DNA of 64,000 nucleotides, taken from the NCBI GenBank assembly GCA_017792365.1, contig CP051229.1, positions 2,852,001-2,916,000 of the forward strand, in the 5' to 3' direction. Made by a program: the position numbers and the translations under genes. This document shows, piece after piece, positions 1 through 64,000 of the stretch. The stretch comes from Hyphomonas sp. (lineage in GTDB: Bacteria > Pseudomonadota > Alphaproteobacteria > Caulobacterales > Hyphomonadaceae). Each line of letters begins with the position of its first letter. Position 1 is the stretch's first letter. A model generated the notes under the pieces. The model worked only from the letters and a program-made list of their open reading frames with translations. It was not told where the DNA came from and made no database searches.

Positions 1-1765
1 GCTGCGGTCAGGTTCTGCGCCGGTGGTGAACTGGATCGTGCCGTCGAGGCGTGGATCGGAATCCTCGAATATCTCTTCCTGGCGGTAGTCGACGCCGAAC
101 GCAGCGCCGACATCGCCGCCGGGGAGAGCGAACAGGCGGTCATTGACTGCCTTGGCGTCCCAGGTCGTGAGCTTGGATTCACCCTTGCGAACCGAGCTGA
201 CGCGGATCTGCGAAAGCACGCTTTCCGGGTTTGCGAACGGACCGCCAAACGGGTTAAAGGCGTCGGGCGTTGACAGGGAGAGTTGCTGCTGAAGTAGATT
301 CTTCGATGTGCGGTTGAATTCCTCGTCGATCGCGGTTGCTTCAGAAAAGCCAATCGCGCTTTCCACGTTCCAGTCGCCCACATCGAAGCGCAGGCCGCCG
401 AGCAGGCGATAGAGTTCCTGTTCGACTTCGATCATGCGTGGCCCGAGCTCGATGGGCCGGTAGGAGACCACAGCGGCGTCTAGTCCGGCCGCTGGCGCAT
501 CGATCCCGGGCAGGCGGTTCGGGCTGCCGACCGGTCCAAACGGGTTGTAGTAGTTGCTGGCGGGAATGATCAGGTAGGCCAGCGAGGAGTCGATCGGTCC
601 CGGCGCGCGCTGGGTTTCCGACTCTGAAGAGTAGTACAAAGCCTCGCCGAACAGTTCGACGCCATTCACAAGCTGATGGTTGAACGTTGTGCCCAGGTTG
701 AAACGCGACACCTGCGGGATGACCGTCTCGTCAAGCGAGAAGTCGTAATAGAGGTCGCGATCGATTGTGGCGCTGTCATCCAGCGTGATGCCGGGTGCGA
801 GCGTCGCGAGGCTGCCTGGCTGATCCGGGGTCTGGATATGATAGCCGGCGGCCGTCGAGCTGAAACCGCCCGCTGACGTAAGGTTGGTTGTGCCGCGGCG
901 CACGCGAATGCCCTGGAATCTTCCGTCCGGAAGCAGCATGCCGGCGCGGAAACGACCGTATGGCGTTGAGGTCGATCCGTTGTCCCACTGGGTGTCGCCG
1001 ACCCAGCCGTCCGGCACGATGTTGCGGCGGTCGGACGTCGCGTACCATTCCGGGTAGTCGAGGACGTTGACCTTGTCCCGCTCGTAATAGCTGAGCGCGA
1101 CGGTCAGGTTCGAGCGGCCTTCGTTGAAATCAAGACCCTTGCGGCCGCCGACTGCGAGTTCCTTGGGGAAGGTCGGTTCCTTCGCCATAGCGGAAGGTGA
1201 GTTCGCCAGCATTGTAGTCATCGAAGAGCGACATGTTGACGACGCCCGCGATGGCGTCTGAACCGTAGAGCGCCGATGCGCCGTCGCGAAGGACTTCGAT
1301 GCGGCTGATCAGGTTGGCCGGAACAGCGTTGACGTTGGTGAACGTCTCCGGGACGCTGTCGACCGCCTGGGATTGCGGGTGGGGTGCGATCCGTCGTCCG
1401 TTCACCAGGGTGAGCGTGCGTCCCGATCCGAGGCCGCGCAGGTTGGCGCCGCTGACGTCGCCGCGCGCGCCGTTGGTGCCGGTGTTGTTGTCCGAGAATT
1501 CGACATCGCCAGCGGCCGGAATGTTCGCCAGCAGCTCGCCAGTTGAAAGGTCGCCGCTCGCCTCGAGATCATCTCTTGTGACGACGGTCACCGGAAGGGC
1601 GCCTGAATCGGCAACGCCGCCAATGTATGAACCGATCACGACCACGACTTCAGGCTGGTCGGCCGCGTCCTGCGGTGCGGTCTCCTGCGCTAGAGCGGGA
1701 ACGCCGGCGAGTGCGGCGCCGGCAGCAAGAAACAGACTCAAACGCGAACCAAGATCGTCAGACAT
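1..1765 (-). CDS. TonB-dependent outer membrane receptor, 3' end outside window, one frameshift
   Basis: Outer membrane active transporter that takes up a ligand with energy from TonB. The first 28 or so residues form a signal peptide ending near ALA-QE. The plug domain follows, with the usual 'VNGRR' and 'IEVLRDGASALYGSDAIAGVVN' type signatures. The reading frame starting at 1765 stops at 1130, but barrel-like sequence (SYYERDK, GAAFGVDYRQEE) continues in the next frame to base 1, where the gene leaves the window. The break lies near 1165-1172, where removing one C restores 'DFPKELAVGGRKGLDF'. It is therefore one gene with a +1 insertion, probably a sequence error. It follows the LysR gene at 1919-2857 on the same strand. 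The ligand is unknown. Confidence 0.88.
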
Positions 1766-1918
1766 TGCGCTCTAGCTCCAGATGCGGATCGGCAACCCCG
1801 ATGTTTTTCGTCCCCTGAGGATCAGGTTCGGACCGGATTCGGCTTAGAGCGCGTTTTTGAACATATATCAAGAATAATATACGAAGCCGCCATAATATAA
1901 CAATAAGCTATATACCAA

Positions 1919-2857
1919 TTACCTGGCGCGCTTCTTGAGCTCGGCGTCGAAAAGCTCAACCTGGGCGCTTAGCGCCGTCTCGAACTTGCTGACGAAATCG
2001 CGGGAGCGGACCGGCAGGCCGCGCGCGAGTGGAAACACGACATTGACCGGCATATCGAGGCTCTCGGGAAACCGGCGGACATCGACGTCGGGGTTGTTTC
2101 GGACGAAGCTCGCGGCGGTCATGGAATCGACGATGGCGATGCCTGACCCCAGCCGCGCCATCGCGCAGGCCAGCCGATAGGTCTGCACCCGGACCGGCGT
2201 ATCGATGGTCAGCCCGGCCGTGCGCGAAAGATCGGCGACGAGCTTTCCGAGCGGTTCGCTTTCGTCAAGGCCGATGAGGCTGCGGCCGACCAGGTCGTCA
2301 ATCACGATCCCCGACCCGCCGCGGTCGAGGTCGCCCTTCCGGGCGATGGCGGCGATTGGAACGGTGCCGATCTGGCGGGCCCCGACAGAGGCTGGCCGGG
2401 AACTGGCGTCGAACACGAAGCCGATATCGTAGCCATAGGCGGGCTTTCCGATCTCGCTCAGCAGGGCGCCGGAGTGGAGGGTGGAGATGGTCATGCGGAC
2501 TGAAGGGTTCTTCCCGGAAAAAGCTGTTGCTGCTTCCGGCAGGACTTCGTGGCCAAGCGCCGGCGTCGCCACGAGGCGAAGGTGGGAGTCCGCGCCGTGC
2601 TGTAGCCGTTTTGACAGGTCTCGCAGATCGTCCAGCGCAGCCTGCGTGCGTACGGCTTCGACCATCAGGACGCGCGCTTCCTCGGTCGGCTGAAGGCGGC
2701 CGCGCACCCGGTCAAAGAGTAGATATCCGAGATCGTCCTCCAGCTGCTGGAGGGTCTTGGTGACGGATGGTTGCGACACGCCCAATCGCTCGGCGGCGGC
2801 GCTGACGCTGCCGTGGGTCATGATCGCGTGGAAGATTTCAAACTGTCTGAATCGCAT
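1919..2857 (-). CDS. LysR-family transcriptional regulator
   Basis: DNA-binding regulator of 312 residues, the normal LysR length. Residues 1-60 hold the winged helix-turn-helix (FEIFHAIMTHGSVSAAAERL, then GVSQPSVTKTLQQLEDDLG). Residues about 90-300 form the periplasmic-binding-like effector domain. It is transcribed divergently from the aminotransferase gene at 2955 across a 97-bp gap that carries a T-N11-A type dyad. By the usual LysR logic it should control that aminotransferase/cleavage-enzyme pair and itself. The co-inducer cannot be read from the sequence. Confidence 0.93.
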   Translation of the reverse strand: MRFRQFEIFHAIMTHGSVSAAAERLGVSQPSVTKTLQQLEDDLGYLLFDRVRGRLQPTEEARVLMVEAVRTQAALDDLRDLSKRLQHGADSHLRLVATPALGHEVLPEAATAFSGKNPSVRMTISTLHSGALLSEIGKPAYGYDIGFVFDASSRPASVGARQIGTVPIAAIARKGDLDRGGSGIVIDDLVGRSLIGLDESEPLGKLVADLSRTAGLTIDTPVRVQTYRLACAMARLGSGIAIVDSMTAASFVRNNPDVDVRRFPESLDMPVNVVFPLARGLPVRSRDFVSKFETALSAQVELFDAELKKRAR

Positions 2858-2864
2858 GCCTATG

Positions 2865-2881
2865 CATAAACAATAGTTATG
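2865..2881. promoter_or_regulatory. Candidate LysR operator (T-N11-A dyad)
   Basis: The 17-bp sequence CATAAACAATAGTTATG has CATAA/TTATG arms around a 7-base spacer and contains the T-N11-A spacing typical of LysR boxes. It lies just outside the start codon of the LysR gene (ATG at 2857-2855) and about 75 bp upstream of the divergent aminotransferase start. The position fits autoregulation. The role is inferred from pattern and context. Confidence 0.45.
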
Positions 2882-2954
2882 AAGATGGCAAATTTATTCA
2901 TTTGACGGTGTGTCTGCACGCGCCTAGCACGCCGCCAATGGTTCGAGCGATCTC

Positions 2955-4292
2955 ATGACATCCATCCTGCACCGCGACCCCAAGAATTCCCTGCCGCTCG
3001 CCGTCCATGGCGATGGCGTCTGGCTGGAGGATTCAGAGGGGCGGCGATACCTGGACGCTTCCGGCGGCGCGGCGGTGTCCGTGCTGGGCCACGGCCACCG
3101 GAGGGTGATCGAGGCCATTCGCGAGCAGGCGGCGAACCTCGCCTATGCGCACACGGCCTTTCTTGCGAATGAGCCGAGCGAAAAGCTGGCCGAATTCCTG
3201 ATCGACCGGGCGCCGCCGGGATTTGGCCGCGTCTTCTTCTGTTCGGGCGGATCGGAAGCGACCGAGGCGGCCCTGAAGTTCGCGCGGCAATACCATCATG
3301 CGCGGGGCGAAACGGAACGGACGATCTTCATCGCGCGCGACCAGAGCTATCATGGCGCGACGCTTGGCGCGCTGTCGGTAAGCGGCAACAAGGGCCGGCG
3401 GACGCCTTATGAGTCGATCCTGTCGCCGTGCCGCTTCATCGAACCGTGTTACGCCTATCGTCACCAGGGCGAGAACGAGTCGCTTGAGCAGTACGGGCGC
3501 CGCGCTGCCGATGCGCTCGAACGCGAAATCCTCGCGCAAGGCGCTCACCGGGTTGCAGCATTCATTGCCGAGCCGGTGGTCGGCGCGACGTTGGGCGCTG
3601 TGCCTGCGGCGCCGGGCTATCTCGCGCGCGTGCGTGAGATATGTTCGCGATATGGCGTCCTGTTCATCGCCGACGAGGTGATGTGCGGGATGGGACGGAC
3701 CGGAACGCTGTTCGCCTGCACGCAGGATGGCGTTGCGCCTGACTTGATCACCGTCGCAAAGGGACTTGCCGGCGGATACCAGCCGGCGGGTGCGCTGTTG
3801 ATCTCAAGCGAGGTTCATGACGGCCTGATCGCCAGCGCGGGGCGTTTCGAGCACGGCCACACCTATATCGGTCATCCGATCGCCTGCGCTGCCGCGCTGG
3901 CGGTTCAGGAAACCATCGAGGAAGATGGCCTCCTTGGCCGCGTCAGCCGCGCCGGCGAGGCGCTCAGGTCAATCCTTGCGCAGAATCTGGGTCCGCTGGG
4001 CGTCGTCGGCGACATCCGCGGTCGCGGTCTGCTGGTCGGTGTCGAGTTGGTGTCCGACATCGACACCAAGGCGCCGTTCGCCGCATCGCTTCGCCTGCAC
4101 GCCCGCATCAAGCAGGCCGCGATGAGTGAAGGACTGATCGTTTACCCCGGCGGCGGATGTGTTGACGGCGTTTCGGGCGATCACATCCTGTTCGCGCCGC
4201 CATTCATTGCACGGGATGACGACCTTGAGGAAATCGGCCGCCGGATCACGCGTGCGGTCCAGCGGGCCGTAGAAAGCGAAGTTGCGGCGTGA
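2955..4292 (+). CDS. Class III PLP-dependent aminotransferase
   Basis: Fold-type I, class III (omega-type) aminotransferase of 445 residues, the family's normal length. Visible marks are the phosphate-binding CSGGSEATEAALK region (about 96-108), SYHG (131-134), the Asp-Glu pair of 'LFIADEVMCGMGRTG' (D240) that binds the pyridine nitrogen, and the Schiff-base lysine in 'VAKGLAGGYQPAGA' (K269). Enzymes of this class move amino groups from omega- or beta-amino acids, amines or ornithine-like substrates. The stop codon overlaps the start of the beta-keto-acid cleavage enzyme, so the two are probably translationally coupled. The aminotransferase would then make the keto acid the next enzyme cleaves. 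The exact substrate is unknown. Confidence 0.92.
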   Translation: MTSILHRDPKNSLPLAVHGDGVWLEDSEGRRYLDASGGAAVSVLGHGHRRVIEAIREQAANLAYAHTAFLANEPSEKLAEFLIDRAPPGFGRVFFCSGGSEATEAALKFARQYHHARGETERTIFIARDQSYHGATLGALSVSGNKGRRTPYESILSPCRFIEPCYAYRHQGENESLEQYGRRAADALEREILAQGAHRVAAFIAEPVVGATLGAVPAAPGYLARVREICSRYGVLFIADEVMCGMGRTGTLFACTQDGVAPDLITVAKGLAGGYQPAGALLISSEVHDGLIASAGRFEHGHTYIGHPIACAAALAVQETIEEDGLLGRVSRAGEALRSILAQNLGPLGVVGDIRGRGLLVGVELVSDIDTKAPFAASLRLHARIKQAAMSEGLIVYPGGGCVDGVSGDHILFAPPFIARDDDLEEIGRRITRAVQRAVESEVAA

Positions 4293-5128
4293 GTGATTGC
4301 ATGATCGCCGTGGCGCCCAATGGCGCCAGAAAGATGCATGCGGATCATCCCGCGCTTCCGCTTGCCGCCGATGAAATCGCCCGCACCGCTCGTTCCTGCG
4401 TGAATTCAGGGGCCGCGCTTCTCCACCTTCATGTGCGCAATCCTGACGGACAGCACACACTCGATGCGTCGCGCTACGACGAAGCGATATCCGCCGTTCG
4501 ATCGGCCGTCGGTCCGGATATGGTGATTCAGATCACGACCGAGGCAGTGGGACGTTACAAGCCCGCAGAACAGATGGCTGTTGTCGAGCGGGTGCGCCCG
4601 GAAGCGTGCTCGATTGCGCTGCGGGAAATGACAAACGCCGGCGATGACGAAAGCGAGGACCGGTATGTTCGCTTCCTGGCGGATTGCCGTTCGGCTGGAA
4701 TTTGGGTGCAGCACATCCTCTACGACCGAAACGACATCGAGAGGTTCAAGCGTCTCTGGACAGAGGGGAAAGTTGGCGAACGTCCCTCGGTCCTGTTTGT
4801 GGTCGGTCGCAACGCCGTGTCAGGTCAGGCCGATCCGCTGGACCTGATCGAGATGCTCTCGCTCTTCGGCGCTTCGAATATGCATAAAGCCGACTGGACC
4901 GTATGCGGGTTTGGCGTCAACGAAACACGCATCCTTGCTGCAGCTGTAGCCTTCGGCGGGCATGTGCGGGTCGGGTTTGAGAACAGCCTGCTGCGGCCTG
5001 ATGGATCTGTTGCTCAATCAAACGAGGAACGCGTGTCCGATTGCGCCAGCCTGATAGGATCACTCGGTCGACGCCCGATGACCGCGCAGGTGCTGCGCGA
5101 GCAAATCCAAACGCTTCGGATCGGTTGA
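4289..5128 (+). CDS. Beta-keto acid cleavage enzyme (BKACE / DUF849 family)
   Basis: Zinc-dependent enzyme family that condenses a beta-keto acid with acetyl-CoA to give acetoacetate and a new CoA thioester. The first member found was 3-keto-5-aminohexanoate cleavage enzyme (Kce). The protein is 279 residues from a GTG start at 4289 that overlaps the preceding stop; an ATG lies 12 bp further in. The metal ligands are visible as H46 and H48 in 'LHLHVRNP' and the Glu of 'VGFEN' (E231), at positions matching Kce. TIM-barrel sequence fills the rest. It is cotranscribed with the class III aminotransferase. Family members act on many substrates, including 3-dehydrocarnitine and 5-hydroxy-3-ketohexanoate, so the substrate here should not be guessed from homology alone. 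Confidence 0.9.
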   Translation: MSDCMIAVAPNGARKMHADHPALPLAADEIARTARSCVNSGAALLHLHVRNPDGQHTLDASRYDEAISAVRSAVGPDMVIQITTEAVGRYKPAEQMAVVERVRPEACSIALREMTNAGDDESEDRYVRFLADCRSAGIWVQHILYDRNDIERFKRLWTEGKVGERPSVLFVVGRNAVSGQADPLDLIEMLSLFGASNMHKADWTVCGFGVNETRILAAAVAFGGHVRVGFENSLLRPDGSVAQSNEERVSDCASLIGSLGRRPMTAQVLREQIQTLRIG

Positions 5129-5276
5129 GGCTCGCCTGCCTGCTTCGAGAGAGGATCGCATAGCCGGTCGGCGCGCGCTCGGCTCTCCTCGTCGCAATGG
5201 CGTCGACTGGTTTCGCGGGTCGACTTGGCTTGGGCTCTGGTAGCTCGGCCGCGGCCGTTCTACGGCGTAGCTCGGT

Positions 5277-5513
5277 TCAAGGAGGAGGCTCGTCTTTGGC
5301 GGGCCGTTCTTGATTGAGGGCGATCTGAAGGGGCGCGGGGATGCTTGGCGGCTGCGGTTCGATCTCGTCGTCCCGAAGGCCCGGCGGAAGCCGCGAAGGC
5401 CTTTGGCGAAATCCGTCAGGATCGAGGACAGGCGGCCTTTGCCGCCGAAGAAGAACACGGCGAGCGCAACAACGATCAGAAGCTGGATCGGGCTCACCCC
5501 GCCGACCGAACAT
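5277..5513 (-). CDS. tatA: TatA/E-like twin-arginine translocase subunit, two compensating frameshifts
   Basis: Reconstructed 77-residue protein. It has a short N-terminus, one membrane helix (SPIQLLIVVALAVFFFGGKG), the TatA amphipathic helix (LSSILTDFAKGLRGFRRAFG), then an acidic, Pro-rich tail (DDEIEPQPP...) ending at the stop at 5277. The ATG at 5513 and the tail are in one frame and the helix in another. A tandem 'ccga' duplication around 5502-5509 and a missing base near 5371-5374 account for both shifts. In the raw sequence the core could also start at a GTG at 5497. TatA forms the pore-like part of the Tat exporter. No tatB or tatC lies nearby, so this would be an orphan copy downstream of the permease. 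Identification rests on the helix pattern. Confidence 0.6.
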   Translation of the reverse strand: MFGRRGEPDPASDRCCARRVLLRRQRPPVLDPDGFRQRPSRLPPGLRDDEIEPQPPSIPAPLQIALNQERPAKDEPPP

Positions 5514-7067
5514 GTCAGACTTCTTGAGTATGGCGGGCGCGAGAATTTCGTCGGGCGCGGGCTCATGTCCCGTGACGATGACGCCGCGGCCGAGCTTCGA
5601 GTGCGCCAGTCCGTAGGCGAAATAGATCGCGATGGCGGCGGCCAGGAAGCCGGCGAAGAAGAGCTGAACCTTGAGTTCGACCTGAGCCATGAGGAACAGG
5701 CAGGACACGACGCCAAGCACCGGCGTCAGCGGGTAGAGCGGCACGCGGAAGGCCCGCGGCAGATCGGGCCGCGCCCGGCGCAACCAGATCACGCTGATGC
5801 AAACGATGGCGAACGCCGCCAGCGTGCCGATCGAGGTGAGATCGCCGATCGTGTTGATATCGAAGACGCCCCCTGCGAACGCGACAATCAGGCCGGTGAG
5901 GATCGTGTTGACCCAAGGCGTCTTGAATCGCGGATGCACGCGCGCGAACACGCCCGGCAGCAATCCGTCCTTGGCCATCGTGTAGAAGATGCGGGTCTGG
6001 GCATAGAGCAGCACCAGGATCACGGACGTTAGACCGGCGAGCGCGCCAAGTTTGACGGCGATCGCCAGCCACTTCCAGCCGGGCCCGAATGTGTTGACGG
6101 CGTCTGCGACCGGCGCTCCGGAATTGAGCTCCGGGTAAGGCACAAGACCGGTGAGCACCAGCGATGTCGCCATGTAGAGCACGGTGCAGAGCAGGAGCGA
6201 TCCGATGATGCCGATCGGCAGGTCGCGCTTGGGGTTTCTTGCTTCCTGACCGGCGGTCGAGACGGCCTCGAAGCCGATATAGGCGAAGAACACGATCGTC
6301 GCCGCCCGCAAGACGCCTCCCCATCCGAACTCGCCAGGCGCGCCGGTGGCCTCGGGGATGAACGGAGACCAGTTCTCCGGTCGGATAAAGAATGCGCCGA
6401 TCACAACGAAGGCGACGATGACCGTCAGCTTGATGGCCACCACGATGTTGTTGACGGTCGCCGATTCAGAAACCCCGACCACAAGCAGCGACGCCATCAG
6501 AAGCGCGACAGCAATCGCGGGGACGTTGATGACGCCAGTGATGGTCGTGCCATCGGCGAGCGTCCGCACAGCTCCAGTCGCCATCGTGAATTCCGCCGGC
6601 ATGGCTAGCCCGAAGTCGGCGAGAAAACTCGTCAGGTATTCGCCCCACCCAACCGCCACCGTCGATGCCGCGAGGCCATACTCAAGCAGCAGCAGCGCCC
6701 CCATGATCCAGGCGGCAAATTCGCCGAGCGTGGCGTAGGAATAGGTGTAGGCCGATCCGGAAACGGGGAGGACCGAGGCCAGCTCGGCATAGCAAAGTCC
6801 GGCGAAGCCGCAGATGACGCCAGCGATGACGAACGACAGGATGACAGCCGGTCCCGCATGAAGCGCCGCTGCGCTACCCGTGCGCACGAAGATCCCTGCG
6901 CCGATGATGCAACCGATGCCCAGAAGGACGAGGTTGATCGCCCCGAGCGAACGCTTGAGGTCGCCTGTGTCGTATTCCGCCTGGATCTGCTGGATGGTCT
7001 TCCTGAGAAACAACCGCCGCAGACCACGCACGGCGCCACCGTCTGGCGCACCGCCCGCACTGTCCAT
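5277..7067 (-). CDS. APC-superfamily amino acid permease (cationic amino acid transporter type); true 3' end uncertain
   Basis: Inner membrane amino acid transporter resembling YfnA/CAT-type permeases. About twelve hydrophobic segments run from 'LGAINLVLLGIGCIIGAGIF' (residues about 43-62) to about residue 500. The GAGIF motif of helix 1 and 'FFAYIGFEAVSTAGQEARNPKRDLP' are family hallmarks. The open frame gives 596 residues, but the last 80 or so (after 'LKKSDMF') read through the TatA-like gene out of frame. The natural stop is obscured by indels near 5500, and the permease proper should end around 5510-5560. It follows the oxygenase gene by 145 bp on the same strand, which suggests it imports the substrate of this locus. 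Confidence 0.85.
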   Translation of the reverse strand: MDSAGGAPDGGAVRGLRRLFLRKTIQQIQAEYDTGDLKRSLGAINLVLLGIGCIIGAGIFVRTGSAAALHAGPAVILSFVIAGVICGFAGLCYAELASVLPVSGSAYTYSYATLGEFAAWIMGALLLLEYGLAASTVAVGWGEYLTSFLADFGLAMPAEFTMATGAVRTLADGTTITGVINVPAIAVALLMASLLVVGVSESATVNNIVVAIKLTVIVAFVVIGAFFIRPENWSPFIPEATGAPGEFGWGGVLRAATIVFFAYIGFEAVSTAGQEARNPKRDLPIGIIGSLLLCTVLYMATSLVLTGLVPYPELNSGAPVADAVNTFGPGWKWLAIAVKLGALAGLTSVILVLLYAQTRIFYTMAKDGLLPGVFARVHPRFKTPWVNTILTGLIVAFAGGVFDINTIGDLTSIGTLAAFAIVCISVIWLRRARPDLPRAFRVPLYPLTPVLGVVSCLFLMAQVELKVQLFFAGFLAAAIAIYFAYGLAHSKLGRGVIVTGHEPAPDEILAPAILKKSDMFGRRGEPDPASDRCCARRVLLRRQRPPVLDPDGFRQRPSRLPPGLRDDEIEPQPPSIPAPLQIALNQERPAKDEPPP

Positions 7068-7212
7068 CTAGGAAGAATCTCCACAGGCGCCCGAACCGAA
7101 CGACCGGCGCCGCCCCCACTGTTTCGATCCGATCGTTTGCCGACACAAGCAGGGCCGCACATTAATTCGCGGCCAGAATCGCCTGAGCCCACTCCGAGCG
7201 GACGGCCTGTAT

Positions 7213-8124
7213 CTATTTGACGAGGGACGCGAGCACCCGGCGACGGCCTTCGAACGGACGGCGGCCATGCATGACGAGAAAGTTGTCGACCAGCGCCACA
7301 TCGCCGGCCCGCCACGCCAGATTATGGCTGAGCTCATCACCCAGCGAAACGGCGTCCGCCATGTCGTCAGGCGAAATCGGACTGCCGTCGCCGAAGTGGA
7401 TCGACCTGGCGGCCGAGTTGCGACTGTCGGACCAGCCACGGTAGGCGGCGATCAACTGATTGAAGAAACTGCGGCGGCCGTCAGGCAGGTCTCGGACAGC
7501 TGGCAGAACCGGGCTGGTAACGCTGAGCGCGCCATCGTCTTTCCATTCCCAGCGATAACCCAGCGATTGCAGTCGCGCCTCAGCTTGTTCGCGGGTGGCG
7601 GCGCGCAGCGTGTTGGGCCAGCTCCTTCCCTGACCCGAGCCGGCGTCATCCGATCCGGGCATGACATTCGTGTAGGTGACGCCCTTGTCGGCGAGAGCTT
7701 CGACGAACGGTTGGTTCACGGATTCGAGGCGTTCCAGCAAAAGGTCCGACCTGCAGATCGGCGTTTCGCCGCCTCTCTCGGCCGGAATTTCGCAATAGAA
7801 GAAAAGCTTGCTGGGATAGATCGGCGTCTGCGCCATCTCGTGGTGCAGATAGATACTGGTGGTTGGCGGCGCTTCGTTGGCGGTGAAAACGCGCTCGGTG
7901 ACGTTGACCCGCACGGCGTTCGATAGCGACTCGAGATACGGGAAGTTGTCCTCGCCATAAGCCTGCACCGCCTCGTCGAGACGGAACGCATCCGGAACGT
8001 CGAACCCGCGGAATAGAACTGCGCCCGTTTCGGCAAGGGTCTCGTCGATGGCCTGCTTGTTCTCGCCCAGATGCTTCGCGAGAGATCCGCTGTCTTCGAT
8101 GATGTGGGGGAAGGTCCCGGACAT
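7213..8124 (-). CDS. TauD/TfdA-family Fe(II)/2-oxoglutarate-dependent oxygenase (SyrP-like)
   Basis: Non-haem iron oxygenase of 303 residues with the double-stranded beta-helix fold. The iron ligands are visible as H94-x-E96 in 'LHHEMAQTP' and the distal His of 'VMHGRRPF' (H286), followed by Arg residues able to bind 2-oxoglutarate. The 'HHEM...P.KLFFYCEIPAERGGETP' block is typical of the SyrP branch, whose members hydroxylate amino acid-like substrates. The ATG at 8124 is 9 bp after the stop of the aldo/keto reductase. The operon order (Gfo/Idh, AKR, oxygenase, permease) suggests the oxygenase opens or modifies an imported amine or amino acid. The substrate is not known. Confidence 0.88.
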   Translation of the reverse strand: MSGTFPHIIEDSGSLAKHLGENKQAIDETLAETGAVLFRGFDVPDAFRLDEAVQAYGEDNFPYLESLSNAVRVNVTERVFTANEAPPTTSIYLHHEMAQTPIYPSKLFFYCEIPAERGGETPICRSDLLLERLESVNQPFVEALADKGVTYTNVMPGSDDAGSGQGRSWPNTLRAATREQAEARLQSLGYRWEWKDDGALSVTSPVLPAVRDLPDGRRSFFNQLIAAYRGWSDSRNSAARSIHFGDGSPISPDDMADAVSLGDELSHNLAWRAGDVALVDNFLVMHGRRPFEGRRRVLASLVK

Positions 8125-8133
8125 GTGCGATCC

Positions 8134-9084
8134 CTAATCGTAGATTGGATGAAATGCGCCGAACGCCGCGGCGCAGAACTCGCCGGGGTCGTTGAAGCGG
8201 CGATTGCGGTTGAGGGCGGTAATGGCGGATACCTCGTCATCGCTCAGGGCGAAGTCGTCCAGCGCAAGATTTTCGCGGATATGGACGGGGTTCGACGACT
8301 TCGGGATGATCGAGGTTCCGCGCTGAAGCGCCCACCGCAGCACGACCTGTGCCGGTGTCTTGCCATGTGCTTGCGCGGCTGCGCGCACAGCAGGTTCATC
8401 CAGGACTTTCTCCTCGGCCTGCGCCATGTCGAGCTCAAGGTACGAAGAAGCGCCGAGCGGCGAGAAGGCAGTCACGCGCAGGCCGTACTGCAGCGCGAGA
8501 CGCAGGAGTTTGTCCTGGGTCAGGTAGGGATGCATTTCGACCTGCAGAACTGCTGGCGCAATCTGCGCATAGTTCATCAGGTCGTGGAGCAGGGCGCTGT
8601 TGTAGTTGCAGACGCCGATTTCGCGCGCCAGGCCCTTCTTCGCCAGCTGCTCCATCGCCGCCCATGTCTCGTGGAGCGGGACTTTCGCTGGCCGCATGAC
8701 TGGCTTGTCAGCATCAGGGTCATGTATCCACTCGGGCGGATACCGCTTGGCAATCGGGACATGCTCGAGCGCGATCGGAAAGTGGACGAGGTAGAGGTCG
8801 AGGTAGTCGAGGCCCAGGTCGGCGAGCGACTTGAGGCAGGCTTCTTCAACGTGTTCGGGCGCATGATAGGTGTTCCAGAGTTTGGATGTGATCCAGACTT
8901 CCTCTCGCGACACGAGGCCGTCACGGAACACCTTGCGCAGCGCCGCGCCGACAGCTGCTTCATTGCCGTAATCTGCCGCGCAGTCGAAATGGCGGTATCC
9001 GGCCTGTATCGCCTCGACGATCACCCGCTCGCAGTCTGCCGGGTCGACTTTCCAGAGGCCAAATCCGATACGCGGCATCTCCAT
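8134..9084 (-). CDS. Aldo/keto reductase
   Basis: NAD(P)H-dependent carbonyl reductase of 316 residues. The catalytic tetrad is complete: D34 and Y39 (DCAADYG), K68 (TSKLW) and H101 (VHFP). NADP-binding sequence 'SIIPKSSNPVHIREN' lies near the C-terminus. The start at 9084 is chosen because 'AGGAGGA' sits 7 bp upstream and because the protein then opens with the family's usual 'MPRIGFGLWKV'. A longer open frame to 9222 overlaps the upstream gene and looks untranslated. The gene follows the Gfo/Idh gene by 11 bp and precedes the oxygenase by 9 bp, so this is one operon. Confidence 0.92.
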   Translation of the reverse strand: MEMPRIGFGLWKVDPADCERVIVEAIQAGYRHFDCAADYGNEAAVGAALRKVFRDGLVSREEVWITSKLWNTYHAPEHVEEACLKSLADLGLDYLDLYLVHFPIALEHVPIAKRYPPEWIHDPDADKPVMRPAKVPLHETWAAMEQLAKKGLAREIGVCNYNSALLHDLMNYAQIAPAVLQVEMHPYLTQDKLLRLALQYGLRVTAFSPLGASSYLELDMAQAEEKVLDEPAVRAAAQAHGKTPAQVVLRWALQRGTSIIPKSSNPVHIRENLALDDFALSDDEVSAITALNRNRRFNDPGEFCAAAFGAFHPIYD

Positions 9085-9095
9085 CTGAAGTCCTC

Positions 9096-10163
9096 CTAGT
9101 CCTCGCGCGCGATCGGGATCGGCGTTCCTGATTGTATCGATTGTTGAGCCGCAGCTCCCATCTCGACCGCTCTGTAACCATCCAGCGCCGAGACGATTGG
9201 GGGTCGGCCTTGGAGCAGGCAACCCTGGAATGCGCTGAGCTGATGATAGGTCGCGCCGTGATGGTCCCCGGCAGCCAGTATGTCAGCCGGCACGGAGACG
9301 AACTCCTTCGACAGGCCGGAGCGGTCTCGCGGGGACATGATGATCTCTCCGCTGGGGATGCTTACCTCGATCTTTCCGCGCGCACCGATGGTGTGGATGG
9401 ACGTCTGCTGTTCGGAGCCTTCCGCGAACATGCACAGCTCAAGCACAGCCCGCGCGCCGCGCGCAAAATCAACGGTCACAAAGGCGTTGTCGAGAATATC
9501 GGGACGTTCGCCGTCATACAACTCGTCGAGATGGTTCACATCTTGCCCGCCGCTGGCGAACACCCGCACGGGCTCGTCCCGCAGGATGACCCGCATCAGG
9601 TCGAAGAAGTGACAGCACTTCTCGACGAGCGTGCCGCCCGTGTTGCGATTGAAGCGGTTCCAGTCACCGACCTTCTTGAGGAACGGAAACCGGTGCTCGC
9701 GGATGTACAACATTCTTGGAGCGCCGGTCTCGTCGGCATGAACGCGCTCGATGTAGCGCGCCACGGGCGGCATGAAGCGATACTCCATCCCCACCCAGAA
9801 CGTCCGCGGATGATCGATCGCCATGCTCGCCAGTCGCCTGGCGTCATCAGGCGAGGCGCAAAGCGGCTTTTCGAGGAGGATCGCAACGTTCTCCGCTAGC
9901 AATCGTCGCGCAATGTCGAAGTGTGTGAAGTTTGGCGTTGCGACAATCACGGCGTCGGGCGTGACGCTTGAAAGCATCGCGTCGAGATCGCCGAAGACCT
10001 GGGGCTCAAACCCTAGCGCTGCGGCCAGCTTGGACGATTGATTGCGGGACTCCGGATCGGGGTCGCATAGCGCGACCAGCGTCGCGTTCGGCAGGAGCGC
10101 GAGATTGCGCATGTGTTCCCGGCCCATCATGCCGGCGCCGACGATGGCGTAGGAGATGGTCAT
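9096..10163 (-). CDS. Gfo/Idh/MocA-family NAD(P)-dependent oxidoreductase
   Basis: Dehydrogenase of 355 residues. The N-terminal Rossmann fold is marked by 'YAIVGAGMMGREHMRNL', and the family's 'ILLEKPLCASPDDARRL' (EKP lysine) lies near residue 100. The C-terminal alpha/beta domain carries the substrate-side sequence. Family members oxidise sugars, inositols, imines and various hydroxy compounds. Its ATG overlaps the stop of a small upstream reading frame, and it leads the tightly spaced genes for AKR, oxygenase and permease. In this context it probably oxidises a hydroxyl or amine of the locus substrate. That is an inference from position only. Confidence 0.9.
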   Translation of the reverse strand: MTISYAIVGAGMMGREHMRNLALLPNATLVALCDPDPESRNQSSKLAAALGFEPQVFGDLDAMLSSVTPDAVIVATPNFTHFDIARRLLAENVAILLEKPLCASPDDARRLASMAIDHPRTFWVGMEYRFMPPVARYIERVHADETGAPRMLYIREHRFPFLKKVGDWNRFNRNTGGTLVEKCCHFFDLMRVILRDEPVRVFASGGQDVNHLDELYDGERPDILDNAFVTVDFARGARAVLELCMFAEGSEQQTSIHTIGARGKIEVSIPSGEIIMSPRDRSGLSKEFVSVPADILAAGDHHGATYHQLSAFQGCLLQGRPPIVSALDGYRAVEMGAAAQQSIQSGTPIPIARED

Positions 10164-10443
10164 GCGGGACGCTCAGCAGTGGTCGGCGTCAGGCAGAATG
10201 CTGAGGATGCATCCGCCGCGAGTCCATCCGGCCAAGTGTCGAGGGTTTCACGACGTGCTGCGGGATCAGAAGTCTCTGGCAGGAAGAGGAATGGCGGCTC
10301 ATGGTCCAAAGTTGCCGGACGGCGCATGCTGATCTTCCCAAATCTACCAATCTCAACGGTGACCCTGAAACCTTCGGCCGGCCGAGGTTGGTTCTCCATC
10401 CAGCCGGAAGTCGGACAACCAGTCTACCGCCAAGTGTGCGCAT
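10160..10443 (-). CDS. Small protein upstream of Gfo/Idh gene, probable one-base frameshift
   Basis: A reading frame of about 94 residues whose stop overlaps the Gfo/Idh start codon (ATGA). The downstream half (EGFRVTVEIGRFGKISMRRP, then EPPFLFLPETSDP) has protein-like composition. It is open only from an ATG at 10399, but the sequence up to an ATG at 10443 (MRTLGGRLVVRLPAGWRTN) joins smoothly if one base is restored near 10377-10383. I do not recognise the family. It could be a coupled accessory protein of the oxidoreductase operon, or the remnant of a larger gene. No clear Shine-Dalgarno sequence precedes 10443. Confidence 0.35.
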
Positions 10444-10843
10444 CGAATTTATTGACACAATATCCAATACGCAATTGGTTAGTTTCCGCCGCGGCTGGCT
10501 GACGTTGCGTGGTCCAATTCGGCCCATTTCAGCTCGGCGGCCCGTGCGCCATTGCTTCGGACAGCGGCCTGCCCGCAGGAGACGCACCCTGCGGTGATTT
10601 TCGAACATGATTTGGGCGACGGGATAGGCCGTGGGCAGTCTATCCGTATCAGGCTTGCCGGTCAGTGAGGCGCTGAGCTACAAACCCTCACCGCCAAAGA
10701 CGGTGGAAGCGTAAGCGCCTGATCCGATGCAGGATGGTGCGGCCTCAATCGCCGCAAGGCGCCTCACGCAGCTCACACAGCAATCCATCAACAATCCGGT
10801 CGTGCGCGTCGATGAATGCGCACGCGTTCTGAGGCGTATTCAC
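10444..10843. other. Intergenic region between oxidoreductase operon and porin-nasT-nasS
   Basis: About 400 bp between divergent transcription units, without a convincing gene. It holds a short dyad, CCAAT-N5-ATTGG at 10464-10478, in a locally AT-rich stretch that may be a promoter or operator for the leftward operon. It also holds the hairpin-rich leader of the porin gene, annotated separately at 10619-10706. Short open frames on both strands have no Shine-Dalgarno sequence and odd composition, and were not called. Confidence 0.5.
10619..10706 (+). promoter_or_regulatory. Candidate ANTAR-responsive leader RNA upstream of porin-nasT-nasS
   Basis: Three consecutive helices can form. The first is ACGGGATAG/CTATCCGT (10619-10647) with one bulge. 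The second is GTGAGG/CCTCAC (10665-10670 and 10686-10691). The third is CCGCC/GGTGG (10691-10695 and 10702-10706, with one G-U pair) closing a six-base loop AAAGAC. ANTAR-domain proteins such as NasT bind hairpins with hexanucleotide loops having A at position 1 and G at position 4, and this loop matches. The downstream operon encodes NasT itself. A second matching hexaloop hairpin, expected for a full ANTAR site, is not evident, so the call is tentative. Confidence 0.4.
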
Positions 10844-12078
10844 ATGACACTGATCAGAAATCTCCAGGGCTGTTTGCTATTGGCGCCGCTGGCCGCCATG
10901 GCGCTGGCGCCGGCCTATGCGCAGGATTCAGGGCGGGCGAGCTCGATATCCGAAGCGCTTGCGGCGTCGAAACCGATCTTCGCCTTGCGACTGAGGTATG
11001 AGGGCGTCGCGCAGGACGGCCTGGCAAATGACGCTGACGCCGTGACCTGGCGCGCGCGTGCGGGGCTCGAGACGGGAACGTGGAAGGACACCAGCTTCCT
11101 GATCGACTTCGACCTCATCGAGGATCTGGTGGACGACTTCAATTCCACCATCAACGGCAAGACCGCCTATCCGGTGGTTCCCGATCCGAGCACAGCCGAA
11201 CTCAACCGGCTGCAGATCACCAATACGTCGATCCCGGACACCAGGCTGACGATCGGACGCCAGCGGATCATCTTGGATGATGCGCGTTTTGTCGGGAATG
11301 TCGGCTGGCGCCAGAACGAACAGACGTTCGACGCCGTGCGCGCGATAAACTCCAGCCTTGGCGACCTCGTCATCGACGTCGCCTACGTCGCGCAGGTGAA
11401 CCGCATCTTCGGTGAGGACTCGGCGCAGGGCCGGTTCACAGGCGACAGCTATCTGGTGAATATCAGCCGCCCGACGCCGATCGGCAGGGTGACCGGGTTC
11501 GCCTATCTCGTCGATGTCGAAGAGGGCGGCGGCGCCAATTCATCACAGACCTATGGCGTGCGGCTGGCCGGCGACACGCCGCTTGGCGGCGGCAAGCTCG
11601 CCTATGTCGGATCCTACGCAACCCAGTCCGACTATGGCTCCAGCAATCTTGCCTATGAGGCGCCCTACTATCTGGCTTCTGCGACCTACTCGCAGGCAGG
11701 ATTCAGCTTCGGGCTCGGCTACGAAGTGCTTGGCGGCGACACGGCGCGGGGATTTTCGACGCCGCTGGCGACCCTGCACGCTTATCAGGGCTGGGCTGAC
11801 AAATTTTTGGGCACTCCGGCGGCCGGGATCGAGGACCTCTATGGTTCCGCTGGCTACACGTTCGGGGATGTCGGACCACTAAAGGGTCTGAAGCTGACGG
11901 CCATATATCACGACTTCAGCGCGGAAACGCTCAGCCAGGACTATGGGACGGAATTGGATCGGCGCTGACAGCCGTGTTCAAGGCGGTCGAGATCGGACTG
12001 AAGTACGCAGATTATGACGCGGACACATTTGCAACAGCCACGTCCAAGATCTGGTTCTCCATCGACTACGCGCTCTGA
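10844..12078 (+). CDS. Outer membrane porin (alginate-export/nitrate-porin-like beta-barrel), one frameshift
   Basis: Beta-barrel outer membrane protein of about 411 residues. The ATG at 10844 is chosen because it gives a clean signal peptide (MTLIRNLQG..., cleavage after AYA-QD). Alternating beta-strand sequence follows. The frame stops at 11968 after 'YGTELDRR', but restoring one base near 11960 gives 'ELDAALTAVFKAVEIGLKYADYDAD' and a terminal strand ending SIDYAL at 12078. It is therefore treated as a complete gene with a one-base loss. It lies directly upstream of nasT and nasS, so it may serve nitrate or nitrite entry across the outer membrane. The porin class is assigned by general pattern only. 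Confidence 0.8.
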
Positions 12079-12088
12079 TGGTGCGGGT

Positions 12089-12727
12089 ATGAGCGCTGCT
12101 GCGTCAGGACATGCGAAACCGGGCGCAGCCGCCCCGACGCTGGTGGTCCTGCTCGTCGATGATGAGCCGGAACGGGCCAAGATGATCGAACAGGGGCTGG
12201 CAGGCTGCGCGTTGCTGAAGCACACACCCAGCATTGGTGGGCCCGAACTGATCCGGATGATCGAGGACGTCAAACCCGATTGCATAATCATCGATTGCGA
12301 GAGTCCGGACCGCGACACGATCGAGAACCTGCGCACCGTGGCCCGGCACAACCCGAAGCCGATCGTGATGTTCGTCGAGGACGGGGACAGCGAGAAAGCG
12401 CGCGAGGCGGTGCGCGCGGGGGTGAGCGCCTACATCGTCGACGGCCTTTCCACGAGCCGCATAAAGCCGGTGATCGATGTCGCGATCGAACGCTTCCGGA
12501 TGGTCGATGCGCTTCACCGCGAACTCGCCAAGTCGCGGGAGGACCTGGCGGCGCGCAAGCTGATCGAGAAGGCGAAGGGCATCCTGATGGAAAAACGCAG
12601 CCTGAGCGAGGGCGCGGCCTATGAGGCGATCCGGTCGATGGCGATGAACCAGGGCAAGCAATTGCGGGACGTCGCGCAATCCATCATTTCGGTGAACAGC
12701 CTGCTGGAAGGAGGCGGGGAGAGTTGA
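12089..12727 (+). CDS. nasT: NasT-type ANTAR-domain antitermination regulator
   Basis: RNA-binding response regulator of 212 residues. The receiver-like domain (about 17-130) keeps D24/D25 and D69. A coiled linker follows, then a C-terminal ANTAR domain (about 150-205) with 'KLIEKAKGILMEKRSLSEGAAYEAIRSMAMN'. In known systems NasS sequesters NasT until nitrate or nitrite binds NasS; free NasT then binds leader hairpins and lets transcription proceed into nitrate assimilation genes. The ATG at 12089 lies 10 bp after the porin stop, and the stop overlaps the nasS start. The convergent operon at 14002-24574 is the obvious target. Confidence 0.93.
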   Translation: MSAAASGHAKPGAAAPTLVVLLVDDEPERAKMIEQGLAGCALLKHTPSIGGPELIRMIEDVKPDCIIIDCESPDRDTIENLRTVARHNPKPIVMFVEDGDSEKAREAVRAGVSAYIVDGLSTSRIKPVIDVAIERFRMVDALHRELAKSREDLAARKLIEKAKGILMEKRSLSEGAAYEAIRSMAMNQGKQLRDVAQSIISVNSLLEGGGES

Positions 12728-13995
12728 TGGCGGATGGCGTGCAGCGACGCGTTCGGGTCGGCATCGGCCGCCTGACGGATTCAGTGGTGATTGCGGCGGC
12801 GCGCGAGCGGGGCGAATTTGCGCGCGAGGGGATCGACGTCGCGGTCTCCCGGCACGAATCGTGGGCGGCGATCCGCGACCAGCTTGCGTATGGCGAGATC
12901 GACGGGGCCCACATGTTGTCGCCGATGGTTGTGGCGTCGGCGGCCGGCCTGGGGCCGTTTCCGGGACGTTTCACGACGTCGTTCTGCAACAACCTGAACG
13001 GCAACGCGATCACGGTTTCCAATGAACTCTATTGCGAGATGCGGGAGATCGGCGGGTCAGAGGGCTGGTCGCGGCCGGTCTCGGCGCGGCTGGTCAGCGA
13101 GGTGTGCGCGCGCCGCATGGACAGGGGACAACGGCCGCTGACCTTCGCGGTGGTCTATCCGTTCTCGATGCACAATTACCAGCTTCGCTACTGGTTGGCG
13201 GCGGGGGGCGTCCATCCGGATCGCGCGCTGGAGATCATCGTTGTTCCGCCCTCGCGCATGGTCGAGGTGATGTCGCGCGGCGAGGTTGATGGGTTTTGCG
13301 TCGGCGATCCGTGGAACGCAGAGGCGGTGCGCGAGGGGATCGGACACACGCTCATTACGTCTGCCGAGGTGTGGTCGAATGGTCCCGAGAAGGTGTTTGG
13401 CGTGCGGCGCGACTGGGCCGAAGCGAACCGGGAGACGCACGAGGCGCTGATCCGGGCGATGCTGCGCGCGGCGCGGTGGGTGGACCACCCGGGCAATCGT
13501 GCGGAGGCGGCCGAGATCGCCGCGCTGCCGGATTACCTCGACATGCCGGCGGAACGGATCCTCAGTTCCCTGACCGGCGCGGGCCGGCAGTCGGGCGCAG
13601 GCGAGCGCGTCGACATGCCCGACTTCAATGTCTTTCACCGGTATGCGGCGAACTTCCCGTGGCGCAGCCATGCGATGTGGATCGCTGCGCAGATGGTGCG
13701 ATGGGGACAGGCGCCGATGGGTCTGGATCTTCGCGCGGTCGCGCTTGAAGCGTTCGACCCCTCGCCGTTTCGCGAGGCGGCGCGTGCGGAAGGCGTGGCG
13801 AGCCCGGAGATCGACTTCAAGGTCGAGGGCGCGCGCGATACTGCATGGGTGCTGGACGAGGCGACGTCGCCGATCGCGATGGGGCGGGACATGCTGATCG
13901 ACGGCGTCGCGCTCGATCCGGATGAGACGGCCGATTATCTCGACAGCCAGAGCATTCACGCCATGCGGGCCGAACGCTTGCGCGTGGCGGTCTAG
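12727..13995 (+). CDS. nasS: NasS-type nitrate/nitrite sensor protein (NrtA/CmpA-like)
   Basis: Cytoplasmic ligand sensor of 422 residues related to the nitrate-binding proteins NrtA/CmpA but without a signal peptide. It shares the nitrate-binding blocks with the lipoprotein at 23120-24574: 'GEIDGAHMLSPM', 'NNLNGNAITVSN', '[17 protein letters not shown]', 'VDGFCVGDPWN' and 'NGPEKVFGV'. The ATG at 12727 overlaps the nasT stop; a TTG one codon upstream is also in frame. NasS is known to hold NasT inactive when nitrate is absent. The overlapping genes suggest balanced synthesis of the pair. Confidence 0.92.
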   Translation: MADGVQRRVRVGIGRLTDSVVIAAARERGEFAREGIDVAVSRHESWAAIRDQLAYGEIDGAHMLSPMVVASAAGLGPFPGRFTTSFCNNLNGNAITVSNELYCEMREIGGSEGWSRPVSARLVSEVCARRMDRGQRPLTFAVVYPFSMHNYQLRYWLAAGGVHPDRALEIIVVPPSRMVEVMSRGEVDGFCVGDPWNAEAVREGIGHTLITSAEVWSNGPEKVFGVRRDWAEANRETHEALIRAMLRAARWVDHPGNRAEAAEIAALPDYLDMPAERILSSLTGAGRQSGAGERVDMPDFNVFHRYAANFPWRSHAMWIAAQMVRWGQAPMGLDLRAVALEAFDPSPFREAARAEGVASPEIDFKVEGARDTAWVLDEATSPIAMGRDMLIDGVALDPDETADYLDSQSIHAMRAERLRVAV

Positions 13996-14001
13996 GGGCG
14001 G

Positions 14002-14751
14002 TCAGCCGCTGATGCGTACGGCGCCCACGGACGCCGCGGCAGACAGCGGATAGCGCACGAACAGGATCGCCGGATTGCGCACGCGTTTGCGGCGCGCTGT
14101 GTCGGCGAGGTTGGACAGCGTTCCCGAAATCGTGCGGCAGTCTGTTCGCCCGGCGTTTTCGACCCATTCGATTGCAAGGCTCCCCGGCGCGCCGTTCGCC
14201 ATCAGGGTCGACTGGATCCGCCAGGCCTGGGCGACGCCCATGTAGAAAGCCGTGCAGCTGCCGGGCCGGACGAGGGAGACCCAGTCCGGCGTCGAGGCGT
14301 CGGCGGTGCGGGCCGTCACGACCGAGAAGGACTGGATTTCCGCGCGTTCGGTTAAGCTGATAGCGGCGTCCGATGCGGCGGCGAGCGCGGCGGTGACCCC
14401 CGGAACAATCTCGATCTCAGCGCCGAGCGCCACGGCCTCGCAGAGCTCTTCGGTTGCGCGTCCGAACACCATCGGATCACCGGACTTGAGACGTGCGACG
14501 GTGCGGCCCTCCGCCAGCGCCGTGCGGATCAGGTGGTTGATGCCGGCCTGCTGCACGCCGCCATCGCCGGGCGCCTTCCCGACATCGACGATCCGGGCGG
14601 CAGGCGCGGCATGAGCGATGACCTCGCGCGCGACGAGCCGGTCGACCAGCAGAAGATCCGCGCTGGCGATGCGTTGGGCGGCGCGGAAGGTAAGCAGGTC
14701 GGCAGAGCCGGGCCCGCATCCGATCAGGACAAGTTTGCCGATGCTCGTCAT
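14002..14751 (-). CDS. cobA: Uroporphyrinogen-III C-methyltransferase (SUMT)
   Basis: S-adenosylmethionine-dependent enzyme of 249 residues that methylates uroporphyrinogen III twice to precorrin-2, the precursor of the sirohaem needed by NirB. Family motifs are visible: 'VLIGCGPGSADLLTFRA' at the N-terminus, 'VARLKSGDPMVFGRATEE' in the middle, and 'VPGVTAALAAASD'. The ATG at 14751 overlaps the nasA stop (ATGA). It is the last gene of the nitrate assimilation operon and ends 7 bp from the convergent nasS stop. Its length is that of a stand-alone SUMT, without the CysG dehydrogenase/chelatase part. Confidence 0.93.
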   Translation of the reverse strand: MTSIGKLVLIGCGPGSADLLTFRAAQRIASADLLLVDRLVAREVIAHAAPAARIVDVGKAPGDGGVQQAGINHLIRTALAEGRTVARLKSGDPMVFGRATEELCEAVALGAEIEIVPGVTAALAAASDAAISLTERAEIQSFSVVTARTADASTPDWVSLVRPGSCTAFYMGVAQAWRIQSTLMANGAPGSLAIEWVENAGRTDCRTISGTLSNLADTARRKRVRNPAILFVRYPLSAAASVGAVRISG

Positions 14752-17414
14752 TCTGCCGCCCTCGCCATTGTCCGAACAACGCCGTTGAGAATGCGCGCGA
14801 TCTCCGGCTTGCAAGACCCGCACGTGACCCCGGCGCCCGTGACCTTGCCGATGGCGGCGAGGTCGCCTGCGCCGCACTGGATCGCCCTCTCGATCTGGTT
14901 GGCGCCGACGCCCTTGCACGAGCAGACCAGAGGTCCCGGGGATTCGCCGCTCGGCGGACGGCCCGCCAGTGCAGTGCGACGAAGGGTGTCGTTGTCGAGG
15001 TCGCTTGCGAATAGCCGGGAGGCCCAGGCGCGGTCGGCTGAGACAGGACCGCGCGAGATCAGGGCGAGTGATTGCAGTCCGGCGTCCGAGACGACCGCGC
15101 GGCGGCGCAGTCCGGATGCGCCGTCGATGTATTCGATGCTGTGTTCGCATGACGGCGCGAGGCAGTCGAGGAGGACGGCGGGCGGGTAGGCGGATGCGAC
15201 TTCGAGCCGCCAGCCGCCGGGCGCCCGGGCGAGCGCCCAGTAATCTCCGTCGGCGAGGCGGCTGGTTCTCGGCTCCTTGCGCGTGAGGACAAAGGCATAC
15301 GCGCCGGCGCGGAAGGGCTCAAGGCGCACAGGCGTATGTTTGAGTTCGGGTTGCCCCGAGACCGGATCGTTGTCCGGATTGACGACGGCGTCGATGCGTC
15401 CGGCGGAGGAGAACCGCTCGGTCCAGTGCATCGGCGCCGAGAGGTTTCCCGGCGCAACGCGGTCTGCGATCTGAGCGCGGAGGAGGGCTTCCCCGTAGGC
15501 TGATACGACACGAACGATTGCGGCCGGTGCGATCTCATACCGTGTGGCGTCGTCGGGATGAATCTCGAGGTAGGGTTCGGCGATATGCTCTGCGAGGCGG
15601 GGCGTCTTACCCGTACGCGTGAGGGTGTGCCAATGGTCGCGTACGCGTGCGGTGTTGAGCCGAAGGGGGAACGCGGCGGTGGTCTCGTTGGCGGGACGGC
15701 GCGCTGACGTTGCAATGAAGCGGGCGCGGCCGGAGGCGGTGAAGAAGCGCCCGTCCGCGAACATCCGGCTTGGCGAGGAAGGGGGCTCGACCGAGGCAGG
15801 CGCGGGCCATTGAAACGGCTGGAGCTCGTCGTATTCCAGCGGCGTAATGGCGGCGTGGGCGCCGATGTCGAAATCGCGCGCGCCGTTGTTTTCGAAGGCG
15901 GAGAGGGCGGCGTGTTCCGCGAAGACTTCCCCAGGCGATGAGAAGTCGAAGCCGTCATAGCCCATGCGCCGGGCGACGTCGGATATGATGTCCCAGTCGG
16001 CGCGGCATTCGCCCGGCGGGTTCAGGAAGGAGCGCTGGCGCGAAATTTGACGTTCCGAATTGGTGACAGTCCCGGACTTCTCACCCCATGCGAGAGCGGG
16101 AAGCCTGACGTCGGCGAGGGAGACAGTGTCGCCGGTGGCGGTGACGTCCTGGACGACGACAAAGGGGCAATCGCGGATCGCGCGGCGGACGTGGTCGGCG
16201 TTCGGCATCGAGACGGCCGGGTTGGTGGCGATGATCCAGAGCGCCTTGATGCGGCCGTCAGCAACGGCATCGAACATGTCGACGGCTTTCAGACCGGGAC
16301 CGGGGGCAACGTTTGGCGCAGCCCAGAAGCGGGAGACGCGGTCGCGATCTTCAGGCGCGAAATCCATGTGGGCGGCGAGCTGGTTCGCGAGGCCGCCCAC
16401 CTCACGGCCGCCCATGGCGTTGGGCTGTCCGGTGATCGAGAAGGGCCCCATGCCCGGCTTTCCGATGCGTCCGGTGACGAGGTGGCAGTTGATGATGGCG
16501 TTGACCTTGTCGGTTCCCGAGGTCGACTGATTCACGCCCTGCGAATAGATCGTTATTGTGCGAGGTGTCTCGACGACCCAGTCGAAGAAGGTCGTGAGCT
16601 GGTCAGCCGGGATGCCGGTGGCTCGGGCGGTGTCGGCGATGGGCGGCAATGATGTGGCGATCAGGGCGGCCTCGAAGCCTTCGGTGCAGCCGTCGACGAA
16701 GGCTCCGTCGGCCGCCGGGCTGCTGGCGAGGTGCGCGAACAGGGCGTTGAAGAGCGCGACGTCGGCGCCGGGTGCGATGGCGAGATGGAGATCGGCGGCG
16801 GCGGTCGTGGCGGTGGCGCGGGGATCAATGACGACCAACCGAGCGCCGCGCTTCTCCTTTGCGGCGAGGAGGCGCTGGTGGAGCACCGGATGACACCAGG
16901 CGAAGTTGGAGCCGACGAGGATGATGAGATCGGCTAGCTCGATATCCTCGTAGCAGCCGGGCACGGTGTCCGAGCCAAAGGCGCGTTTGTGTCCGGCGAC
17001 GGACGACGCCATGCAGAGGCGGGAATTGGTGTCCATGTTCCCGGAGCCGATGAAGCCTTTCATTAGCTTGTTCGCGACGTAGTAGTCCTCTGTCAGCATC
17101 TGGCCGGATGCGTAGATGGCGACGCTGTCGGGACCGTGCCGTTCGATTGTGTCCTGGAAGCGCGTCGCGACAAGGTCGAGCGCTTCATCCCAGCTTGCGC
17201 GGCGGCCATCGATCTCCGGGTAGAGGAGACGCTCGTCGAGCGTGAGGGTCTCGCCGAGCGAGGAGCCTTTCGAGCAGAGGCGTCCGTAGTTCGCGGGATG
17301 ATCGGGGTCGCCGCGCACCTCGGCGTGCTGGCCCCCGTCGGAGGGTTTGACCAGCACGCCGCACCCAACCCCGCAATAGGGGCAGGTAGTGCGGGTTTCG
17401 GCCGCGTCGGTCAT
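14748..17414 (-). CDS. nasA: Assimilatory nitrate reductase, catalytic subunit
   Basis: Cytoplasmic molybdopterin enzyme of 888 residues that reduces nitrate to nitrite. The N-terminus holds the [4Fe-4S] ligands C11, C14, C18 and C47 (CPYCGVGC, then RLCSKG). The molybdopterin-binding domains follow, with 'NMDTNSRLCMASSVAGHKRAFG' (molybdenum-ligand Cys) and 'NPAVSMPNADHVR'. A C-terminal BFD-like [2Fe-2S] domain is visible in 'LVCSCKGVGANQIERAI...CGSCKPEI'. The carboxy-terminal cluster is typical of NasA-type enzymes and would carry electrons in. The gene overlaps nirD at its start and SUMT at its stop. Confidence 0.95.
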   Translation of the reverse strand: MTDAAETRTTCPYCGVGCGVLVKPSDGGQHAEVRGDPDHPANYGRLCSKGSSLGETLTLDERLLYPEIDGRRASWDEALDLVATRFQDTIERHGPDSVAIYASGQMLTEDYYVANKLMKGFIGSGNMDTNSRLCMASSVAGHKRAFGSDTVPGCYEDIELADLIILVGSNFAWCHPVLHQRLLAAKEKRGARLVVIDPRATATTAAADLHLAIAPGADVALFNALFAHLASSPAADGAFVDGCTEGFEAALIATSLPPIADTARATGIPADQLTTFFDWVVETPRTITIYSQGVNQSTSGTDKVNAIINCHLVTGRIGKPGMGPFSITGQPNAMGGREVGGLANQLAAHMDFAPEDRDRVSRFWAAPNVAPGPGLKAVDMFDAVADGRIKALWIIATNPAVSMPNADHVRRAIRDCPFVVVQDVTATGDTVSLADVRLPALAWGEKSGTVTNSERQISRQRSFLNPPGECRADWDIISDVARRMGYDGFDFSSPGEVFAEHAALSAFENNGARDFDIGAHAAITPLEYDELQPFQWPAPASVEPPSSPSRMFADGRFFTASGRARFIATSARRPANETTAAFPLRLNTARVRDHWHTLTRTGKTPRLAEHIAEPYLEIHPDDATRYEIAPAAIVRVVSAYGEALLRAQIADRVAPGNLSAPMHWTERFSSAGRIDAVVNPDNDPVSGQPELKHTPVRLEPFRAGAYAFVLTRKEPRTSRLADGDYWALARAPGGWRLEVASAYPPAVLLDCLAPSCEHSIEYIDGASGLRRRAVVSDAGLQSLALISRGPVSADRAWASRLFASDLDNDTLRRTALAGRPPSGESPGPLVCSCKGVGANQIERAIQCGAGDLAAIGKVTGAGVTCGSCKPEIARILNGVVRTMARAAE

Positions 17415-17749
17415 GCAGCGGAGAGCTTGATGTGCACACGCTCGCCGTCGCGAATTTCAACCGGGTAGACCGCAACGCAGCCTTCATCCGCGCCGCGCGC
17501 CATGCCTGACTTCAGGTCGATGATCATGTTGTGAAGCGGGCAGGTGACGGCGCCGTCGTGGACGATGCCTTCGGACAGCGGCCCCCGCTTGTGCGGGCAG
17601 CGATTGTCGATGGCGTGGACGTCGCCGCTTGCGGTGCGGAACACGCCGATTTCAGCGCCCTGGAAACGCACGACGCGCGAGCCCCGGACGGGGATGTCTG
17701 TGAGGTCGCAGATGTCGATCCATCGAGAAGGCATGGTTGATCCGTCCAT
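17411..17749 (-). CDS. nirD: Nitrite reductase (NADH) small subunit, Rieske type
   Basis: Small subunit of assimilatory nitrite reductase, about 112 residues. A complete Rieske motif is present (C51-P-H53 and C70-P-L-H73), so this NirD can bind a [2Fe-2S] cluster; some enterobacterial NirDs have lost these ligands. The ATG at 17749 lies 5 bp after the nirB stop. A second in-frame ATG at 17734 (MPSRWIDICDL) is equally possible. The stop overlaps the nasA start. It works with the sirohaem subunit NirB in the cytoplasm to reduce nitrite to ammonium. Confidence 0.93.
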   Translation of the reverse strand: MDGSTMPSRWIDICDLTDIPVRGSRVVRFQGAEIGVFRTASGDVHAIDNRCPHKRGPLSEGIVHDGAVTCPLHNMIIDLKSGMARGADEGCVAVYPVEIRDGERVHIKLSAA

Positions 17750-17753
17750 CTGG

Positions 17754-20195
17754 CTAGCTCGCCGGCTCGAGGACGCGGAACTCGTGCGCTTCGGCGCCGT
17801 CTGTGGCGCGGGCGGCCCACGGGTCGTTCTGCGCATCGCGCTGGGAGACGTCGAAGCGGGCGAGGAGTGCGCGGCGGTTGTCGAGGTCTTCGACGACCTT
17901 TTTGTGGGCGTGGTCGAGGCCGACGCGGTTTGCCCACTTGTAGATGCGTTCGAGGTAATAGCCTTCCTCGCGGTAGAGCTGGAGAAGGGCGGTGATCACT
18001 TCCATCGCTTCGTCTTCAGTTGCGACCTTAGTGAGGATTTCGGTGCCCTTGATGTCGAGGCCGGCGGCGCCAGCGAAGTGGACTTCGTAGCCGCTGTCCA
18101 CGCAGATGACGCCGATGTCCTTGCAGGTGGCTTCGGCGCAATTGCGCGGGCAGCCGGAGACGGCGAGCTTGACCTTGGCGGGCGTCCACGAGCCCCAGAG
18201 ATGGCGTTCGAGACGCATGCCCAGGCCGGTCGAGTCCTGTGTGCCGAAGCGGCACCAGTCGGAGCCGACGCAGGTCTTCACCGTGCGCAGCGCCTTGCCG
18301 TAGGCGTGACCGGAGACCATTCCGGCGGCGTTGAGGTCGGCCCACACGGCGGGAAGGTCTTCCTTCTTGACGCCGAGCATGTCGATGCGCTGACCGCCTG
18401 TGCATTTCACTGAGGGAATGCTGAACTTGTCGACGACATCGGCGATGGCGCGGAGTTCCTTGGCCGACGTCATGCCGCCCCACATGCGGGGGACGACAGA
18501 ATAGGTGCCATCCTTCTGGATGTTGGCGTGGACGCGTTCGTTGATGAAGCGCGATTGCTGGTCGTCGACGTATTCAGTCGGCCAGTCGCACAGCAGGTAG
18601 TAGTTGAGCGCAGGGCGGCATTTGGCGCAGCCGCATGAGGTTTTCCACTGCAGCTCCTGCATGACGGCGGGGATGGTCTTCAACTCCTTGGCCTTGATCA
18701 GGCGGCGGACATCGCCATGGCCGAGATCGGTGCAGGAACACATGCCCTTGGGCGCAGAGGCGTCGAAGGCGTCGCCGAGTTGCAGGGCGAGGAGTTGTTC
18801 GACGAGGCCGGTGCAGGTACCGCAGGAGGATGAGGCCTTGGTGTGGGCGCGGACGCCGTCGAGGTCGGTGAGGTTCTGATTGGCGATGGCGCCGCAGATC
18901 TTGCCCTTGGAGACGCCGTTGCAGCCGCAGATTTCCGCATCATCCGGCAAGGCTGCAACGGCCGCCATAGGGTCCAGGGGGGCGCCCCCGGCATAGGCCT
19001 GGCCGAAGATCAGGGTGTCGCGGGCGTCGGCGTCAATCGCCTCGCCGGACTTGATCAGGTTGAAGAAGTAGGCGCCGTCGGCCGTGTCGCCATACATGAC
19101 CGCGCCGATGAGGCGATTGTCTTCGAGGACAAGACGCTTGTAGACGCCGCGAGAGGCGTCGCGGAAGACGATGTCTTCGCGCGCATCGCCTTCCGCGAAA
19201 TCGCCGGCGGAGAAGAGGTCTACGCCGGTGACTTTCAGCTTGGTGGATGTCTGGGGGTGGATGAAGGCGCAGTCTGTCTCGCCGGCGAGGTGACGCCCAC
19301 AGACGCTGGCCATGTCGTAGAGCGGGGCGACGAGGCCATAGGTGTTGGATTCGAATTCGACACATTCGCCGACCGAGTAGATGTCGGGGTCAGAGGTCTG
19401 GAGCTGGGCGTTGACGAGGATGCCGCGGGCGCAGTCTAGGCCGGCCTGCTTGCCGAGTTCGCCGTTGGGACGGATGCCGACGGCCATGACGACGATGTCT
19501 GCGGGGAGTTTGGTTCCGTCTTCGAGGAGAACGCCGGTGACCTTGTCGTCGCCCAGTATCTCCTTGGTGTTGGCGCGCGTGATGACCTCGATGCCGCGCG
19601 CACGGATCGCCTTCTCAAGCAGGTAGCCGGCGGATTCATCGAGCTGGCGTTCCATCAGGGTCGGCATGAGGTGGAGGACGGTGACGTCCATGCCCTGCGC
19701 CTTCAGCCCGGCTGCGGCTTCAAGGCCGAGGAGTCCGCCGCCGATGACGACCGCCTTTCCCTTCGACTTGGCGGCCAGCAGCATTGCATCGACATCGTCT
19801 AGATCGCGGTAGGTGAGGACGCCGGCGAGCTTGTGGCCGGGCACGGGAATGATGAAGGGAACCGATCCGGTCGCGATGATGAGCTTGTCGTAGGGGGCGA
19901 CTTCGCCGTGTTCTGAGGTGACGGTCTTCGCTTCGCGATCGATCTCGGTGACCTTGTGGCCCTTGTAGAGCGTGACACCGTGATCGACGTACCAGCCGTC
20001 GCCATGGATGACGATTTCCTCGAACTGCTTTTCACCGGAGAGGACAGGCGAGAGCATGATGCGGTTGTAGTTCACGCGCGGTTCGGCGTTGAAGATGGTG
20101 ACGTCGTAGGCGTCGGGGGCGCGTTCGAAGAGCTCTTCCAACGCACGGCCTGGCGCCATGCCGTTGCCGATGACGACGAGTTTCTGCCGGCTCAT
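17754..20195 (-). CDS. nirB: Nitrite reductase (NADH) large subunit
   Basis: Sirohaem enzyme of 813 residues that reduces nitrite to ammonium with NADH. Order of parts: FAD- and NAD-binding domain (VVIGNGMAPGRALEEL; VVIGGGLLGLEAA), two BFD-like [2Fe-2S] domains (CGCNGVSKGKI...CGTC and MCSCTDLGHG...CGCAKC), then the ferredoxin-like and sirohaem domains with 'CVGSDWC' and 'GCPRNCAEATC' as [4Fe-4S]/sirohaem ligands. The ATG overlaps the stop of the ATPase gene. No sign of damage is seen, and the length is typical. Confidence 0.96.
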   Translation of the reverse strand: MSRQKLVVIGNGMAPGRALEELFERAPDAYDVTIFNAEPRVNYNRIMLSPVLSGEKQFEEIVIHGDGWYVDHGVTLYKGHKVTEIDREAKTVTSEHGEVAPYDKLIIATGSVPFIIPVPGHKLAGVLTYRDLDDVDAMLLAAKSKGKAVVIGGGLLGLEAAAGLKAQGMDVTVLHLMPTLMERQLDESAGYLLEKAIRARGIEVITRANTKEILGDDKVTGVLLEDGTKLPADIVVMAVGIRPNGELGKQAGLDCARGILVNAQLQTSDPDIYSVGECVEFESNTYGLVAPLYDMASVCGRHLAGETDCAFIHPQTSTKLKVTGVDLFSAGDFAEGDAREDIVFRDASRGVYKRLVLEDNRLIGAVMYGDTADGAYFFNLIKSGEAIDADARDTLIFGQAYAGGAPLDPMAAVAALPDDAEICGCNGVSKGKICGAIANQNLTDLDGVRAHTKASSSCGTCTGLVEQLLALQLGDAFDASAPKGMCSCTDLGHGDVRRLIKAKELKTIPAVMQELQWKTSCGCAKCRPALNYYLLCDWPTEYVDDQQSRFINERVHANIQKDGTYSVVPRMWGGMTSAKELRAIADVVDKFSIPSVKCTGGQRIDMLGVKKEDLPAVWADLNAAGMVSGHAYGKALRTVKTCVGSDWCRFGTQDSTGLGMRLERHLWGSWTPAKVKLAVSGCPRNCAEATCKDIGVICVDSGYEVHFAGAAGLDIKGTEILTKVATEDEAMEVITALLQLYREEGYYLERIYKWANRVGLDHAHKKVVEDLDNRRALLARFDVSQRDAQNDPWAARATDGAEAHEFRVLEPAS

Positions 20196-21895
20196 GCCGC
20201 TTCCTCCTCTTCGCTTTCGTCTTCTTCCGGGTGCGCGCCGCCCTCGTACTTCTCGAGGAAGGTGAGGAGCTTTTCGCGGTAGGCGTAATAATCTGGGTGT
20301 TCGAGGAGAGCTTGCCGCGAGCGCGGGTGCTCGATCTTCACGTCCATGATCTCGCCGATGCGGGCGTTGGGACCGTTGGTCATCATGATGACGCGGTCGG
20401 CGAGGAGAATCGCCTCGTCGACATCATGGGTGACGCAGATCGCGGTGACCTTGGTCTTCTGCCAGACCTCCATGAGGACTTCCTGCAGCTCCCATCGCGT
20501 GAGGCTGTCGAGCATGCCGAAGGGCTCGTCGAGGAGCAGAAGCTTTGGGTTGAGGGCGAAGGCGCGGGCGATGCCGACCCGCTGTTTCATGCCGTTGGAG
20601 AGGTCGGCAGCGCGGCGGTTCATCGAGTCGGCGAGGCCGACACGCTCGAGATAGTATTCGACGACGTCCTGGCGTTCGGCGCGGGTCGCGTCCGGATAGA
20701 CGCGGTCGACGCCGACGGCGACGTTTTCGAGGGCGGTGAGCCAGGGGAAGAGGGAGGGGGACTGGAAGACCACCGCGCGGTCGGGGCCGGCGGAGGAGAC
20801 TTCCTTGCGGTCCAGGATGATGCCGCCGGAGGAGACGTCGTTGAGGCCGGCGGCCATGGTCAGGAGCGTAGACTTGCCGCAGCCTGAGTGGCCGATGATC
20901 GAAACGAACTCGCCTTTGGCGATCTTGAGGTCGATGCCTTCGACCACGGTCAGCGGTCCCTTGGGAGTGGGGTAGACCTTGGCGACGTTCTCGAAACTGA
21001 GATAGCGCTCGCCGGCGTCGACGAGGGTTTCGCCGGCCTGCTGGTAGGCGCGGGGCGGGCGCTGGTGAATTGGGGTCACGTTTGGCAGCGTGCGGGCGAC
21101 TTCTTCGGTGTCGCCGCCGCGGGAGATGCCGACATCCATCAGGTAGGCGGTGATGTCGTGGCGAAGCCGCTTGAAGGTCTCATCGTGGTTCATTTCCGTG
21201 CGCTGGCGCGGACGGGGGATATCGACTCTGAAGGCCGGGCCCAGGGTGGCGTTGGGGCCGGGGTTCAGCGGGATGACGCGATCGGCCATGAGGATTGCTT
21301 CGTCGACATCGTTGGTGATGAGGACGACGGTCTTGCGATCTTCCGACCAGATCTGGGTGATCTCGTCCTGCAGCTTGGAGCGGGTGAGGGCGTCGAGGGC
21401 TGACAGTGGCTCGTCGAGAAGAAGGATCTTGGGATCCATCGCCAATGCTCGGGCGACGGAGACGCGCTGGCGCATGCCGCCTGAGAGCTCGGCGGGGCGG
21501 CGGTCGACGGCATGGCTGAGGCCGACCATGTCGACGTAACGCGCGGTGCGCGCCTTCTTCGAGGCGGCGTTCTCTTTCGGGAAGACGGCGTCGACAGCGA
21601 GGCGGACGTTTTTCTCGACGGTCAGCCAGGGGAAGAGCGAATAGCTCTGGAAGACGAGGCCGCGATCCGGGCTGGGGCCGGTGACGGGTTCGCCGCGGCA
21701 GATGACTTGGCCCTCGTCAGCCGTCTGAAGGCCGGCGATGAGGTTCATCAGCGTTGACTTTCCTGAGCCGGAAAAGCCGAGGATGGCGACGAACTCTCCG
21801 TCTTCGACCTGCAGGTTGATGTCGCGCAGAACGTCATTGCGCTCGTCGCCTTCGCCGAAGCCGATGGAGGCGTTGTTGAGCTCTAGGACTGACAT
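20192..21895 (-). CDS. Nitrate ABC importer, fused double ATPase (NrtC-NrtD type)
   Basis: Single protein of 567 residues with two complete ABC ATPase domains. Domain 1 has Walker A 'GFSGSGKST' (40-48), signature 'LSGGMRQR' and Walker B 'ILLLDEP'. Domain 2 has Walker A 'GHSGCGKST' (335-343), signature 'LSNGMKQR' and 'LLLLDEP'. Domain 1 has Asn where the switch His is expected ('LITNDVDEA'), while domain 2 keeps 'VTHDVDEA', so the two sites are unequal. In cyanobacteria NrtC and NrtD are separate proteins. The C-terminus is very acidic (EEDESEEEEAA). It powers the NrtB permease in the inner membrane. It lies between nrtB and nirB in the operon. Confidence 0.92.
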   Translation of the reverse strand: MSVLELNNASIGFGEGDERNDVLRDINLQVEDGEFVAILGFSGSGKSTLMNLIAGLQTADEGQVICRGEPVTGPSPDRGLVFQSYSLFPWLTVEKNVRLAVDAVFPKENAASKKARTARYVDMVGLSHAVDRRPAELSGGMRQRVSVARALAMDPKILLLDEPLSALDALTRSKLQDEITQIWSEDRKTVVLITNDVDEAILMADRVIPLNPGPNATLGPAFRVDIPRPRQRTEMNHDETFKRLRHDITAYLMDVGISRGGDTEEVARTLPNVTPIHQRPPRAYQQAGETLVDAGERYLSFENVAKVYPTPKGPLTVVEGIDLKIAKGEFVSIIGHSGCGKSTLLTMAAGLNDVSSGGIILDRKEVSSAGPDRAVVFQSPSLFPWLTALENVAVGVDRVYPDATRAERQDVVEYYLERVGLADSMNRRAADLSNGMKQRVGIARAFALNPKLLLLDEPFGMLDSLTRWELQEVLMEVWQKTKVTAICVTHDVDEAILLADRVIMMTNGPNARIGEIMDVKIEHPRSRQALLEHPDYYAYREKLLTFLEKYEGGAHPEEDESEEEEAA

Positions 21896-21905
21896 CTCGG
21901 CCTCC

Positions 21906-23057
21906 TCAGCGCGTGGCGGAGTGGGTGAACAGCGTCTGCAGGGCGAGCATGACGCGGTCGAGGGCGAAGCCGATCAGGCCGATCGTGAAGACGGCGACCA
22001 TGATGCGCGCGAGCGAGTCGGATGAGCCGTTCTGGAATTCGTCCCAGACGAATTTTCCAAGGCCGGGGTTCTGCGCGAGCATTTCCGCGGCGATCAGCAC
22101 CATCCAGCCAACACCCAGCGACAGGCGCATCCCGGTGAAGATCAGCGGCAAGGCCGACGGCAGGACCAGCTTGGTCACGCGCGTCATGGGCGGGAGGTTC
22201 AGGACGCGGCCGACATTGACGAGGTCCTTGTCGATCGAGGCGACGCCAAGCGCCGTGTTGATCAGCGTCGGCCACAGCGAGCAGAGCGTGACCGTAATCG
22301 CGGAGGTGAGGAAAGACTTGGAGATGCCGCTGTCGGTCGCAATGGTGGCCGAGACAATCATCGTGACGATGGGCAGCCAAGCGAGCGGCGATACTGGCTT
22401 GAAGATCTGGATGAGCGGGTTGAAGGCGGCGTTCATGGTCGCCGACATGCCGCAGAGAATTCCCAGCGGGACGGCCACGGCGGTCGCGATCAGGAAACCG
22501 AAGAAGACAGTCTGCAGGCTGGTCCAGATCTGCTGATAGTAGGTCGGCTTGCCGGTGTAGGCGCGCTCGCGGACTTCATCGCCGCGGGCGGCCTCGACCA
22601 GCGCCGCGTTGCGGGCCTCCTGGCGAGCCATGAACTCATTGCGTTTTTCAGTCTCGGTGAGGTGGTCGGCGTGGAGGACCTGCGCCTGCTCCCAGACTGC
22701 GGCGGGGCCCGGAATAGCGCCGAGCGAGGTGTTGACGCGCGGCGCAAGCTGACCCCAGGCGAACAGGAAGACGACGATCGCAAGCACTGGCACGCCGAGC
22801 TTCCGCCAGAGCTCTGCGCCCTGCTCGCGCGGGTTCTCGCCGGCCCCCATGCGCAGGATCGGCGTCACCCAGGCAAGGCCGACGACCTCGAAGAACGAGG
22901 ACGAGCTGCTGATGAAGCGGGTGAAGGCGCCCGGACCTTTAGGTTTGTCTGGCGTCGCCGCTGGTTCAGCCAGGGCGGCCGGCGTTGCGATGGAGGCTGT
23001 GTCTGTCGTCATATCGCTGTCCGCCGGGACGTCTTTCAGGATTGCTGTCGCGCTCAT
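21906..23057 (-). CDS. nrtB: Nitrate ABC transporter permease
   Basis: Inner membrane permease of 383 residues, BPD_transp_1 family. The first 130 residues form an extended N-terminus with Ala/Pro-rich sequence and one membrane segment ([16 protein letters not shown]). The core permease follows, with about six helices and the EAA-like loop '[45 protein letters not shown]'. The ATG at 23057 has 'GGAGAAACGG' upstream; the longer open frame to 23273 is not supported. It sits between the nitrate-binding lipoprotein and the fused ATPase. Confidence 0.92.
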
Positions 23058-23119
23058 TGCCGTTTCTCCGTGAGAAAGGGCGCGACGCTCATGAGGAGAT
23101 TGAGCGCCGCGCGAGTAGG

Positions 23120-24574
23120 TCAGTTGATGACGCCGCCGGCGCCGACCGTGTCGGTCGCCTTGAGGCCGATGGTCAGGCTTTCGAGGTAGGCGTTCGGCGT
23201 GCGGCCGTCGTAGACGACGCCGTCGATGATGTCCGTTTCCGGTGTTGCCGGCTTGTAGCCGTCCGTGTCCCACGGGAAGTCGGCTTCGCTGACGTGGCCC
23301 TCCTCGACCAGCATGCGGGCGGCCTCGAGATAGATGTCGGGGCGGTAGACGCTTTTCGCAGTTTCATCGAACCACGCATCGTCCTTCGCCTCGGAGATCT
23401 GGCCCCAGCGGCGCATTTGCGTGAGGTACCAGACCGCGTCCGAATAGTAGGGGTAGGTCGCGTTGTAGCGGAAGAATACGTTGAAATCGGGGACGTCGCG
23501 CTTGTCGCCCTTCTCGTACTCGAAGGTGCCGGTCATCGAGTTGGCGATTACTTCCGCGTCCGCGCCGACATATTCCGGCCGCGCGAGGATTTCGACGGCT
23601 TCGGGGCGGTTGGCGTTGTCGTTGGCGTCGAGCCATTCGGCGGCGCGAATGAGCGCCTTGGTGAGGGCGAGGGTGGTGTTGGGGTTGTCCTCCGCGAACT
23701 GGGCCGTGATCCCGAACACCTTTTCCGGATTGTTCTTCCAGATCTCGTAGTCGGTGATGACCGGCACGCCGATGCCTTTGAACACCGCCTGCTGGTTCCA
23801 AGGTTCGCCGACGCAATAGCCATAGATTGTGCCGGCCTCAAGGGTCGCGGGCATTTGCGGGGGCGGCGTGACGGAGAGCAGAACGTCAGCGTCGATCTGA
23901 CCCGACGTGTTGTCCGGGCTGTAGTATCCCGGATGGAGACCGCCAGCGGCGAGCCAGTAGCGCAGCTCGTAATTGTGCGTCGAAACGGGGAAGACCATCC
24001 CCATGTTGAACGGCTTGCCCTGCGCCTTGTAGTCGTCGACGACTGGCTTGAGGGCGGTAGCGGAGATGGGGTGAACCGGCTTGCCGTCCTCCTCCGGGAT
24101 GTGCGGCTTCATCTGGGCCCAGATGTCGTTCGAGACGGTGATGCCGTTGCCGTTCAGGTCCATCGAGAAAGGCGTGATGATGTGCGCTTCGGTGCCGAAT
24201 CCGATCGTCGCCGCCAGCGGCTGGCCAGCCAACATGTGGGCGCCGTCAAGCTCGCCATCGATGACGCGGTCCAGCAGGACTTTCCAGTTGGCCTGCGGTT
24301 CGAGCGTCACGTAGAGCCCCTCGTCCTCGAAGAAGCCCTTTTCGTAGGCGATCGCGAGCGGCGCCATGTCCGTCAGCTTGATGAAGCCGAAGGTGAGGTC
24401 GGTCTTTTCGAGGTCGAGCGTCGGAAGAGAGATGTCGACGTTCTGGGTTTCCGTTGTCGAGGCGGTTGGACCGCCGCAGGCGGCGATTGCCAGCGTGAGC
24501 GCGCCAACCGTGGCCGTCTGCAACGCTCGTAGGAAGCCTTTTGGCCGTGGTGGGGAAGTGTTGAAGTCCAGCAT
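23120..24574 (-). CDS. nrtA: Nitrate-binding lipoprotein of ABC importer
   Basis: Solute-binding protein of 484 residues. The ATG at 24574 gives a lipoprotein signal peptide with lipobox IAAC-GG near residue 33, so it should be anchored to the inner membrane facing the periplasm. The nitrate-binding family blocks are clear: '[13 protein letters not shown]', '[14 protein letters not shown]', '[19 protein letters not shown]', '[10 protein letters not shown]' and 'NNPEKVFGI'. It is the first gene of the assimilation operon and lies behind a structured leader at 24598-24665. An in-frame extension to 24769 runs through that leader and was rejected. Confidence 0.93.
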
Positions 24575-24900
24575 GGTGATCGCATCCGTTTGTCTGGACG
24601 CAACGAAGACAGCGCTTGCAAATGCGGACCGCAGGCGGGTCAGCCTCACAAACGCTTCGTTGCGTGAATTTCTAGGGGACGCGCCCGCCATTGAGCGCAG
24701 ATAGCCCGGACCCGACCCGGATCCGATTTCGCGGTCATACGCATCTCGCTGCGTAACGCAAGACGGCAAGGGACTTCAGATACTGTGAGACGCTTGATCG
24801 GCGCGAACTGGGCAGCCCTGCAGCAGGTTCGTGCACGTCGTGCTCAAACGTTGTGCGCTGGCTATGCGTCGGGCGTCGCTTGTCGAACGGCCTGTCGGGT
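24575..24900. other. Intergenic region with nas operon leader
   Basis: About 325 bp between the esterase stop and the nrtA start, both leftward. The part nearest nrtA holds the hairpin leader annotated at 24598-24665. Further upstream, 24738-24755 is a perfect six-pair helix (TACGCA/TGCGTA) closing a six-base loop, GCGAGA on the transcript strand; its loop does not fit the ANTAR rule. I see no gene, no T-tract terminator and no certain promoter in the rest. Confidence 0.5.
24598..24665 (-). promoter_or_regulatory. Candidate NasT (ANTAR) leader RNA of the nitrate assimilation operon
   Basis: Read on the minus strand, ACGC-AACGAA-GCGT (24665-24652) forms a hairpin whose six-base loop has A at 1 and G at 4, as ANTAR targets do. 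After a 5-base linker comes a second hexaloop hairpin, AGGC-TGACCC-GCCT (24646-24633); its loop does not fit the rule. An 11-bp inverted repeat, ACGCAACGAAG at 24665-24655 and CTTCGTTGCGT at 24608-24598 (as read on that strand), can instead pair across the region and would destroy the first hairpin. The long helix ends 23 bp before the nrtA start. This looks like a two-state switch under NasT control. No U-tract follows, so control could be translational or Rho-based. Confidence 0.55.
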
Positions 24901-25883
24901 TCAGCCGCCCCGCAGCTTGCCGCCGGGAGCCGATACGATCAGGCGGATGATTTCTTCGGTCACGCGTGGTTCGAGGCCTTCGGTGTGGCCCTTGTCGAGA
25001 CGAATGACGTCCGCGACGACGCGATCGCCATCGCAGCCTGGGAACTGGTAGACGTCGGTTGTACCGGGACCGGGCAAGCCGCCCCAGCCGGGCCGGTCCG
25101 GGCGTCCGGTTTCCGCTGTGCGGGTGTCCGATACTTTTCCGCCTTGAGAGTCCGTGATGATCGCCGTGCGGATTCGTGTGGCGCAGTTGTACCGGTCTGC
25201 AACGGGTGAGGTCGTCGGCACGCCTGCACGTCCCGAACTGTCGAGATCACCCGTGGTGAAGATGTAGGACATGTCGCAGCCAAGCGCGTCTTCGTAGCTT
25301 CCCTGACCCAGGCGCCCGCCGGCGATGCTCACCATGCCGTCGACCTTGTCCTGGAAGTACTCGCTGCAGATGATGCGGTGCGAGGTCAGCCCGCCTTGCG
25401 AGTGTCCCGCCAGCCAGACCGCCCGAATGTTGTCTCGGCCGAAGCCCGCCTCGACAATGTCCAGGATATTTCGCAGGTGCGCGTCGTCGGCTTCCTCGGT
25501 CCAGCGGCGAACAGGTTCTGCTGTTGCAGCTGTCGGCGTTGCGACGATGAGACGGTATTTGTCGACGTAGTCGCTCGCGGGAAATATTGTCTCTGCCAAC
25601 CTGATCGCGACCCGGCTCCATGAATGTTGAGGATGACGGTCAGGTCTTCGCCCGGCGCGATGTCGCATGGATATTCGAGGAAGAAGCTGCGCGCCGTTTC
25701 CGGATCGGTAGCGTTCCCGCCAAGCTCGGCCGCCGAAGCATCCGACACGCCACATGAAGCCCCCGCCACGTCCTGCGGGCCATCCTGTGCGGTTGCGGAA
25801 CCGAGATTGGCGCAGCCGATTGTCGCCAATGCGGCGATCGCGACGGGCGCCAGTTTCCAGATCGTGACCGGGTCTTTGATCAT
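24901..25883 (-). CDS. Exported esterase, polyhydroxybutyrate-depolymerase-like, one frameshift
   Basis: Alpha/beta hydrolase of about 327 residues with a lipoprotein-type signal (lipobox TIGC). The oxyanion region 'LNIHGAG' and the nucleophile elbow 'AGHSQGG' fit the PHB depolymerase/feruloyl esterase group. The frame from 25883 breaks near 25580, where 'WQRQYFP' should be followed by 'ASDYVDKYRLIVATP' in the next frame, so one base is missing in a ggg/aaa run. The gene starts 18 bp after the stop of the exported unknown protein and ends the leftward quinoprotein operon. It may release the alcohol or acid the quinoprotein oxidises; that is inference. Confidence 0.75.
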
Positions 25884-25901
25884 GGTGTTCTGCTCCTTGG
25901 C

Positions 25902-26957
25902 TTAGCTCGGTTTGCGGCCTTGTTCCCGGTCCGTCTGGCGCCCGCCGGCGAGGATGCCCTCGAGGCCGACATTGCCCTCATGGCAGGCGAATTCGAAGAT
26001 GCCGTTGGACGCCCAGAACTCGTATTCACCGCCCCATGGCTCGTCCCAGACGACCGGATCCTCGATCTCGAACTGGTAGAACAGCCGATTGTCGGCCACG
26101 CGCGTAAAGCGCTCGGTGACCTTCACATCGTCGGATGCGTTGAACATGAACTGCTCGGGGTGCAGGTCGATGGTTTCGACGACCAGTGTGTCGCCTTCAT
26201 ACCAGCCGATGGAGTCGCCGCCCCATTGGCGCACGCCGTCGTTGCGGTGCTCGGCGTTCAGCCGGATGATTTTCTGCTCCATCGTCATTTCGATCCAGAT
26301 CGCGACAGCGTCCTCGCCCTGGGTGATGCGGTAATTGTTGTTGTAGAGCGTGGGTCGCATCACGGGCGCTGCGGAGGTCGGAAAGAAGATGCAGCGCTCT
26401 GACAGGCCGCGCTCTTCCGGATTGTCGCGCGGGCCAGCCATTGGGTTGGACTCATCCAGCACGGCCTGCCGCGCGCGTGGAGGCAGCGGCGGTGCGCTCG
26501 ACTTGCGGTCGGGCACCCTTCCATTGGCGGGGTAGGTGATCATGGAAGAGCGCGGTTCGCCTGCAACACGCATCACCTGCGTGCCCGGATCGGTCCAGAA
26601 ACGATTGTAGCCAAGATTGGTGTTGCCATCCTCTGGCGCCCCGGCGTCCGGATCGGTGACGAAGTCGCCGGCGACGCGGTAGTCTTCGGCCGCACCTTGC
26701 ACGGCGCCGGCTTCCTCTTCAGTCAGCGCCAGACGGTCGCCAAAACGTACGGGACGCTCGAAGTCGGTGGTGGTGGCGTTGCTCCAGACGCCGGAGATGT
26801 CGGGCCGGCCGAAATTGTTGCGAGGCGCGACATAGCCTTCATAGACAGGCTTTGCGTAGGCGTCCTCGGCGTACTCATGAGGCTTGAACTCCTGAGCAGT
26901 CGCCATGGTCGCTGTCAGGGCCGCCATGCTGGCGGTCGAAAGGATACGTATCAGCAT
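25902..26957 (-). CDS. Exported protein of unknown function, paralogue of 30362-31375 product
   Basis: Protein of 351 residues. The ATG at 26957 has 'AAGGAAAGAAGG' upstream and gives a signal peptide (MLIRILSTAS..., cleavage after ATA-QE). The body begins 'NNFGRPDISGVWSNATTTDFERP' and ends with 'GDSIGWYEGDTLVVETIDLHPEQF', 'DVKVTERFTRVADNRLFYQFEIEDPVVWDEPW' and 'ACHEGNVGLEGIL'. This pattern is shared with its paralogue and, as far as I recall, with many unnamed periplasmic proteins of Acidobacteria and alphaproteobacteria. No catalytic motif is obvious. It is 18 bp downstream of the PQQ dehydrogenase and 18 bp upstream of the esterase, so all three are one operon. Confidence 0.85.
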   Translation of the reverse strand: MLIRILSTASMAALTATMATAQEFKPHEYAEDAYAKPVYEGYVAPRNNFGRPDISGVWSNATTTDFERPVRFGDRLALTEEEAGAVQGAAEDYRVAGDFVTDPDAGAPEDGNTNLGYNRFWTDPGTQVMRVAGEPRSSMITYPANGRVPDRKSSAPPLPPRARQAVLDESNPMAGPRDNPEERGLSERCIFFPTSAAPVMRPTLYNNNYRITQGEDAVAIWIEMTMEQKIIRLNAEHRNDGVRQWGGDSIGWYEGDTLVVETIDLHPEQFMFNASDDVKVTERFTRVADNRLFYQFEIEDPVVWDEPWGGEYEFWASNGIFEFACHEGNVGLEGILAGGRQTDREQGRKPS

Positions 26958-26975
26958 TGCCTTCTTTCCTTTCAA

Positions 26976-29306
26976 TCACTGTGATGCAGGCAGGCCGAGC
27001 GCGACATAGCGGCTGACCGCATCGATTTGCCCGGGCGTAAGGATGCCGTTCATCGGCGGCATCTCGGCGCTTCCATTGGCGACGATCGCCCGGATTTCGT
27101 CCAGCGAGGCCAACGCCTGCAGCGATGGCGCGCTGCCGCCCGGGACGCCCCTCCCGTCGCCGCCATGGCAGAGCGCGCATGACTGTGCGTAGGCCTGCCG
27201 GCCGGCGGCGAGCGCTTCGGCTGTCGCCGTGATGCCCGTCTTGTCGGTTGACCCCATCTCGACATCATCGGCGTTGGCTGGATCCGGCGCATCCGCTGCT
27301 GCTGCGGCGACTTCGCCTTCGCGCGGCAGTGCAAGGGCGACCAGCTCTGCCGGATAGCCGCGCTCCGAGAGCGCGACCACGATGTACTGGCGACCATCGT
27401 GCATGTAGGTCATTGGCGCGCCGGACGTCTTCGCAGGCAGTTCGATCTTCGCGACGATGTCGCCGGTCGCCTTGTCGTAAGCCCAGAACAGGTTGTCGCC
27501 GGGATCTCCGCCGATGTTTCCGGACGACGCCAGGAACATAAGCGATTTTGTGATGAGCGGGCTGGGGCGGACCGAGATCTGCCCCATCGAGTCGAAATCG
27601 AGATCGAGGCCCTGGAGTTCGGGAAGTTCGCGGACAAAGTCCGGCGCGCCGCCGATAGACCGCGACCACGCGTGCTCGCCGTCATTCATGTCGGTGGCCG
27701 TGACCAGCGCCCATGGCGGCTTGTTCACGGGCAGCCCGTTATCCAGCCGCAGCACGCCGCCGGAGACCGCGCGGTAGTCCCATTCATAGTCTTCCTGATT
27801 GGAAGGGGTCAGGCCCAGCGCCATGTAGGTGTTGCGTGTGGGAACGAACATCGTGTTCGTTTCAGGATCGACGGCGCCGCCATTCCAGTTCGATCCGCCA
27901 CCGTAATTCGGGTAGACGATCGTGCCCTTGTTGGTCTCTGAGATCAGCGTGGGCGGCATGTACATCTCTGGCGCCTTTGTATAGGCGGACAGGAATTCAG
28001 TGGCCTGCGCGTGAAGCTCTGGCGTAAGGTCCAGAACATCCTCTTCGTGAAAGCCGAGGTTCGCGTACGGCGCAGGTTTGGTCGGAAAGGGCTGTGTCTC
28101 CGAGAGTTGCTCGCCGGGGACCTGGAGCGCGGTGTTCACGGGGCGCTCTTCGATCGGCCAGACGGGCTCGCCGGTTTCGCGGTCGAAGACAAACGACATG
28201 CCCTGCTTGGTCAGCTGTGTGACCGCCTTGATGGTCTTACCGTCCTTCACGACGTCGTGCAGGATGGGCGCTGAGGGCAGGTCGTAATCCCACACGCCGT
28301 GATGCAGGATCTGGAAGTGCCAGACGCGCTCGCCGGTCGCGGCGTCGACGCACACCAGGGATTCGCCGAATAGGCCGTCGCCCGGACGGTCGCCAGCCCA
28401 GAAATTGTTGGTGGGGCTTTCGACGGGCAGGTAGACGTAACCGAGCTCCGGATCGGCCGCCATCATTGTCCAGACGCTGGCGGCGCCGAAATCATCCCAG
28501 CTGTCATTGCCCCACGTATCGTTGCCGAATTCGCCGGGGCGCGGGATCGTGTGGAAGGTCCAGAGCTTCTCGCCCGTGCGGACATCGAAACCGCGGACAT
28601 AGCCGGGCGTGCCGCCCTTCCGGCCGATCGTATCGTCGCCGATCATCTGGATCACGATCACGTCGCCGACCACGATGCCCGGCGCGGTCGAGTTCATGTC
28701 CTGCGGGTCAGCGGCGCGGGGATCGTCGGGCGGCAGGACGCCCTGGTTGAGATCGACCTGGCCGTTCTCGCCAAAAGCGGGATCTGCAAGCCCGGTCTTG
28801 GCGTCGACCGATATCAGGCGGCCGTCGATCGAGTTGAGGAGGAGCCGCTCCTCGGTTCCGTCTGTCCAATAGGAAACGGCGCGCGTAGATCCGGAGAAGC
28901 CCCGATCAATTTCCTTGCGGTAGGGGTCGGGTGTGAAGGTCCACTTGGTTGCGCCGGTGCCCGGGTCGATCGCGACGATCTGTGTGCCGCCGTCCGGAAT
29001 GTAGAGCGTCCCGTCCACGTAGAGGGGCGTGGCCTTCCAGTTGGAGTTCGGCCGGCCATCGACCTCAAGGCCGGGGCGCCGCCACACGACCTGCAGCTGG
29101 GCCGCATTGCTCGCGTCGATCTGGTCGAGCGGCGCATAACGCTGATTGCCAAGGTCGCCGCCCCAGGTGATCCAGTTTGGACCGTTCAGCGGCGCAGATT
29201 CTGCTTCCCCATTGGCAGTCGCCTGACCGGCGCCGTCCTGCATCTGTGAGCAGGATGCAAGCACGACAGCCGTCATGGCGGCCGACATCAGACCGAACAG
29301 GCGCAT
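26976..29306 (-). CDS. PQQ-dependent dehydrogenase with C-terminal cytochrome c domain (lipoprotein)
   Basis: Periplasmic quinoprotein of 776 residues. The ATG at 29306 has GGAGG upstream and gives a lipoprotein signal (lipobox LASC-S). The eight-bladed propeller is marked by repeated 'DPGTGATKW', 'DVRTGEKLW', 'DAATGERVW' and 'DRETGEPVW' tryptophan-docking motifs and by 'LHHGVWDYDLPSAPIL'. The C-terminus carries a haem site C710-ALCH with Met residues in 'EMPPM' as possible axial ligands. It resembles glucose/alcohol quinoprotein dehydrogenases that oxidise a substrate outside the cytoplasm and pass electrons to the respiratory chain. An 18-bp dyad at 29363-29380 lies 57 bp upstream. No pqq biosynthesis genes are in the window. 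The substrate is unknown. Confidence 0.9.
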   Translation of the reverse strand: MRLFGLMSAAMTAVVLASCSQMQDGAGQATANGEAESAPLNGPNWITWGGDLGNQRYAPLDQIDASNAAQLQVVWRRPGLEVDGRPNSNWKATPLYVDGTLYIPDGGTQIVAIDPGTGATKWTFTPDPYRKEIDRGFSGSTRAVSYWTDGTEERLLLNSIDGRLISVDAKTGLADPAFGENGQVDLNQGVLPPDDPRAADPQDMNSTAPGIVVGDVIVIQMIGDDTIGRKGGTPGYVRGFDVRTGEKLWTFHTIPRPGEFGNDTWGNDSWDDFGAASVWTMMAADPELGYVYLPVESPTNNFWAGDRPGDGLFGESLVCVDAATGERVWHFQILHHGVWDYDLPSAPILHDVVKDGKTIKAVTQLTKQGMSFVFDRETGEPVWPIEERPVNTALQVPGEQLSETQPFPTKPAPYANLGFHEEDVLDLTPELHAQATEFLSAYTKAPEMYMPPTLISETNKGTIVYPNYGGGSNWNGGAVDPETNTMFVPTRNTYMALGLTPSNQEDYEWDYRAVSGGVLRLDNGLPVNKPPWALVTATDMNDGEHAWSRSIGGAPDFVRELPELQGLDLDFDSMGQISVRPSPLITKSLMFLASSGNIGGDPGDNLFWAYDKATGDIVAKIELPAKTSGAPMTYMHDGRQYIVVALSERGYPAELVALALPREGEVAAAAADAPDPANADDVEMGSTDKTGITATAEALAAGRQAYAQSCALCHGGDGRGVPGGSAPSLQALASLDEIRAIVANGSAEMPPMNGILTPGQIDAVSRYVALGLPASQ

Positions 29307-29362
29307 TCGTTTCCTCCCCGAGTCGCGTAGCCGCATCGTTCGATGTGCGGCTTCTCCGCGTT

Positions 29363-29380
29363 GCAGTCCATGTGGACCGC
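29363..29380. promoter_or_regulatory. Candidate TetR operator in the PQQ dehydrogenase promoter
   Basis: GCAGTCCATGTGGACCGC is an 18-bp near-perfect dyad (GTCCA/TGGAC core) located 57-74 bp upstream of the quinoprotein start. 15 of 18 bases match the site at 30294-30311, and 'AAAT...TTGGC' also follows in both. The TetR gene lies between the two copies. Confidence 0.65.
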
Positions 29381-29463
29381 AAATAACCACCAAGTTGGCG
29401 GGCTTGTAAAGCGGGTTGTCGGAGGGAATCAGATCAGGCGGCGGACGGCCTTGGTCGGAAAGG

Positions 29464-30165
29464 CTATTTTTCGGCGTCGACGACAAGCGTTCCGGTGAGG
29501 ATGCGCTTGTAGTGTTCGAGCAAGGCCATGCACTCTTCCGCGCGGTCGGCGCGGCCGGAGAACAAGAGGTCTAGGACAAGGCCGCGCATGGCGGCGGCGT
29601 GAAGCGTGGTCATGGCTTCGACTTTGGCGCGATCTGTGATGCCCACGGACTGGGCCTGCTCCCAGACGGAGTCGCGCTGGTTGGCTTCGAAGGCTTCGAT
29701 CACCGCGGGGAACCGGACTGCGAGATCCGGATCGCTGCGAGATCCCATCATGATTTCGAGGAGTGCGATCGCCGCGGGCTGTTGCATCGCGGTCCACGTT
29801 GCGCCGGTAATCGAGAGATAGCGGTCCATTCCGGGCGTCGTATCGGCCAGTTCGCGCCGGACGGTGCGGTTCTGCTTGTCGGCGGCGTACTCGGCGACGG
29901 CGATCATCAGGTCGCACTTCGTGGGGAAGTGATGAAGCATCGCGCCGCGGCTGACGCCGGCTTCGTCGGTGACGGCCTGAAGGGTGGTCGAGGTGTAGCC
30001 GAGGCGCCCCAGACAGGCGATCGCGGCGCTGATCAGCCGCTTGCGCATGGCCGCCGTCCGCTCGGCGTGGGGGCCGCGGGTGGCCGGCTCGGGGGCGGGG
30101 GAAGGGGAGGTCTGGGGTTCGCTGGTCTTCATGCTGCTCGGGGTCCAGGCGTCGGTTTGCGTCAT
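29464..30165 (-). CDS. TetR/AcrR-family transcriptional regulator
   Basis: Repressor-type protein of 233 residues from the ATG at 30165; an internal ATG at 30132 is an alternative. After a Pro/Ser-rich N-terminal tail comes the helix-turn-helix 'TTLQAVTDEAGVSRGAMLHHFPTKCDL' (about residues 58-84). The remaining helical ligand domain shows no recognised signature. It sits between two copies of an 18-bp dyad, one in front of the leftward quinoprotein operon and one in front of the rightward paralogue gene, and probably controls both. The nearest dyad is 129 bp upstream of its own start. The effector is unknown. Confidence 0.9.
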   Translation of the reverse strand: MTQTDAWTPSSMKTSEPQTSPSPAPEPATRGPHAERTAAMRKRLISAAIACLGRLGYTSTTLQAVTDEAGVSRGAMLHHFPTKCDLMIAVAEYAADKQNRTVRRELADTTPGMDRYLSITGATWTAMQQPAAIALLEIMMGSRSDPDLAVRFPAVIEAFEANQRDSVWEQAQSVGITDRAKVEAMTTLHAAAMRGLVLDLLFSGRADRAEECMALLEHYKRILTGTLVVDAEK

Positions 30166-30293
30166 CGGTCGTAGGCTCAAAAGCTCCGTTGCGGAACCGC
30201 CGCGCAGCATCGGCCCTGCCCGCAAGGGCCCGGCCTGGCGCTGGCCGTGGTTGCAAGGGTTCCGGGGCTGTACGCGCCCAAGGAAGGCTGTTA

Positions 30294-30311
30294 GCAGTAC
30301 ACGTGGACCGT
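30294..30311. promoter_or_regulatory. Candidate TetR operator upstream of exported paralogue gene
   Basis: GCAGTACACGTGGACCGT lies 51-68 bp upstream of the start at 30362 and matches the quinoprotein-promoter dyad in 15 of 18 positions. A palindromic CCAA-TACG-TTGG follows at 30320-30330, echoing CCAA-G-TTGG next to the first site. The equal distance from both gene starts argues for one regulator at both promoters. Confidence 0.65.
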
Positions 30312-30361
30312 AAATCCGCCAATACGTTGGCACTAGCAACGGCTCGACGGGGAGGAAACCG

Positions 30362-31375
30362 ATGAAGGCCCGACTGCTTCTGATCGCTCCTGTCGTGGCG
30401 TTCGCGCCCTTGGCCTTCGCCCAGAATTACGAGCCGCCGCGCAACGCCATGGGCCAGCCAGACATTTCCGGCGCCTGGACGAATGAGAGCCTGACGCGGT
30501 TCGAGCGCTCGCCCCGCTACGGGGAGCGGCTGGTGATGACGCCGGAGGAGGTCGCGCAACTGGAAGGCGGCGCGGACGAACGCTGGGAGGAGGCCAACGC
30601 CCCGACAGACCCCGAAGAGGGTGCGCCGGAGTTTGCGCGCGTCGGCGGCTACAACGCCTACTGGGTCGGCAACAACAACAGGGTCGGGCGTGTCGGGGGC
30701 GAACCCCGCACGTCTCACATCACCTATCCTGCCGACGGCCGGGTCCCGCCGCGCAAGGCCGATGCGCCGCCGGAACAGACATCGCCGCTCCAGACCATCT
30801 TCTTTACGGCTGACGTTGGAGACCTCGAATCCCACGATACGCGCAGCGGCGCCGAACGCTGCATCTTCTGGCCATCGCACGCGGGCGCGGTGATGCGCGC
30901 TGCGGCCTACAACGCCAACTACCAGATCACGCAAGGCGCCGACGCCGTGGCGATCAACATCGAAACGATCCACGACACGCGGATCATTCCGCTGACGCGG
31001 GAGCATAATGCGGCAAGCGCGGTCACGCGTCCCTGGATGGGGGATTCAATCGGCTGGTATGAGGGCGACACCCTTGTCGTCGAGACGATCAATTTCCACC
31101 CGGACCAGTACTTCTACTACGCCTCGGAGGACCTGAAGGTCACCGAGCGGTTCACGCGCGTCGCCGACGACCGGCTGCTCTATCAGTTCCATGTCGAGGA
31201 TCCGCTGGTCTGGGATGAGCCGTGGGGCGGGGAGTATGAGTTCACCACCTCTGACGGGGTGCACGAGTACGCCTGCCATGAGGGCAACTACGCCCTGTAC
31301 AACGCCTTGCGGATCGGGCGGATGCAGGACGCCGGCGTGATTTCGGCAGACAACACCCAGGCCCCGCGCGACTAG
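30362..31375 (+). CDS. Exported protein of unknown function, paralogue of 25902-26957 product
   Basis: Protein of 337 residues with a signal peptide (MKARLLLIAPVVAFAP..., cleavage after AFA-QN) and 'GGGGAGGAAA' as ribosome binding site. It shares the whole family pattern with the product of 25902-26957: 'RNAMGQPDISGAWTNESLTRFERSPRYGERL', 'GEPRTSHITYPADGRVPPRK', 'CIFWPSHAGAVMR', 'GDSIGWYEGDTLVVETINFHPDQ', 'ACHEGNYAL'. The two are clearly diverged duplicates, about half identical by eye in the C-terminal part. It stands alone on the plus strand behind its own copy of the 18-bp dyad. No function can be assigned. Confidence 0.88.
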   Translation: MKARLLLIAPVVAFAPLAFAQNYEPPRNAMGQPDISGAWTNESLTRFERSPRYGERLVMTPEEVAQLEGGADERWEEANAPTDPEEGAPEFARVGGYNAYWVGNNNRVGRVGGEPRTSHITYPADGRVPPRKADAPPEQTSPLQTIFFTADVGDLESHDTRSGAERCIFWPSHAGAVMRAAAYNANYQITQGADAVAINIETIHDTRIIPLTREHNAASAVTRPWMGDSIGWYEGDTLVVETINFHPDQYFYYASEDLKVTERFTRVADDRLLYQFHVEDPLVWDEPWGGEYEFTTSDGVHEYACHEGNYALYNALRIGRMQDAGVISADNTQAPRD

Positions 31376-31432
31376 GCCGCAGATCGGGTCTGACGCAGAT
31401 CGGCTGGCGGCGCCGGTCGCAAGGTGTCGCCT

Positions 31433-32623
31433 TCAGGTGATGGCCATCTGTTGCGCCGGTGGTTCGAAGACTTCGTCTGGCGGAACGCTGCCGGCCATGA
31501 CGCCGAGGAACCGACCGGTCGCGACCGGGTCGGCCGACATCGCGGCCATGCCCGCAAGAGCCTCGGGCGGCGGCGGGATGAGCCGGGCCAGATCGATCGT
31601 CACCCGGTGCATTGGTATGGAGCGGCGGTCACGCGCCTGCCCAAAATCCGCAAGGGCTGCATCGATGTCCCGCCGGCCGCCGAGGCCGTCGATCAGCGCT
31701 GCGGAAAGCAGTTCAGCATCAAGCAGCGCATCGGTCATTCCCTGGGCGGTGATCGGGTCCTTGTGGTTCCCGGCATCGCCGACAAGCGCCCAACCGGGGC
31801 CGGACGCCGTCCGGAAAAACGTATCGAGATCGCCGGTCCCGACATAGCGCTGCACTGGGCGAGCGCCGGCGAAATGCTCTGCCAGCCAGTCGATCGATGC
31901 GATGGCCCGCCGCGTGGCGCCGTCGATGTCACTGCGCACCTCCTTGAAGCGGCTGTGCGGCCACTGCACCGCGAGAAAGGTCGTGCCGTCGCCGCAGGGG
32001 ACGGTCACCGCAAACAGGCCGTCGCGGACAAAGAGCCGTGTCGAAGCGACATCGGCATTTTCCCAGTATGTGTAGTAAGCGCAGCACTGCGCCTCGCAGG
32101 CATCGTATTGCCCGGCGCCGACCATGTGCGCGACGCGCGACCGCTTGCCGTCGGCGCCGACGACGATCCTTGCGCGAATACTCGTTTCGCCGGACGGTCC
32201 GCTTGTCGTCATTCCGACGATCCGACCGTCTTCGAGCAGCGGCGCGACAAAGCTTGCGCCTTCGCGCAGTTCGGCCCCCGCCGCGACCGCGGCTTCTGCA
32301 AGGAGCGGGTCGAACCGGAACCGGCGCGGCGCAAAGCCCTGGGTTGTGCCGTCCGGCATGGCCGCAGGTTTTCCCGACAGGACCGCGCCACCGAAATCCA
32401 CGGTCATCATGTCCTGCGAAGGATAGCCGAGCGCCACAAGGTCCTCGTACAGCTCGAGCCTCCGCAGGCACGACACGCCGGCCGGCTGGATGAAATGCCC
32501 CGACATCGTGTCGCTGGGAAAGGTTGTGCGGTCGATAAGCAGAACGTCCGCGCCCGCACGCGCCAACATCAGCGCAAGGGCGGAACCGGCGCAGCGCGCG
32601 CCGACGATTGCGACATCATACAT
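31433..32623 (-). CDS. FAD-dependent monooxygenase/oxidoreductase
   Basis: Flavoprotein of 396 residues in the group of aromatic hydroxylases, geranylgeranyl reductases and flavin halogenases. The N-terminal dinucleotide fold is 'VAIVGARCAGSALALMLARAG', with 'LLIDR' binding the FAD ribose. The second FAD motif is 'GWALVGDAGNHKDPITAQGMTDAL' (about 280-303), and the intervening 'VVGADGKRSRVAHMVGA' is the usual DG motif. It is divergent from the LysR gene at 32741, which probably regulates it. It may hydroxylate a small aromatic compound. A plus-strand open frame that covers it is a shadow. Confidence 0.88.
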   Translation of the reverse strand: MYDVAIVGARCAGSALALMLARAGADVLLIDRTTFPSDTMSGHFIQPAGVSCLRRLELYEDLVALGYPSQDMMTVDFGGAVLSGKPAAMPDGTTQGFAPRRFRFDPLLAEAAVAAGAELREGASFVAPLLEDGRIVGMTTSGPSGETSIRARIVVGADGKRSRVAHMVGAGQYDACEAQCCAYYTYWENADVASTRLFVRDGLFAVTVPCGDGTTFLAVQWPHSRFKEVRSDIDGATRRAIASIDWLAEHFAGARPVQRYVGTGDLDTFFRTASGPGWALVGDAGNHKDPITAQGMTDALLDAELLSAALIDGLGGRRDIDAALADFGQARDRRSIPMHRVTIDLARLIPPPPEALAGMAAMSADPVATGRFLGVMAGSVPPDEVFEPPAQQMAIT

Positions 32624-32740
32624 CGCAGGTCTCCGGTGTTGTCAGGACGGCCCCACGAGCAATTGCCCGGGGCACGGCGTGATGTATTCTGCAGCGCTGT
32701 TTCTGGGAAATTGAATGACTGTATCGCGGCTATTGGCGTG

Positions 32741-33682
32741 ATGAATTGGGCGGCAGTCGATCTCAATCTGCTGCGCGTGTTCGATGCGATGATGCTCGAA
32801 CTGAACACGACGCGCACAGGCGAGAGGGTGGGTCTCAGCCAGCCCGCCGTCAGCTCGGCGCTGGGGCGGCTTCGCCACATCGTAGGTGACGCGCTGTTCG
32901 TGCGAGAGGGGAATCGCATGGTGCCGACCATGCGCGCCGAACAACTGGCGGAGCCCATCCGCACCGCACTGCGCGAGATCGAGGACGCCCTCAGCAGCGT
33001 GGCCGGTTTCGATCCGGCGATGGCCCGGCGGTTCTTTCGCATCGTCGGCTCGGACTATTTCTCGACGCTTCTGATGCCACGGCTCGCCCGCGCCGTCCGG
33101 GCTGCAGCGCCCGGTCTGACGCTGCAGATGCTTGACCATCCAACCTCGGCCGCCGTGCGGCTGATGTCGGATGGCGCCGTAGACATGGTCGTCGATTCTG
33201 CGTCGGAGATGCCGGACTGGGTCTCAAGCCAGGAATTGTATCATTCGCGCATGGTGACAGTCGTGCGGAAGGGACATCCCGCCATCGCAAAGGCGGGCCT
33301 GCCACCCGGCGCGCGGATCCCGCCCGACCTTTTCTGCGCGCTGCCGCAAGTGCTGATGTCGATGGATGGGTCGCTCAGCGGCAGCGTGGACCAGCCGCTC
33401 AAGGAACATGGGCTGGCGCGGACGGTCGCCCTGACCGTACCGCACTTCCATGCCGTCGCCCTCGCGGTTGCGGAGACCGACCTGATCGGAAACCTGCCGG
33501 AGCATTTTGCGGCGCGCGTGGCCGGATTGATGGATCTTGAGATCTACCAGATGCCCTATGCGCCGGCCCCGATCGCCGTGATGCTCTACTGGCACAGCCG
33601 CCACCAGTCGGACGCCGCCCACGGATGGCTGCGGAACCGGATCCGGGAAGCGCTGATATTCCCCGGGACTCTCCAACCTTGA
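32741..33682 (+). CDS. LysR-family transcriptional regulator
   Basis: Regulator of 313 residues. The N-terminal helix-turn-helix is 'DLNLLRVFDAMMLELNTTRTGERVGLSQPAVSSALGRLRHIVGDALFVREGNRMVPT'-like sequence (residues 5-60), with a NodD/NahR-type effector domain after about residue 90. The ATG at 32741 is taken as the start; an open frame extending back to 31424 overlaps the divergent flavoprotein gene and is not coding. The divergent arrangement with a 117-bp gap suggests control of the FAD monooxygenase. The conserved AAE of the recognition segment is replaced by TGE, a small departure from the usual pattern. Confidence 0.9.
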   Translation: MNWAAVDLNLLRVFDAMMLELNTTRTGERVGLSQPAVSSALGRLRHIVGDALFVREGNRMVPTMRAEQLAEPIRTALREIEDALSSVAGFDPAMARRFFRIVGSDYFSTLLMPRLARAVRAAAPGLTLQMLDHPTSAAVRLMSDGAVDMVVDSASEMPDWVSSQELYHSRMVTVVRKGHPAIAKAGLPPGARIPPDLFCALPQVLMSMDGSLSGSVDQPLKEHGLARTVALTVPHFHAVALAVAETDLIGNLPEHFAARVAGLMDLEIYQMPYAPAPIAVMLYWHSRHQSDAAHGWLRNRIREALIFPGTLQP

Positions 33683-33915
33683 GCGAGCCCGCGCGTTCGA
33701 GTGGTCGCGCATCGCGCAACCGGAGACGTCCGTGCATCCAATCCAGCATTGCCGCCGTATTGTGTGGGTTCGGCCGCAACCTTATAGCGATCGGCCGGTC
33801 GCCTCCGGCCGCCAGGGAACTCGCCCCGGGGAGGGCATTCAGGCCTGCTGGCGGGACTTAGATTACGTTACGGAAGCTCTATCAAACGCAGTGTTTGTTC
33901 AAGGACCGATGACCC

Positions 33916-36316
33916 GTGACCAACGATGAATGGTGGGGCAAGATCGTCGAGGACGCGGCCAGCGAAGCCTACGTGTTCGATGCACAAACGTTTCAGTTTT
34001 TGTTGGTCAACCGGGGGCAAGGGACAACCTCGGCTACACGATGGAGGAGCTCAGGTCCCTGACGCCTTGGGATCTCAAGCCCCGTTTCACCCAAGACCAG
34101 TTCATCGTCATGGTCCAGCCGCTGTTGAATGGCGACGAGCGGCTTCTGGAATTTGAGACCGTTCATCAGCGCAAGGACGGTTCGACCTACGACGTCGCAG
34201 TCCGTCTGCAGGTGATGGAAACGACCGATTCCGGGTTTTCTACGCCGCCATTGAAGACGTCACGGAGAAGAAGAGCGCCGAGCGCGCGCTGCGCGAAACA
34301 ACGCGCCGTCTGCACGCCATCCTGCAGAACACCAAGATGGCCGTCTTCATGATGGATGAGCACCAGCACTGCATCTACATGAACGCCGCCGCCGAACAGC
34401 TGACCGGGTATTCATTCGAGGAAACCCAGGGCCGGCCGCTTCATGACGTGATCCACCACACTTATCCCGACGGGCGGCCGTTCCCGCTCCATGAATGCGC
34501 GATCGACCGGGCGTTTCCTGAAGACAACCAGATGAGCGGCGAAGAGGTGTTCGTCCACAAGGACGGGAGCTTCTATCCGGTCGGCTTCACCGCCTCGCCG
34601 ATGCGCGATGAGAGCGGAAAGACGATCGGTACGGTTGTTGAGGTCCGCAATATCGAGGAGGAGCTGAAGGCCCGCAACACGATGCGGATGTTCAACAAGA
34701 CGCTGCAGCGCCGGGTCGATGAAGAGGTCAACGAGCGCCAGCAGATCGAGGCGCAGCTGTTCCAGGCGCAGAAGATGGAGGCGATCGGCAAGCTGACGGG
34801 CGGCGTGGCGCACGACTTCAACAACCTGCTTCAGGTCGTTCGCGGAAACCTGGACCTGCTCACCAAGGACGTGGCTGGGAACGAGCGTGCGGAACGGCGC
34901 GTCCAGAACGCCATAGCCGGCGTGTCACGGGGATCGAAGCTGGCGGCGCAATTGCTCGCCTTTGGCCGACGTCAGCCGCTGGAGCCTGCCCCGATCAACC
35001 TAGGCAGGCTGGTGCGCGACATGGACGACATGTTGCGGCGGTCTCTCGGCGAGGGTGTCGAGATCGAAACTGTAGTCGACGCTGGCCTCTGGAACTGCAT
35101 GGCGGACCCCACGCAGGTTGAGAATGTGATCCTCAACATTGCAATCAACGCGCGCGACGCCATGTCCGGCCGCGGCAAGCTTACGATGGAGGCCGGCAAC
35201 GCAGCGCTGGGCGACGATTACGTGGCGCATCATCCGGGGCTTGCGGCTGGCCAGTACGTCATGCTCGCCTTCACCGACACCGGCTGCGGCATGTCGCCCG
35301 AAGTTCTCGAACAGGCCTTCGAACCGTTCTTCAGCACCAAGCCCGAGGGTCAGGGAAGCGGCCTGGGCCTCAGCATGGTCTACGGCTTTGCGCGGCAATC
35401 GGGAGGGCATGCGCGTCTCTACAGTGAAGTGGGGCAGGGAACGACGGTGCGGATCTATCTGCCGCGCACCAGACTGGCGGAAACCCAGTCGACGGCTTTG
35501 AGAGATGAGGCGTTGGTAGGGGGCGAGGAAACGATCCTGGTCGTCGAGGACGACAAGCAGGTGCGCGCAACCGCAGTCGAGATGCTGAGCGATCTTGGAT
35601 ACAAGGTCCTCAAGGCCAACGACGCCGACAGCGCCATCGCCATTGTCGAAAGCGGCGTCAGGATCGATCTCCTGTTCACCGATGTCGTCATGCCGGGGAA
35701 AATGCGCAGCCCGGAGCTGGCGCGCCGCACCCGCGCGCAATTGCCGGGCGCAGGCGTGTTGTTCACATCCGGGTATACGCAGAATGCGATCGTGCACGCG
35801 GGCCGGCTCGACGAAGGCGTTGAACTTCTGAGCAAGCCCTACAGCCGGGATCAACTGGCGCGGAAGGTGAGGCACGTGCTGGACAACCGCAGCAACGTCG
35901 ATGCAGGCGGCCCGGTTCAGTCTTCAGGTGAAGACGCTTTCCGATCCAAGAGCGTGCGCGTGCTGCTTGTGGAGGATGAAGCGCTGATCCGCATCAGCAC
36001 ACTCGACATGCTGGAGGACCTGGGCTGCCAGGCGAGTGAGGCGGCTAGCGTGGCCGAGGCCGATGCCTGTCTTGCCGAAGCAGGATACGATGTCCTGCTG
36101 ACGGACATTACGCTGCCGGATGGGTCCGGGCTTGAGCTTGCCCTCAACGCCGTGCGCAGCGCGCCGGACTTGCGCGTCATCGTCGCCTCCGGCCGCGATG
36201 TGAGTTCAGAAGAGGCCGCAGCTGGGTTTACGAGGCTGAACAAACCCTACGACCAGGACAAGTTGCGGCGGGCGCTTGAGCATAGCCTGGCCGCCCCTCG
36301 TCACCGCGATCCTTAA
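33916..36316 (+). CDS. PAS-PAS hybrid histidine kinase with two receiver domains, two frameshifts
   Basis: Cytoplasmic sensor kinase of about 800 residues. Order: PAS domain (about 10-125, '[18 protein letters not shown]'), second PAS (about 140-250, '[17 protein letters not shown]'), coiled coil, HisKA with '[16 protein letters not shown]', HATPase ('[22 protein letters not shown]', '[12 protein letters not shown]'), receiver 1 ('[10 protein letters not shown]') and receiver 2 ('[12 protein letters not shown]'). The start is a GTG at 33916. One G is missing from the G run at 34013-34017 and another near 34233-34235, so the raw sequence splits the gene into three frames. The uninterrupted 3' frame begins at ATG 34337. 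No membrane segment is seen. The partner is unknown. Confidence 0.82.
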
Positions 36317-36471
36317 CGCGCTCACGGCCTACGTCTGCCGCGGTCGCATTGTTCATCAGTTCTCCGAGCGCCTGCCGGGCGGGGGAGCCAGAAAGGCGTG
36401 CGATCCGTCAGCGATGTCCTCACGCGCTCGTGCAAATTTGGATCGAATTGCGCAGATCGCGTAAGGCCAAA

Positions 36472-36503
36472 ATAGTACAATTGAGCTTACCGTCCGGTAC
36501 TAT
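36472..36503. repeat. Inverted repeat overlapping the TadG-like start codon
   Basis: ATAGTAC at 36472-36478 and GTACTAT at 36497-36503 are perfect 7-bp arms around an 18-base spacer. The right arm includes the first bases of the proposed ATG at 36502. In RNA it would hide the start; in DNA it could be an operator. No Shine-Dalgarno sequence lies ahead of this ATG. Confidence 0.4.
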
Positions 36504-37812
36504 GTGCCTTGATAGGTTCATTCGCGGTCGCGGTGGCAACATGGCGGTTTACGCCATGATCGGCTTTGCCGGATTCGGCTTCATCTCCGGCGGCATCGTC
36601 GATTACTCCTCGCTGATCAATCAGAACCGCGCCCTGCAGGAGGCGGCGGACGCTGCAGCTGTGTCTGCGGCCCAAGAGCTGATGCTCGTCGGCGCCAGCT
36701 CACGCGAGCGGGTCGCCGCCATCGCCAAGAGCTATGTCGCCGCCAACTACCCCGACAAGGTCGAAACGGACGTCAAGGTGACTGACGGCGGCAAGGTGGT
36801 CGAGGTTAGCCTCAAGGCGCCGCCGAAGGTCTATTTTGCCGGACCTGTGGCCCAGAATGCTGGCGCCGTTAACGCTTTTGCACGCGCAGAATTGCTCGGA
36901 GACAGCGCAAACGTCTGCGTGATTACGCTGGAGACGGATCACAAGGCGGCCTTTTCGCTAGATTCGAACGCCACGCTGCACGCGCCCGACTGCGCCGTCT
37001 ATTCCAATTCATCGCACGCCAAGGGTCTGAGCTCGCTGTCGAACGCGGAGCTTGTCGCCAACATGATCTGCTCGGCGGGCGGCAAGGAGGGAAGCGGCAA
37101 GAATTTCTCGCCGGCGCCGACGACGGATTGTCCTCCGATTCCCGACCCGCTTGCCGGCAGGGCTCCGCCCCCGGTCGGGTCGTGCGACTATACCAAGGTA
37201 CAAGTCAAGGATACCGTCAAAACCCTGTTGCCCGGCGTCTATTGTGGCGGTCTCGAGATCGACAGGAATGCGCTCGTCACGCTTCTGCCGGGCATCTACG
37301 TGATCAAGGATGGCCCGCTCAAGGTCGATAGCAACGCCGTCGTCGTGGGCGTACATGTGGGGTTCTACTTCACCGGGAAAGACGCGACGTTTTCCTTCCA
37401 AAGCAATGCGGACATTTCCATCACGGCGCCGAAAATCGGCCCAATGGCGGGGATGCTGTTCCAGGAGAATCCGGCGAACCCGGTCGGCAAGTCCTTCTCG
37501 ATCACCAGCAATAATGCGCGCTATCTCGTGGGGACGATCTACCTGCCGAACGGGAAGTTGGTGATCGATTCCGATCAGAGCGTGGCCGACAAATCCGAGT
37601 TCACCGTTGTGGTCGTGCGAAAGCTGGAGCTCAAGTCCGGTCCCCGCCTCGTGCTGAACACGGACTATGGACTCATAGACGTCCCCGTACCCGCGGGCGT
37701 CGGTCCCTCCGCGTCCAAGTCGGCGGTTCGGCTGGTCGGCGTCGGCATGCCGCCCCCTGCCGACGACGATGATGATGACGACGATGACGATGATGACGAC
37801 GACGACGACTAG
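36502..37812 (+). CDS. TadG-like pseudopilus/exported adhesin-like protein with poly-Asp tail
   Basis: Protein of 436 residues. It opens with a TadE/TadG-type segment: basic 'FIRGRGGNMAVY', one hydrophobic helix (MIGFAGFGFISGGIVDY), then 'ALQEAADAAAVSAAQELM'. The C-terminal two thirds are rich in Asn/Val/Ile and repeat a short pattern (LDSNATLHA, EIDRNALVTLLPGIYVI, KVDSNAVVVGV, FQSNADISITA, VIDSDQSVAD) that suggests a parallel beta-helix. It ends with 16 consecutive Asp after 'PPPA'. The protein is probably anchored by the N-terminal helix and faces outwards. No tad secretion ATPase or pilin genes are in the window. The role is inferred as surface-associated. An ATG at 36541 is an alternative start. 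Confidence 0.75.
   Translation: MCLDRFIRGRGGNMAVYAMIGFAGFGFISGGIVDYSSLINQNRALQEAADAAAVSAAQELMLVGASSRERVAAIAKSYVAANYPDKVETDVKVTDGGKVVEVSLKAPPKVYFAGPVAQNAGAVNAFARAELLGDSANVCVITLETDHKAAFSLDSNATLHAPDCAVYSNSSHAKGLSSLSNAELVANMICSAGGKEGSGKNFSPAPTTDCPPIPDPLAGRAPPPVGSCDYTKVQVKDTVKTLLPGVYCGGLEIDRNALVTLLPGIYVIKDGPLKVDSNAVVVGVHVGFYFTGKDATFSFQSNADISITAPKIGPMAGMLFQENPANPVGKSFSITSNNARYLVGTIYLPNGKLVIDSDQSVADKSEFTVVVVRKLELKSGPRLVLNTDYGLIDVPVPAGVGPSASKSAVRLVGVGMPPPADDDDDDDDDDDDDDDD
37762..37809 (+). repeat. GAY triplet repeat encoding 16 aspartates
   Basis: Sixteen consecutive gac/gat codons end the TadG-like gene just before its stop. The mixture of gac and gat shows the run is not a simple perfect microsatellite, which suggests selection for the acidic tail. 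Confidence 0.9.
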
Positions 37813-37837
37813 GTCGGGTGGCGTCTCAGACTAAAAA

Positions 37838-39028
37838 CTATTGCGAGGACAGGAACGCGATAAAGTCGTCCTGGGAAGCGGGGCGGTGAAGGTGGTAGCC
37901 TTGCCCCATGTCGACGCCGGCTTCGCGCAGGCAGGCCCACGTCTCTTCGGTCTCCACGCCCTCCGCCACCACGGCAACGCCGAGGTTGCGGCCAAAACGG
38001 ACACAGCTTTCAACGCAGCTGCGTGAGAACGCATCGGTCAAGACGTTCGTGACGAAAGACCGATCGATCTTGAGTTCCGTGAAGGGGACGTCCCTCAGCC
38101 GCTCGATGTTTGAATGACCGGTTCCGAAATCGTCCGCCGACAGTCCGAACCCCTTGATCCGCAGTCTGGTCATCACGTCCAGCGCCGCAGCGTCGACATC
38201 CAGCTGGTCGCTCTCGGTGATTTCGAGGACGAAACTCGAGCACTGCAGCCCGGCCGCGGCGACGATATCGGCCATGCGGTCCGGCAGTTCGAGATCATAC
38301 AGAAGCGTGGGGCTGACGTTGACCGCAAATGTCAGGTCTTGGTTCATGGCCAGGCACGTCCTGGCCGCCTGCACCGACCGCTCCAGCATCAGCGTGGTCA
38401 GCGGCGCCATCAGCCCGCCTTTTTCGGCAACCTCGATGAAGGAAGCCGGGCCGTGGATGATGCCATCATGCGCCGTGAAGCGCGCCAGCGCTTCGGCGCT
38501 GACAACCTTTCCAGAGGCGGCTGACACTTTCGCCTGAAAGTACGGCGACACCCGGTGGTCGCGCAGAGACAGTTCGAGATCGTCCCGCCCGATGGTTGCC
38601 CCAGCGGAATATGCCGGACGCAGCTTCGACTGCAGGAGTTGCTGCAGGCTGTCGGCGTCAAGCGGCTTCCGTGCGCCGCCGAGGATGTTAAGGCCCTGAA
38701 GCTTGGCCAGTTTCGCAACGGTCGCGATCACACTGGGCGCCTCGCCGGAGACGATCGCGACTGCACCCTTGAACTTGAGATCCGCAAGCTGGCGCAGGAT
38801 CGTGACGCCATCCTGGACCGGCATGTTCAGATCGCACATCAGCAGGTCGGGACCGCCATCGTGCTTGATCGCGTCGATCACATCCTGGGCGCTCTGGGTG
38901 CACCTGACATGTGCAATTCCGCTGTCCTCGAGCAGCCCTTCCGCAAAGGCGCCGAAGACCGGATCGTCGTCTATGATCATAGCCCGTTGGAAGGCGGCCA
39001 TCTCTGGAACTCGATTCGACGCTGGCAT
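37838..39028 (-). CDS. Response regulator with EAL c-di-GMP phosphodiesterase domain
   Basis: Protein of 396 residues. The receiver domain occupies about 14-130, with the acidic pair at D20-D22 and phospho-acceptor D66 in 'LMCDLNMPVQDG'. The EAL domain occupies about 150-396 with its active-site residues present: 'SAEALARF', 'NVSPTLL', 'EITESD', 'SADDFGTGHSN', 'KIDRSFV' and 'VVAEGVET'. It should hydrolyse c-di-GMP under phosphorelay control. It is flanked by pilus-type genes and two hybrid kinases, which suggests a link to attachment or motility. It is convergent with the TadG-like gene and divergent from the kinase at 39174. Confidence 0.93.
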   Translation of the reverse strand: MPASNRVPEMAAFQRAMIIDDDPVFGAFAEGLLEDSGIAHVRCTQSAQDVIDAIKHDGGPDLLMCDLNMPVQDGVTILRQLADLKFKGAVAIVSGEAPSVIATVAKLAKLQGLNILGGARKPLDADSLQQLLQSKLRPAYSAGATIGRDDLELSLRDHRVSPYFQAKVSAASGKVVSAEALARFTAHDGIIHGPASFIEVAEKGGLMAPLTTLMLERSVQAARTCLAMNQDLTFAVNVSPTLLYDLELPDRMADIVAAAGLQCSSFVLEITESDQLDVDAAALDVMTRLRIKGFGLSADDFGTGHSNIERLRDVPFTELKIDRSFVTNVLTDAFSRSCVESCVRFGRNLGVAVVAEGVETEETWACLREAGVDMGQGYHLHRPASQDDFIAFLSSQ

Positions 39029-39135
39029 CAGCCAGTAATTTGCGTCGCAAGTCTCTAAACAACGCTTAAACAGACACCGGTTGGGTCAATAAGAACAAAG
39101 TATTGATCAATGTCCGGTAGTTTGGTGTGCGCTGA

Positions 39136-39170
39136 TTAACTTAGGTTTGTTTTGCGATTTAACTTAGGTT
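39136..39170. promoter_or_regulatory. Direct repeats TTAACTTAGGTT x2 ahead of hybrid kinase gene
   Basis: TTAACTTAGGTT occurs at 39136-39147 and again at 39159-39170, 23 bp apart (about two helical turns), ending 3 bp before the ATG at 39174. The second copy could also supply a weak 'TAGG' ribosome binding site. The spacing does not match the CtrA full site (TTAA-N7-TTAA), although TTAAC half-sites are present. A role as tandem binding sites is inferred. Confidence 0.4.
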
Positions 39171-39173
39171 CGC

Positions 39174-41900
39174 ATGGTTGAGACGATCCCGTTTACCTCC
39201 TCGTTGAGGTTTCGACTTTCACTGGTCGTCGCCGCCGTCGTGTTCACGGCGGTTATGGCGGTGGCGTCGTGGACGTCATGGCGGGATCTGGAGACGGGCG
39301 TCGCCGCACGTACGGAGATGCTGGAGGCGACCGGCGCAGGCTTCGCCGCAGCGCTTGGCGGACCGGTTGCCGAGCGGGATCGACAGGGCGTCCTCGACAC
39401 CATTCGCGGCGTTCGCGACCTGCCGACCATCAAGTACGTGTTCGTACGTGATGACAGTGGCCGCATCATCGCCCAGATCGGCGGCGGCGCGACCCTGACG
39501 CGGACCCATGCAAACCTGCGCGAAATCTCCGGGCTGGCTCTTCTGAACTTGAGCACTGCGTCGGTGGCTGTCGAAATCCTGTCGGCTGGCGAGCGCGTCG
39601 GCGCCGTCGAGTTTGTCGCTGACCTTTCCGATCTGCGCGGCGCGATGGCCAGCCAGATCTTCAACGCGATGATCGCGGCCGGGTTTGCCATTGGCGGCAG
39701 TTTCTGGCTCGCGCAGTTTCTCATCGCGCGGATCACGCGGCCCATCAACCAGCTTACGGCGGCCATGGAACAGGTGCGGTCGAGCCAGGTGTTCGACGCC
39801 GTTCCGCAGAAGGTCGAAGGGCGAGACGAGACGGCGGTGATGGGACGCGCCTTCGCCAGTATGGTGGGCGCGATCAACGAACGCGATGCGCGGATCCAGC
39901 TGCATCTCGAAACGCTTGAAGAGACAATCGACCTGCGCACGCGGGAACTGCGCATCGCGAAGGAAGACGCCGAACACGCCAATGCGGCGAAGTCGGACTT
40001 CCTGGCCACGATGAGCCACGAAATCCGTACGCCGATGAATGGCATGATGGTGATGGCCGAACTGCTTGAGGCGGCGGACCTGTCGCCCAAACATCGCCGC
40101 TACGCGGAGATCATTTCGAGGTCGGGCGCGGGGCTTCTGACCATCATCAATGATATTCTCGACCTGTCGAAAATCGAAGCCGGCAAGATGGAGCTGGAAG
40201 CGGCGCCGTTCACGCTGGACCGCTTGCTGGAAGATGTCGTGTCGTTGTTCTCCGAGCGCGCGCGGTCAAAGGGTCTCGAAATCGCGCTCTACATCGCGCG
40301 CGATACGCCAACTGAAATCACCGGGGATGCGACGCGCTTCAATCAGGTGGTCACCAACCTGGTCAACAACGCGCTCAAATTCACCGAGCAGGGCGGCGTG
40401 ACCATCGAGGCGTACGCTCACCGCGTCGATGGGCGGCTGGAACTGCAGATCGACGTGTCCGACACGGGTATCGGCATCGAGGCGGACCGGCTGGATCGCA
40501 TCTTTGAATCCTTTTCGCAGGCGGATCAGTCGACTACGCGGCGGTTCGGCGGCACAGGTCTGGGTCTCACCGTTTGCAAGCGCCTGGTCGAGGCGATGGA
40601 AGGTCAGATCACCGTCACGAGCCAGCCGGGCCAGGGCTCCACGTTCACCGTTCGCATGCCGCTGGTTGCCGAAACGCGGGCGTTCGAGACAGAGCTCCGT
40701 GCGATCCCGGTCGCCATATGCCTGCCACAACCCCTGCAGGCGAAGTGCATGGCGCGCACCTTGAGCGATCTGGGCGCCGCCGTGCGCGTGGTTGGCGGCA
40801 TCGGCGAAGCAACGCCGGGCGAGCTGACGATCACAACGACGACGGAGGTCCTGTCCAGCGAGGCGGCTGCGAGCGCGCGCCGCCTCGTGGCGATATCGGA
40901 ACTTGGCGATTCGGCGATCGACCGCCTGCTCGGCGCCGGGCTGGTGAAGGACGCGTTGCTCGCGCCGGTGGGGCGTATCGAAATTAGCGAGCTGCTTGCG
41001 CGCGCCGCCACGGGAACGCTGCGCGGCGCCAGCGCTCTCGATCGAGGTGCGGCGGACCACGAGCAGGAATCGTTCGGCCACCTGCGCGTACTGGCGGCGG
41101 ACGACAACGCCGTGAACCGCGAAGTGTTGCGCGAGGCGCTCGCCACGCTTGGCATCGCGCCCGACCTCGTCGAGGACGGTCGCTCGGCCGTCCAGAAGGC
41201 CACGGAGGCGGTCTACGACGTGATCTTCATGGACGGTTCGATGCCGGTGATGGACGGTTTCGAGGCCGTTCGGCTGATCCGGGCGCAGGCGTCTGCGTCA
41301 GGGGCATCGCCGACCTACATCGTTGCGCTCACCGCCCAGGCGCAGGCGGTCGACCTCGATCGCTGGCGCGAGGCGGGCGCCGACGAACACGTCTCCAAAC
41401 CGTTCTCGACGAAGCGACTGGCGGACGCGCTGCGGCGGTCCTCGGGGCAGGCGATCGAGCATTCGGCGGCGCCCGACGAGGAAGCAACGGCGCAACACTC
41501 AGAAGCGCAAGCCAGGGGATTGCTGGACCAAGCCGTCGTCGATCAGATGGAAAAGATGGGCGCGAAGTCCGGCCGCGATATCCTGCACAAGGTCTGGTCG
41601 CTGTTCCTCTCACGGGCGCCGGCTGCAGGGGACGCGATTGAAGCCTCCATCGCGGATACGGACTGGGAGCCGGAGACAACCGAACGCGCCAGCCATGCGC
41701 TCAAGTCCATGGCCTCGAGCGCCGGATGCGCCAGACTGGCGGCGATCTGCGAAACAATCGAGCAGGCCGCAAAGGACAAGTCGCTCGACGGCGTGAGGGC
41801 GCAAGTGACCGCCCTGCGATCGACGCTGGGCGAGACATGCAGCGAGATGGAGAAGGTGCTGGCGAGCCGCGTGGGTACACCGCGTGTGGCGCGAGGCTAG
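39174..41900 (+). CDS. Membrane hybrid histidine kinase with receiver and HPt domains
   Basis: Protein of 908 residues. It has a membrane helix at about 13-33, a periplasmic sensor region to about 165, a second helix, and HAMP ('[16 protein letters not shown]'). Then come HisKA ('[17 protein letters not shown]'), HATPase ('VNNALKFTE', '[20 protein letters not shown]', '[13 protein letters not shown]'), a receiver ('[16 protein letters not shown]') and a C-terminal HPt domain ('[15 protein letters not shown]'). The complete His-Asp-His chain lets it pass phosphate to a separate regulator, possibly the divergent receiver-EAL protein. A region at about 510-600 resembles a degenerate receiver. 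Confidence 0.92.
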
Positions 41901-41975
41901 CGATGAGCCAAAGACGGCAAGCAGACGAGATTGCAGGGCTACCGACCGATAGAAGGGCACACCTAGAGACTTGAG

Positions 41976-42473
41976 ATGAAGCGCGCACTCCCATTCCCGT
42001 TCCCGAAAGTCCGGCGCGATCGCCGCGGCTCAGCCGCGCTTGAATTCGCCATCCTGGGACCAATCTTTTTCCTGCTCAGCTTCGGGTTGCTGGAGCTGTG
42101 CCTGTTCCAGTTGCGCCTGCAATCGGTCGATCAGATGATCGTCCAGGGCGCTTCGCGGGCGCAGCTCGGCCAGATCGAGGACGTCTCCGACCTCTGCCCC
42201 AACACGCCGGTGTTGCTGAGCTGTGCGGACATCCGGTGGGACTTAAGGACCTACACCTCCCTGAAAGACATCAAAGCGCCTCCGATCAAGACTGACGACA
42301 ACGGCGATCCGACCGGCTTCCGCTTCGAGCGGCCGGGCCCGGGTGAATACGTGGTCCTGCGGGCGGCGACCAAGCATACCTTCATCACGCCAATGATGCC
42401 GACCTTGGCCGGCGTGCCGCGCGACACATCCGTTCTGGCAAACGGCATCGCAGTCGTTCAGACCGAACAGTAG
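41976..42473 (+). CDS. TadE-like pseudopilus assembly protein
   Basis: Protein of 165 residues with the TadE pattern: basic N-terminus, 'DRRGSAALEFAILGPIFFLLSFGLLELCLFQ' (the conserved Glu of the helix is present) and a small extracytoplasmic domain with two Cys (residues about 72 and 81). It belongs to the Flp/Tad minor pseudopilin group. It lies 75 bp after the hybrid kinase and 5 bp before a second TadE-type gene. No other tad genes are in the window, so the secretion machinery must be elsewhere if the protein is functional. Confidence 0.85.
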   Translation: MKRALPFPFPKVRRDRRGSAALEFAILGPIFFLLSFGLLELCLFQLRLQSVDQMIVQGASRAQLGQIEDVSDLCPNTPVLLSCADIRWDLRTYTSLKDIKAPPIKTDDNGDPTGFRFERPGPGEYVVLRAATKHTFITPMMPTLAGVPRDTSVLANGIAVVQTEQ

Positions 42474-42478
42474 TAGCC

Positions 42479-43045
42479 ATGTCAGGACCATTCACACGCC
42501 CCCTCAAACTGCTCGCGGACCGGCGCGGTGTCGCCGCCGTCGAGTTCGCGCTGATCGTGCCGGTAGTTGTCTTTGTGCTGATCGCTTTCATCGAGGTGTC
42601 GGCGCGCGCCCGGGCCAGCGAGGCGCCGACCGGTTCGCCAAGAACGTCGCAGACCTGATCACGCGCGAAGCATCGATCACGACCAGATCGCTGAGAGCAT
42701 TCGCGACATCGCACCGCTGATGATTACGCCCTCTGGCGATGCGAAATCCCTGACGCTCGACGTAACGAGTATCGGCTTCGAGAAGAACAACAACGCGCCG
42801 GTCATTCGCTGGCGGAGAACCTCGAACGGCGCGCTGGACCTGCCGCTTGAAAAGGCGAAGGACCTCGGCTCATCCCAGAGCGGCCTTATTCGCGTCGGCG
42901 TCAGCTATCCGGCGAGAACCCCTTCGGCGGCCTGTTCGGCGGGTCCGGCCGGATCGAGAGACATGCCTTCATGCGTCCGCGCGCGATCCGCGAGATCGAG
43001 CTGGACGGCCGCGCAGACCATGACGGCGATACCAGAGAGCTCTGA
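42479..43045 (+). CDS. Second TadE/TadG-like protein, three one-base frameshifts
   Basis: Reconstructed protein of about 189 residues. The N-terminus (LLADRRGVAAVEFALIVPVVVFVLIAFIEV) is a clear TadE-type helix. Three one-base losses, near 42626, 42677 and 42911, move the frame each time. With them restored the protein reads 'DRFAKNVADLITREAS', 'HDQIAESIRDIAPLMITPSGDAKSLTLDV', 'GLIRVGVSYP', 'ENPFGGLFGGSGRIERHAFMRPR' and stops at 43045. It is paired with the TadE gene 5 bp upstream. Three losses in 570 bp could mean true decay, but the coherent sequence in each frame favours sequence error. Confidence 0.65.
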
Positions 43046-43102
43046 ACCAGACCGCGACCACGCCTCAAAGCCAGCTGCGCATGTGAAGGCATGCGATTGC
43101 GG

Positions 43103-43981
43103 TCAGTACAGCCGGACCTTGACCTGGATGGTATCCCGGTAGGTTCCCGCCATGCGTCCTTCAGTCTGGCCGATCTGCACGGTCAGTCGCGCCAGATAGT
43201 CTGACAGTGAGGAGAGGGGTCGCTGCGACGCGATGATGGCGGTTGCGGCAAGATCGACGAGCGTTCCGTCCAACCAGGCCGTATATTCGATGCTGCCACT
43301 TGGGCCAGCGATCGTGTCGTGCACCAGTCTGCCGCCGTGGCTCGATGATATCTCGTAGTCGAAGGGCCCATTCGCCCGGACCAGCAACAATGCGGTCTGC
43401 TGTTCACCGGTCTCGAGGTTGCCGAAATCCATCCCCGCACCGCCCGAGCCAGAGGTGCCTGCCATCTGGATCGTCGCCTGGCTCGCGACGGTGACCGACA
43501 GCGCAAAGTTCACAGTGCGCCGCTCATCGCCAGAGATCACATCGAGTGAATACTGGCCGCCATACTGCCCGGGTACGACCGTCTGGCCCGCGGGGATCAC
43601 GGTGTAGAGCTCTGCTTCGACTGCATTCGCTGATGAGGCGCTGACTGGCAGACTGAAACTGGCCTGCCCATCGGGCCTGATCTGGCGACCGCCCGCATCC
43701 TGGAACCTGAAAACCAGTTCGCTGCCGTTCGGACCCGCAAGCGTCTGCGGATAGGTGCTGGCGAATGCGAACTGGGGCGTGCAGCCCTGATCATTCTGCG
43801 TCAGCTCGACCCTGATATTGCCAATCAGATCCGGGGCGTCAAATGGCATGTAGGTCTGCCCGCCCGGAGCGAAAGCGTTTGCCGCGCTGATGGCGCAGGC
43901 CCCGCCGCTCGCACCCTGCGCCGCACTTGTCGGCGCCAATAGGCAGCAGGTTGAAAGGGCCAAAAGCAGTAGTTGTTTCAT
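43103..43981 (-). CDS. Chaperone-usher pilus tip/adhesin subunit (spore coat U domain type)
   Basis: Exported protein of 292 residues with a signal peptide (MKQLLLLALSTCCLLAP..., cleavage near AQG). Its C-terminal half (about 160-292, 'TVASQATIQMAG...DFGNLETGEQQTALLLVRANGPFDYEIS...GTYRDTIQVKVRLY') has the spore-coat-U/pilin pattern ending in a donor-strand-compatible beta sequence. The N-terminal half is a separate domain that could bind a receptor. It is the last gene of the pilus operon, as CsuE is in Csu-type systems, and directly follows the usher. Assignment as tip protein is from position and two-domain layout. Confidence 0.75.
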   Translation of the reverse strand: MKQLLLLALSTCCLLAPTSAAQGASGGACAISAANAFAPGGQTYMPFDAPDLIGNIRVELTQNDQGCTPQFAFASTYPQTLAGPNGSELVFRFQDAGGRQIRPDGQASFSLPVSASSANAVEAELYTVIPAGQTVVPGQYGGQYSLDVISGDERRTVNFALSVTVASQATIQMAGTSGSGGAGMDFGNLETGEQQTALLLVRANGPFDYEISSSHGGRLVHDTIAGPSGSIEYTAWLDGTLVDLAATAIIASQRPLSSLSDYLARLTVQIGQTEGRMAGTYRDTIQVKVRLY

Positions 43982-46450
43982 CTACTCCTCCAGCAATGTC
44001 AGCTCGCCGAGGCGGACCACCCCGGCGCCTGTGGTTTCAACTTCAAAACGGTAGCGAGAGGGCGGCGTGGTCATGAATTCCACCACATAGGCGCCCGGCT
44101 CCAGCGACACCGCGACGAACGTGCCCTGGCGGTTTGTGAACGTACGGCTCTCAGCAAACGGCCGTCCGTCATCAGGACGTACGACGCCGGCGATCAGGAC
44201 AAGAGGTTCGCCCGATGCATCGCGCACGGAGCCGCTGGCCATGATGTTGGCGCTTGAGCCGGCGGTAAACGCAGCCCCTGAACGATAGCGGGGCAGAAAG
44301 TCTCGTGTGGTGTCCCCCATATCGTATCCCAGCGGAAGCTCCTCTGCGCTCCAGCTGATCCGCTGCAGCATGTAACTGTTGAGCGAAGGCACGACGGCCG
44401 GTCCGAAGTCGCCTGCGATGGCGATCGCATCGCCCGGCGCATCCTGTATGCGGATGTTGGTGTCGCCGAGGCTGTCATGACGCGAAACGAGCGCGAACGA
44501 ATCGTAGATCGGCCGGCCGACCGCGACCTTGCCGCCGGCCATTGCGATGCTCGTACCGCCACGCACGCGGAGGGTCTGAGCGGACGGGCGCCGGTCGATC
44601 GTTTCGACGTAGGTGTCGCTGACCAGCGCCTCGAACCGGTTTGCAAGATATCGGGCTTCGAACTCGGCCTGATAGTCTTCCGGCGTCGAACGCAGGGCGA
44701 CATGTCCAGAGAGGTCGCCGACCGCGTTGCGGGAGAATCGCGACCACTGCAATTCACCCCGGTCGGTGATCCCATCATAACTCGCAGCCACGTTCTGCCG
44801 CGCCCCGAGGGGAACGGACAGGCGGAACTGGATGTTGGTTTCCTCCCGCTCGGCTATCGCATACTCGGCGGAGACGGACGCGCTGAAGCGGCGGAAACTC
44901 TTGGTAAGGCTGAGACCGTATGCGGTCTCATCAAACGCCAGCGGCGCGAACGGCCTCGCGTGTCGCGCCGTAACCGTGGCCAGCGCATCGTAGGGGAGCG
45001 GCGCGGTATATCGCGCGCGCATTTCCTGCTTGTAGACGTTCGATGGCGCGACCCTGCCAAGGTTGATGTAGTCTTCTGATCTGATCACCGCGGCGATGTC
45101 GAACTCGTGCGGTCGCCGGCCGCCATCAGCAAATATATCGTATGACCATTGGGCGATGGTCGTGCTGCCTTGTCCGTAGACTGAGGAATCGCTGACGTTT
45201 GACCGGACCGAGAAAATACCGAACGGTGATGAGACTGCGGCGCTAGCGCCATAGACGTGCAGCGTGTCGTCGCCCTGATAGTCGACGCCAACCGTCAGTG
45301 AGTCGGTAACGCCGCGTCGGTAGAAGGCTGACCAGGCAGGCCGATCCGTATCGTACTCGATCCGCTGTGCGGTATCGTCCTGTCTTCGCACGCCGAGATT
45401 GACCGAGAATTCCGACAGCCCGCTTTTCAGGAGCTGAGCGTCGGAAAACAACGAGAAATCGAGGACCTGCTGCGCCCCGGTGACGTCTTCAATGCGAAGC
45501 GTGACGTCGTTGACGCCGCTGTTGAAGGCAAAGTCACTCAGCTGGTAACGACCCGGCTCAAGGCTCAACGTGCGCTGGTAGAATCCGTTGACGTAGACCT
45601 CGACGCGCGACCGCCGGGTCAGGTTGAAGGTCTGCTGTCCGGTCGGCGTGACTGAACTCAGGGGGTGGATTTCGTCGAACTGGCGCTCGATCGAAACGCC
45701 AAGCATCGGCGGCGCGCCCTGGAATTCCGTCGCACGGTACTGGATGTCGCCCGCCGAATAACGAATCGCGCGCTTCACGTCGTCAAGCACTATGCGAACG
45801 TCGCCACGTCGCCAGCGGTCGGCCTGGGCGTTCTCCTCGTAGAAGCCAGACCACTCAACCGCGGGACCGCGTTCACCGAAAATGCGCGCGGCGCCGTCGA
45901 GCGCGGCCTCGAGCCCGCGCGACTGGAAACCGTCGCCGCCGCCATACTCGATGAAGCTCTGGTCAGCGAAGATGTTGAGGTACGCAGACGGGTCGGGCCC
46001 CGGATACTGCGACGCGTTGGTGTAGTCGATCGAGGACGGCTGCAGTGATAGCGGACGGATCGCGCGCTGTTCTTCCTCGGAATAGATATTCAGCGTGAGG
46101 TCAGCGAGATTGAACTGGAAGCGCATCCCGTTCGCTTCGAGTGCGGCGGGTGCGATCTGTCCTTCAATGGCGGTCGAAGCAATCTCATCGACAACCGATG
46201 GCGCCAGTTTGCCGTCGGCGAGTTTGCGCCAGGAAGCCTCCTGGATGTAGCCGATCTCCTCGCCAGTCACGCCGACAAAGAGAGCGCCTGCCGCGACCCC
46301 GTCGATGCTGGCGGGAAGCATGATCGAGATCGTGTCGGGCGTCCGCACCGGCAGTTCGACCGGGCCGCTCTGTTGCGCCATCGCCGTTCCGGGCAGGCCG
46401 ACGCCGGCGACGATCATCGCGCCGCCGAGACGATAGCGGCGGCGGATCAC
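43982..46450 (-). CDS. Outer membrane usher of archaic-type chaperone-usher pilus
   Basis: Outer membrane assembly channel of 822 residues with a signal peptide (cleavage near AMA-QQ). The PapC/FimD/CsuD pattern is visible: N-terminal periplasmic domain ('MRFQFNLADLTLNIY'), long 24-strand barrel with 'RSRVEVYVNGFYQRTLSLEPGRYQLSDFAFNSGVNDVTLRIED' before the plug, and C-terminal domains ('GSVRDASGEPLVLIAGVV', 'NRQGTFVAVSLEPGAYVVEF'). The start overlaps the second chaperone's stop. It receives chaperone-subunit complexes and polymerises the pilus on the cell surface. Confidence 0.9.
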   Translation of the reverse strand: MIRRRYRLGGAMIVAGVGLPGTAMAQQSGPVELPVRTPDTISIMLPASIDGVAAGALFVGVTGEEIGYIQEASWRKLADGKLAPSVVDEIASTAIEGQIAPAALEANGMRFQFNLADLTLNIYSEEEQRAIRPLSLQPSSIDYTNASQYPGPDPSAYLNIFADQSFIEYGGGDGFQSRGLEAALDGAARIFGERGPAVEWSGFYEENAQADRWRRGDVRIVLDDVKRAIRYSAGDIQYRATEFQGAPPMLGVSIERQFDEIHPLSSVTPTGQQTFNLTRRSRVEVYVNGFYQRTLSLEPGRYQLSDFAFNSGVNDVTLRIEDVTGAQQVLDFSLFSDAQLLKSGLSEFSVNLGVRRQDDTAQRIEYDTDRPAWSAFYRRGVTDSLTVGVDYQGDDTLHVYGASAAVSSPFGIFSVRSNVSDSSVYGQGSTTIAQWSYDIFADGGRRPHEFDIAAVIRSEDYINLGRVAPSNVYKQEMRARYTAPLPYDALATVTARHARPFAPLAFDETAYGLSLTKSFRRFSASVSAEYAIAEREETNIQFRLSVPLGARQNVAASYDGITDRGELQWSRFSRNAVGDLSGHVALRSTPEDYQAEFEARYLANRFEALVSDTYVETIDRRPSAQTLRVRGGTSIAMAGGKVAVGRPIYDSFALVSRHDSLGDTNIRIQDAPGDAIAIAGDFGPAVVPSLNSYMLQRISWSAEELPLGYDMGDTTRDFLPRYRSGAAFTAGSSANIMASGSVRDASGEPLVLIAGVVRPDDGRPFAESRTFTNRQGTFVAVSLEPGAYVVEFMTTPPSRYRFEVETTGAGVVRLGELTLLEE

Positions 46451-47169
46451 GGCTGAGGTCCATTGCTGACAATGCGAGCGTCCGCGACTGCGTCCGGCTG
46501 CAAGCCCAGTTCGCTGAGCGCAAGCCGCTTCGTCGTCCCCGGGAGGATGGAATCCGTCTGCAGCGCCTGGGCGATCATCGCGCCGGCAATTGTCGTGGCG
46601 GCGCCGCTATCCCGGCTGGTGAAGATCAGCGAATGGTCCAGCAGGCGTCCGAATGTGTTGCCGAAATTGCTGATGACCACCGCATCGCCCTCGACATGCG
46701 ATGACAGGGATGGCCGGGCGCTGGCGCGGGGAGGCGAGATATGCAGGGGCGCGGAATAGGTGACCCGCAGGTCGATGCGATCGCCATCAGCCGGGTTCAG
46801 CCTTTCGACGGTGAGCTCTTCGATGACCAGCAGGAAGGATTGCGAGATCCCGATCTGCGGCTCTCCGGTCCATTGGATATGCACCGATTGGCTCTCGCCA
46901 CGGTCGAGAAGGACAAGCGCCGGCGCGACCTCGAACAGATCGTCGACAGGCGACGTCCCGTCGCGCCCGGAGGCTTCCTCGCCGTGTCGAGCGACCGATA
47001 TCTCGATCGCTGACGTCTGACCCGGCGAACCGGTCAATGTGATTTCAGCTTCGCTGCGCTCGTCCGGATGGATCACAACAAAGGTCGGACTGAGCGTCAG
47101 CGCAGATGCATATCCGTGGACCACCGCGGCCCACGCAATTGAAATGGCAACTCGGCGCGCATGGCGCAT
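46447..47169 (-). CDS. Periplasmic pilus chaperone, second copy
   Basis: Protein of 240 residues with a signal peptide (cleavage near ASA-LT) and the two-immunoglobulin-domain fimbrial chaperone pattern: 'LTLSPTFVVIHPDERSEAEITLTGSPGQ' at the start, 'GESQSVHIQWTG' in the middle and 'FGNTFGRLLDHSLIFTS...ILPGTTKRLAL' at the end. It is shorter of the usual conserved basic anchor residues than the first chaperone and more diverged. It lies 11 bp after that gene and overlaps the usher. It may serve the tip subunit while the first chaperone serves the major pilin. Confidence 0.8.
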   Translation of the reverse strand: MRHARRVAISIAWAAVVHGYASALTLSPTFVVIHPDERSEAEITLTGSPGQTSAIEISVARHGEEASGRDGTSPVDDLFEVAPALVLLDRGESQSVHIQWTGEPQIGISQSFLLVIEELTVERLNPADGDRIDLRVTYSAPLHISPPRASARPSLSSHVEGDAVVISNFGNTFGRLLDHSLIFTSRDSGAATTIAGAMIAQALQTDSILPGTTKRLALSELGLQPDAVADARIVSNGPQP

Positions 47170-47180
47170 CAGCTTCAGCT

Positions 47181-47861
47181 CTACTGGAGTTCGGAAACCC
47201 GAGGTTGCGAGGCTACCCCTTCGACGAGGAAGGTCCGCTTTGCGCCGGGGGTGATCAGCGTGCGGCCGGCTGTGTTGCCCAGTTCAACACCCTCAATGAT
47301 GCGCTCATTGAAACTGAGCGACAGCTCGTTGATGTAGACATAGCGCGTGCCTTCATTGCCCAGCGTGACCATCACGCCTTCCGGAACGATCTCGGCGTTG
47401 ATGACGACGGGTTGGCCCCTGGCGCCTGGCGGCACGACGTGAACGCTGGCCCCCATTCTAAGCAGCGTCTGGATGCCCGATGGCTCGCCGCTCAGCTCAA
47501 CCGGCAGTTCAGAGGCATAGAGGGTGAACGAGCGGGAAGTTTCAGGAACTGCCCCGACCCATTGCAGCCGAAGGGAGCGAGACTGACCCGGCGCGACGAT
47601 CGCCTGCGGCGGGAAGACCACGAATTCGCCATCAGCGGGCGTCTGCTCCTCGGTGCCGTCCTCGTTGATCGCGCGCTCCACGATTTCCACGACAAACGGG
47701 AAATCAACGTTGCGCGGGTTTTCCACCACGATCGTGACGCCGGAAAGGTCATCGGGAATTGTGATGACGGACACGACGGGCTCGACGGTGACCGCTGAAG
47801 CTGGACCACCCATCGAGACTAGCAGCGCTGCGGAGGCGATCTGCGCGAACCGGATAAACAT
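47181..47861 (-). CDS. Periplasmic pilus chaperone, first copy
   Basis: Fimbrial chaperone of 226 residues from the ATG at 47861; an open frame extends to 47894 but begins before the likely signal peptide (MFIRFAQIASAALLVSMGGP, then ASA-VT). The family pattern is clear: 'VVSVITIPDDLSGVTIVVENPRNVDFPFVVEIVE', 'PGQSRSLRLQWVG', 'SRSFTLYASELPVEL', and a C-terminal domain with 'VTLGNEGTRYVYINEL' and 'GRTLITPGAKRTFLV'. It protects pilin subunits in the periplasm and delivers them to the usher. It lies 66 bp downstream of the major pilin. Confidence 0.88.
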   Translation of the reverse strand: MFIRFAQIASAALLVSMGGPASAVTVEPVVSVITIPDDLSGVTIVVENPRNVDFPFVVEIVERAINEDGTEEQTPADGEFVVFPPQAIVAPGQSRSLRLQWVGAVPETSRSFTLYASELPVELSGEPSGIQTLLRMGASVHVVPPGARGQPVVINAEIVPEGVMVTLGNEGTRYVYINELSLSFNERIIEGVELGNTAGRTLITPGAKRTFLVEGVASQPRVSELQ

Positions 47862-47927
47862 CTCTAAATCCCGGAAAATATGGCGCCGGACCACCGCATG
47901 ATGATCCGGCGCAGTTGGGAGGTCGGT

Positions 47928-48395
47928 CTAGTTGGGAGACACGGTGGCCGTCACGGTGTCGGTGTATGTGCCCGCAACGCTTGCCGGCGCCACGAGCGAA
48001 ACGCTCATGCCGCGTGTCTGGTTTGAGTTCGCCGTGGCTGGAAAGCCAGTCCAGGTCTGAGGCGTAGCCAGGCTTACACCGCCCGACAGCGGGCTGCCGG
48101 AAAGGTGGAAGTTGTAGGCCACTGAATTGGCGCCGCTGTTCATCGTGCCGGCGTTGGCCGAGGTGAACTGGACCGTCATCGAGCCACCGTAATTGCAGTT
48201 TCCGGTGATCGACTCAGAACCCTGAACGGCAGTCGACGTCATATCGAGTGCGTCGAACGGACCGTTCAGGAACGCCGAGACGGTGCACGCCTTCGGCAAG
48301 GTTCCCTGAAGCGGTACGTTGACCGACGTCTGTGCAAACGCCGACCCGCTGCCCAAGGCGGCGATCGCCGCTCCGACAGCCAGTAGCTTCTTCAT
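47928..48395 (-). CDS. Major pilin, spore coat U domain (CsuA/B-like)
   Basis: Pilin of 155 residues. The ATG at 48395 is chosen for its upstream GGAGAAAC and clean signal peptide (MKKLLAVGAAIAALGSGSAFA-QT). The mature protein starts with a donor-strand-like 'SVNVPLQGTLPKACTVSAFL' and contains a Cys pair (TVSAF...NCNYGG). It ends 'AGTYTDTVTATVSPN', the usual spore-coat-U pattern. It is first in the operon, as expected for the abundant subunit. Further in-frame ATGs at 48407 and 48470 are less likely. Confidence 0.87.
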   Translation of the reverse strand: MKKLLAVGAAIAALGSGSAFAQTSVNVPLQGTLPKACTVSAFLNGPFDALDMTSTAVQGSESITGNCNYGGSMTVQFTSANAGTMNSGANSVAYNFHLSGSPLSGGVSLATPQTWTGFPATANSNQTRGMSVSLVAPASVAGTYTDTVTATVSPN

Positions 48396-49064
48396 TTGTT
48401 TCTCCATTTTATTTCCCGAAGACAGTCCGGCCATGAGCCGGTCCGTCCCCACCAGTGTTGCGGCGTTCAAAGAACTCCGCCCTCGCTGCGAGGCAGACAG
48501 CCTGCAGCAAAGCTTTGCTTGGTTTCGGGATGGAGGCGCGCCGACTATGGAAAGCCGACAACGCTTGCAATCAATCGATGGAAGACAATGGCGACGATAC
48601 TTGGCCTAGAATTGTCGCCGCTAAACGCCCCCCAACGGACCCCAACCCACACAATCCTTAAGAAAGACTTTACGCCCCGCATCCTTTGGATTGCAAGCGG
48701 CAGATTATTTAAATGAAGCTTTGAGCGGTAACAAAATGCGCGCGGCTAGCGCTTTCAGAGTTGGGCGTTGTCGTTATGAATGGCCGCGGATGCTCAGCAT
48801 TACCCATTTTGAGTATGCTTCAGAAAGAACAAACCGTTCCCAGAACAGCGAGCGCGGAGAGTGTAATCTAGGTTTCAGGCCGGATTATATGCGCTGTGAT
48901 ATCTGATCGTTCAGGCGCAACAAAAGAGTTTGTTGCGATCGCAACCGCGGAAGCGGTTGTAATTCGATGGATTCCTGCGGCCTCAGCATTATGGGTTTGC
49001 CGAGAGGCTCCCGCCGCGCTCGTCCCTCGACATGTCTGGCTTGATCCGATCGGGATCGGCCGGC
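48396..49064. other. Intergenic region upstream of pilus operon
   Basis: About 670 bp between two leftward genes with no convincing reading frame. It is notably less GC-rich than its surroundings, especially 48650-48960, and should hold the pilus operon promoter. A near-palindromic TTAAGAAAGACTTTA lies at 48659-48673. A pair of strong hairpins is annotated at 48917-48960. Short open frames here lack ribosome binding sites. Confidence 0.6.
48917..48960. repeat. Tandem strong hairpins with 4-base loops
   Basis: GCAACAAA-AGAG-TTTGTTGC (48917-48936, 8-bp stem) is followed, after GATC, by GCAACCGC-GGAA-GCGGTTGT (48941-48960, 7-bp stem). Both are perfect and share GCAAC/GTTG ends. They lie about 105 bp beyond the stop of the lipoprotein gene at 49065. 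There is no T-tract, so a simple intrinsic terminator is unlikely. They may be an mRNA 3'-end stabiliser or a structured RNA. Confidence 0.5.
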
Positions 49065-49538
49065 TCAAAGCATGGACCTTGCGGTCACGCCCCATTTTTC
49101 GTTGCGGCGCTCGACTGTGAAGAGGGCGGGCGTTCGGGAGATCAGCGTATCGCCCTCACCGTACCGCAGGAAGGTTGCGGCCATATGCGCCTTGTCGTCG
49201 GAACATTGCAGCACCCTGAGGTCTTCCCACGCAGAGCGCCGCCAGCCCTGCTCCAGCAGGTTGTCGATCGTGTTGGCCTGCTGCGAGGGGTCGTCGAACA
49301 TGCGTGTCCGTCCGCCCGCAAGGAGGACGTGGGGATAATGGAACGTCGCATCCCACCCGGCGACATCGCGCGCATTGAAGCGGTCGATCAACGTTTCCAG
49401 AACCTCGGTGGCCGGCTGCGCCGCAGCGCAGGCCTGAGCGGCGGATGCTGATTGAGTCTCCAGGTTGGCGCAGGAACTGAGCAGCAGGGCGCCTGTAGCG
49501 CCCAGCAGGCTCGTCAAAACTCGGCCGGAGGCGCTCAC
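49065..49538 (-). CDS. Small lipoprotein with NTF2/SnoaL-like domain
   Basis: Protein of 157 residues with a lipoprotein signal (lipobox LLSSC-A at about residue 23). The remaining sequence ('VLETLIDRFNARDVAGWDATFHYPHVLLAGGRT...WGVTARSML') fits the NTF2-like/SnoaL fold, which includes ketosteroid-isomerase-type proteins and non-catalytic ligand binders. It is 2 bp downstream of the haloalkane-dehalogenase-like gene, so the two are cotranscribed and both exported. Function cannot be assigned. Confidence 0.7.
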   Translation of the reverse strand: MSASGRVLTSLLGATGALLLSSCANLETQSASAAQACAAAQPATEVLETLIDRFNARDVAGWDATFHYPHVLLAGGRTRMFDDPSQQANTIDNLLEQGWRRSAWEDLRVLQCSDDKAHMAATFLRYGEGDTLISRTPALFTVERRNEKWGVTARSML

Positions 49539-49540
49539 CT

Positions 49541-50524
49541 TCAGCGGTCCTCGGTCGATGCGATGAAGTCAACGACGATCCGGGCAAACTCCTCGCCAGC
49601 GTCCTCCTGCACGAAATGACCGGCGCCCTTGATGGTTGTATGCGGCTGGCCCTGGGCCCCCGGGACGCGTTGCTGGAACAGCACCTCGCCGCCGCGTGTG
49701 ACTGGATCGCTATCGCTGAAAGCGGTCAGGAAGGGCTTCTCCCAGGATTCATAAACGCGCCATGCCTGTTTGTTGGCCTCCGAAGCCGGATCGTCCTCCG
49801 AGATAGGGACGAGCAATGGAAGCGCAAGCGGCCCGGCCTTGTAGGAAGCATCGGGGAAGGGCGCATTGTAGCCTTCTGCAACACTCTCTCCATGTTGCTG
49901 GGCGAGCATCTGGCCGATGGGCATGTCGCCGGCCGCCTGCATCCGCTCGACATTGGCGCGCCATGCCATGAAGGCCGGGCCCGGCTGCGTGCCGTCGCCG
50001 CCAGTCGGCAGCGCGCCGTTGGACAGGACGATGCGCGCGAACCGGTCAGGGTTTTCGGCGGCGACCCTGAGGCCGATCAGACTGCCCCAGTCCTGGCAGA
50101 CGAGCGTGATGTTGCGAAGATCCAGGTCTTCGATCAGCTGCGTCATCGCTTCGACATGGAATTCGTAGGTGTGCGTATCAATCGACATCGGCTTGTCGGA
50201 GCGGCCAAAACCGATGAGGTCTGGCGCAATCACCCGATGACCGGCGTCAGCCACGATCGGGATCATCTTCCTGTAGAGATAGCTCCACGTTGGTTCGCCA
50301 TGCAGCATGAGTACCGGCGCGGCGGAAGGATCGCCCTCATCGACATAGTGCACGCGATATCCGTCAATCGCCGCATAGTTCGGCTCAAACGGATAGCCTT
50401 CTAGGTCGACAAAGCGCGCCTCAGGCGTGCGCAGCGCGTCGCTGCGCAGGGCGATGTCGGCGGCCGGCGCGGTCGCGCAGGCGCCAAGCACTGCGCACGA
50501 TGCGAAAATCATTGCCCGTATCAT
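49541..50524 (-). CDS. Haloalkane-dehalogenase-like alpha/beta hydrolase, lipoprotein
   Basis: Hydrolase of 327 residues resembling haloalkane dehalogenases of subfamily I. 'LHGEPTWSYLYRKMIP' forms the oxyanion region, 'VCQDWGSLIGLR' holds the nucleophile Asp followed by a halide-binding Trp, 'AFSDSDPVT' supplies the second acid and 'KGAGHFVQED' the catalytic His. It carries an N-terminal lipobox (VLGAC-A, about residue 16), which is unusual because characterised dehalogenases are cytoplasmic or periplasmic without lipid. It could also be an epoxide hydrolase-like enzyme. The SnoaL-like gene follows by 2 bp. Confidence 0.8.
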   Translation of the reverse strand: MIRAMIFASCAVLGACATAPAADIALRSDALRTPEARFVDLEGYPFEPNYAAIDGYRVHYVDEGDPSAAPVLMLHGEPTWSYLYRKMIPIVADAGHRVIAPDLIGFGRSDKPMSIDTHTYEFHVEAMTQLIEDLDLRNITLVCQDWGSLIGLRVAAENPDRFARIVLSNGALPTGGDGTQPGPAFMAWRANVERMQAAGDMPIGQMLAQQHGESVAEGYNAPFPDASYKAGPLALPLLVPISEDDPASEANKQAWRVYESWEKPFLTAFSDSDPVTRGGEVLFQQRVPGAQGQPHTTIKGAGHFVQEDAGEEFARIVVDFIASTEDR

Positions 50525-50652
50525 GATGGTTTCCTCTTGATCGCGACGCGGCCGCTTTGAATGGCGTCGACAGTGAGTGTGACGGCCAGCTGGAAGTCAA
50601 CACGAATACTGGCGGTACAAGAAAAATCCGACCGGTTGCACGCGTCACAGAC

Positions 50653-51402
50653 TCAGAACTCCCGCCCGAGAAACAATTTGAACATTGAATCATCAGCGCC
50701 GTCGGTGATCCCGGCCCTGAACGCGGTCTGGAGGTAGACCCCGTTTGCCCAGCCGACCTTTACCACCGGCCCGATCTGGTGCGCCTGATCTTCGAAATCC
50801 GGGATGTCGCGTGAGTTTCCAAATTCGCTGAACGCTTCAACGCCGATGCGCCAGTCGTCAGACCCCAGCGCGCGGACATCGATTGCGCGGCTGATCTGTG
50901 CGCGGGTCTCAAGCTCGACGCCGCCTTCGCTGCCGTCCCCGGCTTCAACTTCGGCGATCACATTGGCGCGCCATTCCCAGCCGTCTGCGAATTTGTCGGT
51001 AACGGTCAGACGCACCTCGGCCTCATCCGACCCGCCATCGTCTGCAAATCCGTATGCCAGGCGAAGACCGCCATTGAAGCCTGAATCGTCGTCGGCCTCC
51101 TCGCTCCACTGAAACCAGTTCTCGAGGGTAAGGGCGGTGAAATCCCAGTCGCCGCCGTCTGGCTGTGAAAACGAACCGATGATCCGCAGCTGATACCAGT
51201 CTGTGAAGGACCGATCATAATGCAGGCGACCTGCTGCGTTGCCGTCGTCGTCAAAGCCGAAGCGTGTCTCGACCGCTTGTTCGCCATTTGTGACGCCCGC
51301 GGACCCGACATTCCCCGTGAGAGACTGGGCGCTGGCTTCGATCGAACTGACGCCGATGATGGCGGCAAGGCCGAGCGGCGCTGATAGGAATCCGATTTTC
51401 AT
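50653..51402 (-). CDS. Outer membrane beta-barrel protein of unknown function
   Basis: Protein of 249 residues with a signal peptide (cleavage near ASA-QS), many alternating aromatic/polar strands ('WEWRANVIAEVEAG', 'DWRIGVEAFSEFGN', 'IGPVVKVGWANGVYLQTAFRAGITDG') and a C-terminal Phe (LFLGREF), the usual outer membrane assembly signal. It contains acidic Gly/Asp loops that may bind calcium. It is not similar to a porin or TonB receptor. It lies upstream of the dehalogenase-like gene on the same strand, with a 128-bp gap. No function is assigned. Confidence 0.75.
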   Translation of the reverse strand: MKIGFLSAPLGLAAIIGVSSIEASAQSLTGNVGSAGVTNGEQAVETRFGFDDDGNAAGRLHYDRSFTDWYQLRIIGSFSQPDGGDWDFTALTLENWFQWSEEADDDSGFNGGLRLAYGFADDGGSDEAEVRLTVTDKFADGWEWRANVIAEVEAGDGSEGGVELETRAQISRAIDVRALGSDDWRIGVEAFSEFGNSRDIPDFEDQAHQIGPVVKVGWANGVYLQTAFRAGITDGADDSMFKLFLGREF

Positions 51403-51488
51403 GGGTCACCCCTGTGTTGTTGGCGCGGAAAATAGATGCGCGCCGGAGCCGAGGGAAGGCTGCCGGCGCGCCGCGATCGCGACTGCGA

Positions 51489-52056
51489 TCAATTTGCCGA
51501 GTAAGGCATCGAGGAGTGGTGGAGAACGATCTTCAGATCGCCCGCATCATCGCGAACATATCCGAAGCTGTACTCGACCTTGGTCTCGGCGCCGTCAGTG
51601 CCGGTGAAGTAGTAATTGCCCATCGCCATGGCGCTGTCGCTGTCGATGAAGGTCGCCTCGTTTTCCCAGCGTACATCAGTGTAGGGCGCGATGGCGAAGC
51701 CGTTGTCTTCTTCGATCGAGCCGCCGACGAAGTAGGAGTGCGCTTCATCGAGCGTCCCGCGGAACTGGTCTTCAGCCGCGAGGGTCGGTTTGAACAGCAC
51801 GGGCTCATCGCCGTAGGCATAGAATTTCTCGATGTGGTTCTTGGCTGCGGCGCGGTAATCCTTGCCGGAGCTGTAGGCCGAACCGATCGCGACAATGCCT
51901 TCGCCCCAGGCTTTCTGGGCGGCGGCGACTTCGGCTTCGGTGATCGCGGCATGGTTCGAATCGCCGTGATTAGTCGTCGGATCAGCCATGGCTGGCGCAG
52001 CGAAGGCGAGCGCGGGGGACAGCAAGAGGCAGCCGAGCATCTTGGAGGAGTTTCAT
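51489..52056 (-). CDS. Exported DUF4440-like protein, possible frameshift in the signal peptide
   Basis: Protein of about 183-188 residues. From the ATG at 52040 it reads 'MLGCLLLSPALAFAAPAMA', a signal peptide lacking basic residues. An ATG at 52056 has 'AAGGAAAG' upstream, and removing one C gives 'MKLLKMLGCLLL', a normal signal peptide, so a one-base insertion near 52045 is likely. The mature part ('NHIEKFYAYGDEPVLFKPTLAAEDQFR', 'GFAIAPYTDVRWENEATFID', 'AMAMGNYYFTG', 'KVEYSFGYVRDDAGDLKIVLHHSSMPY') matches a widespread marine bacterial periplasmic family with an NTF2-like fold. The function is unknown. Confidence 0.75.
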
Positions 52057-52219
52057 CTTTCCTTTCCGAGTTGGCCCAGCCAGTGGCCGGGGCGGGAACC
52101 AGTGGGTTCGGTTTCAGAAATGAACGTTTCCGGCGCCGCTGCCGTCTGCCGAACGGATGACCTGAAGGCCTAGGCCAGGTGGCCTATGCCAATTTTTCCA
52201 GCGCCCCTATAGTCAAGCG

Positions 52220-53317
52220 ATGTCTCGGGAATCTGCGCCACTCGACAGTCCAACGGATACAGTCGCCTCGCTGCGTGACCTCTATCGCGCATCGGAGGCG
52301 CGTGCGGCGCGGCTGCGGCTGCTGATCGAAGCTGGTCGCGATCTCGCCGCCGCCAAGCGCGACAATCTCGATGAGGTTCTCTCGCAGAGCGCGCGTCGTG
52401 CGGCGCATTTCTACGGGTTTCACTCAGGTGTTGTGACAGATGCGACGGACGTTGACGGCATCGCCCTGATCGCACCGGGACCGGAAGCTCGCCGGGTTGG
52501 CACGCTTGTGCTGGAGGGTGGGGCGCTGCCCTCGATCAGCGGCGACGATGAGGACGGCGAGGCGTTCCGGTTGCTGGCGCAGCTGTTCGCCGCCGCCATC
52601 GAGCGCGTCGCGCGTGAAGAGGAGCGCGAGCGACTGCTCGGCGAGCTCAAGGAGCGCGAAAGGCGGCTGGAGCTTGTCGTCGAGAGACTGTTCTCGGCGC
52701 AGGAAGATGAGAGGCGTCGCGTCTCCGGCGAGCTTCATGACGGGGTCGCGCAGACGGCGGGCGCACTCTTCCGCAGGCTGGAATCCAGAAGCGCGTCTTC
52801 GAACAGCGCGACAACCGATGATGCGGAGTTGGCGCAGATCGCTCAGGGACTTGTCCGCGAACTGCGCCGCGTCATCGCCGGACTAAGGCCGACCGCACTC
52901 GACGATCTTGGTCTTGCTGCTGCGCTTTCAGGCTTAGCGGATGCGCTGCGGGCGGACGGATACGAAGTGGATTTCAACGCGCCGGGCCAGCAGGTCTGGC
53001 CGCCGGTTCTGGCGACGGCGTTCTTTCGCGTCGGCCAGGAAGCGCTGGCCAACATCGCGAAGCATGCCGGCGGTCCGTGCCGCGTGGAAATCGATCTTTC
53101 TTCCGACGCCGAGGCCGGCGCCTGGAGGTTGCGCGTGCGCGACTTCGGCAAGGGCTTTGGTGCCGCTCCCCCGCAGGATGCCCAGTCTGGGGAACATGTC
53201 GGCATCGAGGTCATGCAGGAACGCATGATGGCCATCCGCGGCGTGCTGGACGTCAGCGAGCATGCGGGCGGGGGCGTCGTTGTAACCGCTGCAGTCAACG
53301 AGGCCGCGCAATCGTGA
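52220..53317 (+). CDS. NarL-type cytoplasmic sensor histidine kinase (GAF-HisKA_3)
   Basis: Sensor kinase of 365 residues. Residues about 20-135 look like a GAF-type sensor region flanked by helices. HisKA_3 follows with the phospho-accepting H173 in 'RRVSGELHDGVAQTAGALFRR'. A HATPase domain completes it ('VGQEALANIAKHAGG' N-box, 'VRDFGKGFGAAPP' and 'GIEVMQERMMAIRGVLDV' G-box). There is no membrane helix. Its stop overlaps the GTG start of the LuxR-type regulator, so the two are a matched pair. Confidence 0.92.
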   Translation: MSRESAPLDSPTDTVASLRDLYRASEARAARLRLLIEAGRDLAAAKRDNLDEVLSQSARRAAHFYGFHSGVVTDATDVDGIALIAPGPEARRVGTLVLEGGALPSISGDDEDGEAFRLLAQLFAAAIERVAREEERERLLGELKERERRLELVVERLFSAQEDERRRVSGELHDGVAQTAGALFRRLESRSASSNSATTDDAELAQIAQGLVRELRRVIAGLRPTALDDLGLAAALSGLADALRADGYEVDFNAPGQQVWPPVLATAFFRVGQEALANIAKHAGGPCRVEIDLSSDAEAGAWRLRVRDFGKGFGAAPPQDAQSGEHVGIEVMQERMMAIRGVLDVSEHAGGGVVVTAAVNEAAQS

Positions 53318-53958
53318 ATCCGACCCGGATCATCATCGTGGACGATCATGAACTGGCGCGCGCCGGTCTGCGCTCGGCGCTGACCGGTGGCGGCTGCGAT
53401 GTCGTCGGTGATGCCGCGAACGGCGAAGACGCCGTGAAGCTGGTTAGCGAACTTCAGCCCGATCTTGTGCTGCTCGATATCCGGCTGGGCGAAGGCATGG
53501 ACGGCTTGGAAACCGCCCGCGCGATCGGCGCGCTCGGATTGCCGACCAAGATCATGATGCTGACCCTTCACGACGACCCGGACTATATCCGCGCCGCCCT
53601 GCAGGCCGGCGCATCGGGCTATGTACTGAAGGACGCCGGAATCAGCGAGTTGCTGGAAGCCGTCAGGCAGGTTCTGTCGGGCGCCACGGCGATCCCTTCG
53701 GCGCTGCTGTCGACCATCCTGACAAGGGACGATCGCCGCGGACCCGACGCGAGCGCCATGGAGCGGCTGACGGAACGGGAAAACGACGTTCTTGACCTGA
53801 TCGCCGAAGGTTTGACCAACAAGGGCATCGCCCGACAGCTGCAGATCAGCCCCGCCACGGTGAAGGCGCACGTCGAGCGAGTCATCTCCAAACTTGGCGT
53901 CGCGGATCGCACGCAGGCCGCCGTCATGGCGACGCGCTGGCGCGAGACACGCAGGTAG
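53314..53958 (+). CDS. NarL/LuxR-family response regulator
   Basis: Regulator of 214 residues from a GTG at 53314 that overlaps the kinase stop (GTGA). The receiver domain has 'IIIVDDHELARAGL' and phospho-acceptor Asp in 'VLLDIRLGEGMDG'. The C-terminal LuxR helix-turn-helix is 'LTERENDVLDLIAEGLTNKGIARQLQISPATVKAHVERVISKLGV'. It is the partner of the preceding HisKA_3 kinase. The adjacent CHASE3 kinase gene starts 2 bp after its stop. Confidence 0.95.
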   Translation: MNPTRIIIVDDHELARAGLRSALTGGGCDVVGDAANGEDAVKLVSELQPDLVLLDIRLGEGMDGLETARAIGALGLPTKIMMLTLHDDPDYIRAALQAGASGYVLKDAGISELLEAVRQVLSGATAIPSALLSTILTRDDRRGPDASAMERLTERENDVLDLIAEGLTNKGIARQLQISPATVKAHVERVISKLGVADRTQAAVMATRWRETRR

Positions 53959-53960
53959 CC

Positions 53961-55943
53961 ATGGCGAGAAGTCCACAGCTGAAAGCGCGAACCCCGAGGA
54001 TCTGGGCGGACCTGCCGCTCACCGTCAAAGGATTGGTCGTGATCGCCCTGCCGCTGGTGATCCTGATCGCGTCGCTGGTGATGCTCTATATGGCGTTCAA
54101 CGCGGAATCGCGGGCCGAAGAGGATGTCCGGCGCGCCTTCGCCATTCAGCGGGACATGTACCAGGTTCACTCCCTGCTGGCCGAGGCCGGAGGAGGCGTG
54201 CGCGAATTCATCCTGACGGGCGAGGACCGCTCACTGCGGACCCTGAACGACGCGCAGGAACTCCTGCCGCAGACGCTGGCGCGCCTGGATGAGGCGATCG
54301 AGGATCGGGCGGTGCGGGAGGCGTACGAGGTTTTCCTGTCGCTGTCGGACCAGAAGCTCGATGGACTGGAACAGCTGGCCGAGATCGCAACTGAGGGAGG
54401 TTCAACCGGCGCAATCCAGCAATCGCTGAACAGCAACCGCACCGTGCTCGATGAATTGCGTCTGCAGATCGACGAGATTCAGCGGCTGGAACAGGAAGTG
54501 CTCGACCGACGGCGCGCGCAGGTCGACGCGGTGCGCGAACTGTTCCTCAGGCTGACCGCAGTCAGCGCGGTTGTCGGACTGCTTGGCAGCCTTGCCGCGG
54601 TGTTCCTGTTTTCCACGGGCATCGTGCGGCGGGTCCATCTGCTTGAGGCGAGCGCCGAGCGGCTGGAGCGCGGCGAGCCGCTCCCCGCCTTTCCAGACGA
54701 TGCCGACGAGATCGGTCAGCTTGCGGGAAAGCTGGACCGGGCCAGCGCGCTTCTGCGCGCGCGGGAAAGCGATCTGCGCGAAAGCGAGGAGCGCTTCCGT
54801 CTCGTGGTGGAAGGCGTACGCGATTATGGAATCTTCGCGCTCACGCCAGAGGGCAGGGTCGCGACCTGGAACATGGGCGCCGAGCGTACCAAGGGCTGGA
54901 AGGCCGACGAGATTCTCGGCGAGTATTTCGGGCGCTTCTATCCGGAGGAAACGCGCGACTACCTGCCTGAAGCGATGCTGGGTCGTGCGCGACGCGATGG
55001 CCGTGCGGAAGACGAAGGATGGCGGGTTCGGAAGGATGGCGCGCGCTTCTGGGCCAACGTGGTCGTGACAGCGCTCTACGATGAGAACGGTGCGCTCAAG
55101 GGCTACGCGAAAGTCACGCGGGACATGACAGAGCGTAAGCGTTCGGAAGAGGCGCTGCGCGCAGCCCAGAAGGAGGCTGTGGCGGCCAACGAGGCCAAGA
55201 GCGACTTCCTGTCGCGAACGAGCCACGAGCTCCGAACGCCGATGAGCGCGATTCTCGGCTTCGCCCAGATGCTTGAGCTTGACCAGGATGGCTTTCACGA
55301 ACGCCATCGCGTGGCGGTCGGTCAGATCCTCAAGGCTGGTCGTCACCTCCTGTCCCTGATCGATGATCTGCTCGATATCTCCAGCATCGAGGCGGGCGGC
55401 GAAGACCTGAAGGTCGAGCGGCTCGAGATCGAGAAGCTGCTGACCGAAGCGCGCGACCTCGCCCAGCCGCTGCTCAACGCCGCCGGCCTGCAACTCGACC
55501 TCGAACAGCCGGAACAGACCGTCTGGGTGTTGGCGGATCAGCGGCGCGTGACGCAGGTCACCCTGAACCTGCTGTCCAATGCTGGGAAATACAGTCCGGC
55601 CGACAGCCGCGTCCGTCTCTCGGCCAGAGTGATCGAAGACAAGGCCGTCATCGAAGTCGAGGACGAGGGGCCGGGTGTTTCGGACGAGAATATTCCGCGC
55701 CTGTTCACGCCCTTCGACCGGCTCGGCAAGGGTGGGACCAATGGTGTGAAGGGCACCGGTCTTGGCCTCGCCCTGTCCAAGCGGCTGGTCGAATCGATGG
55801 GCGGGGAGATCGGCTTCTACAACCGCGAGGGCTCAGGGGGAGGATCGGTATTTTGGTTCTCTCTGCCGCTTGCGGGGGACGGCGCACAGGGTCCGCGTGC
55901 CGGAACGGCTGCGCGCGCCTATTCGACAGAGGGTTCGGCATGA
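53961..55943 (+). CDS. CHASE3-PAS sensor histidine kinase
   Basis: Membrane sensor kinase of 660 residues. It has a first helix at about 24-46 ('GLVVIALPLVILIASLVML'), a helical CHASE3-like periplasmic domain to about 190 ('SLLAEAGGGVREFILTGEDRSLRTL'), a second helix and HAMP-like linker ('VRRVHLLEASAERLERGEPLP'). Then come a PAS domain ('VEGVRDYGIFALTPEGRVATWNMGAERTKGW'), HisKA ('FLSRTSHELRTPMSAILGFAQML') and HATPase ('LLSNAGKYSP', 'VEDEGPGVSDENIPRLFTPFDRL', 'GTGLGLALSKRLVESMGG'). The stop overlaps the next receiver gene. Confidence 0.93.
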   Translation: MARSPQLKARTPRIWADLPLTVKGLVVIALPLVILIASLVMLYMAFNAESRAEEDVRRAFAIQRDMYQVHSLLAEAGGGVREFILTGEDRSLRTLNDAQELLPQTLARLDEAIEDRAVREAYEVFLSLSDQKLDGLEQLAEIATEGGSTGAIQQSLNSNRTVLDELRLQIDEIQRLEQEVLDRRRAQVDAVRELFLRLTAVSAVVGLLGSLAAVFLFSTGIVRRVHLLEASAERLERGEPLPAFPDDADEIGQLAGKLDRASALLRARESDLRESEERFRLVVEGVRDYGIFALTPEGRVATWNMGAERTKGWKADEILGEYFGRFYPEETRDYLPEAMLGRARRDGRAEDEGWRVRKDGARFWANVVVTALYDENGALKGYAKVTRDMTERKRSEEALRAAQKEAVAANEAKSDFLSRTSHELRTPMSAILGFAQMLELDQDGFHERHRVAVGQILKAGRHLLSLIDDLLDISSIEAGGEDLKVERLEIEKLLTEARDLAQPLLNAAGLQLDLEQPEQTVWVLADQRRVTQVTLNLLSNAGKYSPADSRVRLSARVIEDKAVIEVEDEGPGVSDENIPRLFTPFDRLGKGGTNGVKGTGLGLALSKRLVESMGGEIGFYNREGSGGGSVFWFSLPLAGDGAQGPRAGTAARAYSTEGSA

Positions 55944-56395
55944 CCGAGGTTGTCACCTCAAATTCGATTCAGTCGCGTCGGATCCTTGTGATCGACGACG
56001 AGGAAGCCAACCTGCTGCTACTGCGCACATTGCTCGAGCGTGAAGGCTACGCGAACGTTCGTTACCTTTCGGATCCGACGAAGGCCGTCGAAGAGCTCAT
56101 CGATTTCGAACCGCACCTGATCCTGCTGGATCTGATGATGCCGCAACTGGACGGCTACCAGTTGCTTGAGGCGTTCCGCCGGCAGGCCTCACCGGATCGC
56201 TTCCTCCCTGTCCTGGTGCTGACAGCAGACAAGACGATCGAAGCGCGCCGCCGGGCGCTGGCGCTCGGGGCGAAGGACTTCCTGTCAAAGCCGTTCGACG
56301 TGATTGAAATCGGCCTGCGCATCGCCAATCTGCTCGAAACGCAGATCCTCTACGAGCGGCTTGAGGCTCGACAGTCCAACGGCAGCGCGTCGTAA
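55940..56395 (+). CDS. Single-domain response regulator
   Basis: Receiver-only protein of 151 residues. 'RRILVIDDEEANLLLLRTLLEREGY' gives the acidic pocket, 'LILLDLMMPQLDGYQLL' the phospho-acceptor Asp, 'LVLTAD' the Thr and 'DFLSKPFD' the Lys. A short helical tail follows. The ATG at 55940 overlaps the kinase stop (ATGA). With no output domain it may shuttle phosphate or act through protein contact. The operon thus has two kinases and two receivers. Confidence 0.92.
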   Translation: MTEVVTSNSIQSRRILVIDDEEANLLLLRTLLEREGYANVRYLSDPTKAVEELIDFEPHLILLDLMMPQLDGYQLLEAFRRQASPDRFLPVLVLTADKTIEARRRALALGAKDFLSKPFDVIEIGLRIANLLETQILYERLEARQSNGSAS

Positions 56396-56465
56396 CTGCA
56401 GCCCTAACCATCCGTGAACCATTCGGCCCCAGATATCTCGCCTGAGGTCCTGAGAGAGGGAAAAC

Positions 56466-58792
56466 ATGGCCAAGGCTGTCCAGCGCACTCCTGAGTCCAA
56501 TGCCGAGATCGCAAGAATCATTGCGCGCGAACTGGCGGCGAGCGAAGGCCAGGTGCTGGCCGCGATTGGCCTGCTTGAAGAAGGCGCGACGGTGCCGTTC
56601 ATCGCGCGCTACCGGAAGGAGCGCACCGGCGGGCTGGACGATACGCAGTTGCGCACCCTCGAACAGCGCCTCGGCTACCTGACGGAGCTGTTCGACCGGC
56701 GCGCAAGCATCCTCAAGTCGATCGATGAGCAGGGCAAACTGACGCCGGATCTCGAAAAACAGATCCGCGCGGCGGAAACCAAGCAGCAACTCGAAGATCT
56801 CTATGCGCCATTCAAGCCAAAGCGGCGTACCAAGGCGATGATCGCGCGCGAGCAGGGGCTGGAGCCGCTGGCTGACAGGCTGCTCGCAAACCCCGCGCTC
56901 GATCCGGTCGCCGAAGCGCTGGCGTACATCGATGCGGACAAGGGCGTGAGCGATGGCGAGGCTGCGCTGGACGGCGCGCGCAACATCCTCGTCGAGCGCA
57001 TGGCCGAGGCGCCTGCGCTGGTCGGCGCGGTGCGCGAGCGGGTCTGGAACAAGGGCCGGCTGGGCTCGAAGGTCGCAAAGGGCAAGGAAGCCGAGGGCGC
57101 AAAGTTCGCGGACTATTTCGAGTTTGACGAGGCGATCGAGAAAATGCCCTCGCACCGCGCGCTGGCGCTGATGCGCGGCGAGGCGGAGGGTGTGCTGAAG
57201 GTCAACCTCAACCTTCCGGAAGAGGGCGCAGCCCGCCATCCTGCGGTGGGAATGATCATGGATGCATTCGGCGTCACTGATCGTGGGCGACCTGGCGACA
57301 AGTTCCTGGTCGGCGCGGCGGAACAGGCGTGGAAGACGCGCCTCTCGAAGTCGAGCGCATCGGACAATATCGCGCGTCTGAAGGAACGTGCCGACGGCGA
57401 AGCCATCCAGGTGTTCGGCCGCAACGCGCGCGATCTCCTGCTGGCGGCCCCGGCGGGACCGAAGGTTGTGATGGGGATCGACCCGGGCATACGCACGGGC
57501 TGCAAGGTCGCGGTGGTGGATGCGACCGGCAAGCTGATCGAGACGGCGACGATCTACCCGCACGAACCGCGCAAGGACTGGAACGGCTCTCTGGCGGCGC
57601 TGGCTGTGCTGGCCAAGAAGCACGGCGTCGAACTGGTCAGTGTCGGCAACGGTACGGCGAGCCGCGAGACCGACAAGCTGGTCGCCGAACTGTCGGCAAA
57701 GATGTCTGACCTCAAGCTGACGCGTGTGACGGTCAGCGAAGCCGGCGCCTCCGTCTATTCTGCAAGCGAAGCGGCGGCGAAGGAATTCCCCGATCTCGAC
57801 GTGTCGCTGCGCGGCGCGGTCTCGATCGCCCGCAGGCTGCAGGACCCGCTTGCGGAACTCGTGAAGATTGATCCGAAGGCGATTGGCGTGGGTCAATACC
57901 AGCACGACGTCGACCAGGGCGCGCTGGCGCGTTCGCTTGAGACGGTGGTTGAGGATTGCGTGAACGCTGTCGGCGTCGACGTGAACACGGCCTCAGCGCC
58001 ATTGCTAGCCCGCGTATCGGGCCTCAATGCGCAACTGGCGTCGAACATTGTTGCGTATCGAGACCAGAACGGGCCGTTCAAGGCGCGCACCGGACTGAAG
58101 AAGGTGCCGCGCATGGGACCCAAGGCGTTTGAACAGGCGGCGGGCTTCCTGCGCATCATGGACGGGACCAATCCGCTGGACGCTTCCGCCGTCCACCCCG
58201 AGGCCTATCCCGTGGTGGAGCGCATCTCGAAAGCGTGCGGCCGCGACCTGCGGTCACTGATCGGCGACAAGGCATTTTTGAAATCTCTGAAGCCGAAGGA
58301 CTACGCGGATGACACTTTCGGCGTGCCGACGGTCTCGGACATCATCGCCGAGCTCGAAAAGCCGGGCCGCGATCCGCGTCCTGAATTCCGCACCGCAAGC
58401 TTCCAGGAGGGCGTCGAGGACATCGAAGACCTCAAGCCCGGCATGCGGCTGGAAGGCACGGTGACCAACGTCGCGGCCTTTGGCGCATTCGTGGATATCG
58501 GCGTGCATCAGGACGGCCGGTCCACGTCTCCGAAATTGCCGACCGGTTCGTGAAGGACCCGCACGAAGTGGTGAAGGCCGGAGACATTGTGACCGTGCGG
58601 GTGAAGGACGTGGATGTCGCCCGCAAGCGCATCGCGCTCACGATGAAGTCTGTAGCTGGCGCAGGTGCGGGCGAGAGCGCGAGGACGCCGAAGGCGCCGC
58701 CGGCCGATCCCCGTCACATGTCGGGCGTCCGGGAAAGCCGCGACAGTAACGATAGCCCGTTTGCTGCGCTGAAAGGCATGCTGCGCGAGTAG
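56466..58792 (+). CDS. tex: Tex-family RNA-binding transcription accessory protein, one frameshift
   Basis: Nucleic-acid-binding protein of about 775 residues, the normal Tex length. Order: N-terminal helical domain ('[27 protein letters not shown]'), YqgF/RNase H-like domain ('[18 protein letters not shown]'), helix-hairpin-helix repeats ('[23 protein letters not shown]', '[24 protein letters not shown]') and a C-terminal S1 domain ('[26 protein letters not shown]'). The frame stops at 58553, but restoring one base near 58517 gives '[40 protein letters not shown]'-like S1 sequence to 58792. 'GAGAGAGGGA' precedes the ATG. Confidence 0.9.
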
Positions 58793-58814
58793 CGATCCGG
58801 CCGAAACTTCAGCT

Positions 58815-59681
58815 TCAAGGCGCAGCTTGCAGAAACGCCTTGATCGCCCGCTGCGCTTCCGGCTCGTCGAGCTGTGGCGCATGCCCAACCCCGGGGACCT
58901 CGACGACAGTCATCGCCGGCGCCTGACGCTGCATGCGTTGGACGGTCACGCGTTCGAGAATATCGCTGGTCTCGCCATAGATGAGCGTCAGCGGACCGCA
59001 TCGTGCGAGGCGGCGGAAAGCCGGCCACAGCATCATCGACGACAGGAAGGCGGCAAATGGACTGGCGCTGCGCGCGATCCCCGGATCGTAATCCAGAACC
59101 ACCTTGCCATTGTCTTCCTTGAACAACCGGCGTGCGAAGCGCTCCCAATCGCTGTCCTCGAGATCGGGAAAGGCCGCCTCGTTCGTGCGCTTCACATAGG
59201 CTGTCGCATCCTCCCACGTCGTCACGTTGAAAGGCTTGCCCGCATAGCCCCGGATGCGTGCTAGGCCTGCCTTGCCCACACGTGGGCCGACATCGTTGAG
59301 AACCGCGCCGCCGATCAGGCCAGGTTGCCTCATCGCGAGCGTCATGGTGACCAGCCCGCCCAGCGACGTGCCGACAAACAAGGCCCGAGGAGCCTCGATC
59401 GATGCGAGCAGGGCGACCATGTCTGCCGCAAACTGCACAGGCGTGTAGGTTTTCGGGTTCTGGCTTCGATTGGAGCGGCCGCGACCGCGCAGGTCGACGG
59501 CGAACACCTGCCGCCCCTGCTCAGCGATGTACGGCGCGACCTCCTCGAAGTCGCGTGAGTTCCGCGTGAGCCCGGGAATGCAGATCACGGGCAGCGCGTC
59601 GGTAGGCGCGCCATAGACGCGTGCAAAGAGCGTCAGTCCGTCCCGGGACCGCCACTTATGGTCTCGCACGAGGTCGTTCAT
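58815..59681 (-). CDS. Alpha/beta hydrolase
   Basis: Cytoplasmic hydrolase of 288 residues. It has the oxyanion region 'VICIPGLTRNSRDFEEVAPYIAEQGRQVFAVDLRGRGRS', nucleophile elbow 'FVGTSLGGLVTM', an acid in the 'LIYGETSDILERV' loop region and the His of 'VEVPGVGHAPQLDEPEA'. It resembles 3-oxoadipate enol-lactonase and ester hydrolase relatives, but the substrate cannot be read. It is the last gene of the leftward TetR, TonB receptor, MFS, hydrolase group, 44 bp after the MFS gene, and may act on the imported compound. Confidence 0.87.
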   Translation of the reverse strand: MNDLVRDHKWRSRDGLTLFARVYGAPTDALPVICIPGLTRNSRDFEEVAPYIAEQGRQVFAVDLRGRGRSNRSQNPKTYTPVQFAADMVALLASIEAPRALFVGTSLGGLVTMTLAMRQPGLIGGAVLNDVGPRVGKAGLARIRGYAGKPFNVTTWEDATAYVKRTNEAAFPDLEDSDWERFARRLFKEDNGKVVLDYDPGIARSASPFAAFLSSMMLWPAFRRLARCGPLTLIYGETSDILERVTVQRMQRQAPAMTVVEVPGVGHAPQLDEPEAQRAIKAFLQAAP

Positions 59682-59725
59682 TCACATGCTCCCGCATGAG
59701 ACAAGGCTGCTGGCAGTGCAGTATA

Positions 59726-61090
59726 TCAGGCGCGATCGCCGGTTTCCCAGTCGCCCTCAAGGTATCGCGACGCGATGAAGAGAAGCCCAGCGGCGATCAG
59801 GTAGAAGGATGTGCCTGCCAGGATGGAATAGCGCAGGCTCTCCTCGCCGAACGCCTGCGACAGGGCGTCGGACATAGCGCCGATCGCAAGATCGCCGACG
59901 CCGATGCCGATCAGATTGTTGATCAGCAGGAATACGGCGGACGCCGTCGCCCGCATGTTCGGCGGCACGATATGCTGGAAGGCGGACAGGACCGGCCCCA
60001 GCCAGGCAAGGCTCAGCGCGGTCGGAATCATGAAGACGAAGAAGGACAGTGTCAGCGAATTGGACAGAACGCCGACGACGAAGAACGGAACGGCTGCGAT
60101 GAATGCCGTGGCCGGGATGGTGGCGAACGCCGAGCGGTTTTTTCCGCCCAGCCTGTCGCCCAATTCGCCGCCAAGCCAGATGCCGAGTACGCCGCCGACC
60201 AGCACGATCGCGCCGTAGAAGTATGAGGCATAAAGCACGATGCCGGCGCCATCCGGAACCAGCCAGCCTTCGGCCCAGCTGAAGAACTCGGGCAGGGCGT
60301 CGGCGTAGCTGCGCGACAGGAAGGCGGGCATCCAGGCGAACAGGCCGTATCCCATCATCGACGAGAAGGCGGCCCCTGTCGACAGGAACCAGAAGCTCTT
60401 CTTCCGCATCAGCGTGGCGAGCACGTCCGAGAAGCTCACGGCGGCGGTCTGCGCCCCGGATGCGTCATGCGATCCGCGCTTCGGCTCGCGCATCGTCGCG
60501 CGGAAGAAGGGCGCCAGCGCGACGCCGGCTATGCCGAGAATGATGAAGGCCGAACGCCAGTCGAGGATCGTGGTGATGATCCCGGCGAAGATGATGCCGA
60601 CGGCGCTGCCTATTGGAATACCGAACGAATAGATCGCCAGTGCGCGCGCACGACGTTCCGGCGGGAAGTAATCGGAGATCAGCGAATATGCCGGAGCGAC
60701 GCCCCCAGCCTCGCCAACGCCGACGCCAAGCCGCGCAAGGAACAGGTGGACGGCATTCTGCGCCAGTCCGCAAACCGCGGTCATCAGGCTCCACAGCGCG
60801 AGCGCGATCGTCATGATCCAGACCCGGTTCGTGCGGTCCGCGAGCCACGCGATCGGTACGCCAAGGAGGGAGTAGAAGATGGCGAATGCGACGCCGCGCA
60901 TCAGCCCCATCTGGGTGTCCGATACGGCGAACTCTTCCTGGATCGGTATCGCAAGAACGCCGAGAATCTGTCGGTCGATGAAATTGAAGGTATAGACGAG
61001 GATCAGGATCGCCAGAACGTAGGAGCGGTAGGCCGCCGAAGTCTCAGACGATGACCCCGGCGCACCAGTTGGCGCTGCAACCTTGCTCAT
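59726..61090 (-). CDS. MFS transporter, spinster-like
   Basis: Twelve-helix inner membrane transporter of 454 residues. The opening 'YVLAILILVYTFNFIDRQILGVLAIPIQEEFAVSDTQMGLM' and the loop 'AWLADRTNRVWIM' are typical of spinster-type MFS carriers common in sphingomonads and relatives. 'LARLGVGVGEAGGVAPAYSLISDYFPPERRARALAIYSFGIPIGSAVG' marks helices 4-5. It lies between the TonB receptor and the hydrolase, so it probably moves the compound that the receptor brings into the periplasm. Confidence 0.9.
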   Translation of the reverse strand: MSKVAAPTGAPGSSSETSAAYRSYVLAILILVYTFNFIDRQILGVLAIPIQEEFAVSDTQMGLMRGVAFAIFYSLLGVPIAWLADRTNRVWIMTIALALWSLMTAVCGLAQNAVHLFLARLGVGVGEAGGVAPAYSLISDYFPPERRARALAIYSFGIPIGSAVGIIFAGIITTILDWRSAFIILGIAGVALAPFFRATMREPKRGSHDASGAQTAAVSFSDVLATLMRKKSFWFLSTGAAFSSMMGYGLFAWMPAFLSRSYADALPEFFSWAEGWLVPDGAGIVLYASYFYGAIVLVGGVLGIWLGGELGDRLGGKNRSAFATIPATAFIAAVPFFVVGVLSNSLTLSFFVFMIPTALSLAWLGPVLSAFQHIVPPNMRATASAVFLLINNLIGIGVGDLAIGAMSDALSQAFGEESLRYSILAGTSFYLIAAGLLFIASRYLEGDWETGDRA

Positions 61091-61203
61091 TCCCGGCCTC
61101 CCGCTTTTCTGGATGCGACCGCTTGTCGAAAGCCGTCGTAACCTCGTGTCCGATCAAAAAGGGCGGGGGCGAACGTCAGTCCGCCCCCGTCGTCAGGGGA
61201 GGA

Positions 61204-63479
61204 TCAGTACAGGAATTCGATGCTCGCCGTGAAGGTCCGCGGCGCTCCATAGAAGGACGAGTACGCGGTCTGCCCAGCTGGCTCGGCGTCACGAAGTTGT
61301 AGGCGCCGGTCTTGTACTCTTCTTCCGTCAGGTTGCGCCCATACAGCCCAGCCTTCCAGCTGCCGGTGGGCGAGGTGTAGACGAGGCTCATGTCGAGCAG
61401 CGTGTATGCGTCCGGATCAAGCGGCGGTCCGCCCTGCGGGAAGACCGGGTTGACCCCCGGTGGGAACCCAGGGTTGGCCACGTTGAAGAGGTAGTATTCA
61501 TCTCGGTAGGACGCTGACACGTTGAAGTTCAGGTCCGCGCCGCTGGCGAAGTCATAGACGTAGTTCATGCCGAGACGGCCGGTCCATTCCGGCGTGTTCT
61601 GGGTGACGAACCGGTTGGCGATGTTGGCGCCGCCAGAGATGATCTCTTCGATCTCGGCGTCGATATAGCCCAGCACGCCATTGAACCAGAGATTGTCGGC
61701 GGCATAGAGGACGCCCTCCAGTTCAACGCCGCTGTACTGAGATTTGCCGGCGTTGAAGACGGACGAAATGAACGTGTCATTGACGCCGTCATTGTTGGAA
61801 TCCGCGCCCTGCTGGACGGTGATCTGCTGATCCTTGTAGTCCGCAAGGAAGACGGCGGTGTTGAGGTCCAGCGCCCCTTCGAAGAATGAGCCTTTGACGC
61901 CGACCTCGTAGCTGTCGACGACTTCTGGCGCGAAGCCTGTCCGTGACAGGCCGGTCGGATCGAGATCCTGACGGGCGCGCGGGTCGAAACCGCCAGCCTT
62001 GATGCCCTGCGAATACGAACCGTAGACCGTCAGATAATCGGTCGGTTCGTAGTTCACCGAGATGCGCGGCGTGAACTTCTCGTCCGTGCGGTTGAGGCCG
62101 GTATAGCCCGTCTGCGTGGCGAGGAAGACTGACGTCGTATTGTTGGGGCTGAAGGAGCCCGAACCGAGGCCGAGCCACAGCTCACGCGTCACATCCGCCG
62201 TTGTTTCATCAGATGTGTACCGGCCGCCAAACGAGACGCTCCACTGGTCGGAGATCTCGTAAGTTGCGTCAGCGAACACCGAGAAGTTCTCCTTCTCCTG
62301 TTCGCCCGCCTGGTAGACCGTGACGCCTAGCGAACGGAGCAGCAGGTCAAATGCGCCGGATGCCGACCCGTCGAGATAGTAGATGCCGGCGACGCCCGAC
62401 CATGGGCCGGTTTCGAACAGCATCTGGAATTCCTGGCTGAACTGGTCATCCGCATAGAATGCGGGGACGTCGAAGTCCGGCTGCGGCAGGCTGTCGAAGT
62501 CGATCGGCGTGACGGTTTCGCTGTCGCGATATGCCGTGATCGACTTGAATGTGATTGCATCGTTCATGTCCCATTCGGCCGTCAGCGACGCGCCCTGGGT
62601 CTCGACCGAGTTTCGGGCCGGCAGGCCGGCGCGGGTGTCGTAAATGCTGCGCGTCACCGGGATCGCGCCATTGCCGGATGGCAGCAGCCTGTGTCCGTGC
62701 CTGGCGTTGGAATCGTCCTCGGTCCGGTCGGCGGCGAACTTGATCCGCACGCTGTCGGAAGGCTCCCACTGTGCGCTGATACGGCCCGCGAGGATATCCT
62801 TGTTATAATGGTCCGCGCCGGTGTTGAGGTTCGTGCCGAAGCCGTCGCGCGTATAGCGCGCCAGCGCGCCGCCAACCGCGAATGTGTCGCTGATCGGCGC
62901 CGAGCCGCTGACGATCATGTCCAGCTGGTTGTAGCTGCCGGCGTTCACACGCAGACGGGCTTCCGGCGCGTTGAGGTTGAGATCCTTGGTGACGTACTTG
63001 ATCGCGCCGCCGATCGTGTTGCGGCCATAGAGCGTGCCTTGCGGACCGCGCAGAACCTCGATCCGCTCGACGTCAAAAATGTCGAGCACGGCGCCCTGCG
63101 GACGGGCGATGAAGACGTCGTCGACATAGACGCCAACGCCCGGCTCATAACCCCACAGCGGGTCCTGCTGGCCGACGCCGCGAATGAATGCAACGAGCGT
63201 CGAGTTGCTGCCCCGCGCGACTTCGATCGTCGCATTGGGTGTGAACCGCTGCACGCTGGTGATGTCGATCGCCCCCGCGATGTCGAGCTGTTCATCGGAG
63301 ACCGCTGTGACGGCCACCGGCGTGTCGATGATGCTTTCTTCCCGGCGGCGCGCGGTCACAACCACGACTTCGCGGCTCTCCTCGGCCTCCGCTTCCTGTG
63401 CGGCGGCGTATGGCGCCGCCACCGACATGCCGGCCAGCGCCGTTCCGATGCTCAAGACCCAACGCAGTTGGCGCTTCAT
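61204..63479 (-). CDS. TonB-dependent outer membrane receptor, one frameshift near the C-terminus
   Basis: Receptor of about 758 residues with signal peptide (cleavage near AAA-QE), TonB-box-like 'EVVVVTARRREESIIDTPVAVTAV', plug ('VERIEVLRGPQGTLYGRNTIGGAIKYVTKDL') and barrel. The raw frame ends at 61176 with non-family sequence after 'SQLGRPRT'. Restoring one G near 61266-61269 gives 'SSFYGAPRTFTASIEFLY' and a stop at 61204, so the aromatic C-terminal strand needed for outer membrane insertion is recovered. The ATG overlaps the TetR stop. The ligand is unknown; relatives take up many organic compounds and not only iron chelates. Confidence 0.9.
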
Positions 63480-64000
63480 TTGGAAGTCTCCCTCTTGGAT
63501 TGCCGGCTCTTCCGCGCCGGCTTTGGTTGTTTGGCGATTTCGCGTTTGATGTTTTCCGGCAGCGGCCCCCGCCGGCCGCTCAGAATTGCTTCGAATGCAT
63601 CTGCGAAGAATGGAACGAGCAGGTCGTACCCGTTCGACAGGTCGTCGGACTTGCAGTCACCGTCCGACAGGTGATCCATCCGCCCCGTGTTCGCAAACGT
63701 CAGCACCAGCGCGCCCGAGAAGAAGTGATAGCACCAGTAGTAGTGTCCCTCCGGCGCGCCGGGCGAGGCCAGCCTCATGGCGTTGATGAATTTCTGGACG
63801 AACGGGTCGAAATGCTCCCGCCAGACCTCGGGCGCCCATTCGAGCGACAATGAGGAGTGGGCAAGAAGCTTGAACCAGGAACGCCAGCCGGGATCGCCGG
63901 ACTGCGCGTGCACGAGATAGGGTTTGGTGTAGGCGATGATGACGTCTTCGAGCGTCGGCTTGCCGCTGGCCTGATCGATGCAGGCCTGCAACGCCGCCTC
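63476..64000 (-). CDS. TetR/AcrR-family regulator, C-terminal part (5' end outside window)
   Basis: At least 175 residues, open to the right edge of the window. The sequence 'DPGWRSWFKLLAHSSLSLEWAPEVWREHFDPFVQKFINAMR', 'YYWCYHFFSGALVLTFANTGRMDHLSDGDCKSDDL' and 'LLVPFFADAFEAIL' matches the C-terminal ligand domain of TetR regulators found beside TonB receptor and degradation genes. The helix-turn-helix is not in the window. The C-terminus is a very basic tail (KPARKSRQSKRETSK). Its stop overlaps the TonB receptor start, so the regulator is cotranscribed with its presumed target operon. Confidence 0.78.
   Translation of the reverse strand, partial: EAALQACIDQASGKPTLEDVIIAYTKPYLVHAQSGDPGWRSWFKLLAHSSLSLEWAPEVWREHFDPFVQKFINAMRLASPGAPEGHYYWCYHFFSGALVLTFANTGRMDHLSDGDCKSDDLSNGYDLLVPFFADAFEAILSGRRGPLPENIKREIAKQPKPARKSRQSKRETSK

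Follow-up and report, generated by a model that had tools for sequence, protein, structure and literature searches.

A putative NasT-dependent ANTAR leader without a U-run upstream of nrtA in Hyphomonas sp.

Main finding

We analyzed a window of 64,000 nucleotides from the Hyphomonas sp. genome, which is 3.40 Mb in one contig. The nitrate operon on its minus strand (nrtABCD-nirBD-nasA) has a leader that we judge somewhat likely to be an ANTAR leader under the control of NasT, in which NasT freed by nitrate blocks a long hairpin and termination is the likeliest output. The leader is probably a known type of nitrate switch with an unusual off-state. Two hexaloop hairpins, the exclusion of the second by the long hairpin, the chance level of the arrangement, the architecture of related leaders and the neighboring nasS and nasT were all computed.

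Architecture of the nrtA leader

The leader contains the following parts.

24680 to 24699, minus strand: HPa, the first ANTAR hexaloop hairpin, TGCGCTC-AATGGC-GGGCGCG; loop 24692 to 24687
24666 to 24679, minus strand: linker TCCCCTAGAAATTC, 14 nt, separating HPa and HPb
24652 to 24665, minus strand: HPb, the second ANTAR hexaloop hairpin, ACGC-AACGAA-GCGT; loop 24661 to 24656
24633 to 24646, minus strand: hairpin AGGC-TGACCC-GCCT, at the position of HPc in relatives; loop without A1 and G4
24598 to 24665, minus strand: competing long hairpin; outer arms 24665 to 24655 and 24608 to 24598, inner stem end at 24612
24602 to 24611, minus strand: imperfect U-rich stretch TGTCTTCGTT after the inner stem, a candidate termination point
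24579 to 24604, minus strand: alternative hairpin over the ribosome site, -11.5 kcal/mol, possible when the competing hairpin is open

ANTAR-target loops have six bases with A1 and G4 (PMC3369931), a C:G closing pair (PMC7496416) and a linker of 2 to 25 nt (PMC8164766). HPa and HPb follow these published rules, linker length included. Both loops (AATGGC and AACGAA) have six bases, A1, G4 and a C:G closing pair. The arms of HPb are ACGC (24665 to 24662) and GCGT (24655 to 24652). AATTC-like linkers, similar to TCCCCTAGAAATTC, occur in some relatives.

The earlier note had described ACGC-AACGAA-GCGT as an ANTAR-type hairpin, and it is present with the loop bases and closing pair expected. It had been taken for the first hairpin of the pair. 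It is the second; the first, at 24699 to 24680, had been overlooked. The proposed partner, AGGC-TGACCC-GCCT, exists as a sequence, but its loop carries U1 and C4 in place of A1 and G4. Two other candidates were rejected by eye. TACGCA-GCGAGA-TGCGTA, further upstream, would be a first hairpin with A at loop position 4, and GACC-CGCCTGC-GGTC would be a second hairpin with a loop of seven bases.

Minus-strand positions 24608 to 24598 read CTTCGTTGCGT, 11 nt fully complementary to ACGCAACGAAG. The long hairpin is followed by CCAGACAAAC, without a U-run, and 24 nt separate its end from the nrtA ATG. The statement that there is no U-tract holds for the helix end. The stretch after the inner stem, TGTCTTCGTT, has 6 T in 10 nt. 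Its T-score is equalled by 1.6% of minus-strand positions in the window. A terminator scan of the leader gave no terminator-like site. Promoter scans for sigma-70 and sigma-54 gave nothing convincing; the promoter-like pair nearest upstream of HPa, at 24761 to 24733, matches at 7 of 12 positions. A search of 20,000 to 30,000 against Rfam at E up to 10 returned two matches, both under the family gathering score. The nrtA frame is open across the entire leader (24575 to 24769, minus strand), with an ATG at 24691 inside the HPa loop.

Nitrate operon and NasS-NasT pair

The operon encodes, in order, nrtA, nrtB, nrtCD, nirB, nirD, nasA and a tetrapyrrole methylase. The genes that matter for the leader are these.

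23120 to 24574, minus strand: nrtA, nitrate-binding lipoprotein, first gene of the operon; start at 24574
12014 to 12727, plus strand: nasT, receiver and ANTAR domains; sole ANTAR match of the genome
12724 to 13995, plus strand: nasS, NMT1-like nitrate sensor, adjoining nasT

NasT and NasS are encoded beside the nitrate operon, on the opposite strand. They have the features of a NasS-NasT pair, with a receiver and ANTAR domain in NasT, an NMT1-type NasS and adjacent genes. A genome-wide search for ANTAR domains gave one match, this NasT, so the regulator that had been named from the letters alone is the fitting one.

Two further frames lie nearby. Upstream of the nitrate operon, 26976 to 29486 (minus strand) encodes a PQQ-dependent dehydrogenase with a fused cytochrome c domain. 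Just upstream of nasT, an open frame at 10727 to 11968 (plus strand) has a Pfam match to alginate export proteins that is weak and lies below the cut-off. Its product is possibly an outer-membrane porin.

Fold stability and two states

The 68 nt from 24665 to 24598 fold with -34.4 kcal/mol, and shuffled versions average -21.6 (z -4.81; 0 of 200 as good). The wider leader of 146 nt has a z of -2.24, with 3 of 200 shuffles as good. The stretch of HPa and HPb alone is not more stable than its shuffles (z 0.29).

Folding of partial transcripts makes HPb and the long hairpin mutually exclusive. In RNA ending at 24652, the predicted pairing is at least 0.976 for HPa and at least 0.984 for HPb with three assumed starts. 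Other folds are predicted to compete in transcripts of intermediate length. When the RNA ends at 24598, the long hairpin is predicted at 0.999, HPb at 0.000 and HPa at 0.98. This supports the claim that the 11-bp repeat at 24608 to 24598 can unmake the hexaloop hairpin. In RNA reaching 24575 or 24540, predicted HPa pairing drops to 0.01 to 0.39 because the ribosome-site region pairs elsewhere. With HPa and HPb forced, the leader to 24575 has -42.4 kcal/mol versus -53.5, a cost of about 11 kcal/mol. A protein would have to pay for it or act during RNA synthesis.

Chance level

We wrote a composite rule of two A1/G4 hexaloop hairpins, each with at least 4 Watson-Crick pairs, and a competing helix. 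The helix is contiguous, has at least 8 Watson-Crick pairs and overlaps the second hexaloop hairpin. The rule is strict and post hoc, as it was written after sight of the window leader and its relatives. It occurs once in the window with both strands scanned, at the nrtA leader. It was found in 2 of 20,000 dinucleotide-shuffled leaders, and in 0 of 20,000 with at least 11 pairs.

The composite is present in 14 of the 80 named nrtA leaders. It has no occurrence on either strand of the 673,094 bases downstream of those leaders, and its A1/A1 form has none in 21 further loci (L139 to L159; 708,432 bases). With A or G allowed at base 1 and helices of at least 7 pairs, it is present in 4 of 11 Hyphomonadaceae leaders.

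Leaders of related genomes

NrtA matches with E of at most 1e-60 were retrieved from 13 of the 105 family genomes. Twelve of these, the window genome included, are nrtA orthologues (E 5.2e-212 or better), and the match in G005 is NasS. One orthologue (L013, G080:C27) contains a TAA inside the match, which is either a pseudogene or a sequencing error.

Alignment A5 contains six leaders from the family and three named ones, and the window leader lies outside it. L003, L004, L006 and L099 were left out because they were misaligned, the first three by MAFFT. L011 and L012 were left out as near-identical to L010. Among 18 other leaders with the A-or-G composite, only L032, L092 and L085 were taken. 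The hairpins of the A5 relatives are paired in 81 of 81 cells, and both sides have changed in 6 of 9 pairs. Of five measures, four were matched in none of 500 shuffles and one in 8 of 500. Controls slid along the alignment had at most 60.5% of cells paired.

A second search covered 77 leaders. L026, L087 and L100, duplicates of family genomes, are excluded from these counts, while the composite count used 80. Its anchors were an A1/G4 loop and a helix with a T-rich tail at its end. They were found in 52 of the 77, where the stem of the hexaloop overlapped by the terminator pairs in 201 of 208 cells; permutations average 178, and none of 2,000 reaches the observed count. The proposed check of covariation in both pairings thus came out positive for the hexaloop hairpins of relatives, in A5 and here; these results concern hexaloop stems, and the helix of 24665 to 24655 with 24608 to 24598 lies outside them.

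Anchoring was repeated with loop bases unconstrained and the stem and C:G closing pair required. HPc was then anchored in 48 of the 77 leaders; all 48 have G4 and 47 have A1. It also gave 25 hexaloops in the HPa range, of which 25 have G4 and 23 have A1. When base 1 could be A or G and G4 was required, the 52 leaders contained HPa in 33, HPb in 18 and both in 12, against shuffled means of 0.43, 0.27 and 0.003.

Many nrtA leaders of the Rhodobacterales type (L027 to L105) have three hexaloop hairpins, not two. By the strict rule these number 12 of 52. The extra hairpins lie about 36 to 70 nt upstream of the last hexaloop hairpin. In the 12 leaders with HPa and HPb, the spacing is 20 to 34 from HPa to HPb and 18 to 29 from HPb to HPc; the corresponding values in the window are 31 and 19. 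The accessible parts of the ANTAR and NasT papers on which we drew (PMC3369931, PMC8934654, PMC7496416, PMC8164766, PMC3795266, PMC5424462 and PMC6759348) describe two-hairpin targets, and a three-hairpin nrtA leader, a G1 loop or a Gln172 variant was not found in them.

A covariance model built from A5 (R1) gave the window leader 6.0 bits (E 9.4), which places it 64th of 69 in the window. In the whole-genome search, where 150 of 1,019 candidates were scored, the window leader is absent from the 13 matches. R1 is our own test and not a published family definition. In our judgment it lacks power, being a small model in which seven of nine sequences carry G1 in loop 1; its low score nevertheless stands.

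In G098, G092 and G090, which belong to another genus of the family, HPa has A1/G4 and a middle hairpin has the loop CCGGAT. Their leaders have U-poor ends (TTTT in G090) and lie 23 to 26 nt from the ATG. U-poor leaders near a start codon therefore recur.

G098: leader L149, before ATG 2524, minus strand
G092: leader L156, before ATG 10493; first gene an MFS transporter
G090: leader L159, before ATG 10251

In G098, HPa has 10 nt of complementarity to the last hairpin.

Of 12 further loci fetched, 9 have a NasT-like gene with no nasS or nas genes detected nearby. The NasT closest to that of the window among 29 other class-level loci read is that of G530 (62%). Its gene sits by the same operon, and the leader has one clear A1/G4 hexaloop with a C:G closing pair; the scan of this leader gave no competing helix.

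NasT residues and the first loop base

In the structure of EutV bound to RNA, Tyr164 is the residue on which G4 stacks, and Met172 acts as a plug in the loop; the conserved A1 has no specific contact, and Met172 is called obligatory for RNA binding (PMC8934654). We matched the numbering of the EutV chain ourselves. In an alignment to this chain, the window NasT keeps 9 of 11 named RNA-contact residues, including Tyr164 and Met172. R175 and R177 of EutV differ.

NasT was readable at 76 named loci. At the Tyr164 and Met172 places, 75 of these have Y/M and one has F/M. Met is present at 172 in 29 of 29 other class-level loci read (30 of 55 places are given as loci). In the Hyphomonadaceae, ten NasT proteins have Phe and Gln at the Tyr164 and Met172 places (L015 to L017 and L019 to L025). 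Y/M proteins in the family are those of the window genome (G000), G005 and eight further NasT-like proteins.

The 11 leaders of the F/Q group (L003 to L013), read by eye, have G1 and G4 in both loops. For one member, G080, only a distant NasT match was retrieved. The window genome, in the same family, combines Met172 with A1. G1 loops also turn up now and then with M172. A1 loops are expected in G005 because its NasT is Y/M, and near its operon the hexaloops AATGGC (twice) and GATGGC (once) are found, with no clear hexaloop pair and competing helix there. The association of Gln172 with G1 may reflect a single evolutionary change, and we treat it as a lead, not as statistics.

Comparison with known systems

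The nasA leader of Paracoccus denitrificans shares with the window a nitrate assimilation operon, NasS-NasT and leader hairpins (PMC3795266, PMC5424462). NasT binding to leader RNA has been shown there (PMC3795266, PMC5424462), whereas in Hyphomonas it is predicted from sequence. The Paracoccus leader precedes another first gene; that of the window precedes nrtA, has its long hairpin on HPb and lacks a U-run. The eut leaders of Enterococcus faecalis, bound by EutV, likewise have two A1/G4 hexaloops of which the second is excluded by a competing hairpin (PMC3369931, PMC8934654). They respond to ethanolamine through phosphorylation and have classical U-tract terminators, of which the window leader has none. 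The nasF leader of Klebsiella oxytoca also has A1/G4 loops, C:G closing pairs and a nitrate operon, but NasR is a one-component NIT-ANTAR sensor and not a NasS-NasT pair (PMC7496416).

The Rhodobacterales-type nrtA leaders similarly have an HPa with A1/G4, hexaloops at similar spacing and a helix over a hexaloop. Their helix starts in HPc and ends in a U-run, a feature that the search required in the 52 leaders, whereas that of the window starts in HPb and ends in none. The Hyphomonadaceae leaders L003 to L013 belong to the same operon and family and have two G4 hexaloops. Their loops start with G and those of the window with A, and NasT is F/Q in ten of these genomes but Y/M in the window.

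Alternative explanations

The same RNA and regulator could act on translation with no termination involved, which we consider rather unlikely. Positions 24608 to 24596 would pair with HPb or with the ribosome site (24587 to 24579), and NasT would alter ribosome access to nrtA. The missing U-run and the end of the long hairpin 24 nt before the ATG fit this reading, as do the U-poor leaders at 23 to 26 nt from the ATG in three genomes of another family genus and the translation-acting ANTAR targets reported in actinobacteria (PMC8164766). However, with HPb folded, the ribosome-site hairpin (-11.5 kcal/mol) would make NasT a repressor, opposite to its reported role as an activator (PMC3795266), and the competing helix of most relatives ends in a U-run, albeit by construction of that search. 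A broader form of the idea, which we hold to be similarly doubtful, is an ANTAR switch near the start codon that is free of a U-run. Positions 24608 to 24596 would choose among HPb, the long hairpin and the ribosome-site hairpin, and NasT would control translation (perhaps with the opposite sign) or the access of Rho, so that the switch would not be one of classical intrinsic termination. G098, G092 and G090, with their U-poor leaders, would add further cases.

The leader might also be a decaying attenuator in an operon controlled otherwise, for example at the promoter, with the HPc loop bases and U-run lost. The HPc position without A1/G4, the lack of a U-run and the poor R1 score agree with decay, but the 11-bp pairing is kept without a mismatch, both loops retain A1/G4, the NasS-NasT pair is intact, and the composite with 11 pairs appeared in 0 of 20,000 shuffles; we regard decay as improbable. 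That the hairpins and repeat arose by chance and have no regulatory role is very improbable. The post hoc nature of the composite rule and the failure of R1 to find the site speak for chance, yet the composite is found in 2 of 20,000 shuffles and nowhere in 673,094 background bases, and the site lies directly before the expected target gene. An N-terminal extension of NrtA from the ATG at 24691, in the HPa loop, would place the hairpins in coding sequence, and the frame is indeed open from 24769 into nrtA. Orthologues, however, start near the 24574 position by eye, before a lipoprotein-type signal, and the 66 extra residues match no Pfam family. We give this explanation almost no credence.

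Proposed mechanism and implications

For the preferred reading, a NasT-controlled leader with termination as its output, we infer NasT binding, the response to nitrate and termination itself. Several results weigh against this reading: the low R1 score, the negative terminator and promoter scans, the missing U-run, the ordinary stability of HPa with HPb, the cost of about 11 kcal/mol for forcing both and the displacement of HPa predicted in longer RNA. HPa and HPb would fold first as the leader is transcribed. In the absence of nitrate, NasS would hold NasT. As 24612 to 24598 emerges, the RNA would refold, the long hairpin would take up HPb and expression would stop. In this off-state, transcription would most likely terminate prematurely, at the imperfect U-rich stretch. 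Termination is favored because the ribosome-site hairpin, which can form when the long hairpin is open, has the wrong sign for a translational activator. Nitrate splits the NasS-NasT complex in P. denitrificans (PMC3795266). With nitrate present in Hyphomonas, freed NasT would bind HPa and HPb and keep HPb folded. The long hairpin would then be blocked and the operon transcribed.

Within one family, Gln172 with G1 and Met172 with A1 offer a natural experiment on ANTAR recognition. The window leader is a candidate switch without the expected U-run, and it can show whether ANTAR control here always means intrinsic termination.
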